Below, piece by piece: positions 1 to 64,000 of a stretch of 64,000 nucleotides of DNA. The position numbers were made by a program, and so were the translations under genes. Within the stretch, counting starts at the first letter, position 1; each line of letters opens with the position of its first letter. The notes beneath the pieces are model-generated. The model made no database searches and was not told where the DNA came from. It saw only the letters and a list, made by a program, of their open reading frames with translations. This stretch comes from Psococerastis gibbosa (lineage: Eukaryota; Arthropoda; Insecta; Psocodea; Psocidae), in contig OZ020490.1 of the NCBI GenBank assembly GCA_963971405.1, forward strand, positions 27,739,464 through 27,803,463, read 5' to 3'.

Positions 1-330
1 GTTAACTACCATTATCGTAAATACGGGCTTTCAGTCAAATTTTATTTCATTCCTCTGCGACCAATATTAAATGAGATATGAACTTTTTAAGGTTGGATTG
101 GCCAAGATCTCGAAACAGAGTGGCGGATCTAGTCATGGTTAATCAAGATCAAGACTTTTGTATGGATGATTTTTGTGCCAAGTTCCATCAAAATCAGATA
201 ATATCTACGCAAGTTACAATGTTTCCTAAAATCGAAAGCATCATGTTCGCACTCACTCATACCGGTTATTTTTTCCGAGTTACACTACGGCTGTGTTCCG
301 GAAAAAAACTGATTTCAGTATTATCCTGTA
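1..330. repeat. dispersed repeat family R1, copy 1 (cut by the window edge)
   Basis: This stretch shares phrases with 43050-43440 and 19318-19700: a start reading TACGGGCTTTCAGTCA, then CTCTGCGACCAATA, GAGATATGAA, TTTTTGTGCCAAGTT and GTTTCCTAAAATCGA. Reading frames inside it are short and not conserved between copies, so it is treated as non-coding repeat. The family is unidentified. Confidence 0.7.
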
Positions 331-2480
331 TTATCCAATTGGGTCTAAGACTTATAAAATGTAAATTACCCGCCCTAAATTACTTGCAGAGCCTATACTG
401 CTCATGTCCATCTGGTTACATGCAGACCTGTACATAATGTATGTCATAACTGTGCTAATAGCACATGTTGGGAGGTGCAAGCAAGTGGTTTGGACCCGTC
501 TTGGCCACCGAGGCGTAGGGGAATACCGAGCGTGGCGCAAGACCTGGCCATCATAACTTTCACTGGGACACTGAAACCTATAGTAGCCATAGGCGTATAT
601 CTGATTGATTCAGAAAATCTGATGGGGTGTAAGTTGCCGCCCCAATGCGAGAGAGGGAAAACTGAATTGAAAAGTAACACATGTGCTCAGGAGAGAAATT
701 TTAGGACACCAGTAGCTGATAAAACCAGGGAATGTCAGGTGGGGCACGACGCCACTGCCCTCTTCCAGCAATTAGTAAGTTATGATAAGCACATGTTGCT
801 GCTGGGAAAACAGACCCAGCGTTGAAATCAACAGCACGTGCATGTACACGTGTTATCATCAACCATATCGGAGATGAGAAATGAAATGAACTGCAACTAG
901 CCAGTACGACATACTGTGCCGTAAACTACCCAGTGCTGTTGGATGTACAACAAGTACCCAAGCTGGTACTTGCCACCAAAAGTAGAGCTAACAGTAAATA
1001 GCAGTCACAACTGCATTTGACAAGATCATGGCAGTAGGCGGTAGCGAGCTACTCATTGTGTATGGGTGTATTACCATGCAACACTCAATCAATCAATCAT
1101 ATTTCCAAACATACAGCTACAGTTGCTGTTTTACTAATTGCAATAATTTGTCACAAACTTAGTCGTAATTCGCATAGACTTTTCATTTGTGGTATATGGA
1201 AATACGACTTTGTACCAGCAAGCCAGACGAAACCGTGACAGGCCTCATCCAGTGTCCAAATAGGCAAGCCGGCCATATTGTAATTAGATAACACGGCCGA
1301 GCAAATGTGTCCAGGTATATAAAGTGAACGCCATAGCAAGGTCGACCTTTTACCAGGTTATATACATGTATTATATCTGTATATACATAAGTCATTGATC
1401 AATAACTTGCATCATCAAACAAAATAAATAGCATGGGCATCACTCAACTGTTATTACTTGCAGCAAGTTGTCTTGCCTAAAGGTAAGTACAGTACACGAT
1501 CACGAAAACTACGTAAAGAAGTAGACACGATGACGTAGGTTCAAGCTATATATAGGGCGGAGCTCAGCACGGTACAAGTGCATTGTGCTCCAAACGGATC
1601 GCAGCTACAGAAAGGCTGTCACAAAACAAAATAAGCTAAACAACTAAGCATGACTATATACCTAATTATTAGTTATTTTCTTAAATGCCAAACCTGTCAT
1701 TTATTGGGTTCCTCATTTAGGATATATCATTGGTACTCAGTCTAATATACAAGACCAATAACAAAAGAAGACTGTAGGCTCAGCCCTACAGGACAAAACT
1801 TTTAGGCACCCACAATCGCTCCGCGTTCCATTTTGGGCTAAAGCTACTGTCAGGATCGGACGAAGCACCAAGTCTATAAACTTCAACAGGGAATTTTAGT
1901 AGTCGCGGCAACCCAAGCAGGTGGGCAGAGCTGGCGCAGTCACGAGTGACTCGACCCCATAATAAGTAATAATTAAAAAATATGTAGTGTAAGTGGAGGT
2001 GCCGCACAGTCATGTGCACCTAACTCGGCCCCGAACAATAAAACCCGTACAAGGTCAACCGGTGTCGGTGCAAATACCAATGCTACTAGTTCTGATAATG
2101 TTACTTGTAATTTTTTCGAGCCCACCATTCCTTGAAGAATGGACAGCAAGGGGCTACGGCCTTGTCTAAACTTAAAATACTGGCTTAATATTACTCAGTC
2201 AGTTCAAGCAGCTGCACTCTGCATAGTAATCCCTTTCGGCTCTGGCCGATCAGGTGCAGGGAGATTCCATACATGCGACTTCCGTGGCAATGTGGTAGCG
2301 TGCTTGTACTTGTGCAAGTCTTTACATGCCTTGCGATCGGAGACGTGTCGTAACTCGACACAAGTATCTATTAGTTTACTTAGTGAAGCGATCTATTGTC
2401 ATCACCATTACAGGACCGGAGAGAGTCTCAAGCGTCATCTAAGATATATTGTTTAATTATTTCCATAAAGCTACTGAGAG
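331..2480. other. AT-rich non-coding DNA, no gene recognised
   Basis: I recognise no conserved protein on either strand here. Open frames are under about 120 codons and have no recognisable motif. Positions 2276-2365 match 16556-16650 in inverted orientation (shared words around CGATCGGAGACGTGTCGTAA). The phrase GATCAGGTGCAGGGAGATTCC near 2250 recurs near 42582, and inverted near 3990. The region is probably old repeat debris downstream of the first MFSD11 exon, or within its first long intron. Confidence 0.5.
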
Positions 2481-2640
2481 AACATTATATACAATATAAA
2501 ATTTTGAACGGGGGGTTGTTTCAAACTCAGGGGATCATGAAATGATAAGTTGTGAAGATATTTTTCGGAAGTCGAACATTTGTCGCCGTCTTAATAGGCA
2601 GATAAATCTCCCGAAAAAGTCCCTTTGAAACCCACTATAT
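2480..2640 (+). repeat. dispersed repeat family R1, 3' part
   Basis: The words AAAATTTTGAACGG, CTCAGGGG, TCATGAAATGA, AGTTGTGAAGA and AAGTCGAACAT recur in the same order at 19580-19690 and 43315-43440. It corresponds to the downstream half of the R1 family. No coding potential was seen. Confidence 0.7.
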
Positions 2641-2675
2641 CGCAGCCAGTTTTAGGGAGATTCATTTACTACAAA

Positions 2676-2962
2676 TCTGCAGCCTGATCGAGGCGATTAT
2701 AATACCGGGGTTAAATAAATACCCTAGGATTATAACTGTAAACAAACCAATTTTGAATAGCACTTTCCATTATAAAATTATCTTGTTTACATTTTTAATA
2801 CCAGCAGCCTGATTGGGGCGTTTATAATACCGGTATTTATTTAATCCACTGGTAAACAAGATAATTTTATAATGGAAAGTGCTATTCAAAATTTGTTTGT
2901 TTACAGTTATAATCCTAGGGTATTTATTTAGTATTATAATCGCCATGATCAGGCTGCAGATA
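2676..2962. mobile_element. foldback MITE-like element F1
   Basis: A long inverted repeat begins with CTGCAGCCTGATC on the left and ends with GATCAGGCTGCAG on the right. The arms also share TTTGAATAGCACTTTCCATT and its complement. The loop lies near 2790-2830. A diverged single-arm copy lies at about 3341-3492. The architecture is that of a non-autonomous foldback or MITE element; the superfamily is unknown. Confidence 0.75.
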
Positions 2963-3340
2963 AATTGGAATTTTATGTATCATATCAATTATGTAGTAGT
3001 TTTTAATGCGTCTTAAACTATTACCCACTCCTTTACTTTTATTATTGTTTATATATTGTAGTTGTATGTTAGTATTTTTTTTTCTTTTTTACGATTTACA
3101 TTTTATTGTTCATTTGGAATTTTTTGTACAATGCAATTGGTGTAAAACTGTGTTGTACAAAAAAAAAATATATAAAAAAAAAAAAAAAAAGTAAGGCGGC
3201 CGATCAAAACCAAAACTTTCAATTTACTTTAAATCTACTGAATAATACCCAGAAAGGGCTACGATAGACTGTCAATACGGCATGGCCTCAGTGGTTTTGG
3301 CGGGTACAACTAATGTACCTCACCATTTCTGTTTACTTTT

Positions 3341-3492
3341 ACTGCAGGCTGATCTTGGCGATTGGTATTAATTAACTCCTGGGATTAAAACTGTAAGCAA
3401 ACAAATTTTGAATAGCACTTTCCATTATAAAATTATCTTGTTTACATTTTTAATACCAGGGTATTATAATCGCCATGATCAGACTGCTGATG
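3341..3492. mobile_element. partial copy of foldback element F1
   Basis: Starts CTGCAGGCTGATC, contains TGAATAGCACTTTCCATTAT and GTTTACATTTTTAATACCAG, and ends with a GATCAGACTGC-like terminus. It matches one arm of the element at 2676-2962 and looks like an internally deleted relative. Confidence 0.65.
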
Positions 3493-5485
3493 TATTATTT
3501 ATATTCATTATTGGTAGTTTACAAAAAAAATCAAAGTTTGATTTTATGGCCTGTAGATCCTGATTTAGTGAGCAATACATTACTTACTTAGCTTTTACCT
3601 CTTGCCCCACTCATCAGGATATATTTAGGAGTAATATAATATAATCGATTTTTTTATTAAAGTTCATAGTCGTCTACATAGCGTTTTAAAAGGGGAAAAG
3701 CGGCGTCGGCGATTGTGCGAAATATATTCTGGTGTACTTTAACAGTGCAATATGTGAAATCTCCCTAGCCTGTCCGGAATTTTTTTCTTTGTTCCCGAAT
3801 TTTGGACATAGCAAACAGGAGCATGGGCGTGGGCTGGATGTGCTAATAAACTAACTAACTAATAAGATGAAAATAACGTATGCTCAAATCAAATTCAATT
3901 GTACGGGACTGATAATACTATCAATAGCGGGGTCGGGTATTCTGTGGCATATGTGCTAGTGTAATTTATAAATTAAAGCGCTTTTATGAAATCTCTCTAC
4001 ACCCGATCGGCCAGAGCCGAAATCGAACATTTTTACCATCACAAAGGTTTCCCTTACACCGTTATACTGAGGTATAAATGGGAAACCAACTAGACAATCC
4101 TATTTATTGGGCGTTATGTATGAGTTAAATAATGCAAGCCCTTAGGCGACATCCAAATGTCGCTCGTTAAGGTACTGGTGAGCGGTTAGAGATAAACATA
4201 GCATCTATCCAGTCAGTAGGCTAGTCTCTCTAGTGTCGCAACGCACTGCATTCCACACCTCACCAAACCACAACTAATTCTCACTCACCTCACCAAACTC
4301 ACATTGTATTTGACACTACACCAAATACAGCTTTGTTGAGAACTCTGTGGCAATGGATTTTTTTGGTCTAGGAAAATGCATGTGGCCAATCAAAACGTTG
4401 GGTTCGGCATTTTTGTTTTTACAACTTTTGCGGTGGTAATGAGCATAACCATATATATTGTAAGTATATGCCAGTAGTAGACACAGGCTATCAGACAGCA
4501 TTAATGAAGAAAATCGGTTTGAGGAGGCAGATGGTAATCACATACACAGTTAATAAACCTACAGCAGCTAGTCCGCAACAAAACAATTAACCATTCTGTT
4601 AGATATTACCCATGCGTTATTATTATTATTATTATTATTGATGGACTGTTATGGATGTATCGCTTTTCGGACATTATTGGACTGGCGTTGATTCTGAATT
4701 GATTTCGAGCTATTGGAAAACTGGTTTACCCCTCAATGTCAACCCTAACCGACTAAAAGTTCCAATGGGCAACCTCAGACATGCTTACTATTGACATTGT
4801 ATCAGGTCTTAAATTTCTACTTAATCAAGTATGGGAACGGGTCTACCAATGAGTTAACTTTTATCTAATTGGTACAGGCGATAATTAGTCGGGTAATCCT
4901 GCCCTGACAATCCACTGATAACCAATTGAACAATAATCCTAATCTCGCTAGGCTTTCATATCTTTCGGACTTTACAACACATTTATTATTCATTGATTGC
5001 GTTCCTACGTCATAGCTACGGCCCAGCGTTGCAGCTCCCTCATTTCAATTAATTTAACTTTTATACTCCCCCGAATCCCTCCGAAACCAAACAACTCAAG
5101 GTAATCTGTTCAAGCACATAGCATTTGTAGTGTTCGAACCCAATGAGTGCACCACGCCGTCTATCCCACCTTGGTGGGTCATGGACAAAGATTGATTGAT
5201 TGATTGATTGACATAACAATACATGCTCCTGATAGTAGCATGAGTACTCTCTTGACTCACCATTTCCACAAGTTTTCTAACAATTTCCAACTCCAACATT
5301 CGATGCAACCTTCATTAATATCACGCTGATGCTCAAGTTGACTCTACATTTCCCCAAAAGCGCAATTAATAGTTCGAGCAACAAGCATCATATTGTGATG
5401 GATACCGAAGTACAGGGTAAGTAACATAATTGTGGGTGGAGTGGAGCCACATCAGCAAGCTCCCCACAGTCACCCACTGACGTAC
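3493..5485. other. non-coding DNA with simple repeats
   Basis: No gene was recognised. It contains an ATT trinucleotide run at about 4615-4640 and a GATT tetranucleotide run at about 5190-5212. The rest is AT-rich. On the minus strand it lies directly downstream of the MFSD11 exon donor, so it is presumably MFSD11 intron. Confidence 0.5.
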
Positions 5486-5629
5486 CTCTATGTTGCCCAT
5501 GGTCTGGAAGGCAGTGAAGACGAACATGAAGCCGAAGCCGAGGAGCAGGACGTTGAAGAGCCGCGCATCGAGGCGACGGCGGAACGGCGACGGTTCAGGC
5601 TTCTCGGACATGTTGTCTATGCGGGGCAT
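5486..5629 (-). CDS. MFSD11: UNC93-like protein MFSD11, first coding exon (partial gene)
   Basis: Read on the minus strand, this exon gives a short polar N-terminus and then a hydrophobic segment containing FNVLLLGFGFMFVFTAFQ followed by TMGNIE. That matches the first transmembrane helix of the MFSD11/UNC93-like branch of the major facilitator superfamily, predicted multi-pass membrane proteins of uncertain substrate. The exon ends in a good donor (GAG|GTACGT, exon end 5486). A likely acceptor (TTATCAG) puts the exon start at 5686, so 5686-5630 would be 5' UTR. Two in-frame ATGs are possible, at 5629 and 5611; the second lies closer to the usual family start. Later exons were not found at lower coordinates, so the gene most likely continues off the left edge. 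The family call is firm; the start codon is not. Confidence 0.72.
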
Positions 5630-5689
5630 GCGGCGGTACTGACTGGCGCACGGCTCCCCTCCCCCGGCCTCTGCCCCCACCTCCACCTG

Positions 5690-6700
5690 ATAACAACAAT
5701 CACAACAACTACCACACTTTCTACATCTCATTGCACTCCACCTCCACACTTGCGCAGGCAGCAGATACTGTCAAAGTACAGTCTTGATTACTTTTGGAAC
5801 CCAATTGCAGGACAGCAATGTAAAAAATATGATAATAATTTCAATAATGAGTACCGCTACCATCTAAATGGACAAAATCTAGAGGAAATGGCAGCCAAAT
5901 TAATTTGATTGAATTAGAGTTGGAATTTGGGGTTGGATATGATGGTTGGGACACTTGTAGAGAACGATTACGGCTGCACGGAAATTGATTGGAGGACCAG
6001 GAAAAGGTAACTACTACTAAATCTAAATTGAGTGCCGAAAAGGAGTGCCGAACGGTCCATGAAGCAGGGCCAGGAAGGATTGTACACATACATTTGTAAA
6101 TATAAATATAAATTTGTAGACATAAATTTATAAATTTTTATTTTTATATTTTATTGTTGTTAGTTATTTAAGTTAAATGTTAGATTTTAAGTGTTTTCAG
6201 TTTAGTTATAATTGTATTGTATTACATTGCACATACACTAGGGGGATGACACTAAGAATCAGTAATTTGACCATCCGTGGTCTTCTTAAATTTAACATTT
6301 TCAGGACGGTTTCTAATAGTTTCAACCCTTAGCTGAGCTACAAGTTGGTTTCAAGAATCTGCAAAACCTTCGGAGGCATCTGTGGATAAATTTTTCGCCT
6401 CTTTGTTAATTTATTCGCCATAATATTTGAATACAAAATTGCGTGAATTTGGTGAATCAGATATACTGTAAATCAAGATACTGTAGGCACATAAAGTAAA
6501 TCAATATTGGTTAACTGTGCATTTCATACATTGGCTAATGTGACACAGATTGATAGATTGATAAGATTTTCCATTTTTTATCATATCTGATAATGAAAAG
6601 ACGATCATTGCCCCAAGCCCCAAGACAATTACCCTATTAGGCATACAGTACAAAACTAACGAATTTAAAAATGCGTCATTCTAAGACTTATGGCAGTCTT
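5690..6700. other. intergenic DNA, no gene recognised
   Basis: AT-rich sequence upstream of MFSD11. No conserved reading frame, tRNA-like fold or recognisable transposon was seen. MFSD11 promoter or 5' UTR sequence may lie here but cannot be pinpointed. Confidence 0.4.
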
Positions 6701-6719
6701 AAGCTTATAACAGCTTTGG

Positions 6720-8243
6720 GTGTGCACCGACTATGCCGTCAGGTTGGCAGAATACCCTGTACTAGGCCCAGAAACTAGGTGTCTCTACCTCAGACACGAA
6801 ACAAAATTTTTAAAATCGCAAAGTGTCGCCAGAAAGAAACGCAAGATCTGGAAGCAGTTGTGTGTGTCAAAAGTGCAGATGGACGGGTTCTTACAGACAA
6901 AAGCGAGATCAAAGCGAGATGGACCGAGTATTTTCAAGGTGTGATGAACGAGGGCTACCCAAGAAATCCGCTACCCGAAGCCGGAGCAAATGAGGCGGAA
7001 ATCCCACCTATAACAATGGCAGAGTTAACTGATGCTATGAATGCGTTTCAATGCGGGAAAGCAGCGGGCCCCGATGGGATCCCGATCGAAGCTTTCAGAA
7101 GTTTGAGCGAAGATACTTTGGCCCTCATAGCCCATCTTTTCAACTTGATAGTGAGCGGCGGACCGATGCCCAAGCGATGGAGAGAAAGTGTGGTGGTGCC
7201 AATTTACAAGCGGAAGGGAGATGTCCAGAGCTGTGAAAATTACCGACCTATTAAGCTCCTGTGCCACGCAATGAAATGGCTCGAAAGAGTGGTGGAGAAG
7301 AGAATACGTGCCCTGGCAAACGACACTGCGGAGTGCAGCTGGTATGGGACCCGCCTTCGACGTTACCTTCGGGCTACACCAAGGATCCTCTTTAAGTCCT
7401 TTGATTTTCGTTTTGATAGTTGATGTGGTTACGGGAACAATCCAGGGTGAAGCCCCACAAAATCTGTTGTTTGCGGACGATATCCTGTTAGTATCGGTTT
7501 CCCGAGAAGAAGCAGAAAGGGCCCTCCAAAGATGGGTGGAGATCATGGAAGACCAAGGATTAAAAGTGAACCGTAAGAAAACTGAGTATATGGAATGCGT
7601 TACACAAGAGGCAGGAACAATCCGAATAGATGACCAGGAACTCCAGAAGGCGACGACGTTTAAATACCTAGGATCGATCCTGAACGAAAACGGGGGCTGT
7701 GAAGATGATGTGAGAGCCAGGATTAACGTTGGGTGGAGCAAATGGCGAGATATGTCTGGAATTCGGAAAGACAAGAAAATGCCCAAAAAACTCAAAGGCA
7801 GAATTTACAAGCAGGTGGTGAGACCTGCAATGCTGTATGGTGCGGAATGTTGGCCATTAAAGAAATGCGAAGAAAACCTTTTACATGTCGCAGAGATGAG
7901 GATGCTCCGGTATTTTATCGGCTGCAAGCTGTCTGATAGGAGGAGGAATGAAGACATCAGGGCAAATCTTAGTACAGCCAGCATTGTAGATAAGGCGAGA
8001 GAACGGCGCCTGGCATGGTGGGGACATACAAAACGGAGGGAAGTTGGACACCTGCTGTACCGAGTGGAGAACTACGTCGTGGAGGGCAGGAGACCGAGAG
8101 GCCGACCCAAGCTGACTCTGGAGGCGAAGGTAGCACAAGACCTGAGTACCTTGAACCTGACCATAGAGGACACCGAAAACCGTATTGCGTGGAAGAAGAA
8201 GATCCAAGTCGCCGACCCCTTCGAAGGGATAAGGCGCGGATAA
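6720..8243 (+). pseudogene. RTE-type non-LTR retrotransposon, reverse transcriptase remnant
   Basis: The first part, to about 7315, encodes the start of a reverse transcriptase with KAAGPDGIP, then MPKRWRESVVVPIYK and CENYRPIKLL, as in RTE-clade elements. The second part, from about 7335 in another frame, resumes at GLHQGSSLSPL and carries the catalytic LLFADDILL, then FKYLGSILNENG, AMLYGAECW and a C-terminal RLAWWGHTKRRE region, ending at 8243. The RT block between these parts is missing and the frame changes at the junction, so an internal deletion has inactivated the element. The N-terminal endonuclease is absent, as expected of a 5'-truncated copy. It lies in the MFSD11-EXO70 intergenic region. 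Confidence 0.85.
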
Positions 8244-8399
8244 AGTAAGTATTTAAAAAGTCCCTAAAACTAATTAAAAACTCCCAATCCACTTCTTCCC
8301 CTAAAGTGGGGGTGGGGGGAGAGCCCTAAGTTATCCTAGTCATATTTTACACTTCAACCATGAACTTGTATTAATATAAGCTTTCCGTCTTAACGCCCC

Positions 8400-8885
8400 A
8401 TTGGTTCCACACTCGCTGTTCCTTGCTCCAGTCACTGCAGATGAGCTTGAGCTCGTAGTAAAGTCACTGAGGGGCTCTTCTGCGGCGGGGGCTGACGATA
8501 TTCCTGTGTGACTGGCGAAGATGGCATGCCCAGCTATCATACCACCCTGGTGGAATGCATTAATGCTTCCCTGTCCAGCGGTGTCTTTCCTGACTGCTTC
8601 AAAAGGGCAATAGTTGTGCCTGTTTATAAAAAGGGTGAACGAGACCAGCTGAGTAGCTACCGTCCAATTAGCATTCTCCCATCACTGTCCAAAATTTTAG
8701 AAAAGGTAGTAAATTCTAGACTGATGTCCTTTCTCGAAGATACAATCTCTTATCCCCGCGTCAATGCAGTTTTCGCAAAGGCAAGTCCACAAACGACGCA
8801 TGCATTGATCTTATTAACAAGATTCTGAAGATTTTAGATGATAAAAATGTAGCACTTGGCGTATTCTGTGACCTTTCCCGTGTAT
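8400..8885 (+). pseudogene. second non-LTR reverse transcriptase fragment
   Basis: Translation shows a degenerate SSAAGADDIP block, then VVPVYKKGERDQLSSYRPIS, LPSLSKILEKV and, in another frame near 8815-8880, NKILKILDDKN and FCDLSR. These are RT palm motifs of a Jockey/CR1-like element, distinct from the RTE copy beside it. Stops and frameshifts interrupt it, and nothing remains after about 8885. It is a dead fragment. Confidence 0.8.
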
Positions 8886-9070
8886 ATATGTATTATATGT
8901 TTTTGTTTGATGTAATAGAGTTGTAACGACGCCGAGAATACCATTGTATTTTTAAAATGGCCAATACATGACTTAAGGCTGCAGAAATACTGAGGGGTGA
9001 ATATGCAATGTGTTGGGAACCCAAACAACTGCAATCTACCTTATCAGCGTACGCGGAAGATGAAGACGTA

Positions 9071-9103
9071 CAATGTGCTAATAGTATTAGCACATTGTAC
9101 ATC
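9071..9103. repeat. short perfect palindrome
   Basis: GTACAATGTGCTAATA is followed immediately by its complement TATTAGCACATTGTAC. It could form a hairpin or be a remnant of an excised foldback element. No function is inferred. Confidence 0.6.
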
Positions 9104-9255
9104 TTTTATTGTACAACTACTATTAGCTTAATAGGCCATACTTGACACTTCACGATTCATCAATGTTTTAGAACTGAAAGTAACCTAGCAACATTTTCTA
9201 CTTTTCAGGGTTTTTCATCTCTACACTTAACGCGATATATGTCTGGATAGTCCAT

Positions 9256-9340
9256 AAACATAATAGCCTCCTTAGTAACTTTGTAAAACTTGCTATCACT
9301 CATGTCTCATTGTGAAAATAATAATTTTTTTCACAATAAG
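9256..9340. mobile_element. small foldback-related insertion (family F2) with 12-bp target duplication
   Basis: The unit is bracketed by TGGATAGTCCAT at 9244-9255 and 9341-9352, a 12-bp direct repeat interpreted as a target-site duplication. Its left portion (CATAATAGCCTCCTTAGT, AACTTTGTAAAACTTGCT) is the reverse complement of the right portion of the element at 58554-58703. A small hairpin (ATTGTGAAAA with TTTTCACAAT) closes its right end. Confidence 0.7.
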
Positions 9341-9352
9341 TGGATAGTCCAT

Positions 9353-11694
9353 CTTGGGAGATGCTCTTTTTTCTGAATTTTGGTGTGTATAACCAGTATA
9401 TTGGTATTAATCTGTAATTTATCGAAGTAGTCACGCCTAGGCATATAAATGGAGGTCTTTTCCATTGTTGTCTTATGGGGCAAAATTAATTTTCCTGAAA
9501 TACGACAATGCGCCCATGTTACGGCTAACCCTAACCCTAGAAAATTTAGTGACTAACCTGTGCATTCATTGCATTACTATTGCTTCACCCCCATTCTTCC
9601 CAAGTGGTAATAATAATTAAATTTTTAGCATAAAAAGGTCAAAAAATTAGTTTACTATTTGATTACATTTGGCATTGTTTATCAACTGAACAATAGAACA
9701 AATACCATTGATATACATGGATTTCTACCACGGCACCTAGCCCATGCTGAACAAATGTCTTTACTTTTGGTCACGTGACAAAAAGAGTTATTATGGCAAG
9801 AAGTAGTTGACTCCATTTCCTTCAATGCGATTTAGACGTATTTCCTTGCCTGTTATTTAATCTATTTACCCATTTATTGAGTTTTTCTTAGGTTTGACAT
9901 AATGGTTATATCTTGCTCGGCGGTCGCCCCCCCCCCCCGAGAGAAATAGCATTATTCTAGTTAGAATTGACTTTTGAAGGAAATTAAGAGAAATTAATAC
10001 TCAAGTTAGGGAAACGCGATATTTTTTGGGCCACTGCCCCCCCTCCAGGAAACTTTTTCTGAAACCGTCTCTGCCCAGAAATGAAATGGCTTGACACTAG
10101 ATAGAAACGGATTTTGAGATAAAACATAAAAACCACTATGTAATAACAATGAAATTTTTACCCCCCCCCCCCCCCCCGAAAAATCCTGGCTACGGCCTTG
10201 ATTGTCCTGTATAATTTTAATACTAATTATTATTATTATTTTTTTTTTCAACCTCAAGGCATTTTTTAGTTAATTTTAAAATTCTTTTAGGAAGCTGAAA
10301 ATTCCTGCAGCCTAAGTAGGCCTAGTCCTGCAGAACCTAACTTTTGATAGTGAATGAAAATATCGAAATACTATAAGGCAAATTTTCAGAGGAAAAAAGT
10401 GTTTTTTATTTCCCATTTGGGCGAATTTCATGGCTTTCTTGCAAATCACACGTACTACAAAAGGTCTAGAAATTATTAGACTTATTGATATTGACATCCC
10501 TAAATCAACAGCATTGGCCTACTACACTGCAATATTTTTTCATCGATGATAGCACACAGAATATTCACATCGTGTAAGCATATAAGTAGGCTATGAGGTT
10601 TAAAAATTCAAATGCAGGTGTGGGTGGATCAGGGACGGATCCAGCTCATGGGGGGGGGGGAGCTGTGGGTCAAAATAGGAAAAACCTATGTTGTATCGAT
10701 TAAATCAGAGCGTTATAAAAATTAACTTATAAAACAGACTGACTGCATTTGGGGGGGGGGGGGGGATATCCGCCCCCCTGTCTCCGCACATGGGGTGGAT
10801 CCAGGGGGGGGGGGAACCTGCCTCCCTGTATCCGCCGTCCATGAGGTCTAGCCAGAGTGACTACTTATTCTTTATATATTCTGCTTATCCTAGTTGAAGT
10901 GTAGTCAAGGACAGATGAAGGGAGGAGCTGCCCCCAAAATCTTATAAGCTAGCCTGTTGTAAGTTGCCTAACTTATTACGTTATAATGTAAAGGATACTA
11001 CATATGTTTATTATATTTTGAGCCAAATTACCCCCCCCCCCCCAATGGGCTGGATCTACTCCTGGTATAGGTAGGAGCCTAAATTTAGCAAGTTGAACAC
11101 TTCAAATTTAGTCGAAATAGACGAACATAGTTAGATTGGACTAAATAGTTAGACTTTATTTTGTTAAATTGCTGCTTGACACAATTTTTCTTAGTAACTT
11201 ATTCCTAGCTAAATATTAATAAATCTTCATAAATGCCCGTGTGTGACCATAAAATATTGTTCTATAATAAATAAAAAAATATTACAAAAGCAGAAAATGT
11301 CAATAACTCGTATTAAAAAAAATTAGTGAAATAACATCAAATTTACACGTAAGTGTATATGGCATGGAACGCTTCTGCCATAATATCCAAGAAATCAGGT
11401 TTTGTCCGTTGCCGACATCCCTAGCGCTCCTGGTGTATTTCCAGTGTATGTATATATAGTTCAATGGAAACAGCCAATCAAAGTTGAGATCTTGATCTGT
11501 CGGGTCAATAGACTCAACAGTGTAGTGTGTAAAGTGTAACTAGTGTAAGGCACTCCGCACTATAATATAGAGCCCTAGTAAAGTGTAAACAAAACTTCAA
11601 ACTTGACATTCATTGCATATTTTCAGATTATTTTTTATCTTTGTAATAACTATATTCTTGTAGACCCATTTTAAAGTATCAGTGGAATGCAATC
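9353..11694. other. intergenic DNA rich in poly-G/poly-C tracts, upstream of EXO70
   Basis: No gene was recognised. Long homopolymer tracts occur at about 9927-9938 (C), 10161-10177 (C), 10650-10660 (G), 10751-10765 (G), 10806-10814 (G) and 11031-11043 (C). Several adjoin a GGATCC-containing phrase, which suggests one repeat family. The EXO70 promoter and 5' UTR presumably lie in the last few hundred bases but show no clear element. Confidence 0.5.
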
Positions 11695-14600
11695 ATGTTA
11701 AGTGAAGCAAAATATGAAATTGAAGATAAGCTTGAAAGGGTGAGTCTTGCCTTGCTTTTCTTTTACTTTATCGTAATCGTATTAGCATCAAACCCGTAAA
11801 AAACGGGAAACAAAAATAGTTATGGCATGTAATTGTTTGGGCCCAGGGCCTTATTGGATGTTGCATCCGGAGGTACCTGCGTCCTCTTTGTAACATACTT
11901 TTTTTCAATATATTTCCCTCACTTGGTGAAGTAACCATTGCAGTGAGGACAAAAAAAACAAAAAAAAAACACCCAATGCAACCTAATTTTATTCCTAGAA
12001 TTCAAGATATAGATATAGATATTAGTCTAGATTCTAGAACTATACCAAAATTTAAATTTGACCAAGAAAGAGGTTGGAAAAGGACACTTTGGCTGGAGCA
12101 GTTACGAAGTAGGTAGTGCTATTTAACCTAGTCTGCTTCTGTTAGTCAGAGTTTTCATACCACTTGCAGAACCCCCAATGAAACCTTTAATATCATTTAT
12201 TGGCAATGCTTTAACATGTTTCTTCATCAAAATTTGTTGGAATTACTATAGATTAAACTCTGTCCTGGTATTCCCACATTGATAAACTTCTTACAGTTTT
12301 GACCTCCTAATGTTACCTACCTAGTTGGACATTAAGTACTGTCACTCAACTTTCCTTAGAATTTCGGGATTTAAATTTAAACGTGTAAGTAAACAAATGC
12401 CATATTGTTGTTCCTCATGCAATTACCTTCAATTTTATATACTACAAGTGGCACTTTGTGAAAGAAATGACCATGGAATGGGGCCAAAGAGAAGATCGTG
12501 TTGCCGTCATAGCCCTTCACAAATGTGGGCACTCGCTGAGTACCATTTTCAAGTTGCTTCATAAGCTTGGAATATCGCTAAGATTTGTGTACCGCACCAT
12601 CAAACGGTGGAGAGATGTCTGTAGTGTTGACGACCACAAAAGATCGGGCCGACCACGTTCAGTTTGCACGCCTGCCGCAGTTCAAGCAGTTAGGTCGCGA
12701 ATCAATCGAAATCCCGCCCGGAAGCAAAAAATCATGGCTTTGCGGATGTCCCTAAGGAGAAGCTCATTAAAAACTATCATTAATCGAGACCTTAAGCTTC
12801 ATGCTTATAAGAGAGAGAAAGGTCATCTCTTGAACAATCGACTGAAATTTAAGGCGCCTAAGAAGTCGTGTTCTACTCAAGCGGTACGCTAAAAATGGGC
12901 ACAGAAACATCCTGTTTTCCGACGAAAAATTTTTTACCATAGAAGAAACTTGTAACAGGCAAAACGATAGGGTATATGCCAGAAGCTCTGACCATGCAAG
13001 TAAAATCGCTCCTATGATTATTCGAGGCCATCATCCCTCCTCAGTGATGGTCTGGTTGGGAGCATCATACCGGGGTATGACTGAAGTGCATTTTTGTGAA
13101 AAAGGTGTGAAGACTGGTGCTCTGGTGTATCAAAATACGGTACTTGATAAGGTGGTGAAGCCATTGAATCAAACCCTATTCAAAAACCAACGCTGGGTTT
13201 TTCTGCAGAATTCTGCTCCAACCCATAAAGAATACTCAGAAGTGGTTTCGTGAGAATAACATTGACTTTATTGTTAGTGAAGATTGGCCCTCCTCCAGCC
13301 CAGATCTCAATCCACTGGACTATTTTATCTGGCGCATTATTGAGGAGAAAGCCTGTGCGAAACCCCACAAAAATTTGGACCCGCTGAAGAGGTCCATTTC
13401 GATGGTAGTCGAAGAGATAGACATGGATGCGGTGCGTACTGCTATCGATGATTGGCCCCGTCGTCTTCGAGCCTGCATTCAGGCAAGAGGTGGGCATTTT
13501 GAATAATTTGACTGGCAAACCTTAAATTCCGTTTATTTTTCGAACTTTAAGAGCCACCTATTAACCTATCTCATGGAGTTGCCTTTTGGGGTCAAGGCGT
13601 TGATTGGTAAAAAATTTGTATCACACAAAAGAAAGTCATAAGGGTATTAAGAAAGGTTTCGAAGAACGGGGATGGGCGTTGGATACATTGCAAACTGTTT
13701 TTTCCTGACAACAAAATACTAACACTACCCAGCCTTTACATCCTTAAATGAATTATGCAAGGAATATATATATATATACTATATATATACTAGAACCGCA
13801 TCGACTTAAATTTTATTATTATTATTTTTTAATTACGTTTTCTATCGGGGGAAAACTTTATTAAACAAACAACCCCGCCCCCCCCCCTGTTTCCAGCAAT
13901 ATGAATTAGTATTTAAGCATTCCTTTATAAGCATAAAAAAATCTATACTTTACCGCTGTTAAAATGCGAAAAACCCCACTATTTTGCACTTATAGTTTCC
14001 AATTTTTTCCCAGGGGGAGACCCCCGGGCCCCCCTTCGGTACCAATCTGCAATCAGGCGCATGGTCTTTTCAAGCAATGCACTGACAATTAATGTACCGA
14101 GTTTCGCTAACAATCACACAATCGCTAAGAATTAATTTGGCTTAGTGGGCTACTTTTCGCGGAAAGACAGGCCCCCTCCGAAAATCTGTCCTGAACCCGC
14201 CCAATTAACATAAGGTAAAAACATGAATTTGCCCGCCTATGTAATAATGTAATGGTAATACAGTGTAATACAACGCTTACCAAATCATCCCAGTTATTAT
14301 TTTGGTAGGTAAAATAGACACACCTCCCCCCCCCCCAAAAAAAAAAAAACTCATGGCTTAGCTACACCACTGATCCTATTCCTAGACAATAGGGCTATAT
14401 ATAATATTTACAATATTTGGTTGGTCTTTGCTTGTGCTCAATTATTGTATTCAACTGTTTTATCTTCTCAATTTATTAGGCCTATTTGTATCTACTGTAA
14501 ATGACGAAATCCTTTGCTGTAATTGCGTTGTAATTTGATTTCATTTGACTTGACTTTTTGATTTTTGCTGCCGTATCAACTTGTTGAATTTAAATGCCCG

Positions 14601-17600
14601 TTGAGTGGGGATAGAGTGGGAATAAAGAAGGTGCCTGCGGGATTTTTATTGCGGCTGATTTAACGTAACCTCAATATAGGCTAAGTGTATTTGTCCTAAT
14701 AATTGTTTAACGTCTTTTACGAGTTAAATTGATTTGCAGGAGGAGGCGCGGCTGGAGCTGCTCTCCGAACGTATGGAACGAAGCCGGCAGATCACCCTCG
14801 GCATGGTCGCCATATTGGACTCGTTCGAGTCTCGCCTCGGCCGGCTGGAGAACACTATAGTGCCCATTTACAACGAAACGGAGACTCTGCAGCACAGACA
14901 GACCAGTATCCTTTTCTTTCCAACCAGTATACATTCAGACATATAATTAAATAAATAAAACAATATTATGTTGTGGAGCTAAGGGAGATGAAAGCCGAAT
15001 AGTGGAATGGCGTGGTGCAGTGGTCAATGTTGTTTTAAAACTACTGCAGGCCCAGCTAAATGTAAGCTAAGTTATCCTGCGTTGACCTGGTAGCAAACGG
15101 TTGCGGACGTTTTCGCAATGGGCATTAGGTGCACTTCATTATCAGCCACGTGGTAGTAATAATTATTTGACCGACTTACTAGTAGATAGGCTACAGTACC
15201 TATAGGAATACAGCAAACGGTTACTCCGATGACGGCCAGACAACCGGGGCATCCTCGAGCTCAAGTTGTAGAGGATCACCATGACAGAAGTAAAACGATG
15301 AGATTGACAGCTGGTATTTGTTCTGATTCGTATAGGTATATTCATGCATGACCTGCATAAATAATGGTTTAATTACCTCTAGGACCATCAGGCCCTCTTA
15401 CACTCAACCAGAAAAAAATATGATGCATAAGGTACCGCATGAACCTGAACTTACAATAGAAATAAAATGTGTTATATATCCCAATTTAGTTCCTTCAACT
15501 AGAGGGAAATTCCTTCGCCATCCTTGTGGCAATGGCCTTGAATATTGCTTTTAACTGTTTTTAACAAAGCTACTCGCAGTGAGCAGTTCAATGAAATTTC
15601 GTTAAGCAGAAGCTTGTTGTCCTTGAACCACTGCGTGGTCGTGGCTTGCAGGTAAGGCTACCTGCAAGTTGCAGGGCATCTGCCGTCTATAGTATATGGT
15701 TAATGCAAATAGCAGTCTGAAGGCTTAAATCATTCTCCATTATGAGAAAGAGTAAGGGGTCTAACTCAGATCCCTGGGGGACTCTGTACCTGACAAACAG
15801 CCATTTTAAAATCGCTCCCTGAATAGACACACATTGACGCCTGAAGAAACACCCCATGTATTCCATATTTTCTTAAATTCTCCAACACCGCATGATCATC
15901 ACAATCAAAAGCTTTTCTTAGATTACAGAGAGTGGTAATAGAGAATGCCCATTTTCAAATCCTTCTAGTATCTCCTTAGTCAAAGGAAGAAGCGCGCAGG
16001 TTGTGGATCTACCTTTCCTACACTGGTTTGGGGAGTTAAATAAGCCATTACTCTCGAAGTATTCCAATAATTGGCAGTTAATGACAGTCTGAAATTCTTT
16101 AGCTGACGTGGGTATGATCAAAATGGGCCTGTAGTTTGAGAGAGCAGAGGTTCACCCTTCTTCAATACAGGAATAGTTCTGGACATTTTTAATTCGCCTG
16201 GGAATATTCCAGACCTTTATGACAGTTAAGATTGGCTCCGTACACAGAGTAATCTACTCATGTATTGTATATTCGAATTGCAGTGTTGAAATATGCAGTA
16301 TGCATAGTTTCCTTGACTTTAGTCAGACATCGATCGGACGCTGACGGCGCTGGACACGGTCATCAGCTACTACAGCGTCAGTCAGCAGGTGGACCATGTC
16401 ATCCGGGCCGGCCCTCTCCACGCCGACGGCCACCTCCTCCTTGACCCCTTCATACAGGTACAATATTTTTTGCTTTTTTTTATTTTTAGTTTAAAAAGGT
16501 TAATCGCAAACAGACAAATTAATGGACGTATCCGGTTGACCTCTTCAGTTGCCTCTGTTGGTTAGTACCCGTGTTGAGTTACGACACGTCTCCGATCGCA
16601 TGGCGTTTAGAGGCTTGCAAAAGTACAAGCACACTACCACGTGGCCATTGAAGTCGATAAATCTAACTTATACTGTTTCCTGGCTACTACAATTGATAGA
16701 AAAATATATTTATTCATTCACACTGCCCGGGCGTGGACATTTTACAATACATTGAAACAATAAACAATTTTAAAATGCAATAATAAGAATTTATCATTGT
16801 ACAATAATTAGACAGAACTCTGTAGTCTTTTAGGCTCTAAAAGACTGACCGAGGTATAAACACTTCACTCTGCCCTGGAATATGTTTTGGGTAGTGTCAT
16901 TCAATTTGATTTTGTTTCCATTCCCCTGACCAAACCGATTATGCGGCACTTACTCAAAAAAGGAAGACTGATGTTTTGGACACTGTTGTCATGTTCTCAT
17001 TCGTATGGTGGAGTACAATAGTATCCCATGCAACCTACTACTACTGTCTCTAATTTGTTTTTCTTCGAACCCTGCTAGAAACACAAACAGCTAGGCAAGG
17101 TAGGATCCATCTGATCATCCGATTTTCTTATTCTATCTTATCTTATTGGCATAAATTCGTGTAACATGACAGATATACCAAATACTAGGCACCGGTCGGG
17201 TCAGTGTGTTTGGGAATTGCATTATTTCATTTCATAAGAGGGCCAGCAAGTGTAAACAAATGTTCTGCAGGCTAATTGAACCAAAATTGCCGTTTTGCCC
17301 CGTCGCAAAGGAAGGTGAAATGTTGTTGTTGTGTGACATTTGCCCGTGTTATACAGGCACTGGACAAGCTGGAGACTGCACAGGAGTACTTCCGCAAGTA
17401 CAGCCCGGACAGCATGGAACTGGAGAACGTACGCACGCTCTTCAACAGCGGCGGTGACGTGCTGGCGCGCGAATTCAAGTCGCTCTTGCACAAGCACAGT
17501 GCCCCCGTCTCCCCCATACACCTCCTCGACGTCGCCACTGCTGACGAAGGTACTCGTTAGCCTCCATACGACCTGTTGAGCCCCATTAGGATAACACAAA

Positions 17601-20600
17601 CATTTGACAGGCTTTTTGACTGTTCAATACGGTAGCCTTGACCCGAAGTAGAGTATCAAAAAAGAACTGAATCCGTTGAGACTCGTTCTCACGATCTATG
17701 CCTTACCGTGGCATGGTGTTTACCTCTACACTTCGGGTCCCGTTACTCTATTTGATGTTCAATGACAAGATTCACTTGGTCAGACAGCTACAAAACTAAA
17801 ACATTATTATGCATAGGTGTAATTTAAATTAAGATAGGCCTTCTACATCTGCCCAAAAAATTGCTTTATACCCGCCCATGCAATTCAAATGGGAATGCTG
17901 GAAATGCGTCTCAGTTTACTAATTTTTAAGGCACTATATACCCGGGTATTGTCATCCGCCATGTTGTATCCAGTATTTCCCATATGGTAAGTATTGTAAG
18001 AAAAGTAAAGATTGAAAAATATTGAAAAAAACAAATACACGTTTTAGTCATTTTTTATTATAAACTTGTCTACTTGGTAGTACGTTTTTTAATTAAAAAT
18101 AAATAAACACCGATAAATTTCTAAAAATAAATAGGTAAACCCCCAATGCTTGGCTTATACACAAGACTTATTATGGATACAACATGGCGGATGACAATAC
18201 CTGTCTAATATAGAGCCCTACTAATTTTGTGTTCCACTCGTGTTTAAGGGGTGAAGGGGTAAATTTGAAACTATGTATTTATACTCGTTTGAAACCTTAA
18301 TTCATACTGCTTCTAATTAGATATTAAAAATTAATTTCGGTTGAAAATTGCAGGCTGTGGAATTTTTTTACTCCAAGTATGTAAATTGAAAAGTACCCTT
18401 TGAACCAGTTTTCCGCCGAAGCACGGATGGTTTGTACACTCATCTGACTCTGAACGAAGAGACGGATAGTAAAACTGAATATATGTCTGGGAAGACTAAG
18501 GAACGGTGGAAAAGAAGTAGAAAAGGATGTAGTTAGAAGTTTTCAAATTGATATTAACACCCCCAAAAACGCCAAAAAAAGGCCTATTTTCGATTAAAAT
18601 TGGCAAATTCTGGCCAAATTTGGGCGCACCTCCTCACGTTTCCACCCCCCAAAGTCGAACCCCTTGCCCTATCACAACAAATATAGCATGGCCTGAAAGA
18701 GGAAGGATAGACGACGACATGGGCACAGGGTAGATAATTTTTTTAAGACATTAAATTATAGTAGAATGAAACCCATTGGAAATGGAAGATAATATGACCG
18801 ACATTAAAGGAAAAATAAATTACGGGTGATCTGAGTTCGGGAAGTAGGGGTGGTTTTTAAGGGTGAAATACGGTACATCTTCATTTTCGGCAAAACTATA
18901 AGTCCTATGGAAAAACTTCAAAATGCAAAAAGGTAGTACCTGTAATAAGAAGATCCATAACTTTAGTGATTACACTTTTTTCACATAACCTCAAATTTTA
19001 TGAGAAAAATGGCAAAAACCATGGTTACGGTTTTTTTATTTTTAACTTTCACAAAAAAAATGTTTACGTGAAATTTAGAGAAAACTTACATAACTAATTT
19101 TGGCTATACCTGTGTGTGGAAAAAGCACCCAAATTTTCAATCGATAAATCACGTCAAAATGTCGATTTTTTAAAGCATTAGGTGAACTGTTTGTTTGTTG
19201 AAATCTCTACTTTCCGATGGTATAAAAAACAATGCACACTACTGTGCAAAATTTTCTTAAAAAATGCAAAAAACTAAATCTTAAAATGGTGTCTTTAATA
19301 TTTAAAATTTAGCCCGGTCATATAGTCTGCGACCAATATTAACTGAGATATGAATTATGTAAGGTTTCAATCGGCCGCCATCTTGTAACTAAATAGTGGA
19401 TCTAGCTGGTTAACGAACTCGATCGAGACATTTGTATGATCAATTTTTGTGCCAAGTTTCATCAAAATCGGATTAAATTTACGGAAGTTAGTGTTTCCTA
19501 AAATCGATATACACACTTACATAAATAGATACGTATTCATATACCTATATATATATATATATATATATATATAACATTTTGAACGAATGGTGGTTTTAGG
19601 CTCAGGGGGTCATGAAATGAAAAGTTGTGAAGAAATTTTCCGAAAGTCGAACATTGTTCGGCATCTCAATAGGTAGATGAATGTCCCTAAAATGAAATTT
19701 CACAAATAAATAAATGATTATCTTAAAAAGTAAAAACTAGAGTTATTCGAAGGCAATCAATGTTAAAGCTGTCACTGGTAAGAGAATTAAGTGACTAACA
19801 CTACTGCTTTTACAGTATTATTTTAGTAGTAGTTAGAAAGATAATAATAATAGTATGTTGGCATAATAATATATTTGCCAAAGGTTTACAAAAATGTGGT
19901 GGCTGGGCTAACACCTCGCCCATTTAATGATCCTTTTCATAACAAGCTCAAGTGCTTCCAAGTGGGTTATGTCAGCCCCTCCCAAGGCTATAGATTCGAC
20001 TAGTGCAATCGTGGGTTTCACCGGATTCATTTTTTATTGATCCACAATCTCAGATGTCCTAAGGAGGTTCATCAGTCTAACGACAATTTAGTGTTAAAAT
20101 AGATGATTGTATAATGCGGGATCACGCAATACTGATACTATACAGGTAGGTTGTGATGGTTACAGAGTCGTCGGCAGAAGACATGGCGCCGCCGCTACAC
20201 AGCTTCCCAGAAGCGGTGACTGCGACGCTTATCCGCATCGCAGACTGGCTGATGGAGCACAGGCGGGACGAGTACATGAACGTGTACGCAGCCGTGCGCT
20301 GCTCCGTGCTCGTCAGCTCTATCAGGCGGCTGCGCGACCACCAGAAGGCGGCCAGTGGCGGCAGCTCACACAACATGCCGTTCCTCTCCTCTCCCAGCGT
20401 GGTTAGTACACAAAAACCGACATTATCACATACCATTTACATTGTATCGCCTTTGCTGAGTCAGAGGAAACTAAGTCACTAACTCAAAACTTGCAGTTTC
20501 GAGTAAATGCAAAAACGTTTTCGCGTATATTTCATGCAGCTGAAAACGCGAAATCGAGGGAACTCGAAATACTTTTGGAGCAGGCTGCTGCAGCCATATC

Positions 20601-23600
20601 AGTCGGGCAGTATAGAGAACGAAGTGGAGTTACTTCTCTGACGATTTTTTTGTTAATTTTCCCTTTGACTCAGGAAAGACAATGTATGAAGTGAACATTT
20701 ACCACGAACGGCATTATGACATAAACTAGGGAAACATTTTTAATTAATTTATTTATTTATTTACGGAAATGATTTTCAAGTACTGTAAACGTGCCTGTGT
20801 TGTTGTTGTAGAAACAGAAGCAGGTGACCCGGAAGGGGTCGAAGCGGCTGCAGTCGATGCTGGAGAAGAAGGCCAACAAGATGCTGTTGAGGGCGTCGCA
20901 GACCCTCGAGCACTCCACGGGCCTCACCCTTACCAATCGCAGACTCACTACCCAAGGTAAATATTCTCTCTCTCTCTCTCTCGGTTCATTCTGTATAACA
21001 TGTTCACCCTTACGCCCAACTATTAAATCAACATTTTTAAGATTCACTCTTGTTCTGATTGAGATCGTGGCATTAGGCTACAGTGAAGATTTGGAATTAC
21101 GAAAGTTGTGCTTGGCGGGCTGTATGTTACTGTGTGTTTCAGAGGCGATGGAGGACGTCGTGGACGAGCAGGAAATGGAAAACTACCTGGTGACGGTGCT
21201 GGCTCTGCAAAGACTGATCCAAAGCGAGCGGCTGCTCATGGTGGGGATCATACCGCTCGAGCATCAGCTCACAGTCTTCGAGCTCATCATCAAGGAGGCC
21301 ATGGACCTCATCGTGCAGGACGGAGAGGTAATAACCATCACAACTAGCCAGGATATTTATTGGAGTGAGAATTTAGGCTACTGTTGTTGAAGGAATAGTT
21401 CCAACGAGGTCTGGCAAAGCGAGCTGGGGCGGCAAAATAGCCAGCTCTCCTCAAAAACTAAACATGAGACGTGCATGTTGAGCGTTTATGGATATTCCCA
21501 TTGCCATATTTTGTGATGATCTGAGTACATGGGATTTGTATTTGTGCAGAACATCGCGGTAAGAGCGAACAAATGCATTGCTCGGCACGACTTCGCGGCG
21601 GTTCTGGTGGTGTTCCCCATACTAAAGCAGCTGCAGGCCATGCGCCCCGATTTCGAGCGCACGATGGAGGGGCTGGACCGTGCTGTTCGCGCCAAGTTCA
21701 CCTCCATTCTCACCACGCTCCACACCACTGTGAGTACCACACCGTGACATGTTCCATGCCCACAAGACAAATCAAACCATATACAGTATATCCTTACTTT
21801 GTGTGTTGGAACACTTTCTATGCAGTGACCAAGTTACTTCTAAAATGTTATTGATCGTAAATGGCAATTAATAAATAATAAGAGCTAATCAGAGGGGGGG
21901 GGGGGGGGGAAGCCTTACAAGTGTAAAAATAAAAAATATCTCATGAAATATCGACAGCTGTGAAAAATATCGCATCCCTTAGAAGAAATATTCGGCAGAA
22001 TTTTGATACATGATTTGTACCTATTTCTAACGTTCACCGTTTGGCCGAAATTATCGAAATTGACATGTGCAAAAAACAAAACAAAGCGGGCGTTACTGGG
22101 GTCAGGAGGATGGTGTAGTATAATAATATAAAAATGTAATTATTTGTATATTGGCATAAAGTGTACGCCGATGGTAGCGGTACGCCTCTGGCTGGCTGGT
22201 GTGATCTACTTAGGGTCTTGTGAGCTATGCCTATACCGGCGTTCGCGGAGGGTACAGCTTAGGCAGTAGGAATTGGAACGGTATCTAAGCTGAACCCTAG
22301 GATGGTGACCAGCCTAGTGGGGTTGGCGATCGAGGAAGGATGAGAGGCTACCCGCTACCATCCCGAGGACACTTGGGCTAATCATACGACAAAGGAGTTC
22401 GAAAACTGGTGTTAGTGACGGCCATATATCATATTTGAACATGTAGAGGAGAGTATTTCTTGTACGGAGTGCGATATTGTGTATCGCTCTAAATGGATAT
22501 TTTCTGTGAAATTCGTATTACTGCAAAAAACGCAATTTCCTCTTCAATACATATCTACTATAGTATTGCAGTACCAGTAGCAACCATGCTAATAGTTTTA
22601 GTAAAAATAAATTTGCCATCCTTTTTCTGACACGTTGGCTTTCACTAAAATCGAATATAGCAGAGTCACAATTGAAACGTTGTCTAAAAATTTGGTTTAG
22701 GGGGAAAAGGCCCTGGAAGAGTTCATCGAGAGTATCCGCAGCGACAGCAACTCGCAGCTGCCTAAAGACGGGACCGTCCACGAGCTCACAAGCAACGTCC
22801 TCGTATTCTTAGAGCAAGTCAGCGAGTACGCAGGCCTCATTGTGGACGTGCTGGCCAAGGGGCGGGGCAAGCTGCCTGACCAAGCTCTTCTCGGCAACTA
22901 CATGAGTGAGTACACTTACCGGTTATCAGATTAGGGGAACCCTAGTGGAGGCAACATCCGTCTACAATTGGAGACACATTGACGACCCAACCGTGCATCT
23001 GCCCTAATGGGTCATGAAATTTGTGACTGCCTTGCCGAATTAGTTGCAGTAATTAGTCATTTATTGTTGTCTGCAGAGAGGGTGCTGGCGCAGCTGAACA
23101 ACACATTGGTGAGCAAGAGCGAGCTGTACCAGGACGGGACGCTGAAGGGGCTGTTCCTGGTGAACAACTACCACCACGTCCTCAAGTCGCTGCAGCGCAG
23201 TCAGCTGCTGCCGCTGGTGGTGCTCGACGAGCCGGATTGCGAGGCCATGTACCAGGGCAAGATCGAGGCCAACCGCAAGCTCTACATACAGTGGTAACTG
23301 CACCAAACATTTGTATATGCTGTGCACAGCGGACACGGCTTTTGGGTTGAACCTACTGCTTGTCACTGTATTAATGTGAGATTGTTAAAATGCCAGTCAG
23401 TTTCAGTAGGAATACCCGTTTGTCAAGTTTTGATGGATTTAAACAAGCACATGGGAAGATTAGCGTTACGACTGTACCTGATTGTTTGGTATTTTGGCAG
23501 CTGGAGCAAGGTGTTGTCGCTGATTTACAGTTCAGAAGACACGGGCCCCCTCAACTCCGCCAAATTCAAGGACAAGGACAGAGCCGCCATCAAGGACAAG

Positions 23601-26600
23601 TTTGCCGTAAGTCGTATGAACCGTGTTGTACGGTAGCAAAAATGGCAATGGCAATTAAAGGCAGCCGAGCGTGTATTGCGTTGCTGTTGCCTTCGGGACA
23701 AGGCAATCAACCCCTGGCCTGGGTTGTTTTGCTTCAACCACTCTGAGATTTGTGGTCGGAATTTCTGTCAACTTGTCAGGCTACTTCGGGTTAGTTACAA
23801 TCTCGATGAGTAGGTGTAAGTCAAATGTGACCCAGTAGAGCGGGATGGCCTGATGAGGTTGTCTAAAAACAATAAGGTCCTGCATGCACCATCCTCGACA
23901 TACCCACTGTAACACTCTCCCTACAATCTCAGAAACTCCCCAAATGGTAAACAAAAAATAACAAAAACTTGGAGTTTTAGAAAAACTTGTTATAACAACC
24001 CGAATTAGTAAAACCCAAATAATCGTTAAGAAATTAACTTTGTCTAAGAAACCCACTTGTGTTAGTATAAAACCCTGAGCGCTTTCGGCAAGAACTGCCA
24101 TCTACAGAGGGAAACCCACTAGCACAGTTACACCTTACCTGCGATTTGAAACTTGCTCAACTCGAGGAGAAGATGCAAATGTGACTAGGGAGAGGAAACC
24201 TTGGTTTATATAGGACTGGGAGCGGGGGGAGGAGGGGGTGGGAGGGGGCGTGGCTGGTTACCTATTCCTAACCTACTAGCTAGATCTATTAGAGGGGATG
24301 ATTGTGTGAATGTTATGTCGTTTGTTAATTTTTCCATATTGTGTAAAGCTCTTTTGATTTCAACATTTTCAAAAAAATTTAAAGTGTAACTTTTCTTTAT
24401 TTTGTGTAGGGCTGTCCAATTGTGAGGATCGAATGTGTGGTTTTCCGAGTTAAGGTGTTTCGCGAATGTGCTGTTGGTGTTGGTGTCTCCTATACCTGTT
24501 ATATGTTCTCTGACCCTAGTTTTAAAGCTTCTGCCTGTTTGGCCTATGTAAATTGCGTTACAATCGTTACAATTTAGACGATAAACTCCATTGCCTTTTT
24601 CTTTTTCTGGTTTGGTTTTGCAGTTCATGAGTTTATTGGCCAAATTGTTGCGATTGTACGGGGCTGGTGTTTTGTCTGTTGTAGAAGAAATGAGGTTACT
24701 AATTTTTTCTGTGATTTTTTCTATGTATTGTATCCTGAAATATGATTTATTGGTTACCGGGTTTTAGCTCCCTGGGGGGTAAATTAGTTTGAGGTTGTGT
24801 TTGATTTTGTGATGTCGTAGGATTCTGTCTATTAGGTTGAGATTGAAATTGTTATTTTGGGCAATTTGTTTTATTGTATTTAATTCATTATTATAGTTGG
24901 TTTGATTCATAGGGATGTTAAGGAGTCGAAAAATCATGCTATGGAATGCTGCGTGTTTGTGCTGGAATGGGTGAGAAGAATCAACAGGGATTATATTATC
25001 GCTATGGGTTTCTTTACGAAATATCTTGAAGTCTAGGGTACTATTATTTTTGGTGATGGTGAGGTCTAAGAAGTTCAGGGAGTTGTTTTCTTCTACTTCC
25101 ATGGTAAATTGGATTTTTGGGTGAATTGTGTTGATAAAACTTAAGAAATTGTCTAGTTGTCTGTTACTTCCTGTCCAAATGCAGAAGATATCATCCACAT
25201 ACCTTGTCCAGAAAGATATACATTTAACTAGGGGATTTTTATTGTGTAGAAGTTTGTGTTCGAAGTTATCCATAAAAATTTCAGCAAGAAGGGGAGAAAG
25301 GGAAGAACCCATAGGTAGACCTATTTTTTGTTGGTAGTAGTCGGATTCGAAGCGGAAATAGTTTTGATGGGTGCATGTGTCTAACAGAAGGAGGGTCTCA
25401 GAAATAAGGCTGTTCGAGGTGTTATTGTGATAGAGTGACTGGGCAACTAATTTACGTACTTCGGGTACGGGAATATTAGTAAACAGATTTTTGACATCGA
25501 AAGAGACGAGTTTGGCATTGCTGGATAAGGAAAGGTGCTTAAGGCGGGAAACCAACTCGAATGAGTTTTTGACGCTGTGGCGGGGTGTGAAGTTTGATAG
25601 CTCGCGAATGTGTTTGTTGAGAAAACTAGCTACTTTGCTGGCTGGGGCACTGTTATACGAAACTACTGGGCGGATAGGTTGATTGGGTTTATGAAGTTTA
25701 ACCAGACCAAAAAATGAAGGAGCTACGGGGTTCATGTTGGTAAATTTATAGGCTATATCTTGGGGTATCGTGTTAGAGCTTTGTTTAATGGCTTTTTTGG
25801 TTGCTTTTTGGAATTTGTTTGTGGGGTCTACTTTAAGTTTTACGAATGTGGATTCATCAGAAATGAGGTCTGAGACTTTAGAAACATAATCATGGGTAGG
25901 TAAAATGACAATAGAATTTCCTTTATCCGCCTTGGTGAGTGTAAGGTTATCTTGGGCTAGTTTCTTTTTTATAGATTTAGTGTTATCGTTTTTGTGTGTA
26001 AGTTTGACGTTTTTCAGAATATCTGCTGCTATGTGTTTTTCATTATTGTGGTTTTTTAGGCTAAATTCAGTGTCTGACATTAAGTTGGTTAACGTGTTTT
26101 TGTTTAGACCTATATCGGGGCAATACTTGAGGCCTTTGTTGAGAAGTTCCATTTCTTTTGTGTTGAAAATCGTGTTAGATAAGTTGACGGTACGAGGATA
26201 GAATTTATGTGTTGTGATGGGTAGTGTAGTGAGTGTCTGCGCTGAAGGCGTGAGGCCTTGACCTACCCCAGTCTGCATCGATCGATGAAGGGGGTTAGAC
26301 CGGGAACGTACTTTCGTCCTGCATATCTGATGTTTCGTGTCGCGATGTGATGTGTGATGTATTCCGTTGGATTTGTTATTTTGGTTTTGACTCAGTTCTT
26401 TTATTTTTTTATTTAGTGTTGTGCGTTTTTTGTAAGTGATGCAACTAATTTTTGTGTATATTTGATCTTGGAAGGTGGTCCATTCTAAAAAGTGAAGTTT
26501 AAAAGATAATTCTGAATGTAAAACTTTAAGGTAAAGGCTTATGCTGTCTCTGATTTTGAACCATTTTTTGATTTCTTCTGCAAGCCAGACTTTCTGGGCG

Positions 26601-29034
26601 ATTCTAAGTGCTTTACTGGATTGTGTGGAAAAGGTTGCTGTTTTAATTTGGATGTATTTAGGAGTGATTCTAAGTCTTTTGCAATCTTGGTTAAATTTGA
26701 GGTTAAGTGAAGCAATGGCGAATTTTTCTTTAAGTTTCCTATAGATTTTGAGTTGTTCAGCAAGACTAGCTGTTTTAACATAAATAATTAGATTACTCGT
26801 GACTTCGTGGTATTTCATTTTAATAAACAAAAAATAACAAAAACTTAGAGTTTTAGAAAAACTTGTTATAACAACCCGAATTAGTAAAACCCAAATAATC
26901 GTTAAGAAATTAACTTTGTCTAAGAAACCCACTTGTGTTAGTATAAAACCCTGAGCGCTTTCGGCAAGAACTGCCATCTACAGAGGGAAACCCACTAGCA
27001 CAGTTACGCCTTATCTGCGATTTGAGACTTGCTCAACTCGAGGAGAAGATGCAAATGTGACTAGGGAGAGGAAACCTTGGTTTATATATATTTATATCAC
27101 AATAACACCTCGAACAGCCTTATTTCTGAGACCCTCCTTCTGTTAGACACATGCACCCATCAAAACTATTTCCGCTTCGAATCCGACTACTACCAACAAA
27201 AAATAGGTCTACCTATGGGTTCTTCCCTTTCTCCCCTTCTTGCTGAAATTTTTATGGATAACTTCGAACACAAACTTCTACACAATAAAAATCCCCTAGT
27301 TAAATGTATATCTTTCTGGACAAGGTATGTGGATGATATCTTCTGCATTTGGACAGGAAGTAACAGACAACTAGACAATTTCTTAAGTTTTATCAACACA
27401 ATTCACCCAAAAATCCAATTTACCATGGAAGTAGAAGAAAACAACTCCCTGAACTTCTTAGACCTCACCATCACCAAAAATAATAGTACCCTAGACTTCA
27501 AGATATTTCGTAAAGAAACCCATAGCGATAATATAATCCCTGTTGATTCTTCTCACCCATTCCAGCACAAACACGCAGCATTCCATAGCATGATTTTTCG
27601 ACTCCTTAACATCCCTATGAATCAAACCAACTATAATAATGAATTAAATACAATAAAACAAATTGCCCAAAATAACAATTTCAATCTCAACCTAATAGAC
27701 AGAATCCTACGACATCACAAAATCAAACACAACCTCAAACTAATTTACCCCCCAGGGAGCTTAAACCCGGTAACCAATAAATCATATTTCAGGATACAAT
27801 ACATAGAAAAAATCACAGAAAAAATTAGTAACCTCATTTCTTCTACAACAGACAAAACACCAGCCCCGTACAATCGCAACAATTTGGCCAATAAACTCAT
27901 GAACTGCAAAACCAAACCAGAAAAAGAAAAAGGCAATGGAGTTTATCGTCTAAATTGTAACGATTGTAACGCAATTTACATAGGCCAAACAGGCAGAAGC
28001 TTTAAAACTAGGGTCAGAGAACATATAACAGGTATAGGAGACACCAACACCAACAGCACATTCGCGAAACACCTTAACTCGGAAAACCACACATTCGATC
28101 CTCACAATTGGACAGCCCTACACAAAATAAAGAAAAGTTACACTTTAAATTTTTTTGAAAATGTTGAAATCAAAAGAGCTTTACACAATATGGAAAAATT
28201 AACAAACGACATAACATTCACACAATCATCCCCTCTAATAGATCTAGCTAGTAGGTTAGGAATAGGTAACCAGCCACGCCCCCTCCCACCCCCTCCTCCC
28301 CCCGCTCCCAGTCCTATATAAACCAAGGTTTCCTCTCCCTAGTCACATTTGCATCTTCTCCTCGAGTTGAGCAAGTTTCAAATCGCAGATAAGGTGTAAC
28401 TGTGCTAGTGGGTTTCCCTCTGTAGATGGCAGTTCTTGCCGAAAGCGCTCAGGGTTTTATACTAACACAAGTGGGTTTCTTAGACAAAGTTAATTTCTTA
28501 ACGATTATTTGGGTTTTACTAATTCGGGTTGTTATAACAAGTTTTTCTAAAACTCTAAGTTTTTGTTATTTTTTGTTTATTAAAATGAAATACCACGAAG
28601 TCACGAGTAATCTAATTATTTATGTCCCCAAATGGACTGATCAGTTATGAATAATATAAGCCACACGGTTATCAATGAGAAAAAGTTGGCAAGCGGCTCG
28701 GATCGGAGAGGGCAACACGCATTTTTTACTTATATAAGAAAAACATTGTTGTTGTGAGTTAATCGTTGCACAATTACAGCTGTATTGTGTATTGCAGGGG
28801 TTCAACAAGGAGATTGAGGAGATGGCGAAGACGCAGCGCGGCTACACGGTGCCGGACCTCGAGCTCCGCGAGTCCCTCAAGCGGGACAACAAGGAGCTCA
28901 TTGTGCCCAAGTACAACGCCTTCTACGACCGCTACTCGGCGGTCCCCTTCTCCAAGAACCCCCACAAGTACATCAGGTACACGCCCGCGCAGGTCTCCGC
29001 CCTCATCGACCGCCTCTTCGACTCTTCCTCGTGA
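11695..29034 (+). CDS. EXOC7: exocyst complex component 7 (EXO70), 12 coding exons
   Basis: EXO70 is the exocyst subunit that binds plasma-membrane phosphoinositides and helps tether secretory vesicles. Exons: 11695-11739, 14740-14905, 16327-16457, 17357-17549, 20166-20401, 20812-20956, 21143-21327, 21550-21729, 22701-22905, 23077-23293, 23501-23606, 28798-29034. All junctions are GT-AG and the phases match, giving about 681 codons, the usual family length. The N-terminus has the coiled-coil-like EIEDKLER and ILDSFESRLGRLENTIVP. The body has IADWLMEHRRDEYMNVY, the HDFAAVLVVFPILK block, LPKDGTVHELTSNVL and LVNNYHHVLKSLQRSQLL. The last exon ends PFSKNPHKYIRYTPAQVSAL then IDRLFDSSS, the signature EXO70 C-terminus. 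Introns 1, 2 and 11 contain transposons; intron 11 (23607-28797) is swollen by the Penelope insertion. The short first exon rests on protein similarity and its good donor (AGG|GTGAGT). Confidence 0.95.
12467..13506 (+). pseudogene. Tc1/mariner-superfamily transposase relic in EXO70 intron 1
   Basis: The N-terminal part reads as a helix-turn-helix DNA-binding region with the linker KRSGRPRSV. Further on come ILFSDEKFF (first catalytic Asp), PSSVMVWLGASY, a degraded second catalytic block QNSAPTHK where Asp is normally expected, and WPSSSPDLNPLDYFIW with the third acidic position. The frame changes at about 12880-12900 and again near 13230, and the second catalytic residue is Asn, so the copy cannot be active. 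Spacing between the second and third catalytic blocks looks longer than in classic mariner, closer to the maT group, but the frameshift makes that tentative. Terminal inverted repeats were not identified. Confidence 0.82.
13507..14739. other. rest of EXO70 intron 1
   Basis: AT-rich intron with C-rich homopolymers near 13876-13887 and 14323-14336 and a short TA-rich stretch near 13760. No further gene or clear transposon was seen. The intron ends in GATTTGCAG at 14731-14739. Confidence 0.6.
15700..16225 (-). pseudogene. LINE reverse transcriptase fragment in EXO70 intron 2
   Basis: Minus-strand translation gives fragments of an RT: an IPVLKKGEP-like piece, then INCQLLEYFESNGLFN, RKGRSTTCALL and TKEILEGFENG, followed by a degraded piece near VQSPPG where a PQGS motif is normally found. 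The order fits Jockey/CR1-type ORF2. Several frame changes and stops show it is dead. It lies antisense to EXO70. Confidence 0.75.
16556..16650 (-). repeat. inverted copy of the repeat at 2276-2365
   Basis: Reverse complement shares ACGTGTCGTAACTCAACAC-like sequence, the CGATCGGAGACG segment and a run of GTGCTTGTACTT with the copy at 2276-2365. Lies in EXO70 intron 3. The family is unknown. Confidence 0.6.
17945..18201. mobile_element. foldback MITE-like element F3 in EXO70 intron 4
   Basis: Terminal inverted repeats of at least 28 bp: GGTATTGTCATCCGCCATG at the left end is matched by CATGGCGGATGACAATACC at the right end. There is no coding capacity, and the middle is AT-rich. Likely a non-autonomous DNA transposon. 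Confidence 0.7.
18230..18740. repeat. dispersed repeat family R2
   Basis: Shares ordered phrases with 45955-46720, such as CTCGTTTGAAACCTTAATTC, TTTTCAAATTGATATTAACA, AATATAGCATGGCCTGAAAG and GAAAGAGGAA. It lies in EXO70 intron 4. Open frames inside are not conserved between copies, so it is treated as non-coding. Origin unknown. Confidence 0.6.
19318..19700 (+). repeat. dispersed repeat family R1, copy with internal TA microsatellite
   Basis: Same phrase order as 43050-43440: TGCGACCAATATTAACTGAG, GCCGCCATCTTGTAACTAAA, TTTTTGTGCCAAGTTTCAT, CCTAAAATCGATAT, a (TA)n run at about 19545-19575, then TTTTGAACGAA and TCATGAAATGAAAAGTTGTG. It lies in EXO70 intron 4. The TA tract is a variable internal segment; the other copies have a short TATATACAG in its place. 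Confidence 0.75.
21880..22690. other. EXO70 intron 8, unclassified
   Basis: Begins with a poly-G run at about 21893-21909. A GC-richer stretch at about 22170-22400 stands out from the AT-rich surroundings and may be an old repeat, but no homologous copy was noticed in this window and no motif identifies it. Confidence 0.4.
24059..24125 (-). ncRNA. hammerhead-like RNA motif in 3' pseudo-LTR of the full-length copy
   Basis: Minus-strand 67-nt segment. Outer helix GTGCTAGT with ACTAACAC (one C-A mismatch), an internal loop, inner stem I CCCT/AGGG, a core-like CTGTAGA, stem II GGCA/TGCC with loop GTTCT, then GAAA, a GCGC loop, and TC as the predicted cleavage dinucleotide. The layout is that of type I hammerheads with a one-pair stem III reported in Penelope-like elements. 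The core departs from the CUGANGA consensus. Confidence 0.6.
24206..26818 (-). pseudogene. Penelope-like RT and GIY-YIG endonuclease ORF, full-length copy with one stop
   Basis: Reading from the ATG at 26818 on the minus strand there is an N-terminal basic region, then VAPSFFGLVKLHKP, FDVKNLFTNIPV, IGLPMGSSLSPLLAEIFMD and the RT catalytic YVDD in RYVDDIFCIW. After LIYPPGS the frame meets a TAA at 24764-24766. The same frame then continues with a zinc/GIY-YIG endonuclease region: GVYRLNCNDCNAIYIGQTGR then RVREH, ending in a proline-rich tail at 24206. In the neighbouring plus-strand copy the corresponding codon is TTA (Leu), so the stop is a single-base difference. The RT part is intact; the endonuclease would not be translated without readthrough. 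An open frame continues upstream into the pseudo-LTR (to 26977), so the true start is uncertain. Confidence 0.88.
26935..27001 (-). ncRNA. hammerhead-like RNA motif in 5' pseudo-LTR of the full-length copy
   Basis: Same 67-nt arrangement as in the 3' pseudo-LTR, with identical core CTGTAGA, stem II and GAAA/GCGC/TC segments. Being upstream of the ORF, it would cut the transcript near its 5' end if active. Confidence 0.6.
27089..28321 (+). pseudogene. Penelope-like ORF, 5'-truncated copy with intact C-terminal half
   Basis: Begins inside the RT domain (residues SLYHNNTSNSL in the other copy) and continues without interruption through YVDD and the GIY-YIG endonuclease to the stop at 28321. Unlike the inverted neighbour it has Leu (TTA) at the junction between RT and endonuclease. 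The N-terminal half of RT is missing, so it cannot encode a working protein, but it shows that RT and endonuclease belong to a single frame. Confidence 0.88.
28402..28468 (+). ncRNA. hammerhead-like RNA motif in pseudo-LTR of the truncated copy
   Basis: Plus-strand copy of the 67-nt motif, with every helix-forming segment preserved. It lies downstream of the GIY-YIG coding region, matching the position of the motif at 24059-24125 relative to its own ORF. Confidence 0.6.
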
Positions 29035-32000
29035 AACTTCGTCAGGCTAGTGTGTGGCATTCTTTGTGCAAGAGATGGTTTGGGATATTACTTATTTCTT
29101 ATTGAATTTTCATGTTAGACTCCTGATCTAACACAGTTAGTGGAAAGTTAGCTGTTTATATGTAGTTTAAATCGTGCTGTTTATTATACCCTGGAAAGAA
29201 CGTACAGCAAGGGAGCTTTGCAACCCATGCCAACAGTGATAATCTTGATCTTAGGATATAGGTATGTATGTAAGTACTTTTGTAATAATCTATGCGCCTC
29301 CATTCTTCTCGATGCCTGTAACTAATGTTTTATGTTTACCTATTAACTGATTTTGATACCATTGTTGCTAGAGAATGGAACACGCAAGATGGAGAGGGAG
29401 TTGAAATCCCAACATCATGAGTAGAGGAAGAAGAACGCAATGATCCACAGTAAAATACTTTAATAGTGACTGGTTTCGGATAAAATCCATCATCAGACTA
29501 ACAACACATGAAAAAACGCCAGCTTATATACAACGGGATGGGAGTGGGAGGTGGAGGCGGGGGTTGAGTACATAAATCGAGTAGTGGGGATACAGTTTGA
29601 AACATTATATTATCAAAGTATTTTACTGTGGATCATTGCGTTCTTCTTCCTCTACTCATGATGTGCTCCAAGTTCCACGAAGTCACCAAGGAAACTCTCA
29701 CAAGGTAATAGGTCAAGACTGTGCCCTTTCTGCTTGCAGCACTGAATGAGCTTAAAGTATGAATTCGTCTCCTTTGTAACTTTGCAATATTTTACACATT
29801 GTAAATTACAATAACTTAGTAATTCTTATATATAAAAATGAATCGCAAAATGTGTTGCTAAGCGCATAACTCAACAACGCCTGGACCAATTTGGACAATT
29901 CTTTTTTTAAATGTTCATTGAAGATCAACGATGGTTTTTACGGCGAAAAATTCTAATAATTGCCGGAAAAACCGTAAAAACAGCCCTTTTCCTTTTTCCC
30001 TTGATAAACGTTTTCTAACTAAAACGTTGAGTCAATTTGAGCTTTATGTTTCGCTTATATTAAGCGAAATTCTCTTCTTTGCCTGTGTCCGGACCTCAGA
30101 AAAGGGAGACTTCCATGTCCATAAGCTAAGTACAGGGGACCTTTCTAGATGGGTCAAGTTGCCAAGGGTCAAGGGCATTTCTGAGACATGAGGCAGTCGG
30201 CAGCACCTGAGCTGGAAGCCCTGTACTAACAAGTAAGTAAGTTGCCTCTTATGAATGCTGGACAATTGTATGTTTCGCTTATAAGCGAAATTCTCTTCTT
30301 TGCCTGTGTCCGGGATCAACCATTTTTGATGGTTGAAGCCGAAGCTGATGGGTATTTTTTATCGGCTGCAATTTAAAATTACAATTAAAATAACCAGATT
30401 AGCCATAAGGTTAGAAACCAGGGCCATGGACATTGACATGTGTTAAAAAAATTGAAATTGAACAATAAACTGAATAAACTGATTTTTGTTAATTGTTTCA
30501 CATGATGCCGCTGTGCCGGTACCTGAGTTGCCTCTTATGAATGGGGGTTGTGCGCAACACCAGATTTTCATATTATTTTGTTAGGTAGCTGCTTGGTTAA
30601 GCTAAGTGCTGGGGACTGTTCTGTGGAGTGCCGCTGTGCCGGTACCTGCTTGGTTTGGATTCAACAACTAATTAGGGCCACTACGACCATTCTCAGGTGT
30701 CATGCGAGCCCCGCTTGTATTATTATAAAAATTACCCACAACCGGTTTCGACATCAAGTTGACAATGACTTAATGATTTACCGTAAGTTTGATAAAATTA
30801 AGTAGGCCTATGAATATGAAAAAATCTGTTTAAATTAAATTAAATTTTAAAAACTGTTTTATAATATTTATTATATTGTCTTCGGAGTAATACCTCATGG
30901 TGGCGAAGATCCCTAATCTGTAGCTCCTTCTTGTGCAGATGGAAACGCGTAATGGCGACTGAACATATAGTAGACCGAGTTGGAGCCGGGATAAACGAAA
31001 AACACCGTCCATTCTGTGCAGGCCACTCTTATTAAGGATGCAGAAGGAAACGGGAAGTATAGTATAGTCTCATCATGTGCTCATGTCAATCTTCGATAGA
31101 AGAGGCATTTAAAGAAGAAGCCTACCAACTTTAAAGTACATCACGAGTTTAGAGGCCCACTATGGCGATATGGCCCCAGTTGCAGTCTCCAGTTAATTTC
31201 CCAGGAGAGCCAAAAATCGCTGCTGAACCAAATCTTTAAACTATTTTTACGCTAGACTATCCCAGAATTTGCTACTTATCATAATTTTCCAATGGATAAA
31301 TTTCAACGTGAAGAATCCAGCATCGGTGCCAAAAACTCAATTTCTGAAATTTGTGGACTGCCCAGATTGCTTATATACCACTTTTTCTAATATATATATG
31401 TATATATATACAGGCCTATATACATATACAAATATATTACACACCCCCACCCCTCGAAAACATATACTGCTTCTAGGTCTTAATTTATTAATTTATTACG
31501 ATCTGAGTGTCAACCTACACCGCTGCATGATGAGCTCCATGTAAGAGTTTCTCCACTGGCTTCGTTGAAGTGATACATTAGTACATTAAAAAAATAATAT
31601 GTATAAAAGGAACTTCACACTAATTAATTACTCATGAGCTATCCTATTTTAGAATTTTGAACACTATTAAAGTCTAGATGTACATTTTTACAAGATGAAC
31701 CCAATTAAATCTAAGTAGGCCCTAGTATTTTAGTACAAAATCATGGTTTCATTATCTGATTATCATTATTAGTTAAATTATGCCAAAAATTGTCATGTGT
31801 CTTGTGCAAATTTCAGTAAATGAATCAATAAAAACATAAGTATTGAGTTCTACGGCCACATACCTATTGGAAAAACCAACAAAACGTAAAATTAATTGCA
31901 AAAATATAAGTGAATTAATTTATCCCGCCGTTTCTGCTTCAAATTAAAATTTCCCCGCATTTATCGAAATCGAATGTGCGCCATGTTTTTTTCCGTTTAC

Positions 32001-32095
32001 AAAATTACAATAATAAATAATGATATTATAAATTGTCTAAGTTAGATTTGAGGTGTTTAATGATTACTGTAACTAGAAAGACTATTTATTAAGCA
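29035..32095. other. EXO70-DRP1 intergenic region with repeats
   Basis: Contains the EXO70 3' UTR (no clear AATAAA was seen close to the stop) and repeat debris. A 44-bp phrase around GCGAAATTCTCTTCTTTGCC occurs twice, at about 30060-30093 and 30284-30313, and GCCGCTGTGCCGGTACCTG occurs at about 30508-30526 and 30630-30648. CCGGTTTCGACATCAAGTTG near 30741 resembles the ends of other Penelope-like elements. No protein-coding exon was recognised. Confidence 0.55.
29415..29661. repeat. perfect 47-bp inverted repeat with Penelope-like interior
   Basis: Left arm 29415-29461 (starting TCATGAGTAGAGGAAGAAGA) and right arm 29615-29661 are reverse complements of each other. Directly inside the left arm are GACTGGTTTCGG and CCATCATCAG, a pairing of words often seen near Penelope-like element termini. 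The interior also has a G-rich stretch. It may be the end of another Penelope family inserted as a snap-back; no ORF remains. Confidence 0.6.
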
Positions 32096-35000
32096 ATGGA
32101 TGCGCTTATCCCTGTGATTAACAAATTGCAGAATGTGTTTGCGACGGTGGGCGCCGATTCCATACAACTACCACAGATTGTCGTAGTCGGGACACAGGTA
32201 ACCAGCCTCCTTAGTTTCTACTACCAGACAAAAATAAATGCAAAAAACAATAAAAAATAGAACTGGCGCAATTTAGAATTGGCAGTTGGCTGGAACTATA
32301 GGTTGCACCAAGTGTTGAGTTGCGCGTCATTTGTCGGGTTTAGCTCTGCTACACCGGCTTAGTAGAGCACTAGTTTCTTTTAATAACCAAGTCAATAATA
32401 GTGTGAGCTGCAATACCGCACAACCTATCATAATTATTTTCTCTAACTCAAATCTTCAAATAGCTTTCCCATAGTCTAGGGTAGATCTAATTAGCAAATA
32501 ACACACATTCTTTGGGGCTACATATTAATTTGTTTTAAAATAGAATGACTCATTTTAATGAAAGCGCGTGGATTTTTTTAAGAGAATGGGTGAACTTCAC
32601 TGTGGGTGCGAGAGGCCGCGATATTTTCCATAGCTTTCTCGCCTGTTCAATCAATAAATCTGAAGTAATGAATTTCTCCCTATCTCCAGGGTGCTATGTT
32701 GTAGAGTGAAGTCGTTTTTTTTAAATTTTTTTTTTAAATATAAATTGGGGTACAGGTGTTACCTGTGTGCACTTAAGCCTATTGGCCTATTGTGCCCCCT
32801 ACAACAAAGTATCTACATCACTTTCTCGAGGCCTATCTCCCTCACGAGAGCCAGGATCTTGAGGGGATTCAGAATTGGTAGGTCTTTTACATGTAACTGC
32901 AAGCTTTCCGAGCATGCTGCTCTTCTTCGTGCGATTGCATCGCATCGCATGTCCTCCGCACCTTCATTGCAGAATCTGCAAGACTATAGTTGTCTCCCTA
33001 AGAGACTCCAGATATTTAACCCCAGGACCAAAGACGCCAAGGCCTGTTCTTGGTTTGGTACTTCCTAGCCTAGAGCCATCAGTAAACCACTTGATTGTGT
33101 GACTATTGAGAATTCCTGCTGATTCGTAGCATTCTTTCATTGTCCCTAATATAGTTTCGAATTCCCTCCTAAAACAGTATTTTGGATGGATTCTATCGCT
33201 TGGCATATCCAGGCAGTGGTCAGACGTAGTCAGAGAGGCTGAGTCTCTCTTAATTGCCCTTCCACTCCTAGTAATGCCATTTCTGCTGAAGTTTCCACTG
33301 CAACATGGAGGGGTGGGAAGTCCAGTACTATCTCCATTGCTGCAGTGGGACAGGATTACATAGCCCCTGTAAAGCATCATGTTAGAGAATACGGGCTTCT
33401 GAATGTAGCCATAATTTGGATTATTCAGAGAAAAATTCTCATGTGGTTTGATTTTGCCATGTCCATGAAGCCATGACCAATGGTATGGTTACAGCAGGAA
33501 AAGACAGGCAGGAGTGAAGTCGTTCCTTCCTCTGGTGTTGTACCCATGATTGTCCGAGAATCGATGTAATTTTAGGTAACTTGGCATTAGTCCTTTTTTG
33601 ATTTTATGCATAAACGTTAGGGCGTCGGTACAGACGATATGATCCACTGATTGCCACTCGAGTTGTTTTCTTAGGCATCTTTTTGGTCCAGTTTAATGGC
33701 AGTCGTACTATCAAAATTACATTCCCCTTATCATTATTTCGATAGATTCATGAGTTTAGATAAAAAAAAAAAATCAAAATTGAACTTGGCGTAAAAATCA
33801 TATTTGGACGAACTTCAATGTGGGTGAGTTCACTTAAATGATAAGTATAAAGTATTAGTCGTCGGGTCGGGCTTTAACCGAAATAAACGATACATAACCA
33901 ATCACCAAATTTTGTTATTTTATTAGGAGTAGCTATTAGTTTCGGCATTCCTCTACTGCTCTCCTGGGGTAATAAGTGTAAGCTTGCAAATTTTCGTTTA
34001 ACATGAGAATTGAGTGGTGTAAATGTTGACTGGGTATTTGTTTTGCAGAGTTCGGGGAAGAGCTCTGTGCTGGAGGGGCTGGTGGGGCGGTCGTTTCTGC
34101 CGCGGGGGACGGGCATCGTCACCAGGAGACCGCTCCTGCTCCAGCTCATCTACGCCCCCAAGGACGATCTCACACACCGCTCTGCCGAAGATGGTAAGCC
34201 AATAGAAATAGCCTAGCATCAAAATTTAGGGCTGGAGACCCGAGTGAGTTGTGCATTTGATGGCGCCAGGTGACAGAGAGTCATGCCCTTGTAGGCCTAG
34301 TGTGCCTCCAATTAAATTGGTTACAAACCAATGTGTACAAATGCTCTCAGGCTCATTTAGCGAAAGACGCAGTTGGAATTGATTACAAATATCCTGTAAC
34401 GGTTTGCAGCACATAGATCAGCTCTCGGAGGTTGTCATGGTGTCCTCTCAAAAAGTAAGAATCGGTATGAGTCAACTCGTACATGCTTCTTATGTATCAA
34501 TTGCTATAGGTATATCTTAATATAGTATAATAGATAATAAATCACTTCTCTAGCAAAACTTGTTTCATTATTGTAATTCAGTGAAATGGAAAATGACGGA
34601 TGTGGGTTGTATGCGACTGACATTTTAAAATTTTTAATTGATTTTAACTGTGTTTTCAATTGATTTTACATTTTTATTGATACGGACAGAGCTCCAGGAT
34701 AAAGAAATCTGCGTAGTTTTATCATTTTTAAAGAATTTAATCAACGCTAAGAAATTCTTCCAGAGAAGTACCCATTTTCAGGCAACGTGGCCACTGTGCC
34801 AAGATAGTTTTAAAAGTGAAATTGTTAATATTTTTATCAAACCTGCATGTTACCTACATGTGAAAGTATATTTATGTTAAATCATCTAGTTAGTCTAGTT
34901 TAACGACGAATCCTAAAATGGAAGAACTCATTCCCAAGACTTGTCTACTATTGACGAGGAAATTGAATTGTTCAAAAAAAAACTTGATTCGCTCATAATG

Positions 35001-38000
35001 AAACGTGATCAACTAAAAGTATCCAAGGAAAGACCAGCCGACTCAAATGGGCAAGAACCACCCAAGAAAATGTTTAAGTCGAAATCTCAAAACAACTTGG
35101 AGTTAGGGGCCTCAGAAGAGGTTTCCGCCAGCTCAAAAAATGGTCCTGTACCAATTCCGGAGGAAAATAACGATATCGGAACAGATGAGGTAACAGACAC
35201 AGAGAAAAACGAATGGACCACAGTCCAACGCAATAAAGCTATTCCACCAATTTACATCTACCAAATTGATGGCTGGTTTAATATGGCAAACATCATACGC
35301 TTGGTCTGTAAGGAAGATTTTGTGGCCAAGAACGGAACTGAGAGTATCAAACTTAAATTCAAATCTGAAGAAGACTACCGACCAACTTCCAGTTTTCTAG
35401 AAGCGGAAGATATAGAATTTCACACCTATCCTCTAGACAAAAATGCGCAGTTGAAAGTAGTCCTAAAAAAGCTACCTCGTAGCACAAAACCAGAAACGAT
35501 TCAAGAAGAACTGCTGAAACTCAGCTTTCCAGTACTATCTGTGACGCAACTTAAGGACAAAAATCAAGGTAAAAGCACAAGCTATCTCATTACTCTACAA
35601 AAAGAGATTAAAGCCAAAGAAATTTTCGCCCTTCGTTACATATGCTTCTGTGAGGTGACTGTTGAAAGCTTCCAAAAGAAAGGCAATCTTACTCAATGTC
35701 ATCGCTGCCAACGATATGGTCACTCAAGCCATTCCTGCAACACAAAACCGAAGTGCCTAAAATGCGCTGAAGAACACGTAACTTACTCCTGCACGAAAAA
35801 ACCGAATAAATGCATAAATTGTGGCGGTTCACATCCGGCCAACTTCAGAGGCTGCGAATATTTCCTGCGCATTAAAGAGCAAACACTCGCCCTAATAGTA
35901 AAAAACAAGCCAAAACCTTCGGGAAAAATCGAAACTCACGTTGTTCCAAGGCTGAAGTACTCCCGGCCCGTAAACCAAGTACCAACAACACCAGTCTCAA
36001 GTAAGCCATCCGAAAAAATACCTGTTCCCAGGATGAATCCCGCTTGGCCGCAAAAGAAGGAACCTGCTCATGTCTCAAATATGCACTCATGGATGATCCT
36101 GGCAAATGACAACCTAGAGGGAAAAGTCAACAACATGATGACAATCCTATTTAAAATATGTAAGCACTTAAATCTTAGTTATGACGGCTAATTATTTGCA
36201 TAAGAACACAAACACTCTTCGAGCTCTGAACTGTAGATGTTGCTGCAATTAGCGAAACCCACCTTTCCAGCAAACGAAATCTATCTATAAAACGAGACTC
36301 CTTATATAGAACTCACAGATGTGCAGCTGGAGGCACTGCCATAATAATTAAAAATATCATAAAACACAATCAAGTTCTTTTACCAAATACAACAAAGATT
36401 GAAGCTACTGGCATTGAAATCTACAATCCAAGTGGGAACATACGTGTTATTGCAGCGTATAAAAGCCCCAACAGAGTCCTTATCAGAGAAGAACTGAAGT
36501 CGTTGTTAGAAAGTAACTCTCCTACAATCCTCATGGGTGACCTCAACTGTAAGCACTCAGACTGGGGTTGCTCGAAGACAAACGCGAATGGCAGAATTCT
36601 ACGAAGTCTATTGGACAACGAAAACTGGATTATCTGTGCTCCTAGAAACGCCACACATTTACCCAGACAAATTCATCACACGCCGGACATCCTTGACATC
36701 TGCGTACTAAAAAACTTTCCATACCCTCTGGAACAATTTACATTAAATAAACTAAATTCCGATCATCTTCCACTCCTAGTCCAAATCAAAACTCACATAG
36801 TAAAAGACACTGCAAGCTTACGATCGATCAACTGGCAACAGCTCAAGCGTAAAATCAACTCATTACAGTGGTCAGCAACAACCTTAAACTCAGCGGCTGA
36901 TATAGATAAAAACATCGACTCTTTCACCAATGCTATACAAACTCAGATACAAGGAAGCATGAATAACACAACAACCAAAAAATTACGGAAGCAATCTGCC
37001 CGAGCTTGTTCCCGATCTAATCAAAAAGAGAAACCGATTGAGAAAGTTCTATAGAATCACCTGGGACCCCGAAATAAAATCAGAGATCAACAGACTCCAT
37101 CGCTCAATTAAGCAACTAATTCAGGAAGACAGTGATGAAAAATGGGCTGAAAAAACAGAAGCTCTCGCCGCTCAAGACAACTCGCTATGGAAAATGGCAA
37201 GAAAACTAAGAGACCCAGAATTCTCTATGCCACCTCTAAGGTATGAAAACAATACAGCAACCTCTGACAAGGAAAAAGCCGACATGCTTGCCGAATATTT
37301 AGAGAAACAATTCACTCCTCATCCATCAGACTTCCCAGCTTTCACAACGAGAATAGAAGGGGAAGTAAACACCTTTCTTAACACTCCTCCCTCATCTCAC
37401 ATGAACCCCATCTCATGTGAAGAAGTGAAGGAGATGATGAGCACTGTGAAACCGAAGGAAGCCCCCGGCCCAGACAAAATTCTTAAGCTATTTAATGAAA
37501 ATCAAGTGCTGAATTTAACTGACATATACAACGCCTGCTTGAAAATAAACTACTTTGATAAGCAGTGGAAGTGTGCTACAGTAATACCAATACCTAAACC
37601 CGGAAAATCACACCAGCAACCCAATGGATATCGACCGATAAGCTTACTCAACGTTCTTGGGAAAGTACTCGAAAGCATTATCATGAAAACAGCTGAACCT
37701 CTTATCGATGCAAAGCTACCAAATGAACAGTTTGGATTCCGGAAGCAACCTGAACCAATAATGCAAATTATCAGAGTATTGGAAAAAATTGCTGAAGGCC
37801 TCGCAAAGAAACAATTAACCGCTGCCATTCTCCTTGACGTACAGGCCGCCTTCGACTCTGTGTGGAGAAAAGGACTACTCTAAAAACTCATCAGCATTCT
37901 TCCAGAAGCTTATGTACACATTTTTGCCTCATACCTAGAGGACAGAACTTTCAAATGCAAAGTGGGACTCGATTTGTCCGAAATCAAAACAACCAAAGCT

Positions 38001-41000
38001 GGTGTCCCACAAGGTGGCCTGGCCTCAGCGAAGCTATACACGAAATTAGAGGAGGTTACCTCTTCAACCAAAGTTAATTTAATGTCAGTGTTATATGTAC
38101 CATATAATACTACAATGTAAAGCTATACACGGCTTTCACAGCCGACATTCCCTTGTGTGGCAATATTCAGACTAGCGTTTTTGGCAGATGACACAGGAAT
38201 AGTGTGCAGTGCCGAAAACAGACACTTTAAAATTAAATATGCCAATGTATCTAGACTTTTCTAGAGATTTAGAAGAATGGACCAATCGTTGGCGCATAAA
38301 ACTGAACGCAGACAAATCTAAAGCAGTTCTCTTCACCAACAGAAGAAATGTTAATGCCCCAAATCTCATCTTAAATAACACAAACGTAATATGTTACAAC
38401 GAAGCAAAGTACTTAGGCGTGATCTCAGACTCAAAACTTCAGTGGAAAGCACAAGTAAACTCAGCAATAAAAAAGGCTACTGCTGCCCAAGTTCAACTGT
38501 ATACCCTACTTGGCAATAAATCAAAAGTCTCACTCAAGAATAAAAAATTCCTGTACGAAGCAATAATCAAGCCTGCCATGCTTTATGGCTGCGAAGCCTG
38601 GGGCACTGCGTCACAGACTCAACTCAAGAGATTGCAAACCTCACAAAACAAGATCTTAAGACTAATCACCCACGTTCGAAACACAATAATTGCAAGAGAC
38701 TTAGATGTAAACACAGTCAAGACCTACATCATGGATAAAGCTTTAAAACTTTACGAACGAACCTCAGCATCGGAAAACCCCAAAGTAAACTCTCTGGGCC
38801 GCCAAGACACAATTCGAATTTCAAAATCTCCAGGTCTGTTACTAACAGAAAACTACTCAAGAAACTGGCATTACTAATTCATAGCACGAGCTCACCCGTT
38901 TCCATAAAAGTTTCAAGAACTTATTTTTATAAACAATACCATTTATTTTTATAGTTTAAAATCATAGATTTTAATCAAGACATCAGTGTAAAAACTTTTT
39001 TAGTTGAAGCCTGAAAACCCACGACAAAGAAGAAGAAGAAGAAGAAGATAATAAATAAATAAGGACTTTTTATTGTTTCTATTACTAAGCCAACCTAGCG
39101 GAGTTAGGGCTATAAAGCCCTCTCTTACACTCAAGTAGGAAGGCCCGGGACCGCCTGCTTTACATGCCCTCCGAAGCATGGCCAGAAAATGATAATATGG
39201 GTGTTATGCGTGTTATACGTGTTATGTGGCTTATAAATATTCGTTAAATTTGGTTTTTAGCAAACACTCGATGGGTGCTCTATTTTGTAGTGGGATCTGG
39301 TACTATTAGTTTCAGGGGGCCCATCACGGGCAAATCCTCACGGTGCCCCTCTGAATAACCAGTGCTAAATATGTGAATGTTAAAGTTGCAATAATACAGA
39401 TTTACTTTACTTTATTACATTATGACAATGCTGTTTTCAATATATTGTAGCATATAGCTTAAAGTAGCTCACTTGTATTTGTTGGTATAGATACACGAAT
39501 GAATGTATTGAATTAAAAAAAAAAACAATACACAGTAATCAGTCACTTGAGCATTAATCATAATGCAGGAAGGTGTAGAAACTTTGGCACCAAGCACACA
39601 ACGGGGCACCCATTTGGTACCACCCCGGCATGGTGGAGACTCAGGGCCGAATCCTGTAGCTGTGTCCATATTTCGATGTCTTACATGATAACTATGAATG
39701 ACATTGTTAATAATTTAAGGGACGCTGGACTTGGAGGACTGGGGGACGTTTCTGCACACCAAAGAGAAAATCTTCACAAACTTCAAGGACATTCGGGGTG
39801 AGATAGAGAGGGAAACGGAGCGGATGGCGGGCACCAACAAGGGCATCAACGAAGAGCCCATCGCACTCAAAATTTACTCGACCAGGGTCGTCAATCTTAC
39901 ACTAGTCGACCTGCCCGGCATCACCAAGGTAACATAATAATTATCAATTCACGTTTATTGGCTTGGATTTAAAAAGGCATGGAATATTTGGTTGGGATTG
40001 AATGCTGTTTATTAAAGGCTGGTGGTTGCAGGTACCGGTCGGGGACCAGCCGGTGGACATCGAGACGCTCATCAGGAACCTCGTGCTCAAGTACATCAGC
40101 AACCCCAACAGCATCATCCTGGCTGTAGTCACCGCCAACACGGACATGGCCACGAGCGAGAGTCTGAAGCTGGCGAGGGAATGCGACCCGGACGGGCGGC
40201 GCACCCTGGCCGTCGTCACCAAGCTCGACCTCATGGATGCAGGTACGTACAAACCGAAACAGGTACAAACACAAACTTGAGTCAGATAAAAAGGCATGGA
40301 AACCTGACTGATTACGATCTCATAAGCGAGTCGGAAGAGTTCCCATGAGGCATGAAAATTGTCGTTTTTTTTTTTAAATAAACTACACTACATCAATTTT
40401 GTAATTATTATAATAATTGTAATAAGTACGTGTCGTTGCAGGGACTGACGCGATGGACGTGCTGTGCGGCCGGGTGATCCCCGTCAAGCTGGGTATTATT
40501 GGCGTGGTGAACCGCTCTCAGCAGGACATCATCGACAACAAGGCGCTCGAAGCGGCCATCAAGGACGAGACGGCGTTCCTGCAGAAGAAGTACCCGACGC
40601 TGGTCAGCCGTAACGGCACGCCCTACCTCGGCAAGACGCTCAACCGGCTCCTCATGCACCACATACGCGACTGTCTGCCCGAGCTCAAGTCCCGAGTCAA
40701 CTCCCAGATCGCCCAGTTTCAGGTACACAGTCTAACAATTGGCAAGTTACCCGCAAAATTGTGTAGTTGAAGGATATTTGTCGCTATAAATGCGTAACAA
40801 TCTTGATTAACTCTGCTGGGTAATTCGTTAATGATTTCATCCAATGTATAGGCAATTCTTTGTTAAAATGATGTGTTTCCATTTGTATTACACTTGACGT
40901 TGGTCTAGTGCCGAAACCGGTTGTATAATAATATAATAGTTTTTATTTTGTTGACTGAGCTTATCTTATCTTATCGTTTTATTATTATTATTGAACCGGC

Positions 41001-44000
41001 TCACATAGGCCAACCACGTCAGCAAATTTTAATTATGTCCAAGTCAAAGTACAGAACATCACACATAACTAATTGTTGAATCGATAAATGTAAAAAGCAC
41101 AAAATAACCAATAAGACATGCGAATAAATAACAGAATACAGTATAGCGGCATAAATAGACAATGCCAGTCTCAAAGTTAATGGCGGGGAACGGCTTGGTT
41201 GGTTCTAAAATTTGGAGAAGAAATATTCCATGAATCGGTTCCTGTAGATTTGAAACAATTTTGTATTTGTGCGTAATTAGGGGAAAACGGTTTTGAGGTA
41301 ATAAATGAGTGTTGGCTTTCAGACGTTGCTGCAGTCGTACGGAGAGAACGTGAGCAACAAGAGTCAGACGTTGCTGCAGATCATCACCAAGTTCGCGTCT
41401 GCGTACTGCGCCACCATTGAGGGTACTGCGCGCAACATCGAGACCACCGAGCTGTGAGTCTTGACCGCCACAAACAGTGACAGCCCCCAGTCTCAGTTGA
41501 GCTCCAATTAAAAATCTTACATCTAGGAGTTAACGTTGCAATGCTTGGCATGTAGGCACATTTTTGGGAATTGAATTTTTCCCATTGATATAAAATAAGC
41601 TTTATAGAACAAACTACTGGTAATAATTTTTAAAATCGTGGAGAATTGATGAGGCGGGTGTTATTGTAGGTGTGGAGGGGCGCGGATGTGCTACATATTC
41701 CACGAGACGTTCACGCGTGCGCTCCACAAGATCAACCCGCTGGCCGGGCTGACCAAGGGCGAGATCCTCACGGCGATCCGCAACGCCACGGGTCCCCGCC
41801 CCGCCCTATTCGTGCCCGAGGTCTCGTTCGAGCTGCTCGTGAAGCGGCAGATTCGGCGGCTGGAGGAGCCAAGCCTGCGCTGTGTTGAGCTCGTGCATGA
41901 CGAGATGCAGAGCATCATTCAGCACTGCGGTGTCGAGGTGCAGCAGGAGATGCTACGCTTCCCCAAGCTCTACGACCGCATCGTCGACGTTGTCACACAC
42001 CTGCTCCGGCGCAGGCTCCCCACCACCAACCAGATGGTCAGTGTCTTCAAAATACATATGCAATCAAGTTTTATTTCGCCAAATGTCCAGTTTAGTACAT
42101 TGCTGCAAGTTGGTTTGTTTTAGGTTGAGAACCTGGTGGCGATAGAGCTGGCGTACATCAACACGAAGCACCCGGACTTCCACAGGGACGTGGTCATGTC
42201 GGCGTGTCGCGTCAAGTCCGAGAAGCAGCAGACCAACGCCTCGCTCGCACAGATACTACCTCTGCCCCCGAGGGTGAGTCCCCTTATTAAAATTAATATT
42301 TAACCCAATCATTCGTCTTTGTAAAAGAGAGTAATGGCTCCAATATCGTATCGTTCTTTGTATTATGGAAGCCCTGTACTAAGAAGTAAGTTTGTATTAT
42401 ATAAACAATAATAAACGTCTTATATTTACGGGGCGAGACTTAAGACTAGAAAGTCCTTTTCTGTCTGACCCACATCCAAAATATCAATTCACTTTCCAAA
42501 ATAGAGTACATAGTAAAAAAAAATCAGCTTCACTTAAATAATCTTATTCTAAGCGTAATTATAAAAAATCCCTTTCGATCAGGTGTAGGGAGATTCCGCA
42601 GACCCTGCTTTTCCTCTACGCTACCTACGCTATGTGTGTAATAAAAAATAAAAATAAACTGCATTATTTTCCCGACCACAACATCAACACACAAAACACT
42701 CTTAAATAAAATAAAAATAAATAAGGACTTTTATTGTTTCTATTACTAAGCCAACCTAGCGGAGTTAGGGCTATAAAGCCCGACGTCGTTTTTCAATGTG
42801 AATGTGCATGACGTGGTAGCAGACATCATTAATAAGTCTCCACCATATTATAACTTAATTTATAATAGATAAGTTAAGTATCTACATTATAGTCTCCTTA
42901 AAATATGGCAGAGACTTATTAATGATGTCTGCTACCACGTCATGCACATTCACATTGAAAAACAACGTCGGTGGAATAACCGCCTTATGAAATTATTTTC
43001 ACTTTGACTGCACGCCATCATGTTATCGTTGATTTGTAGTAAAGTGGTTATTACCATTATCGTAGATAATAATACGGGCTTTCAGTCAGATTAACATTAA
43101 TTCATTCCTCTGCGACCAATACTAACTGAGATATGAATTATATAAGGTTTTAATCAGCCGCCATCTTGTAACTAAATAGTGGATCGAGCTGGTTAACGAA
43201 CTCGATCAAGACATTTGTATGATAAATTTTTGTGCCAAGTTTCATAAAAATCAGATAATATTAACGGAAGTTAGAGTGTTTCCTAAAATCGATATTCATA
43301 CATATATACAGTATATAAAATTTTGAACGGAGGGAGGTTTTAGGCTCAGGGGGTCTTGAAATGAAAAGTTGTGAAGAAATTTTCCGGAAGTCGAACATTG
43401 GTCGCCATCTCAATAGGTAGATGAGTTCCCTAAAATAGGCGTACTGTAAATTGTAATTTAAGATCTAAGCAAGCAGGAAACAATTTAATTTATTCATATT
43501 ATCTGGTTTCTGTACCAAGCATTTTTTTTTAATAACTGGCTTTTAAACCCACGAATCTTTGTCTGCGAACTGATTTGCCTATCTAGGGACTTCCATTGGC
43601 GGCAGACACTTTCAATAAAAGAAGTAGTATAATTTAAAGCTGTGTGTGGGGTCGGGGTATCCGTAACTTATATATTACGGTATTTCTTTGCAAATTCAAT
43701 GGCTGGCGGTCATAGAGGTATGAAGGTACTTATTTAAGCCATATCAATTATGTTATGTTTGTTACTCACTAGTAATTTATCATACATTTCTGCACAAATT
43801 TGGCTCTTTTGTCTCCAACTGGATATGTGATGGGGGCTTAAATCCTTAAAATGGTATCCGGCGGTCTAGGTTTACCAAATGTCGTGTGTTGCAGAGTGAG
43901 GGCAGTCCGGTGCTGTCGCCGCCGGCAGACGCGATGAGCAGTGGCGACGAGGCCCGCGCAGGCGCCCTGCTCAGCCCCGTGAAGCCGGTCAACCTACTGC

Positions 44001-45279
44001 CGGAGGTGCCCCCTCACGGCGGCCGCAAGTACTCGGAGCGGGAGCAACGCGACTGTGACATTATAGGTGAGCCTGCTGCTCGATCGTGATAGCTTGTGGA
44101 ATTGCTTCTTCCTTGTTGTTGGAATTTGACTTGAGCAACTTGTCCAAGTGAAGAATCTGAGCATTGTGTATCCTTCTGCTGCCACTGGGATAGTCTCAAT
44201 GAGCGTATACATGACAGAGACTGCCAAAATAAAATACCTAATTGAATGTATACAACACTTGCAGGTATGATGGGAGTAGGTAAGTGTTTCAGGCGGTTGT
44301 TTAGTGGACCGGTCTAATAGCGAAGGCGCCCATTCCACCGTCCGGCTAGGGCTATTTACAAAAACGGTGACGTGGTAGCAGACATTCAAGACTTAGGTGG
44401 CGTTTCCACCGACCTCGCATTGCAGAATTGACGGAAATGTTTATTTTCCTCTATGCCATAGTTAAAATTGATCAATGATCACACAGTAAAATCACAAACA
44501 AACAAACTAAAATTAAAAAATGGCGTCTCATGGGATATGTTAAGTACAAACATTTTAATAGATTTCTATAAAAAGAAAAATTCAAATTTCCGTCAATGTC
44601 ATTTGCATTCTGCAATGCGTGGTCGGTGGAAACGCCACCTAAGTCTTGAATGTCTGCAACCACGTCACCGTTTTTGTAAATAGCCCTAGCCGGTCGGTGG
44701 AATGGGCGCAGGTACTGTGCTGTCGTGTTCACAGATCGGTATTTAATTGTTGCAGAGAATCTGATCCTGACGTACTTCCACATCGTGCGGAAGAGCATCC
44801 AGGACAGCGTGCCCAAGGCCATCATGCACTTCCTGGTGAACTACGTCAAGGACAATCTGCAGAGCGAGCTGGTGACGCACTTGTACAAGGACCAGGCGGA
44901 GGAGCTGCTCGAGGAGTCTTGTCTCATCGCGCAGCAGAGGAAGGAGGCCGCGGACATGCTTCAGGTAGCACATGTCATACGGTCTTATGTTTTCTGTACC
45001 AATGAGGGCTGTATGTTGGAATTTAGCCAGCGAGGTATGGCCTGTGGTCCAGCGGTTAAGATGACGCCCCGCTTAGGCGTAAATCGTGGGTTCGAATCCC
45101 GCCAAGCCCAGTTTTTGTATATCCTCTAATTTCTGTCATTACGTGGAGGTTACCTCGTTAATTTAATGTGCCGATTTTGGGTTACAAGGAGTAACATAGT
45201 GAAAAGCTGTGTTTGGTTACAGGCGCTGCAGAAGGCCTCACTCATCATCAGCGACATCCGGGAGACGCACCTCTGGTAA
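32096..45279 (+). CDS. Drp1: dynamin-related protein 1 (DRP1/DNM1L), 11 coding exons
   Basis: DRP1 is a cytosolic GTPase recruited to mitochondria and peroxisomes, where its helical oligomers drive fission. Exons: 32096-32197, 34049-34193, 39720-39928, 40032-40242, 40442-40722, 41323-41453, 41670-42036, 42124-42273, 43895-44066, 44756-44964, 45223-45279. The phases close perfectly, giving about 677 codons. The start is [15 protein letters not shown]. The P-loop GTQSSGKSS is split between exons 1 and 2. Switch I lies near [11 protein letters not shown], the DLPG motif ([11 protein letters not shown]) ends exon 3 and TKLD ([11 protein letters not shown]) ends exon 4. The stalk follows, with [20 protein letters not shown]. 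Exon 9 is the short variable/B-insert region, and the GED lies in exons 10-11 ([19 protein letters not shown]), ending RETHLW. The weakest junction is the exon 3 acceptor (TTTAAG). Introns 1, 2, 8, 9 and 10 carry mobile elements. Confidence 0.96.
32750..33380 (-). pseudogene. LINE RNase H domain fragment in DRP1 intron 1
   Basis: Minus-strand translation gives the RNase H start motif [12 protein letters not shown] followed by [14 protein letters not shown] and ETTIVLQ, as in the C-terminal RNase H of I/R1/Jockey-type elements. Later motifs are lost. A frame of about 139 codons spans 32964-33380; the rest down to 32750 is only weakly suggestive. Confidence 0.65.
33480..33720 (-). pseudogene. 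LINE C-terminal fragment in DRP1 intron 1
   Basis: In the minus direction, pieces read [25 protein letters not shown] and HGYNTRGRN across two frames. This is the tail found after RT in CR1/L2-like elements (an FK-hydrophobic-NGL-P-YL then HxYxTR pattern). Frameshifts and stops show decay. It belongs to a different lineage from the RNase H fragment beside it. Confidence 0.6.
34941..36191 (+). pseudogene. Jockey ORF1 (Gag-like nucleic-acid-binding protein)
   Basis: A 416-codon frame whose central part aligns with the PRE_C2HC region of insect X-element/Jockey ORF1. Three CCHC-like knuckles follow, visible as [27 protein letters not shown] and [15 protein letters not shown]. The nearest ATG with a typical start (34918, MEELIPK) is in another frame, so there is a small indel at the N-terminus; an in-frame ATG lies about 20 codons in. 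In active elements this protein coats the RNA and carries it to the target. Confidence 0.88.
36200..38877 (+). pseudogene. Jockey ORF2 (endonuclease and reverse transcriptase), broken
   Basis: Segments in order: AP-endonuclease pieces [27 protein letters not shown] and SDHLPLL; a frame change near 37020; RT with [50 protein letters not shown] and [17 protein letters not shown]; a stop at 37881; the GVPQGG block; the SINE insertion at 38043-38119; then a catalytic FADDTGIV block at about 38180 and the C-terminal region to 38877 ([23 protein letters not shown]). The N-terminal end of the endonuclease is missing. It is dead through several independent lesions. Confidence 0.87.
38043..38119 (+). 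mobile_element. SINE 3'-fragment inserted in Jockey ORF2
   Basis: A 77-bp insert flanked by the 12-bp duplication AAGCTATACACG (38031-38042 and 38120-38131). It interrupts the RT coding sequence between the GVPQGG and FADD blocks. Its sequence (GGAGGTTACCTCTTCAACC, TTAATTTAATGTCAGTGTTA) matches the body of the SINE at 45038-45172 and, inverted, 61549-61630. It is a 5'-truncated retroposed copy and younger than the Jockey element. Confidence 0.82.
39054..39420. repeat. dispersed repeat family R3
   Basis: TTGTTTCTATTACTAAGCCA and ACCTAGCGGAGTTAGGGCTA recur at 42722-42780. It directly abuts the Jockey tail in DRP1 intron 2. Related words (CTCAACTCTGCCCTCC) occur near 62623. There is no coding capacity; the family is unidentified. 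Confidence 0.6.
40723..41322. other. DRP1 intron 5
   Basis: AT-rich intron containing GCCGAAACCGGTTGTATAAT near 40911, a word pattern seen at Penelope-type termini, and no other recognisable element. It ends at the acceptor GGCTTTCAG. Confidence 0.5.
42715..42780. repeat. dispersed repeat family R3, short copy
   Basis: Nearly identical to the start of 39054-39120, and cut exactly where the foldback element at 42781 begins. That suggests the foldback element inserted into, or next to, this repeat. Lies in DRP1 intron 8. Confidence 0.65.
42781..42970. mobile_element. foldback MITE-like element F4a in DRP1 intron 8
   Basis: Long terminal inverted repeats of about 60 bp: CGACGTCGTTTTTCAATGTG at the left, and its near-complement ending AACAACGTCG at the right. 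Both arms contain the word GTGGTAGCAGACATCATTAA or its complement. The middle (AAGTTAAGTATCTACATTAT, TAGTCTCCTTAAA) is shared with 63184-63477. Confidence 0.8.
43050..43440 (+). repeat. dispersed repeat family R1, longest copy
   Basis: The most complete copy: TTACCATTATCGTAGA, ACGGGCTTTCAGTCAGATT, CTCTGCGACCAATACTAACT, GCCGCCATCTTGTAACT, TGGTTAACGAACTCGATCA, CCTAAAATCGATATTCATAC, a short TA stretch, TTTTGAACGGAGGGAGG and AAAGTTGTGAAGAAATTTTC. Copies at 1-330, 2480-2640 and 19318-19700 cover parts of it. Lies in DRP1 intron 8. Confidence 0.75.
44336..44709. mobile_element. foldback MITE-like element F4b in DRP1 intron 9
   Basis: Inverted repeats of about 110 bp. The left arm runs GCGCCCATTCCACCG, CTAGGGCTATTTACAAAAAC, GGTGACGTGGTAGCAGACAT and AGGTGGCGTTTCCACCGACC; the right arm (about 44600-44709) is its complement with few changes. 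The phrase GTGACGTGGTAGCAGACAT links it to 42781-42970. Apparent open frames over it are just the arms read on either strand. Confidence 0.82.
45038..45172 (+). mobile_element. tRNA-derived SINE in DRP1 intron 10
   Basis: The head contains an A-box-like TGGTCCAGCGGTTA and a perfect B-box GGTTCGAATCC about 40 bp downstream, as in a tRNA promoter, but the piece does not keep a full tRNA cloverleaf. The body (GTATATCCTCTAATTTC, GGAGGTTACCTCGTTAAT, TTAATTTAATGT) matches the pieces at 38043-38119 and 61549-61675. Transcribed by RNA polymerase III and moved by LINE machinery, if typical. It sits between the last two DRP1 exons. Confidence 0.8.
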
Positions 45280-46984
45280 ATGGCAGCCCCACCGCCACCA
45301 TAGTCCAATGTAATTTAGTTAATGCCATTGCCACTCTGTTTTGTATTATACGCTATCCACCTGTTTTCATAATTGGACCACTTACTGGACTAGCAGCCTT
45401 GTCACCAGTGTGCTTGCTACAATTTCCCTTACCATAATAGTAAGCAAGCCCAAAAATCAAAATTATATATATATATTTTTTTTTAATATTTACCAGCAGT
45501 AGAAACATTACAAGTTAGGTTTTCCCAGCGTTTTCACATGTTTATCCGAAAGAGAACGCGTAAGAGCAGGTTTTGTGTACATTTTCGACGAGTTTTAATT
45601 TTAAAAAAAATTGGTTGTCTGTAAAGTCGGATTACCGACGATAGTTAACCTGAGAACGCCTAAGTTACTAAATCTTACATATTACATTACAATCTTAATA
45701 TATTTTGTCTAAAAACACAATAGTTACCAACACGACATTAGAATAATTCTTTTCTTTTTAATACAAGCGGTGCTTGCCCCCCTTGCGCCTTCGGGGCTCG
45801 CATGACTTGTGTGTGAATGGTCGTAGTCCTACATCGAATGGTTTTTGGCCAGGACACGTAGGCTATTGCTTCATCACGCTCCTGTGCCCAATCGAAGAAA
45901 CGGATAATGAAACCTAATATATGGCTGGAAAGAGAAAGAAATGTGGAAAAGCCCTTAAGTAGTTTAAAATTTTTAAATAGATATTAACGCGGCCGAAAGA
46001 GGCCTATTTTTGTTGAAAATCGTGCGCACCCCCTGACGTTTCCACCCACAAAGCCAAACCCCTTGCTTGATCACCACAAATATAGCATGGCCTGAAAGAG
46101 GAAGAATAGACCAAGACATGGGTATAATTTAAATTGAGATAGGCCTTCTACATCTGCCTTAAACCCGCCCATGCAATTTTAATGGGATTGCTCGAAAGGA
46201 ACTTTATCGCATCATTTTTACAAAAGTTCCGTTCTTGTTTAAGGTGAATTTGAAATTATATATTTATACTCGTTTGAAACCTTAATTCATACTCCTTCGA
46301 ATGAGACATTAAGAATTCGTGTCGATTAAAATTTTGCAGGCTGTGGAAATATTTTACTGTTTTTTGCCAAAACACGGATTGCACGGATTACCAACTCACC
46401 TGTGCCCGAACAAAGAGACGGATACAAAAACTGAATATATGTATAGAAAGAGTAAGAAAGGTGGAATAGAAGTAAAGTAGTTTGAAGTTTTCAAATTGAT
46501 ATTAACACTTCCAAAAACGCGCCTGAAAAATAGCTATTTTCGCTGAAAATCGGCAAATTTGGGCGCACCTACTCACGTTTTCTCCCCCTAAAGTCGAACC
46601 CTTTGCCTTGGCCTGAAACAGGAAGAATAGACGAAGACATGGGTATAATTTAAATTGAGATAGGTCTACATCTGCCCAAAAATTTGCTTTAAACCCGCGG
46701 TGAGCATAACGGATGAGTATCACCCATCGGCGTAACACTTTCGTGCATGCACCCAGTGTTCCAGCCAGCGCTCATCGATTTATTAGACGTTGTCACGCCG
46801 GAATCGTTGATTGACTCGGATGCGGATGCCTAGTCTACACCGACAGCTAATCACGCAGGTAATCGCAATATCTATGAGAGTGGTGGGTACCTACTCTGAC
46901 AGCGAGCCAGCTTGTGATGAGTTGTGAAACATGCATAGTTTGTTTGTTATACATGTGTCATAATAGTTTGACCTTGAAATGCAA
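45280..46984. other. DRP1 3' region and repeat family R2
   Basis: The first part is presumably DRP1 3' UTR. From 45955 to 46720 two partly overlapping copies of the R2 repeat also present at 18230-18740 are visible (AATATAGCATGGCCTGAAAG at about 46080; TTTTCAAATTGATATTAACA at about 46486). No exon was recognised. Confidence 0.55.
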
Positions 46985-48000
46985 CATTGAAAGAACCGGT
47001 CCGAGTTTACTCGAACATGCTTTCCAATTTATCGATTAGTAGAGAGAAAATGATTAATTTTCCTATGGTTAAATTTCAGATATCAGGGGGGGGGGTCGTT
47101 CACCTGACGTCACTGGAGGTGACTTAAATTCTAGATAGGTCAGACCTACACATTACCACAACACCAATAATGGCAGCTGCCACGCAATGCATTTGAGCGT
47201 GAATTTGCTTTCATTTTTTCAAATTAAAATTTTTTTTTGCACAAAACCCAATAGTTTTTTTGGAAAACCAAACTATCCGGTTTCATTACTCAATTTAACA
47301 TCTAAAACATGCTTGAAGTTAGAAGTCATCGATAGAAATTATTTTTTAGTCATTTTTAATTAAAATTTAGTTATTATTTTTTTTACCCCCAGAAGCAAAC
47401 TATGAAGGGGCAAGCGACCCCCCGCATTTTATTAACATTAATAACGACTACAATATATGTGAATTTAAAAGAAATCGTTGGAGCCGTTTTTGAGAAATAA
47501 TTTTTTTAGACGTTTTTTTGGAGTTTTTTGAGAATTAAACCCCCCCAAATTGAGTTAGCCGAAAATAAAAAAAAATGTTCTGGAGGTATGATTTTTATGA
47601 ACCTAAATGCAAAATTTCATTAAAATCCGGCGGGTAATTTGCCCGGAAATCGATGAACAGACAGACATACAGACAGAGTCATTTTTAATTAAAATTTAGT
47701 TATTTTTATTTTTTTACCCCCAGAAGCAAACTATCAAGGGGCAAGCGACCCCCCGCATTTTATTAACATTAATAACGACTACAATACATGTGAATTTGAA
47801 AGAAATCGTTGGAGCCGTTTTTGAGAAATAATTTTTTTAGACGTTTTTTGAGAATAAACCCCCCCCCCCAAATTGAATTAGCCCAAAATAAAAATAAAAT
47901 GATCTGGAGGTATGATTTTTATAAACCTACATGCCAAATTTCAATTAAATCGACCGAGTAGTTTGCCCGGAAATCGATGAACAGACAGAGCGACAGACAA
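46985..48000 (+). repeat. large repeat R4 with an internal tandem duplication
   Basis: Matches 51240-51925 in inverted orientation. Shared words include ACCGGTCCGAGTTTACTCGA, TCTAGATAGGTCAGACC and GGGGCAAGCGACCCCCCGCA. Within this copy, 47351-47679 is repeated head to tail as 47680-48000 (period about 329 bp; each unit starts CATTTTTAATTAAAATTTAG and ends GAAATCGATGAACAGACAGA). A poly-G tract lies at about 47086-47095. There is no conserved ORF, so it may be a non-autonomous element. Confidence 0.75.
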
Positions 48001-48044
48001 GACATTTCGTAAAAACCAGTTTTTTTGGTTCCTGGGACCTCAAG

Positions 48045-48542
48045 GTGGCATTCAATAAAAAATCCAAGATTCTGGAATCCTATAACATAAAACTAACCAT
48101 CAGGAAGCAATTTCTAAAAACATGTGTGTGGAGTGTTTTATTGTACGGCTGTGAAACCTGGACTATAGCAGATAAGGAACTAAAGAAACTCGAAGCTTTC
48201 GAAATGTGGTGTTACAGAAGGATGCTACGGATCAGCTGGAGGGACCATGTGACAAATGAAAGAGTGCTAGACGCTATCGGGGAAGAAAGACAGTTAGTAG
48301 CCCAGATACGAATCAGGAGAGCGAAATGGATGGGGCATTTGCTAAGGCACGAAAATCTGGTACACACTATTATCGAGGGCACAGTAGAGGGAAATAACCG
48401 AAGAGGACGGCCGAAGAAGGAATTCATGGATCAAGTAAAAGAAGACGCAGGAGCAATATCATATCCAGAACTGAAGAGGAAGATCGAGGACCGAGTAAAC
48501 TGGAGGACGATATGCAGGGAGTTGCTGCCAACCAATCGCTAA
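48045..48542 (+). pseudogene. non-LTR retrotransposon ORF2 C-terminal fragment
   Basis: A 165-codon frame reading AFNKKSKIL, VWSVLLYGCETWTI, FEMWCYRRMLRISWRDHVT, RAKWMGHLLRHENLV and GRPKKEFMDQVKEDAG. This is the conserved region downstream of RT in many non-LTR elements. The RT palm and endonuclease are absent (5'-truncated). Its clade cannot be fixed from this part. Confidence 0.8.
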
Positions 48543-49015
48543 GATTGTAACCTTAAGAAGAAGACCTCAAAACGTGTAAATCCGTTGAAATCTCGGAATC
48601 GAAAATTTGGACCGTCACAAAGCTTTCCTTATACTACGTATAAATTGGAAATCAACAATCTGGTGGCCTGCCATAATGCACCTGGGTCGATCCCTATGCT
48701 CCACCCCAGCCTACTAAATTAATAAATGACGGTAATAGGATATGAAACTGTTTGCTTCTTCGAATAGAGGAATCCACATTCCATCTTCGTATGTGCCTGG
48801 ATAGGGACTATCAACTGGACAATATTATAGTTATCAACTATTTTAATGAAACTTGGTACATCAATAAGAAATGCCAACAGGCTGTTTTTTTTCACCATTT
48901 AAACATCAACGTAAAGTCTCGGGTTAAGGTTCTCCTTTTAATGTTGTATTTAACAATACAAAATTGCAATATATAGGAATGAGGAGTATTACTGGATGAG
49001 GTTTAAGAGGGCGGT

Positions 49016-52000
49016 CTAATTGGGTTTTCCAGCTTGAGGGCGACCTCCTCCCCCGCTCGTCCAGTTCCGTCCTCGCTGGGCCCCCGGCGTCCCGCGACCT
49101 CGCCCCCGAGCCGCTGAAACAAGGTAAATTAATAATAGGCTATGTGTTACATTACTAGACAATTATTGATGCCTCCTAAGTATTCAATTTTCTTCACGGT
49201 GACTATTGAGGTGGGATAAGATAAAACGAAGTTATACAATAGAAACCTCTGAAGAGGGGTTGAAGGAGATAGTTTATCTATACTTCGGGCACTGGTGTTA
49301 CCCAAAATCCAATTGAATATGCACAGTCCGAATCCGTATGAGATTCGTTTTTTCTCCACTTTACCACCAGGCATGTGAGTGAGTACTCCAATTAATTATT
49401 AGCTCCACTTTGTTATTTGCCGCCGATAAAACCATCTCCCCTACTGAGGCCCAAGTTATGGAAAATGCTCTGCTGGCAATATAAAGCTGTTGCTTAACGA
49501 CGGCAAGACACAAAATGTTCCCTCAATACTCGAGCCTTAAATACATAGTGATAACGTGAAACTGTTGAGGAAATTGTCAAATGTATTATTCCTTCTAAGA
49601 GAGGTCTAGGTCACCCAGCAGTTTCTGGTTGTGGTGCACCATGCTATTTTTAACAGCCACATAACTTACCCTCAGGGGCCACTCTGTTCGGTAGCTGGAG
49701 CCGGAGGCCTCTGTATCTATGGGCATACTTATTGTGTATGTAGCAAACGCAATACAAGAAATGCTCACCTTTTATATTTGCCCAGATGCAGCTAAGTAAG
49801 CCTATTTCTTCTTTCTCCAATTAGATAAGAACGCCTTAGCCAGTAGCCTCAGATATAAACATCTTTCGGGATTCAAGGTAGAAATTGAGCGTAAGATGTC
49901 CATTGTATAGTAATAATGAATTTGGGGAAATAAATTAGGATGTACATACTGTACGCTAACCCATTAAGTCATGCTTCTGCATTAAATTTGACTTTTATTT
50001 TGGTTTGTTTTAGAATGATATAATTGAATGTCCTAAAAGGGCTTCTAACCTAACAACTTTTTTCCCCAGTGCCACCAGACAAAGAATAGCTCATCTCTCG
50101 TATACACAACGCCATAAAGTAATGTAATACCATAGACAAATAACTAATATATACTATACCTTGGGCTCGCAGAATTGCAGACTTGCCCCTCCCTGCACCC
50201 TGTGTGCCTTTTTGAACCCGTTTGAACATGGGCGCGTTTTTTAGCATGTCTGGCAGTACGAGGAACCTGATCTTGGAGCCGCGGATGTAGATGTTCTCGA
50301 CCTGCTGTTTGCTGCCGTCGCGCAGCGCCACCTGGCATTGCTGCATCTGACAGTTCATGTTGTCCTCGGCTTCAATAAGCTTTCCTCGGTACACCTCGCC
50401 TGTGATGGTCTCGCATGTCACTATATGACCTTCTGCCTCGTGCAAAACCTATTAAATCCCAAAATTATCAATAGGACCTTGGCATGTAGGCATTATAGGG
50501 TGCAATGAATTTTCTTCTGCAAAAACCGAATGTTTACTATCAAAATGCGTAACCCCACCACTATTCCGCGCTTATTTTTCAAAAAACAACTTTTTATATA
50601 TGCATATATATAATTGTATCCACCCCCTCCCCTAGAAGGGAAATCCTGCATATTTGACAATAACATTATATTTAATAAGTCAGAAACGTCACTTAAAGAA
50701 CTGGCACGACTGAACCCGTACATGCCATCCTATATACCAATTAGTAGGTACCAAGGCAGATAATAATATAGTTCCATGGTAATTAAATTTGGCTTGCCTC
50801 GACTTCCCCAGTCCCAATGCAATAAATTGATCAATGGAACGATTGCATTGTCAAGAACGGAAAGCTTAATATTAGACTATATGCATCTCCCCGTTATTTA
50901 GAATATAATATTGTACAACACAGCAATAATAGCATGAATTATCCATAATTTCTTTAAAAATATTTTTTATTCAATACCAAAACTTTGCGTTGTTACTCTA
51001 ACACCTAAAACCTAAAGTTAGAAATCTGCAATAGAAAAGTTCCTCAGAAATTTTTTTTTAGAAATTGTTCCATGAAAATTGAGTCTTTTATCTGGTGAGG
51101 GTCTAGTTAAGCTATCCCGCGGGGCAAAAAGTCGGAAGAAAATGAATACATAAAATGGATGGCAAATGTCCTATTGGCAACATTATTTATATTGCATTGT
51201 TTTATTTACATGCCTCTGACATGTTCTTTTCATAAAATTTGTAATGATAATACATTTTTTTAAATGAAATTCGACACGTAGGTTCACAAAAATCATGCCT
51301 CGGGACCATTTTTTTTATTTTGGGCTAACTCAATTTGGGGGGGTTTTATTTTCAAAAAACGTCTAAAAAAATTATTTCTCGAAAACGGCCCTAACGATTT
51401 CTTTTAAATTCACATATATTGTAGTCATTATAAATGTTAAAATGCGGGGGGTCGCTTGCCCCTTGATAGTTTGTTTCTGGGGGTAAAAAAATAAAAATAA
51501 CTAAATTTTAATTGAAAAATGACTAAAAAATAATTTTTCTGTGAAACCTTTCCATCGATGATTTCTACCTTCAGGCATGTTTTAGGTGTTAAATTGAGTA
51601 ATGAAACCGGACAGATTGCTTTCCCAAAAAACTATTTGGTTTTGTGCAAAAAAAAATGTTTTTGAAAAAATGATTAAAAATTCACGGTCAAATGCATTGC
51701 GTGCCCTGCCATTATTGCTGTGTGGTAATTTGTTGGTCTGACCTATCTAGAATTTACCTCCACCTCCAGTGACGGCAGGTGGACAACCCCCCCCCCCCCC
51801 CCCCCCGAGATATTGGAAATCTAACCATAGGAAAATTATTTTCCATGAAATTACTCATTTTCTCGAGCTACTACTTGATAAATTGGAAAGCATGTTCGAG
51901 TAAACTCGGACCGGTTCTTTTTATTAGGGATAGCTTAATCCTTCACGGCAACTATCTTGGGCATTGTGGGTAGGCCTATGTCGTAGGGTGAATTGTTGTT

Positions 52001-53158
52001 TTTCAGGTACCGGTAGTTTCAGTTTTTTGATTGTTTTATTTTGTTTTTAGAAGCCTTGTGTGTATTGTGTAAAAAATTAACGTATAATAATCTAGACCCT
52101 TCTTACGGGGTTTTACGAATGAGACGATTGCTTTACGCTTTAATACGTGCCTTTCGATTTTTTGTACATTTTTAAGTTGTAGAATTGTGATTTAAAATTG
52201 TAAATGCCTTCGTTGTAGATCTGAATAATCTGTTGCTGACATATTAAACGCTATTTATTTATTTAATCTAAAATTCCGATTTTATGTTTAGGGTCACTGT
52301 CTGTTGATTGGATGCTTCGAGAACTTGCAATGTTTACCGTACGTGAACAAGTTTTTATTGATACGATGGTTTTCATTTTTAAAATTATGAACGGGTTCCT
52401 ACCCGAGTACCTACGCTCAAAAATAACTACATTTGGTGAAATTCACACTTATTCCACTAGAAATGTTGGCGACGGTGTGTTGGTGCTGCAGACGTCGGAA
52501 TTTTTAAGGAAGAGCATATTCCAAGACGGTCTATCCAAATACAATTCTCTTCGAAGGGATATCAAATTGGCTTCATCCTTGTTGAAATTTAAAAAATATT
52601 TACAAGAGGATGTGCGAAGTGGTTTACTCGATAAGTGGATGACTTAATAGTGAAAGTGGTTGTTTTTTTATTAGCATTCTTGCTATTTCTCCAAACACTA
52701 CTACTACTACTACTTGTATTTCCACAACAACAGAACTTGGTGCATAGTACAATATAGTAACGAATAAATAGGAAAGCAAGGATAGGCAGCCTTCCGCCAA
52801 AAGCAAAGCACACGCCTGCAAAGGATAGCAACCTGTGGGACGGCGCGCCGGTGCCGGCCAATCACGTTTCATATTATGGTTAGGAATTAACTCATGTTGC
52901 CTCCGACCCTCCATAATTACACCATTCTCTTGGTGTGTACATTCACAAGAAAAGAGGTAATAGCAAGTATTCTTAAAATATAAAATTCATTACTACCATG
53001 TTGCCTGCAAGAAATGTATGGTTTCATTCTACTGAAGATTCAATCTTCTGGACTCTGGAGCGAAAACTACGATTTTTACCGGTTCGGTATCGTCATTATG
53101 GAAAGCATTTTAGAGGCAACCATCAATTACTTACCTTAATTGGAACTCCAATAGACAT
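49016..53158 (-). CDS. SNRPD3: small nuclear ribonucleoprotein Sm D3, 3 coding exons
   Basis: SmD3 is one of the seven Sm proteins forming the ring around U1, U2, U4 and U5 snRNAs. Minus-strand exons: 53158-53135 (MSIGVPIK), 50448-50160 and 49113-49016. The phases match (0, then 1/2), giving 136 codons against 126 in human. Exon 2 carries the Sm fold: [20 protein letters not shown] with Sm1, then [14 protein letters not shown], and Sm2 with [20 protein letters not shown]. Exon 3 encodes the RG-rich tail [11 protein letters not shown], then [12 protein letters not shown] and a TAG stop; such arginines are normally dimethylated and bound by SMN. The tail exon is easy to miss because the plus strand there is also GC-rich. 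Intron 1 (50449-53134) is filled with repeats and a LINE tail. The gene is convergent with DRP1 and divergent from BTAF1. Confidence 0.93.
51115..51925 (-). repeat. large repeat R4, inverted copy in SmD3 intron 1
   Basis: Reverse-complement match to 46985-47640, including the poly-G tract (here poly-C at about 51787-51806), the GGGGGTCGCTTGCCCC word and the ACTCGGACCGGTTCTTT end. The unit is single here, lacking the tandem duplication seen at 47351-48000. Confidence 0.72.
52312..52647 (+). pseudogene. LINE C-terminal fragment in SmD3 intron 1
   Basis: A 111-codon frame containing [29 protein letters not shown] and [18 protein letters not shown], then [12 protein letters not shown]. This is the tail domain found after RT in CR1/Jockey-like elements (NG-PEYL, HxYxTRN, KYNSL, FK-YL). 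It is antisense to SmD3. The rest of the element is missing. Confidence 0.7.
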
Positions 53159-56100
53159 GATAAGGAACTTTAAACGAAAAGCGTACGTTCGTTCGGGAAA
53201 GTGTGACAATGAGTTTTGTATTACAAAATTGAAAATTTGTAATTTGTTATTTTGATTTTTGTTGGGGCGACCGTCGGGCGTCGATTAGGATATGTCGCCA
53301 AGTCACAAATTTATTGAAAAATAAAGAAAAACTAACTAATTATTAATTTTATAATTTAAAAATGTCTAATTTATTAACGGATAACATAAATATTGCTGTT
53401 TATTTAAATTGTTCTCAATTTTAAGTTATAACATTTAAATTTAGCGGGAATGCAATAAACCATCCAGCGCTTAAGACTGTCCCCAGCCCCAACATAAGAG
53501 TGAAGACTGGGACTGAAATGTCGAATTCGGAATTCGTAGAATATGTTGCACATATACTTAACTTAAGTTTGAAGTTTCACAAAATTACAGCTGAGTGGTC
53601 ATCATAGACCATTCCAGAATGACTTGTTTTCCGGTTCACTCCAATTGGTCGGATATTCAAAAGCGCTATTGACGGCCATTACGCCATGCATTTCCATAGG
53701 GGTTTTTTGACTTATCTTCATTTTCGTGTTTTTAATTTAATTTTGAAACGAATATGGGCTTAAGTTCGTACGGACGTGAATAAGCGGTAAACTTAAAGGC
53801 AAAATACATTCATTGGACTATTAAGAACGGTTTATTTAATAAACATGAACATTTAATGATTTAATTATGAATTACTATGTAGACCATTCCAGAACACGTG
53901 ACCTAGCCGAGGTATTCTTATCCGATACTTGCACAACGGCTTTACAATAAACTACCATTTTTAGTAAGTCAGTTGGATCCAGCTTGTTTCAGAACGTACA
54001 TTAAGAGCAGACTTATTGACGCCTCACTACATAATTTGGATGAGTACGACCCCAGGAGCTGGACTATTTAAGTACCTCCTCCTTCTTTTGTACAAAACCC
54101 TTTCGGGTGGCTATTTTTGTTTGACACGGTCGATCCAGTTCTGGCTGGTCAGGGACTCTAACTTTTGTATTGTATTGTATTGTAGCAGAAAGATGCCCCT
54201 TTCGCTGGATATCCATAGCGGCCATTACCCCATGTATTTCCATAGGGGATTTTTGATTTATCTTCATTTTCGTGCTTTTAACAAAATTTTGAAACGAATA
54301 TGGACTTATGGACTTATAGACTTGGAAGTTCGTATATAAGTGAATAAGCGGTAAATGTAAAAGCAAATTATATCAAAAAATTTCAGATTATCGGCTTTGA
54401 TCTCATGAAATGGGACAGAAAACCGGGAGAGTGGCCGATAGTAACGGCCCTTGATACTTATACATACATAATTTACGGCTGCAGCTATTACACAGCGAAG
54501 GAATTTCAAGCAAGGAAAGGGTTAGAGGCCTTTAAGCGGTTTTGCTTGTAAAGATCCTACCGGCATCATCTCATATCCCATTTTTTTATTGCTTCCAATC
54601 TGGATTTGTATAATCCTCTAATGTACTAGGTTTGCCTTGAAAAGTGACAAAAGGCTTACTTGAATAAGTAATTGATACGTACATACATACTTCAGATATA
54701 GTAAGCCACCGAACAGAGAATAACCGTATCAAATATACATATATATAATATTGTGGACTTCGTTCTGCCACAAAGATGCAACCTCCACTTGCATTTCTTA
54801 ATTGTTTACAGTGGCTTGGGTAACGATATAATTCGGACCTCTCTCATATGTGTTCTGTCCTGGTGTAGGCTATCACTATTACACAAGCCATAGCCGCAAT
54901 GCTTGACCATAGCGCTAGAAATATGAATAATAACAACTAAAACTTTAAAAATCAATAGCGCTAAATGCACTTTATGTCCTGTAATTTCCTAACAGCTGAT
55001 TTTGTTTACATTATTTTCGCAATCACGCATGCGATGTTAGCTCCGCCCTCTTACTGTGACTTCACTACGTAAGAACTGAGCATGCTGTTCCCTCCACGGC
55101 GATTTTATCTAATGCCACTCATACTCCGCCAGTATTAGCTATATTTAGCTTATGCATTAGTGCAACCTATTTTATTATGTTATCGCTGTAATAAACCAAT
55201 CAGGAGAGAGACATCTGTATAAGACGGAAAGAAAAATGGGACTGGTGCCTAGTATAAATATGGCTTTTTACAACTGCGGACCTTTCTGTGTAAAATATGT
55301 ATTTATTATCAATTGGACGTGTATTTGGGATAAATCATTATTTATTACCTAACCTAGTAAGTCTTCGTGTCATATTATAATTGCAGATACTATCTTAAAT
55401 CACTGTAGCATACGTACGTCCGTGTTGTTTACATCTTAAATACTGTAGTTTTATTAAAATGCTATGAAATGATGGAAATGGACTAGTTCCAGGCATAATG
55501 TCAATTAATTGAATTAGTGGATCGTGTAAACGACCCTTCCGTTAATTATTATCTAGATTTAAACAACGTGTTTGATACCAGGAGAAAGCTACTTTAGATA
55601 AACATGAAAAATGAATTGGAATACGTGCGGCAAACAAATACATTTACATGTGTTTTTCAAAAATAAATAGGCCTAGTGTCTGTGTTACGGTGTTGCAGTT
55701 TTTCATTGAAAACTATCCTACATAGGTAACATATTTTAGAATCATTTGTTGATAGTAAAATAGACTAGTACATATGCCACACTTGGCTGCTATGTTATCA
55801 AATTACCAGTATTAGATAACAGTCTTTCTGTTTCGGTAGGTCTCCAACAGTACCGGGATTGTGTGGTATGAGGGGGGGGGGGGGGTGATGGCATGTAAAC
55901 TGGAGTTGAGTTTTTCGTTTTCCTGCTAGTGAATGCATTTCTTCACACTGCCACCGCTGAGCTCATCGATCCTTATTTAACTTGAAGAAACTTCATCATT
56001 CAAGTGAAATATGAACATTTTAGGTGATATCCCCCCAAAAAGTCCATGTCTAGGTGTAGGTACTAATTATTCATCTAGGCTACCCTGCGCTAGATAAAAG

Positions 56101-57909
56101 TTGATGAAAATTTGATGTGAGGGTTTGTGATGTATTGGTATAAAGGATTAGTTCTGTTCAGGGTGAGCGAGCAGTGGATAACAAAAAACAAGTCCATGTC
56201 CGTCATCATAGCACATGATTCTCGAGCTTCGTGGACACTTTCCAATTTCATTTACTATTGTTATTGTTGTAAAATAGTCGCTGGATCAAAATTATATCTT
56301 AAGTAGGAAAATTGCGCACGGTCAAGAATATTTTGTAGACAGTTTTCACAACATTGTTTGGCGAAACTAATTCGAAGTACCCCCCCCCCCCCCTCTTCTC
56401 ATTTAAATTTCAGTTATAAATATCCAGCGTTCGCTACCTCACAAATAAGAATAGTAGTAGAATGGTTGGACACAGTCCCAGGCCACGGTGTGGGCCCATA
56501 GGACAGTGGACCTCCTGATTATAGTGGATTCCGAACCACTTGGGAAACACAGTGAAGTCACACGATTAGTTCGGAGGTGGCCACGACAAGTCCTACCATG
56601 TTTCCCTACCGGCACTGTGCACACGACCAAGTTATCTGCATCTTTGAACCTGCTCTGGTCCGCTGGATTCAACATGGTATGGCGGCCGGCCCACAAATAA
56701 GAATAAAATTATGACACTAATTCCACAAAACTTAGTGCAAAGTTATTTTATAACTATTCTTATTTGTAATTTTTCACTTCCACGAAGTCACTGGAGAAAC
56801 TCTCTCATTGATTTGCTACCTCACTTAATCAAATAAGTCATTTTCCTCTTTGTAATGGGACATGCGTCCGTATACAGTTAGCGACTAACGCATTTTTTTT
56901 TTTTTAATTTTGTTTTTTTTAATTTTTGGCAATATCTCTGTTGTTATAGTTTATGGTATTTTGGCATTGGTGATGACTGGGAACGGGAGGCTTAATTCGG
57001 ACTTATGTGTTGGAGATAATTATGAGTCCGAGCACGCGATAAGGCCGTCACGCCGACAGCTAATCGCCTAGCTCGTAATATTTCTGTACAAATAAATGAC
57101 GGCCAAGTTGACCTATCAACTGAGTCAATATGGCAATGAACTAGGAAAAGTGGAACTGTTGGCGTGGCTCGCTCAATCTATTTTGCTGTAGGGAAATAGA
57201 CCCAGGTTTTGTTTGACCTTGATCGTGTTTTAAGCTGCGCAACATTTTAAATACGCTAGTTCTCCATGAAATAACCGAAAAGGAATCGCAAATATTAATT
57301 TTTACAAAACAACTTGTATTGATTTGGTAGTAGCAAACATGTCATGCATAGTATTTGAATAATTTGGTTGCAATATTGTGTTATTACGATGACCTAGCTG
57401 AGAAAAATTAGCAGTTGATAGCCAGTCCGCCTGCGGTGGCACATGTTTTAAATAAATTTGCACAGCTGTGCAGCAACAAGCCTATAGTGTGTGACATGAT
57501 GTAGTCAGGGGGTTTCCTCGTTTATCGTGCAGCATTTTGCTTGTGCTAATCCCAATCCAAATACACACTGTATTCTCGACAAATTATGAAGTCACTCACT
57601 CACTGATTCAGCCCAAACTATTGCACAATTTGTGGTAGGCTAGTCGCCCGTGCATGACACGTGCATTCCACCCCACCCCTCCAATTCTCACCATTCAGCA
57701 CCCACTTGACTGTCAGCCATTCCTTCGGTTCCTCAACTCACTCGTGATAATATCCCTTGTTGGCCTCTGTCATGTCAGCGGGTTGTAATATTGTATTGTA
57801 ATTTAATAATAATAAAACCCATTTATTATGTCGTTAGAATACATACCTTGTATAGGGTTATGAGGAGCAGAAGACGTGCTCGTTGACATGGGTAGTCTGT
57901 TGTAGGAGA
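53159..57909. other. SmD3-BTAF1 intergenic region, divergent promoters and repeats
   Basis: The two genes point away from this interval, so both promoters should lie here; no TATA box or other element could be assigned with confidence. A diverged direct repeat pairs 53655-53780 with 54205-54360 (GGCCATTACCCCATGTATTT, TTTATCTTCATTTTCGTG). A LINE-tail-like peptide (FRTYIKSRLIDASLHNLDEY) reads at 53980-54050. Poly-G/poly-C tracts lie near 55870-55885 and 56380-56392. No gene was recognised. Confidence 0.5.
56454..56691. mobile_element. 238-bp insertion with 14-bp target-site duplication
   Basis: The unit is flanked by CACAAATAAGAATA at 56440-56453 and 56692-56705. It is clearly GC-richer than its surroundings, has no poly-A tail, and is open on the minus strand over its whole length (containing MLNPADQSRFKDADNLVVC). 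A duplication of this length suggests LINE-driven retroposition. No second copy was seen in this window and the source is unknown. Confidence 0.65.
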
Positions 57910-60900
57910 ATGAGTTCCCGTCTGGACCGGCTACTGGTGCTGCTCGAGTCGGGCAGCAGTGGGGCGACAAGGCGCGCCGCCGCCAAGCAGCTGGGCGAGC
58001 TGCAGCGGCTGCACCCGCACGAGCTGCATAACCTGCTGCACCGCATCAAGACGCTCCTGCACTCTCAGTCCTGGGAGACCAGGGTCAGTATGCACTTAGC
58101 ATGTCATCAGCTCTCTTCCTATAATGTTCCGTTAATTCTTTCATAATATTCCCAAGATATGGTCCTGCGCGCACCAAACTACACCTAGAGGGTGTCTAAA
58201 TAGAACATACTAATAGAACCGCAGGAATACGCCAAGCATGGTTTCTGTAATATTATCCACTTTCACTTTGTAATACTTCAAGCACTTAGCCATAGTCAGC
58301 CTACAGATGTACAAATTAAAATTAAAATTGAGAAACGACATTATTGAAAAACCGAACAATAAGACTATAAAGTCTTGTTTTGATGCTAACCATAGCAAAA
58401 TATTGAAAAGTTATTTGATATATTTTTATATTTTTCATGCCAATCATACTCATACGCTATTTAAATGCATCAGACCTAATTAAATCGTTGTTAAATGGCA
58501 ATGTTAAAGGCCTACTCGTACTGTTGAGTGGCATGCCTACTGAATCGTCAGAGTCACTCATTGTTAAAATTAACTTTGTATAGTTTTACGTAATAATTAA
58601 TTATTAATTAATTAATTAGTAATTATTACGTAAAACTATACAAAGTTAATTTTAACAATGAGTGACAGCAAGTTTTACAAAGTTACTAAGGAGACTATTA
58701 TGTTGAATCGTCAGAGGATGGATTGTATTTTCCCCACTACCATTGAATATAATATAGCCACATATTGTCCCAAATCCAAATTAAATTAAAAAAAAAAAAA
58801 AAAAACAGCCTTTAACATAGGCGTGTGCGTGTTGGCAGGTGGCGGCAGGTCAGGCTGTGTCGGCCGTGGTAGGCAGCCTTCCTCCTTGGGACCCCCCACA
58901 CGCCAGTGGAGGGGAGGGGGGCTTGGGCCCTTCCTCCTTGGCCCCCGACCTGGCTCGCTTCGACATCACTAGTTTGCTCAAATCAGGTGCTCAACTAACA
59001 GGTCAGTAATGACTCCAGTTTTACATTATAGTTCGAGCTGTATACAGCAGGCCTTGCATTTTGAAAAAAAAACGTTAATTGGTATGGAAAAAAAATTCCC
59101 TATTAATTTAAGTTTGATGGTTAAGAAAAGGGTCACGTGACTGCAGAATGTGACGTCATTTGTGATGCCGGGGAGTAGCCACCAGTTGGGGAACTACTAG
59201 CAGTTACATTGGTTGTGACGTCAATCAATGAGACTTAATTTTCTTGTCACCAATGTGTACTCGCGTTTCGGCTCTTGTAATTCACAGTTAAAAACACCAA
59301 CTATGTATATATATATATGTATTTAAATACAATACTTACATTTTTTTCGTGCAAAAAACATAATTATTGTTAGCCTTATAAGCTACCTTATCTAGCGATT
59401 TTATGTTTTATTGTTACAACCGTCAAGTAGCCTATTGTTTTGGCAGCTTGAGCGCAGTTTGGTAGCATATTGTTAGAACTACTGTACTGGTTACTGGTTA
59501 CCATGAGGATAGTATGAGTTTGACACACGGACGATTGTGGTGTAAAAACTGATATGCTCAACCTCACGCCAGCTGTAGAAACGTTTCCAATAGCCCATTT
59601 TCTACGATGAGAAGAAACATTGGCAACTCGCGACTGCCGAATCATCCTTGTTTATTATTGCTATTATGTTTGGTGCTTAACATTGCATACTGGAGCCAAG
59701 AAATTGCCCGTTGGCCTAATTTTTTATGCTTTACCTGGGAATCTCCTCACTCTTGCAATACTATTTACAATTTGTCTTGTCGGTCTTGTGAAACCAAGAC
59801 TCATGGGGCTGATCCACTAACATGGACGCCGTTGGGTGTTGCAGGCTCGGAGGGGTCCGATTTCGATGTGGAGGGGGCCGTGACATCACGCGAGCTGCCC
59901 GCCTCCGTGTCACAGGCCCTGGGGGGCGGTGTTGCGGCGCAAGTGCTCGGCGTCAACATACAGGACCTGCTCACGGACGAGGACCTGCTGCTCACCAGCG
60001 CACCTCAACCACACCGTCGCAGTGAGGTAGGCCTGCTTACACATTGTTTTAGCCTCCGGAGGGTCCTGATTTTTGACTCGGCATTAAATGATGTATCCAG
60101 TGAGCTCTAATACATGGGTACCTGTTGCTTATAGCAGCATCCCACATAATGAGTCATCACGTCACTATCATTCCTCAGTTAAGTTTGGTTCCAGCCACTT
60201 CGTTTACGTTAATCGCTTGAATGTATATTTTGCAGAGATCCGTATGTGAGGTGATTGAGGGGGAGATCTCGCAGTTAGGTGGACTGAGCTGTCGTGAGAG
60301 AAACAGGGCCAGGCGCAGAGCTAAGAACAAACCGGCAGATTCTGACCTGGAGGAGCCCTCCAGGAAGCGACCCAAGGAGGATGAACAGCAGTCAGTCAGC
60401 AAGCCAAAGGAGACGGAGCCCTCCGGGAAGCGACCCAAGGAGGACGAACACCAGTCAGCCAGCAAGCCAAAGGAGACGGAGCCCTCCTACATGGAGAGCG
60501 TGCCCGACTCGACCGGGGTCTGGATTAATGTACGTAATTCTCCATTTTCGAGCTTAGTTATGGGCAGCTACGTTCTTCTATGTGCAAACAATGTATTTTC
60601 TGCTGGCACAATGTTCTCCATGGCAAAGTTTTGGAACTTTTGCCGTAGAATAGATGAAATACGGATGGCTTAAATTGAATTTAGTATTTACCGTGACTTT
60701 GCGTAGAATTGAGTCTCCCTAATTAAGTCGAAGCACATTTTTGTATGAGAGTTTGTGAGATGTTGATATGTTGCAGGCGAGTGAGTGGCCACTGCAGGCT
60801 TTCTGTGAGGAGCTTATGGCGGACATGTTCAGCCCAAGGTGGGAGACGCGGCACGGGGCGGCCACGGGACTGCGCGAGGTGTTGGCCGTGCACGGCGCAG

Positions 60901-62999
60901 GCGCCGGCAAGTCTTCGTCCTGCACCATGGCTCAGGTAATTGTAACCATCATTGTGGGTGACCGTAGATATAGCTATTAGGTTTAGTCCCGTTTAGGTCG
61001 TACCTGGAGTAGCTCTTAAGGGTTCGTGCTGCTGCCTCTCGACGTTCTCGCTGGCGGTTCCTGCAATGAACAATATTTGAGCTGGTATAACATGTAAAAT
61101 ATATATATATTAGAATATTACAGATACTTAGCCTAACATCGTTGCTCTCTCTCTTCTCAATCGTCTGCAGTCGTCCCTCTAAGTTGCTGTTACAAATCTT
61201 TAATCACTCCATCAGTAGTCTAAAAGATATGCATCTAGCACTCAGATCGGCTAATAATGACGCACAATTCTGACAGCATGCCTTAGGTACAGTAATAAAA
61301 CCTTTAGACCCAGCTGTTAAGAGTGAATGTTATTAATTAGAATAAAAGTATAGAGACTTATAATGGACAATTAGTGACGTGATCGGCACGATACGAGGGT
61401 GAAATTTGAAGTAATCTACCTAGGTAACAAGGTAAGCTCAAAAACTTTTTATTATTACCTTTCAATGTACAAGTATAGTCCCCCTTGAGTTCTATGCACT
61501 TGTTCCACTTTGTCGGAACAACTTTTATCCCACTGAAACAAATCTCTACATTGTAGTATTATATGGTATATATAACACTGACATCAAATTAACTTTGATT
61601 GAAGAGGTAACCTCCTCGTTATAAACGAAATTATAGGATATGGAAGAAACTGGGTTCGAATCCCGCCAAGCCTAGTTTTTTCCATGATGATTTAGTTCTT
61701 GGAAGTCACAATTACGAACAGCAGCCGCTGCTTGTAGACTGTCGTACACTCCCTTACTCATCTTACCTTGTCTTTTTTCAAGGAATGCTTCACGTAGTGT
61801 CTCTAATACCCCTGCGTAATACTCCCCCGTTATCGTCTTTTCATGCTCAAGGTAGCCAATCAAAATGATTCCTTCATCCCAACAAATTGTGGCCATAATC
61901 TGACCTGTAGACGGTTGAGTATGGAATTTCTTGGAGTGTCTGTGATGTGTTGATTCTTGCTTGCTTCCGGATCTGAGTAGCATTGTATATATTTGTATTG
62001 CAGATGGAGGAGGAGCACGAGGCGTGGCTACAGGATGCAGCGCTGCGGGTTCTCAGGTACTTTTTTTAAATTTTGATTTTTTTTTTAACTCGGCAGCCAA
62101 TTTTGCCTCAGGCTAATCATAACCATGTGTAGCCAGATTCACTCGACTGGGTGTGATGTTTCATTTGACTTGTTTCTCCAATCATTTCTGTTCTATGGAC
62201 CAGAGCCATTGTTTTCCCATCCCCCACACTCTCCCCTCCCAACCACGTGATTGGTATCTGGATGTTGCAGCGTGCTGTGCCTGGACCGGTTCGGGGACTT
62301 CGTGTCGGACACGGTGGTGGCGCCGGTGCGCGAGACGTGTGCGCAGGTACTGGGCGTCCTGTTCAGACTGCTGTCGGAGCGCGGGGTGCGCGGCGTGCTC
62401 AAGGTCATCGAGCAGATGTGTGCGCAGGCGCCGTGGGAGACAAGGCACGGCGCCCTGCTCGCCCTCAAGTACTGTCTCTCCGTCCGCAAGGTAACACAAC
62501 CAAATCAGCAATCAGAAATAAAATAATGTTTTACTCAGTTTTAAAGTTGTAAATAAATTACTTTTTATCTATTAATAAGCGAATCGAGCTCAGTTAGAGC
62601 TTCGAAGCTCCCTCTTTATACACTCAACTCTGCCCTCCGACAACCAACAACCTTTCGATGAAAGTCATATCCCATGATATCATAGTTTGAGAGTTTATTA
62701 GCTATTGAAACGTTTTTTGTCGTCCTGCAGGAGCTAGTGGGCGAGGTGCTGTCGGTGGTGCTACCGCTGGTGGTCGCGCGGCTGTACGACGCCGTGGACG
62801 ACGTCAGCGGGGTCGCGGCGGCCGCGCTCGTCCCCGTAGCAGATGACATGGTGCGCCTGATGCCAGCACAGGTGCCCGACCTGATCCGGAAGCTTTGGCA
62901 GCTCTTGGGCGAGCAGGACGACCTTGCGGCCGCGTCACACTCCTTCATGGCGCTGCTGGCCGCCCTGCTCAACTGCCCCGCTGCCCAACACGACGCCAA
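57910..62999 (+). CDS. BTAF1: TATA-binding protein-associated factor 172 (BTAF1/Mot1), N-terminal exons (partial gene)
   Basis: BTAF1/Mot1 is a Swi2/Snf2 ATPase that removes TBP from DNA; its N-terminal HEAT repeats grip TBP. Exons seen: 57910-58083, 58839-59001, 59845-60026, 60236-60529, 60777-60935, 62004-62056, 62271-62490 and 62731 to about 62999, with matching phases. The start MSSRLDRLLVLLESG is family-typical and is followed by AAAKQLGELQRLHPHEL. Later landmarks are ARFDITSLLKSGAQLTGSEG, WPLQAFCEELMADMFSPRWE, ETRHGAATGLREVLAVHG, VLCLDRFGDFVSDTVVAPVR and ETRHGALLALKYCLSVRK. The last visible donor is probably AA|GTCAGT at 63000. The remaining HEAT repeats and the whole ATPase lie beyond the right edge. 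Exon 4 is basic/acidic and contains a 21-residue tandem repeat (see separate entry). Introns 1 and 5 contain mobile elements. Confidence 0.94.
58554..58703. mobile_element. foldback element F2 with perfect palindrome in BTAF1 intron 1
   Basis: Flanked by TGAATCGTCAGAG at 58541-58553 and 58704-58716 (13-bp duplication). The body starts with inverted arms of about 47 bp (58553-58666; left arm begins GTCACTCATTGTTAAAATTA, right arm ends TTTTAACAATGAGTGAC), followed by AGCAAGTTTTACAAAGTTAC and TAAGGAGACTATTATG. The last segment is shared, inverted, with 9256-9340. Confidence 0.78.
59002..59844. other. BTAF1 intron 2
   Basis: AT-rich intron with a short TA-rich microsatellite near 59303-59325. 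No transposon or conserved frame was recognised. Acceptor GTTGCAG at 59838-59844. Confidence 0.55.
60353..60478 (+). repeat. 63-bp tandem repeat inside BTAF1 exon 4
   Basis: Two in-frame copies (60353-60415 and 60416-60478) plus the start of a third (GAGCCCTCC at 60479). Each encodes 21 residues of the form EPS-x-KRPKEDE-x-QS-x-SKPKET. The copies differ at only a few positions, indicating a recent duplication in a disordered, charged linker. Its length, a multiple of three, keeps the frame. Confidence 0.9.
61394..61983 (-). pseudogene. irritans-like mariner remnant in BTAF1 intron 5
   Basis: The minus strand encodes ESTHHRHSKKFHTQPSTGQI, then MATICWDEGIILIGYLEHEK and ITGEYYAGVLETLREAF, the central part of a mariner DD34D transposase. 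After a SINE insertion, KWNKCIELKGDY, the C-terminal block, reads in another frame near 61500. The end near 61394-61430 (GGGTGAAATTTGAAGTAATC, TACCTAGGTAACAAGG) resembles a mariner terminal inverted repeat. The N-terminal DNA-binding part and the other end are missing, so the copy is dead. Confidence 0.85.
61549..61675 (-). mobile_element. SINE copy nested in the mariner remnant
   Basis: The body (CATTGTAGTATTATATGGTA, GAAGAGGTAACCTCCTCG) is the reverse complement of the SINE body at 38043-38119 and 45140-45172. The tRNA-like B-box GGTTCGAATCC at about 61653-61663 reads on the plus strand, opposite to the body. The head is therefore inverted relative to the DRP1 copy, as produced by 5' inversion during retroposition. 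It inserted after the mariner. Confidence 0.75.
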
Positions 63000-63183
63000 G
63001 TCAGTACATACTCCGCACTTTGTAACAGACCTATTGCTAGAATCTACTTTAGTGAAATGCCAATCCGCCAGATATTCGCCATCATTGGTCCTGGTATCCT
63101 GGTAACGTCATTTTATTGTAAACAAACAACTTACTGTTACTTGATTGGCGCGATTCTATTAATTTGTTATAGTTTATTCCCCT

Positions 63184-63477
63184 ATGGCGGCAATTTCACC
63201 GGCGAATTTACTTGATTTGTGATTTTTTGTTTGTTTTGTTTTAAGGAGACCATTATGTAGATACTTAACTTATCTATTATAAATTATGTTATAATAAGGT
63301 AGGCTTATTAATGATGTCTGCTACCATATTATAACTTATCTATGTAAGTATCTACATATACATATACTTAATGTATAATAGATAAGTTAAGTATCTACAT
63401 AATAGTCTCCTTAAAGCAAAACAAACAAAAAATCTCAAATCACAAATGAAGTAAATTCGCCGATGGAATTGCCGCCT
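63184..63477. mobile_element. foldback MITE-like element F4c
   Basis: Inverted arms of over 100 bp: the left arm starts TGGCGGCAATTTCACCGGCG with TTTTTTGTTTGTTTTG and TTAAGGAGACCATTATGTAG; the right arm is the near-complement ending CCGATGGAATTGCCGCC. A TA dinucleotide flanks both ends, compatible with a Tc1/mariner-type target. The core (ATTAATGATGTCTGCTACCA, AAGTTAAGTATCTACATAAT) is shared with 42781-42970. In the BTAF1 intron downstream of 62999. Confidence 0.8.
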
Positions 63478-63577
63478 ATTACACACTCAAATATTGTTCC
63501 AACATTCGATCCAATAAATACGGGTACAAGAAAAATTCGAAAGTGTAATACCTAAATTCAGATTCAAGTCGCAAACT

Positions 63578-63802
63578 CTTCTCCTCGAGTTGAGCAAGTC
63601 TCAAATCGCAGATAAGGTGTAACTGTGCTAGTGGGTTTCCCTCTGTAGATGGCAGTTCTTGCCGAAAGCGCTCAGGGTTCTATACTAACACAAGTGGGTT
63701 TCTTAGACAAAGTTAATTTCTTAACGATTATTTGGGTTTTACTAATTCGGGTTGTTATAACAAGTTTTTCTAAAACTCTAAGTTTTTGTTATTTTTTTTT
63801 TA
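63578..63802 (+). mobile_element. solo Penelope pseudo-LTR (extremely 5'-truncated copy)
   Basis: Matches the pseudo-LTR at 28340-28575 almost base for base and is flanked by TCGCAAACT at 63569-63577 and 63803-63811, a 9-bp duplication. No RT or endonuclease sequence is present. It is an independent insertion of the same family as the element in EXO70 intron 11, showing at least two insertions within 40 kb. Confidence 0.88.
63625..63691 (+). ncRNA. hammerhead-like RNA motif in the solo pseudo-LTR
   Basis: Fourth copy of the 67-nt motif. It differs from the 28402-28468 copy in the stem I internal loop (GGGTTC where the other has GGGTTT after the cleavage dinucleotide), while both stems, the CTGTAGA core, GAAA and GCGC loop are unchanged. 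A substitution confined to a loop is compatible with the fold. Confidence 0.6.
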
Positions 63803-64000
63803 TCGCAAACTTAAAGTTAAACATTCCAAATATTTCTTCGACCGAATAAATATTTGGTTAAATAAATATTTGAGTGTGTAATTATTACTTTTTTTAGATT
63901 AACTATCTTGCCCCCTCACCTCTCACCTTACTTGTGTATTGAGTTGGTAGGGCGTCTATTTCACTGCTTGCCGTGGGGGTTCGCAATTCCTCCATTTCCG

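What the first reader, a model, noticed from the sequence alone, without database searches (positions are those of the whole stretch)
28402..28468. Hammerhead-like ribozyme with an altered core in all four Penelope pseudo-LTRs
Seen: outer helix GTGCTAGT/ACTAACAC, internal loop, inner stem I CCCT/AGGG, stem II GGCA/TGCC, GAAA, a four-base loop GCGC closed by one A-U pair, and TC before AGGG. Known: Penelope-like elements carry type I hammerheads with such a minimal stem III in their pseudo-LTRs. Odd: the usual CUGANGA core reads CTGTAGA plus an extra T before stem II, identically in copies at 24059, 26935, 28402 and 63625. Either this family uses a variant core or it amplified from an inactivated master while keeping the fold.
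Basis: partly seen in the sequence, partly recalled or inferred. Interest (0 to 1): 0.78.

Follow-up and report, generated by a model that had tools for sequence, protein, structure and literature searches.

The report
Jumping gene with altered self-cleaving RNA
A very abundant jumping gene in this large eukaryotic genome carries, over its own start codon, a hammerhead-type self-cutting RNA whose catalytic heart has been altered, so it is a natural test of whether such elements need that RNA scissor at all.

Summary
In detail: four Penelope-like (PLE) pseudo-LTRs carry a minimal type I hammerhead fold with core CUGUAGA plus an extra U. Two corrections. (2) The real anomaly is two bases, A6->U with N7=A. 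It is genome-wide: 1428 matches to the variant-core pattern against 661 with CTGATGA, reversed-pattern controls 0. CTGATGA occurs 0 times in this family's 31-mer at up to one mismatch; two copies read CTGAAGA. Of 27 motif-covering hits chosen by flanking sequence, 27 keep U6A7. Stems I and II covary across families (fitted alignment). Stem III is a palindrome, AGCGCU here, CCGG-cored in 27 of 30 normal-core sites, as a dimer-type hammerhead would need. Published mutants say changes at A6 cripple cleavage. Best reading: a PLE family that amplified from masters with an attenuated or dead hammerhead; an active variant core is not excluded. Cleavage could not be tested.

The parts
28402..28468 (+). 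Hammerhead-fold motif, family A: outer helix, internal loop, inner stem I CCCT/AGGG, core CTGTAGA+T, stem II GGCA/TGCC, GAAA, GCGC, TC
28420..28427 (+). Altered core CTGTAGA (A6->T, N7=A relative to CTGANGA) plus one T before stem II
   Evidence: read against the normal-core site
28426..28428 (+). ATG start codon made of A9, the extra U and the first G of stem II; in-frame TAG (core bases 6-8) directly upstream; no other ATG between the TATA box and this ATG
28444..28450 (+). AGCGCT (28444-28449), a perfect palindrome, and C17 (28450); predicted cleavage after C28450, i.e. after nt 25 of the ORF
   Evidence: read directly
26935..27001 (-). Copy of the motif in the 5' pLTR of the full-length element
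24059..24125 (-). Copy of the motif in the 3' pLTR of the full-length element
63625..63691 (+). Copy of the motif in a pLTR-only insertion (63578-63802)
28315..28321 (+). TATATAA box 111 nt upstream of the ATG
24764..26977 (-). PLE ORF, 737 codons from the hammerhead ATG: reverse transcriptase (RVT_1); an in-frame stop ends it early in this copy
24206..24643 (-). C-terminal part of the same frame: GIY-YIG endonuclease and proline-rich end
27077..28321 (+). 5'-truncated second copy of the ORF (end of RVT_1, GIY-YIG) in inverted orientation
23937..23947 (.). Left target-site duplication TCCCCAAATGG of the 23948-28624 insertion (right copy at 28625-28635)
63569..63577 (.). Left target-site duplication TCGCAAACT of the 63578-63802 insertion (right copy at 63803-63811)
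29464..29500 (-). Second PLE hammerhead site, family B, normal core CTGATGA + T, stem II GGAT/ATCC, GAA, ACCAGT, C; follows the 3' end of a PLE ORF and a TATATAA box

Best explanation
It is a Penelope-like retrotransposon whose pseudo-LTR carries a minimal, dimer-type (type I) hammerhead that overlaps the start of the ORF. In this family (A) the conserved A6 of the catalytic U-turn has become U, with A at position 7. The change is fixed in the masters of a family with 1428 pattern matches. Shown: a PLE with a hammerhead-type fold in its pLTR, near-universal altered core in the copies examined, helices that covary with those of normal-core PLE families, a palindromic stem III. Inferred: self-cleavage is strongly attenuated or absent, the family amplified anyway because fast cleavage is not needed for mobilisation, and the fold persists because it is inherited by young copies and overlaps coding sequence. 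Cleavage would cut the mRNA 25 nt after the start of the AUG and so separate the start codon from the ORF. A weakened core may therefore even favour translation.
For: RVT_1 and GIY-YIG domains; inverted pLTR architecture with target-site duplications, as described for Penelope (passages of PMC3846280). AUG-hammerhead overlap and cut position nearly as in the anole PLE PAc, whose ORF begins at stem II with the cut 26 bp downstream (section of PMC11167929). 1428 matches to the variant-core pattern, reversed control 0. CTGATGA in the family-A 31-mer at up to one mismatch: 0; of the six one-mismatch sites two read CTGAAGA. 27 of 27 motif-covering hits (about 25 distinct copies; 19 further hits in the same 30 loci do not reach the motif) keep U6A7. 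Covariation score 0.467 against 0.126 for shuffles, 7 of 9 pairs changed on both sides. Against activity: in a mutational scan all single and double mutants in the CUGA turn region had low activity except the C-G to G-C swap (PMC9901934 section 7); a natural A6C hammerhead cleaves at under 0.1/min (PMC3088659 section 8). PAc hammerhead-dead mutants still insert RNA in vitro. U6 also permits a competing U4-G5-U6/GCG pairing in the monomer, probability about 0.6.
Against: No cleavage was measured. The published mutants are of a type III hammerhead (PMC9901934) and a phage one with A6C (PMC3088659), not of a dimeric PLE hammerhead with U6, A7 and an extra U. PAc shows that a PLE protein can switch on cleavage. 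Stem II, GAAA, A-U, UC and the stem III palindrome are intact in most copies seen, which an inactive motif would not need; but young copies cannot show how long that has lasted. The sampling of older copies was by the core pattern itself, so the age of the change is not established.
Confidence: 0.6

Rival explanations
1. The CUGUAGA core is a working natural variant: in the dimer, or with the PLE protein bound, it still cleaves usefully, so the family kept both helices and catalysis while replacing A6.
For: The altered-core class is the larger of the two pattern classes counted (1428 against 661), and the altered core is seen in copies down to 82-90% pLTR identity, although those were chosen by the core pattern. 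Stem III AGCGCU is a perfect palindrome, different from the CCGG palindrome of 27 of 30 normal-core sites, so self-complementarity was kept while sequence changed. Non-consensus cores with residual activity exist (PMC3088659).
Against: Mutational data and the A6C case argue for very low rates. U6 stabilises a competing fold in the monomer. Sequence retention in young copies does not need activity.
Confidence: 0.2
2. The change was selected at the level of translation: A6-U7-G8 in the CTGATGA core is an in-frame AUG directly before the AUG at A9, and the altered core turns it into an in-frame UAG, giving a single start and a stop to upstream frames, at the price of the ribozyme.
For: Normal-core sites read CTG ATG ATG (the pattern demanded it in the genome search; the window site was found without that demand), family A reads CTG TAG ATG. 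The family-A leader has no other ATG between TATA and start, whereas the family-B leader has an out-of-frame ATG as well.
Against: No expression data. The change also puts U at -3 of the AUG, a weaker start context by general knowledge. No reason is visible why this family alone would need it.
Confidence: 0.12
3. Chance resemblance: not a hammerhead relative at all.
For: Rfam finds no hammerhead; lone-strand stability is ordinary; the predicted lowest-energy monomer fold pairs core bases.
Against: 0.01 expected per window, position and AUG overlap nearly as in a known PLE hammerhead, covariation with normal-core families; Rfam misses those too.
Confidence: 0.02

Closest known systems
Minimal type I hammerheads of Penelope-like elements (Cervera and De la Pena 2014; Lunse et al. 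2017; cited in papers seen, not held themselves)
   Same: Place in pseudo-LTRs, missing or minimal stem III, apparent dimer design (passages of PMC7761336 and PMC6155905)
   Different: Core CUGUAGA instead of CUGANGA, near-universal in the copies examined
PAc hammerhead of the anole PLE (PMC11167929)
   Different: No altered A6 is mentioned for PAc in the section read; PAc cleavage was shown and needed the protein, here nothing is measured
Natural core-variant hammerheads (PMC3088659: A6C in phage Bcep176, an insertion after A6, others)
   Same: Departure at position 6 with the fold kept
   Different: U6 and A7 together, and in a high-copy transposon family
Viroid hammerhead with an extra nucleotide in the core (De la Pena and Flores 2001, seen only as a citation)
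   Same: One extra base in the core; its placement next to A9 is recalled
   Different: Here the extra U belongs to a start codon. A passage of PMC11014351 says an extra core nucleotide in a viroid hammerhead weakens cleavage, so the extra U could itself cost activity

Membership tests
Penelope-like element | Reverse transcriptase plus GIY-YIG endonuclease in one ORF | tested here: met
   RVT_1 1.5e-13, GIY-YIG 1.7e-05 and 2.3e-05; the frame is interrupted by one stop in the full-length copy
Penelope-like element | Pseudo-LTRs, inverted partial copy, optional tail, target-site duplication | tested here: met
   three 3' ends fall at two places about 45 nt apart; 11-bp and 9-bp duplications; compared with PMC3846280 passages
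Hammerhead ribozyme (type I, minimal) | Stems I and II around the core, supported by covariation | tested here: met
   7 of 9 pairs changed on both sides, 91.9% of cells paired; the two outer pairs of stem I fail in 6 of 23 rows each. The alignment was fitted to the model and most rows were chosen by a pattern that fixes the first two pairs of stem II. Stem I has at least 3 of 4 pairs in 21 of 30 normal-core sites
Hammerhead ribozyme (type I, minimal) | GAAA, A15.1-U16.1 and UH at the cleavage site | tested here: met
   4 of 4 window copies
Hammerhead ribozyme (type I, minimal) | Conserved core CUGANGA | tested here: not met
   CTGTAGA in 4 of 4 window copies and U6A7 in 27 of 27 flank-selected, motif-covering hits; in the genome two family-A sites with CTGAAGA and none with CTGATGA at up to one mismatch of the 31-mer
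Hammerhead ribozyme (type I, minimal) | Stem III formed in a dimer | tested here: inconclusive
   AGCGCT palindrome in A; CCGG between A and T in 27 of 30 normal-core sites, but ACCAGT (4 of 6) in the window's family-B copy; dimer folding energies alone did not settle it
Hammerhead ribozyme (type I, minimal) | Self-cleavage activity | not testable with these tools
   needs a transcript assay

The most novel reading that the evidence does not exclude
A hammerhead with the core CUGUAGA (U6, A7) is catalytically competent in its native dimeric, protein-assisted setting and drives one of the largest PLE expansions in this genome, which would overturn the view that A6 of the U-turn is required.
Probability: 0.18. 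Interest if true: 0.75.

Novelty: new variant of a known kind. Interest (0 to 1): 0.5.

Why it matters
The role of hammerheads in PLEs is described as unknown (PMC7761336 passages). Here one genome offers side by side a very successful family with an altered core and several families with the normal core, with the same architecture. Either catalysis tolerates the loss of A6 in this setting, or a PLE family can expand to over a thousand pattern matches without a fast hammerhead. Both outcomes are decided by simple cleavage assays on native sequences.

Tried and rejected
Rfam as arbiter: rejected, since it misses a normal-core PLE site too. Lone-strand folding energy: uninformative. Pattern scans of IMG/VR viral contigs and GTDB prokaryote contigs gave no PLE: after a stem filter over the 224 loci held, 8 rows remained, all in viral or prokaryote contigs. 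The two with the altered core (L123 archaeal, L162 bacterial) are taken as chance, a judgement. A protein scan of viral contigs found no relative. With the core-only model R2 it is the best hit outside the family, E 0.053, 15.9 bits, filters off. Against this: in a nine-source run with default filters the site is not listed at all, and the pattern-picked contigs L211 and L213 (16.6 bits), L162 (15.9) and L123 (15.6) score as well. R2 alone therefore does not prove family B; the PLE ORF end beside it and its genome-wide relatives do more. An automatic two-sequence alignment misplaced the core and was dropped. The first own-genome DNA search returned nothing; the tool says common words are skipped; patterns were used instead.

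Literature limits: hammerhead + A6U returned 0 papers. CUGUAGA did not occur in the 12 papers listed, but that call needed three of five terms, so a paper with only two would not show. Only the open library was searched, and Cervera 2014 and Lunse 2017 are not held. I do not claim that the variant is unpublished. Papers seen by named section: PMC11167929 (section 3 part 2, and passages), PMC3088659 (section 8, and passages), PMC9901934 (section 7, and passages). By passages only: PMC10085705, PMC6155905, PMC12531169, PMC7761336, PMC11014351, PMC3846280. Hammerhead numbering (A6, N7, G8, A9, 10.1) is recalled usage, consistent with the sections read.
Full report
What is there. The segment 28402-28468 is part of a pseudo-LTR of a Penelope-like element (PLE). 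Four pLTR copies occur in the window. Three of them belong to one insertion, 23948-28624: a full-length copy on the minus strand (pLTR, ORF, pLTR) fused head to head with a 5'-truncated copy on the plus strand, flanked by an 11-bp duplication. The fourth is a pLTR-only insertion at 63578-63802 with a 9-bp duplication. The ORF shows a reverse transcriptase and a GIY-YIG endonuclease. In the full-length copy one in-frame stop interrupts it after residue 737, while the truncated copy is open across that place. The three outer 3' ends fall at two places about 45 nt apart. That resembles the optional PLE 'tail' and the two reverse-transcription start sites described for the anole element (PMC11167929).

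The motif. Each pLTR holds inner stem I CCCT/AGGG, core CTGTAGA, an extra T, stem II GGCA/TGCC, GAAA, a GCGC loop closed by A-U, and TC before AGGG, with an outer helix of 7 of 8 pairs. A descriptor of this kind is expected 0.01 times per window with a relaxed core (4 hits in 400 Markov-1 sequences; 0 in 60).

The extra T explained. ATG at 28426-28428 is the first ATG after the TATA box (111 nt, none between) and opens the ORF. A9, the extra U and the first G of stem II form this AUG. In the anole PLE the ORF also begins at stem II and the cut lies 26 bp downstream; here the predicted cut lies after nucleotide 25 of the ORF. I take the extra U as a property of PLE hammerheads of this layout.

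A comparator in the window. A descriptor that allows zero or one extra base finds a second site on the minus strand at 29496, with the normal core CTGATGA plus T, stem II GGAT/ATCC, GAA, ACCAGT, C. A core-only model built from family A puts it first outside the family, E 0.053, next best 5.2 (filters off). With default filters over nine sources it is not listed, and four pattern-picked viral or prokaryote sites score as well, so the model alone is weak evidence. Independently, the site follows the 3' end of a PLE ORF (39% identity over 41 residues to family A, E 0.001 in the window) and a TATATAA box. Between the two families 5 of 8 helix pairs differ on both sides and all 8 pair; this count is partly circular because the descriptor requires pairing.

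Genome scale. The window lies in a 409-Mb genome of 68 contigs. The pattern CTGTAGATGGN{3,14}CCGAAANNNNTC has 696 + 732 = 1428 matches, reversed control 0 + 0; every place printed there has a stem II beginning GGCA, but only the first places are printed. The same pattern with CTGATGATGG has 338 + 323 = 661 matches, control 0 + 0, spread over several stem II types. Both counts are sites, not independent insertions, and the pattern misses other N7 bases and other stem II closings. A 42-base flank pattern 3' of the motif, up to 3 mismatches, has 993 + 969 = 1962 matches, control 0 + 0. Of these, 30 loci were fetched, with 46 BLAST hits to the pLTR. Of the 46 hits 27 cover the motif (about 25 distinct copies, since neighbouring loci overlap) and 19 do not. 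25 of 27 read CTGTAGAT, one CTTTAGAT, one CTGTATAT; none has the normal core. The 30 loci had an exact flank match, so this is a sample of young copies. A direct search for the family-A 31-mer with the normal core, up to one mismatch, finds 0 exact and 6 one-mismatch sites: 3 CTGTTGA, 2 CTGAAGA, 1 CTTATGA. Two copies (CTGAAGA) thus satisfy CUGANGA; as isolated cases they look like point mutations. Copies with two or more other differences were not covered by that search.

Relatedness and covariation. In 10 of the 30 fetched normal-core loci (two overlap) a PLE ORF end 32-45% identical to family A lies next to a hammerhead; one further row of that range, L310, is a flank-selected locus (rows over 40 residues). 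Normal-core families are thus distinct PLE families. Model R2 over 28 of the 90 own-genome loci held at that point gave 35 matches (23 distinct rows; weak or decayed ones were kept). 91.9% of cells pair, 7 of 9 pairs change on both sides, covariation score 0.467 against 0.126 (sd 0.026) in shuffles, and slid controls reach at most 0.137. Against it: the two outer pairs of stem I fail in 6 of 23 rows each, stem I has at least 3 of 4 pairs in only 21 of 30 normal-core sites, the alignment is fitted to the model, most rows were chosen by a pattern that fixes the first two pairs of stem II, and related rows inflate the numbers. Stem III: family A has AGCGCT, a perfect palindrome; 27 of 30 normal-core sites have CCGG between A and T, also a palindrome, while the window's family-B copy has ACCAGT, 4 of 6. 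Such palindromes let two molecules share a six-pair stem III, as expected of PLE hammerheads reported to cleave as dimers (Lunse et al. 2017, known here from citations only).

Does it cleave? Not testable here. A mutational scan of a type III hammerhead found low activity for all single and double mutants in the CUGA turn region except a C-G to G-C swap (PMC9901934). A natural A6C hammerhead had k_obs below 0.1/min and an insertion after A6 was also poor (PMC3088659). U6 also allows U4-G5-U6 to pair with the GCG of loop III in the monomer, probability about 0.6. On the other hand the anole PLE hammerhead cleaves only with its protein, and its dead mutants still support RNA insertion in vitro. 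Low intrinsic activity therefore need not stop a PLE.

Judgement. That this is a PLE hammerhead relative with a non-consensus core in nearly every copy examined is close to certain. That the core is attenuated or dead is likely but rests on other ribozymes. I do not file it as an active hammerhead, because the defining core was tested and is not met. It works like a hammerhead module in position, fold and start-codon overlap.

Noticed in passing
window 29412-29664: Family-B PLE remnant on the minus strand: end of ORF, TATA box and normal-core hammerhead, flanked by a 54-bp inverted repeat of its own tail (29412-29465 and 29611-29664, 98%).
   Followed up: partly
L211:1295-1338 (+), L213:998-1041 (-), viral contigs: Strong-looking type I hammerhead with stem III closed by a UUCG loop and also an extra U before stem II, which the search pattern demanded; Rfam does not report it at E up to 1 in L211.
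   Followed up: partly
window 24133-24141 (-): The 24-kb pLTR copy reads CAGGTAAGG where the other three read CAGATAAGG, creating a splice-donor-like site in the leader.
   Followed up: no
window 45038-45110: tRNA match (41.5 bits) that lies inside the ORF 44725-45129, downstream of its dynamin GED domain.
   Followed up: no
window 41686-42123, 44725-45129, 50050-50445: Host gene pieces: dynamin central region and GED, and an LSM-domain protein.
   Followed up: no
L253:1497-1535, L309:615-653: Two family-A copies share CCCC instead of CCCT in stem I (breaking the pair next to the cleavage site), hinting at a subfamily that also has the altered core.
   Followed up: partly
L262, L269 around 1500: Normal-core hammerheads in head-to-head palindromes a few bases apart, so one transcript could fold as a long hairpin instead of two ribozymes.
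   Followed up: no
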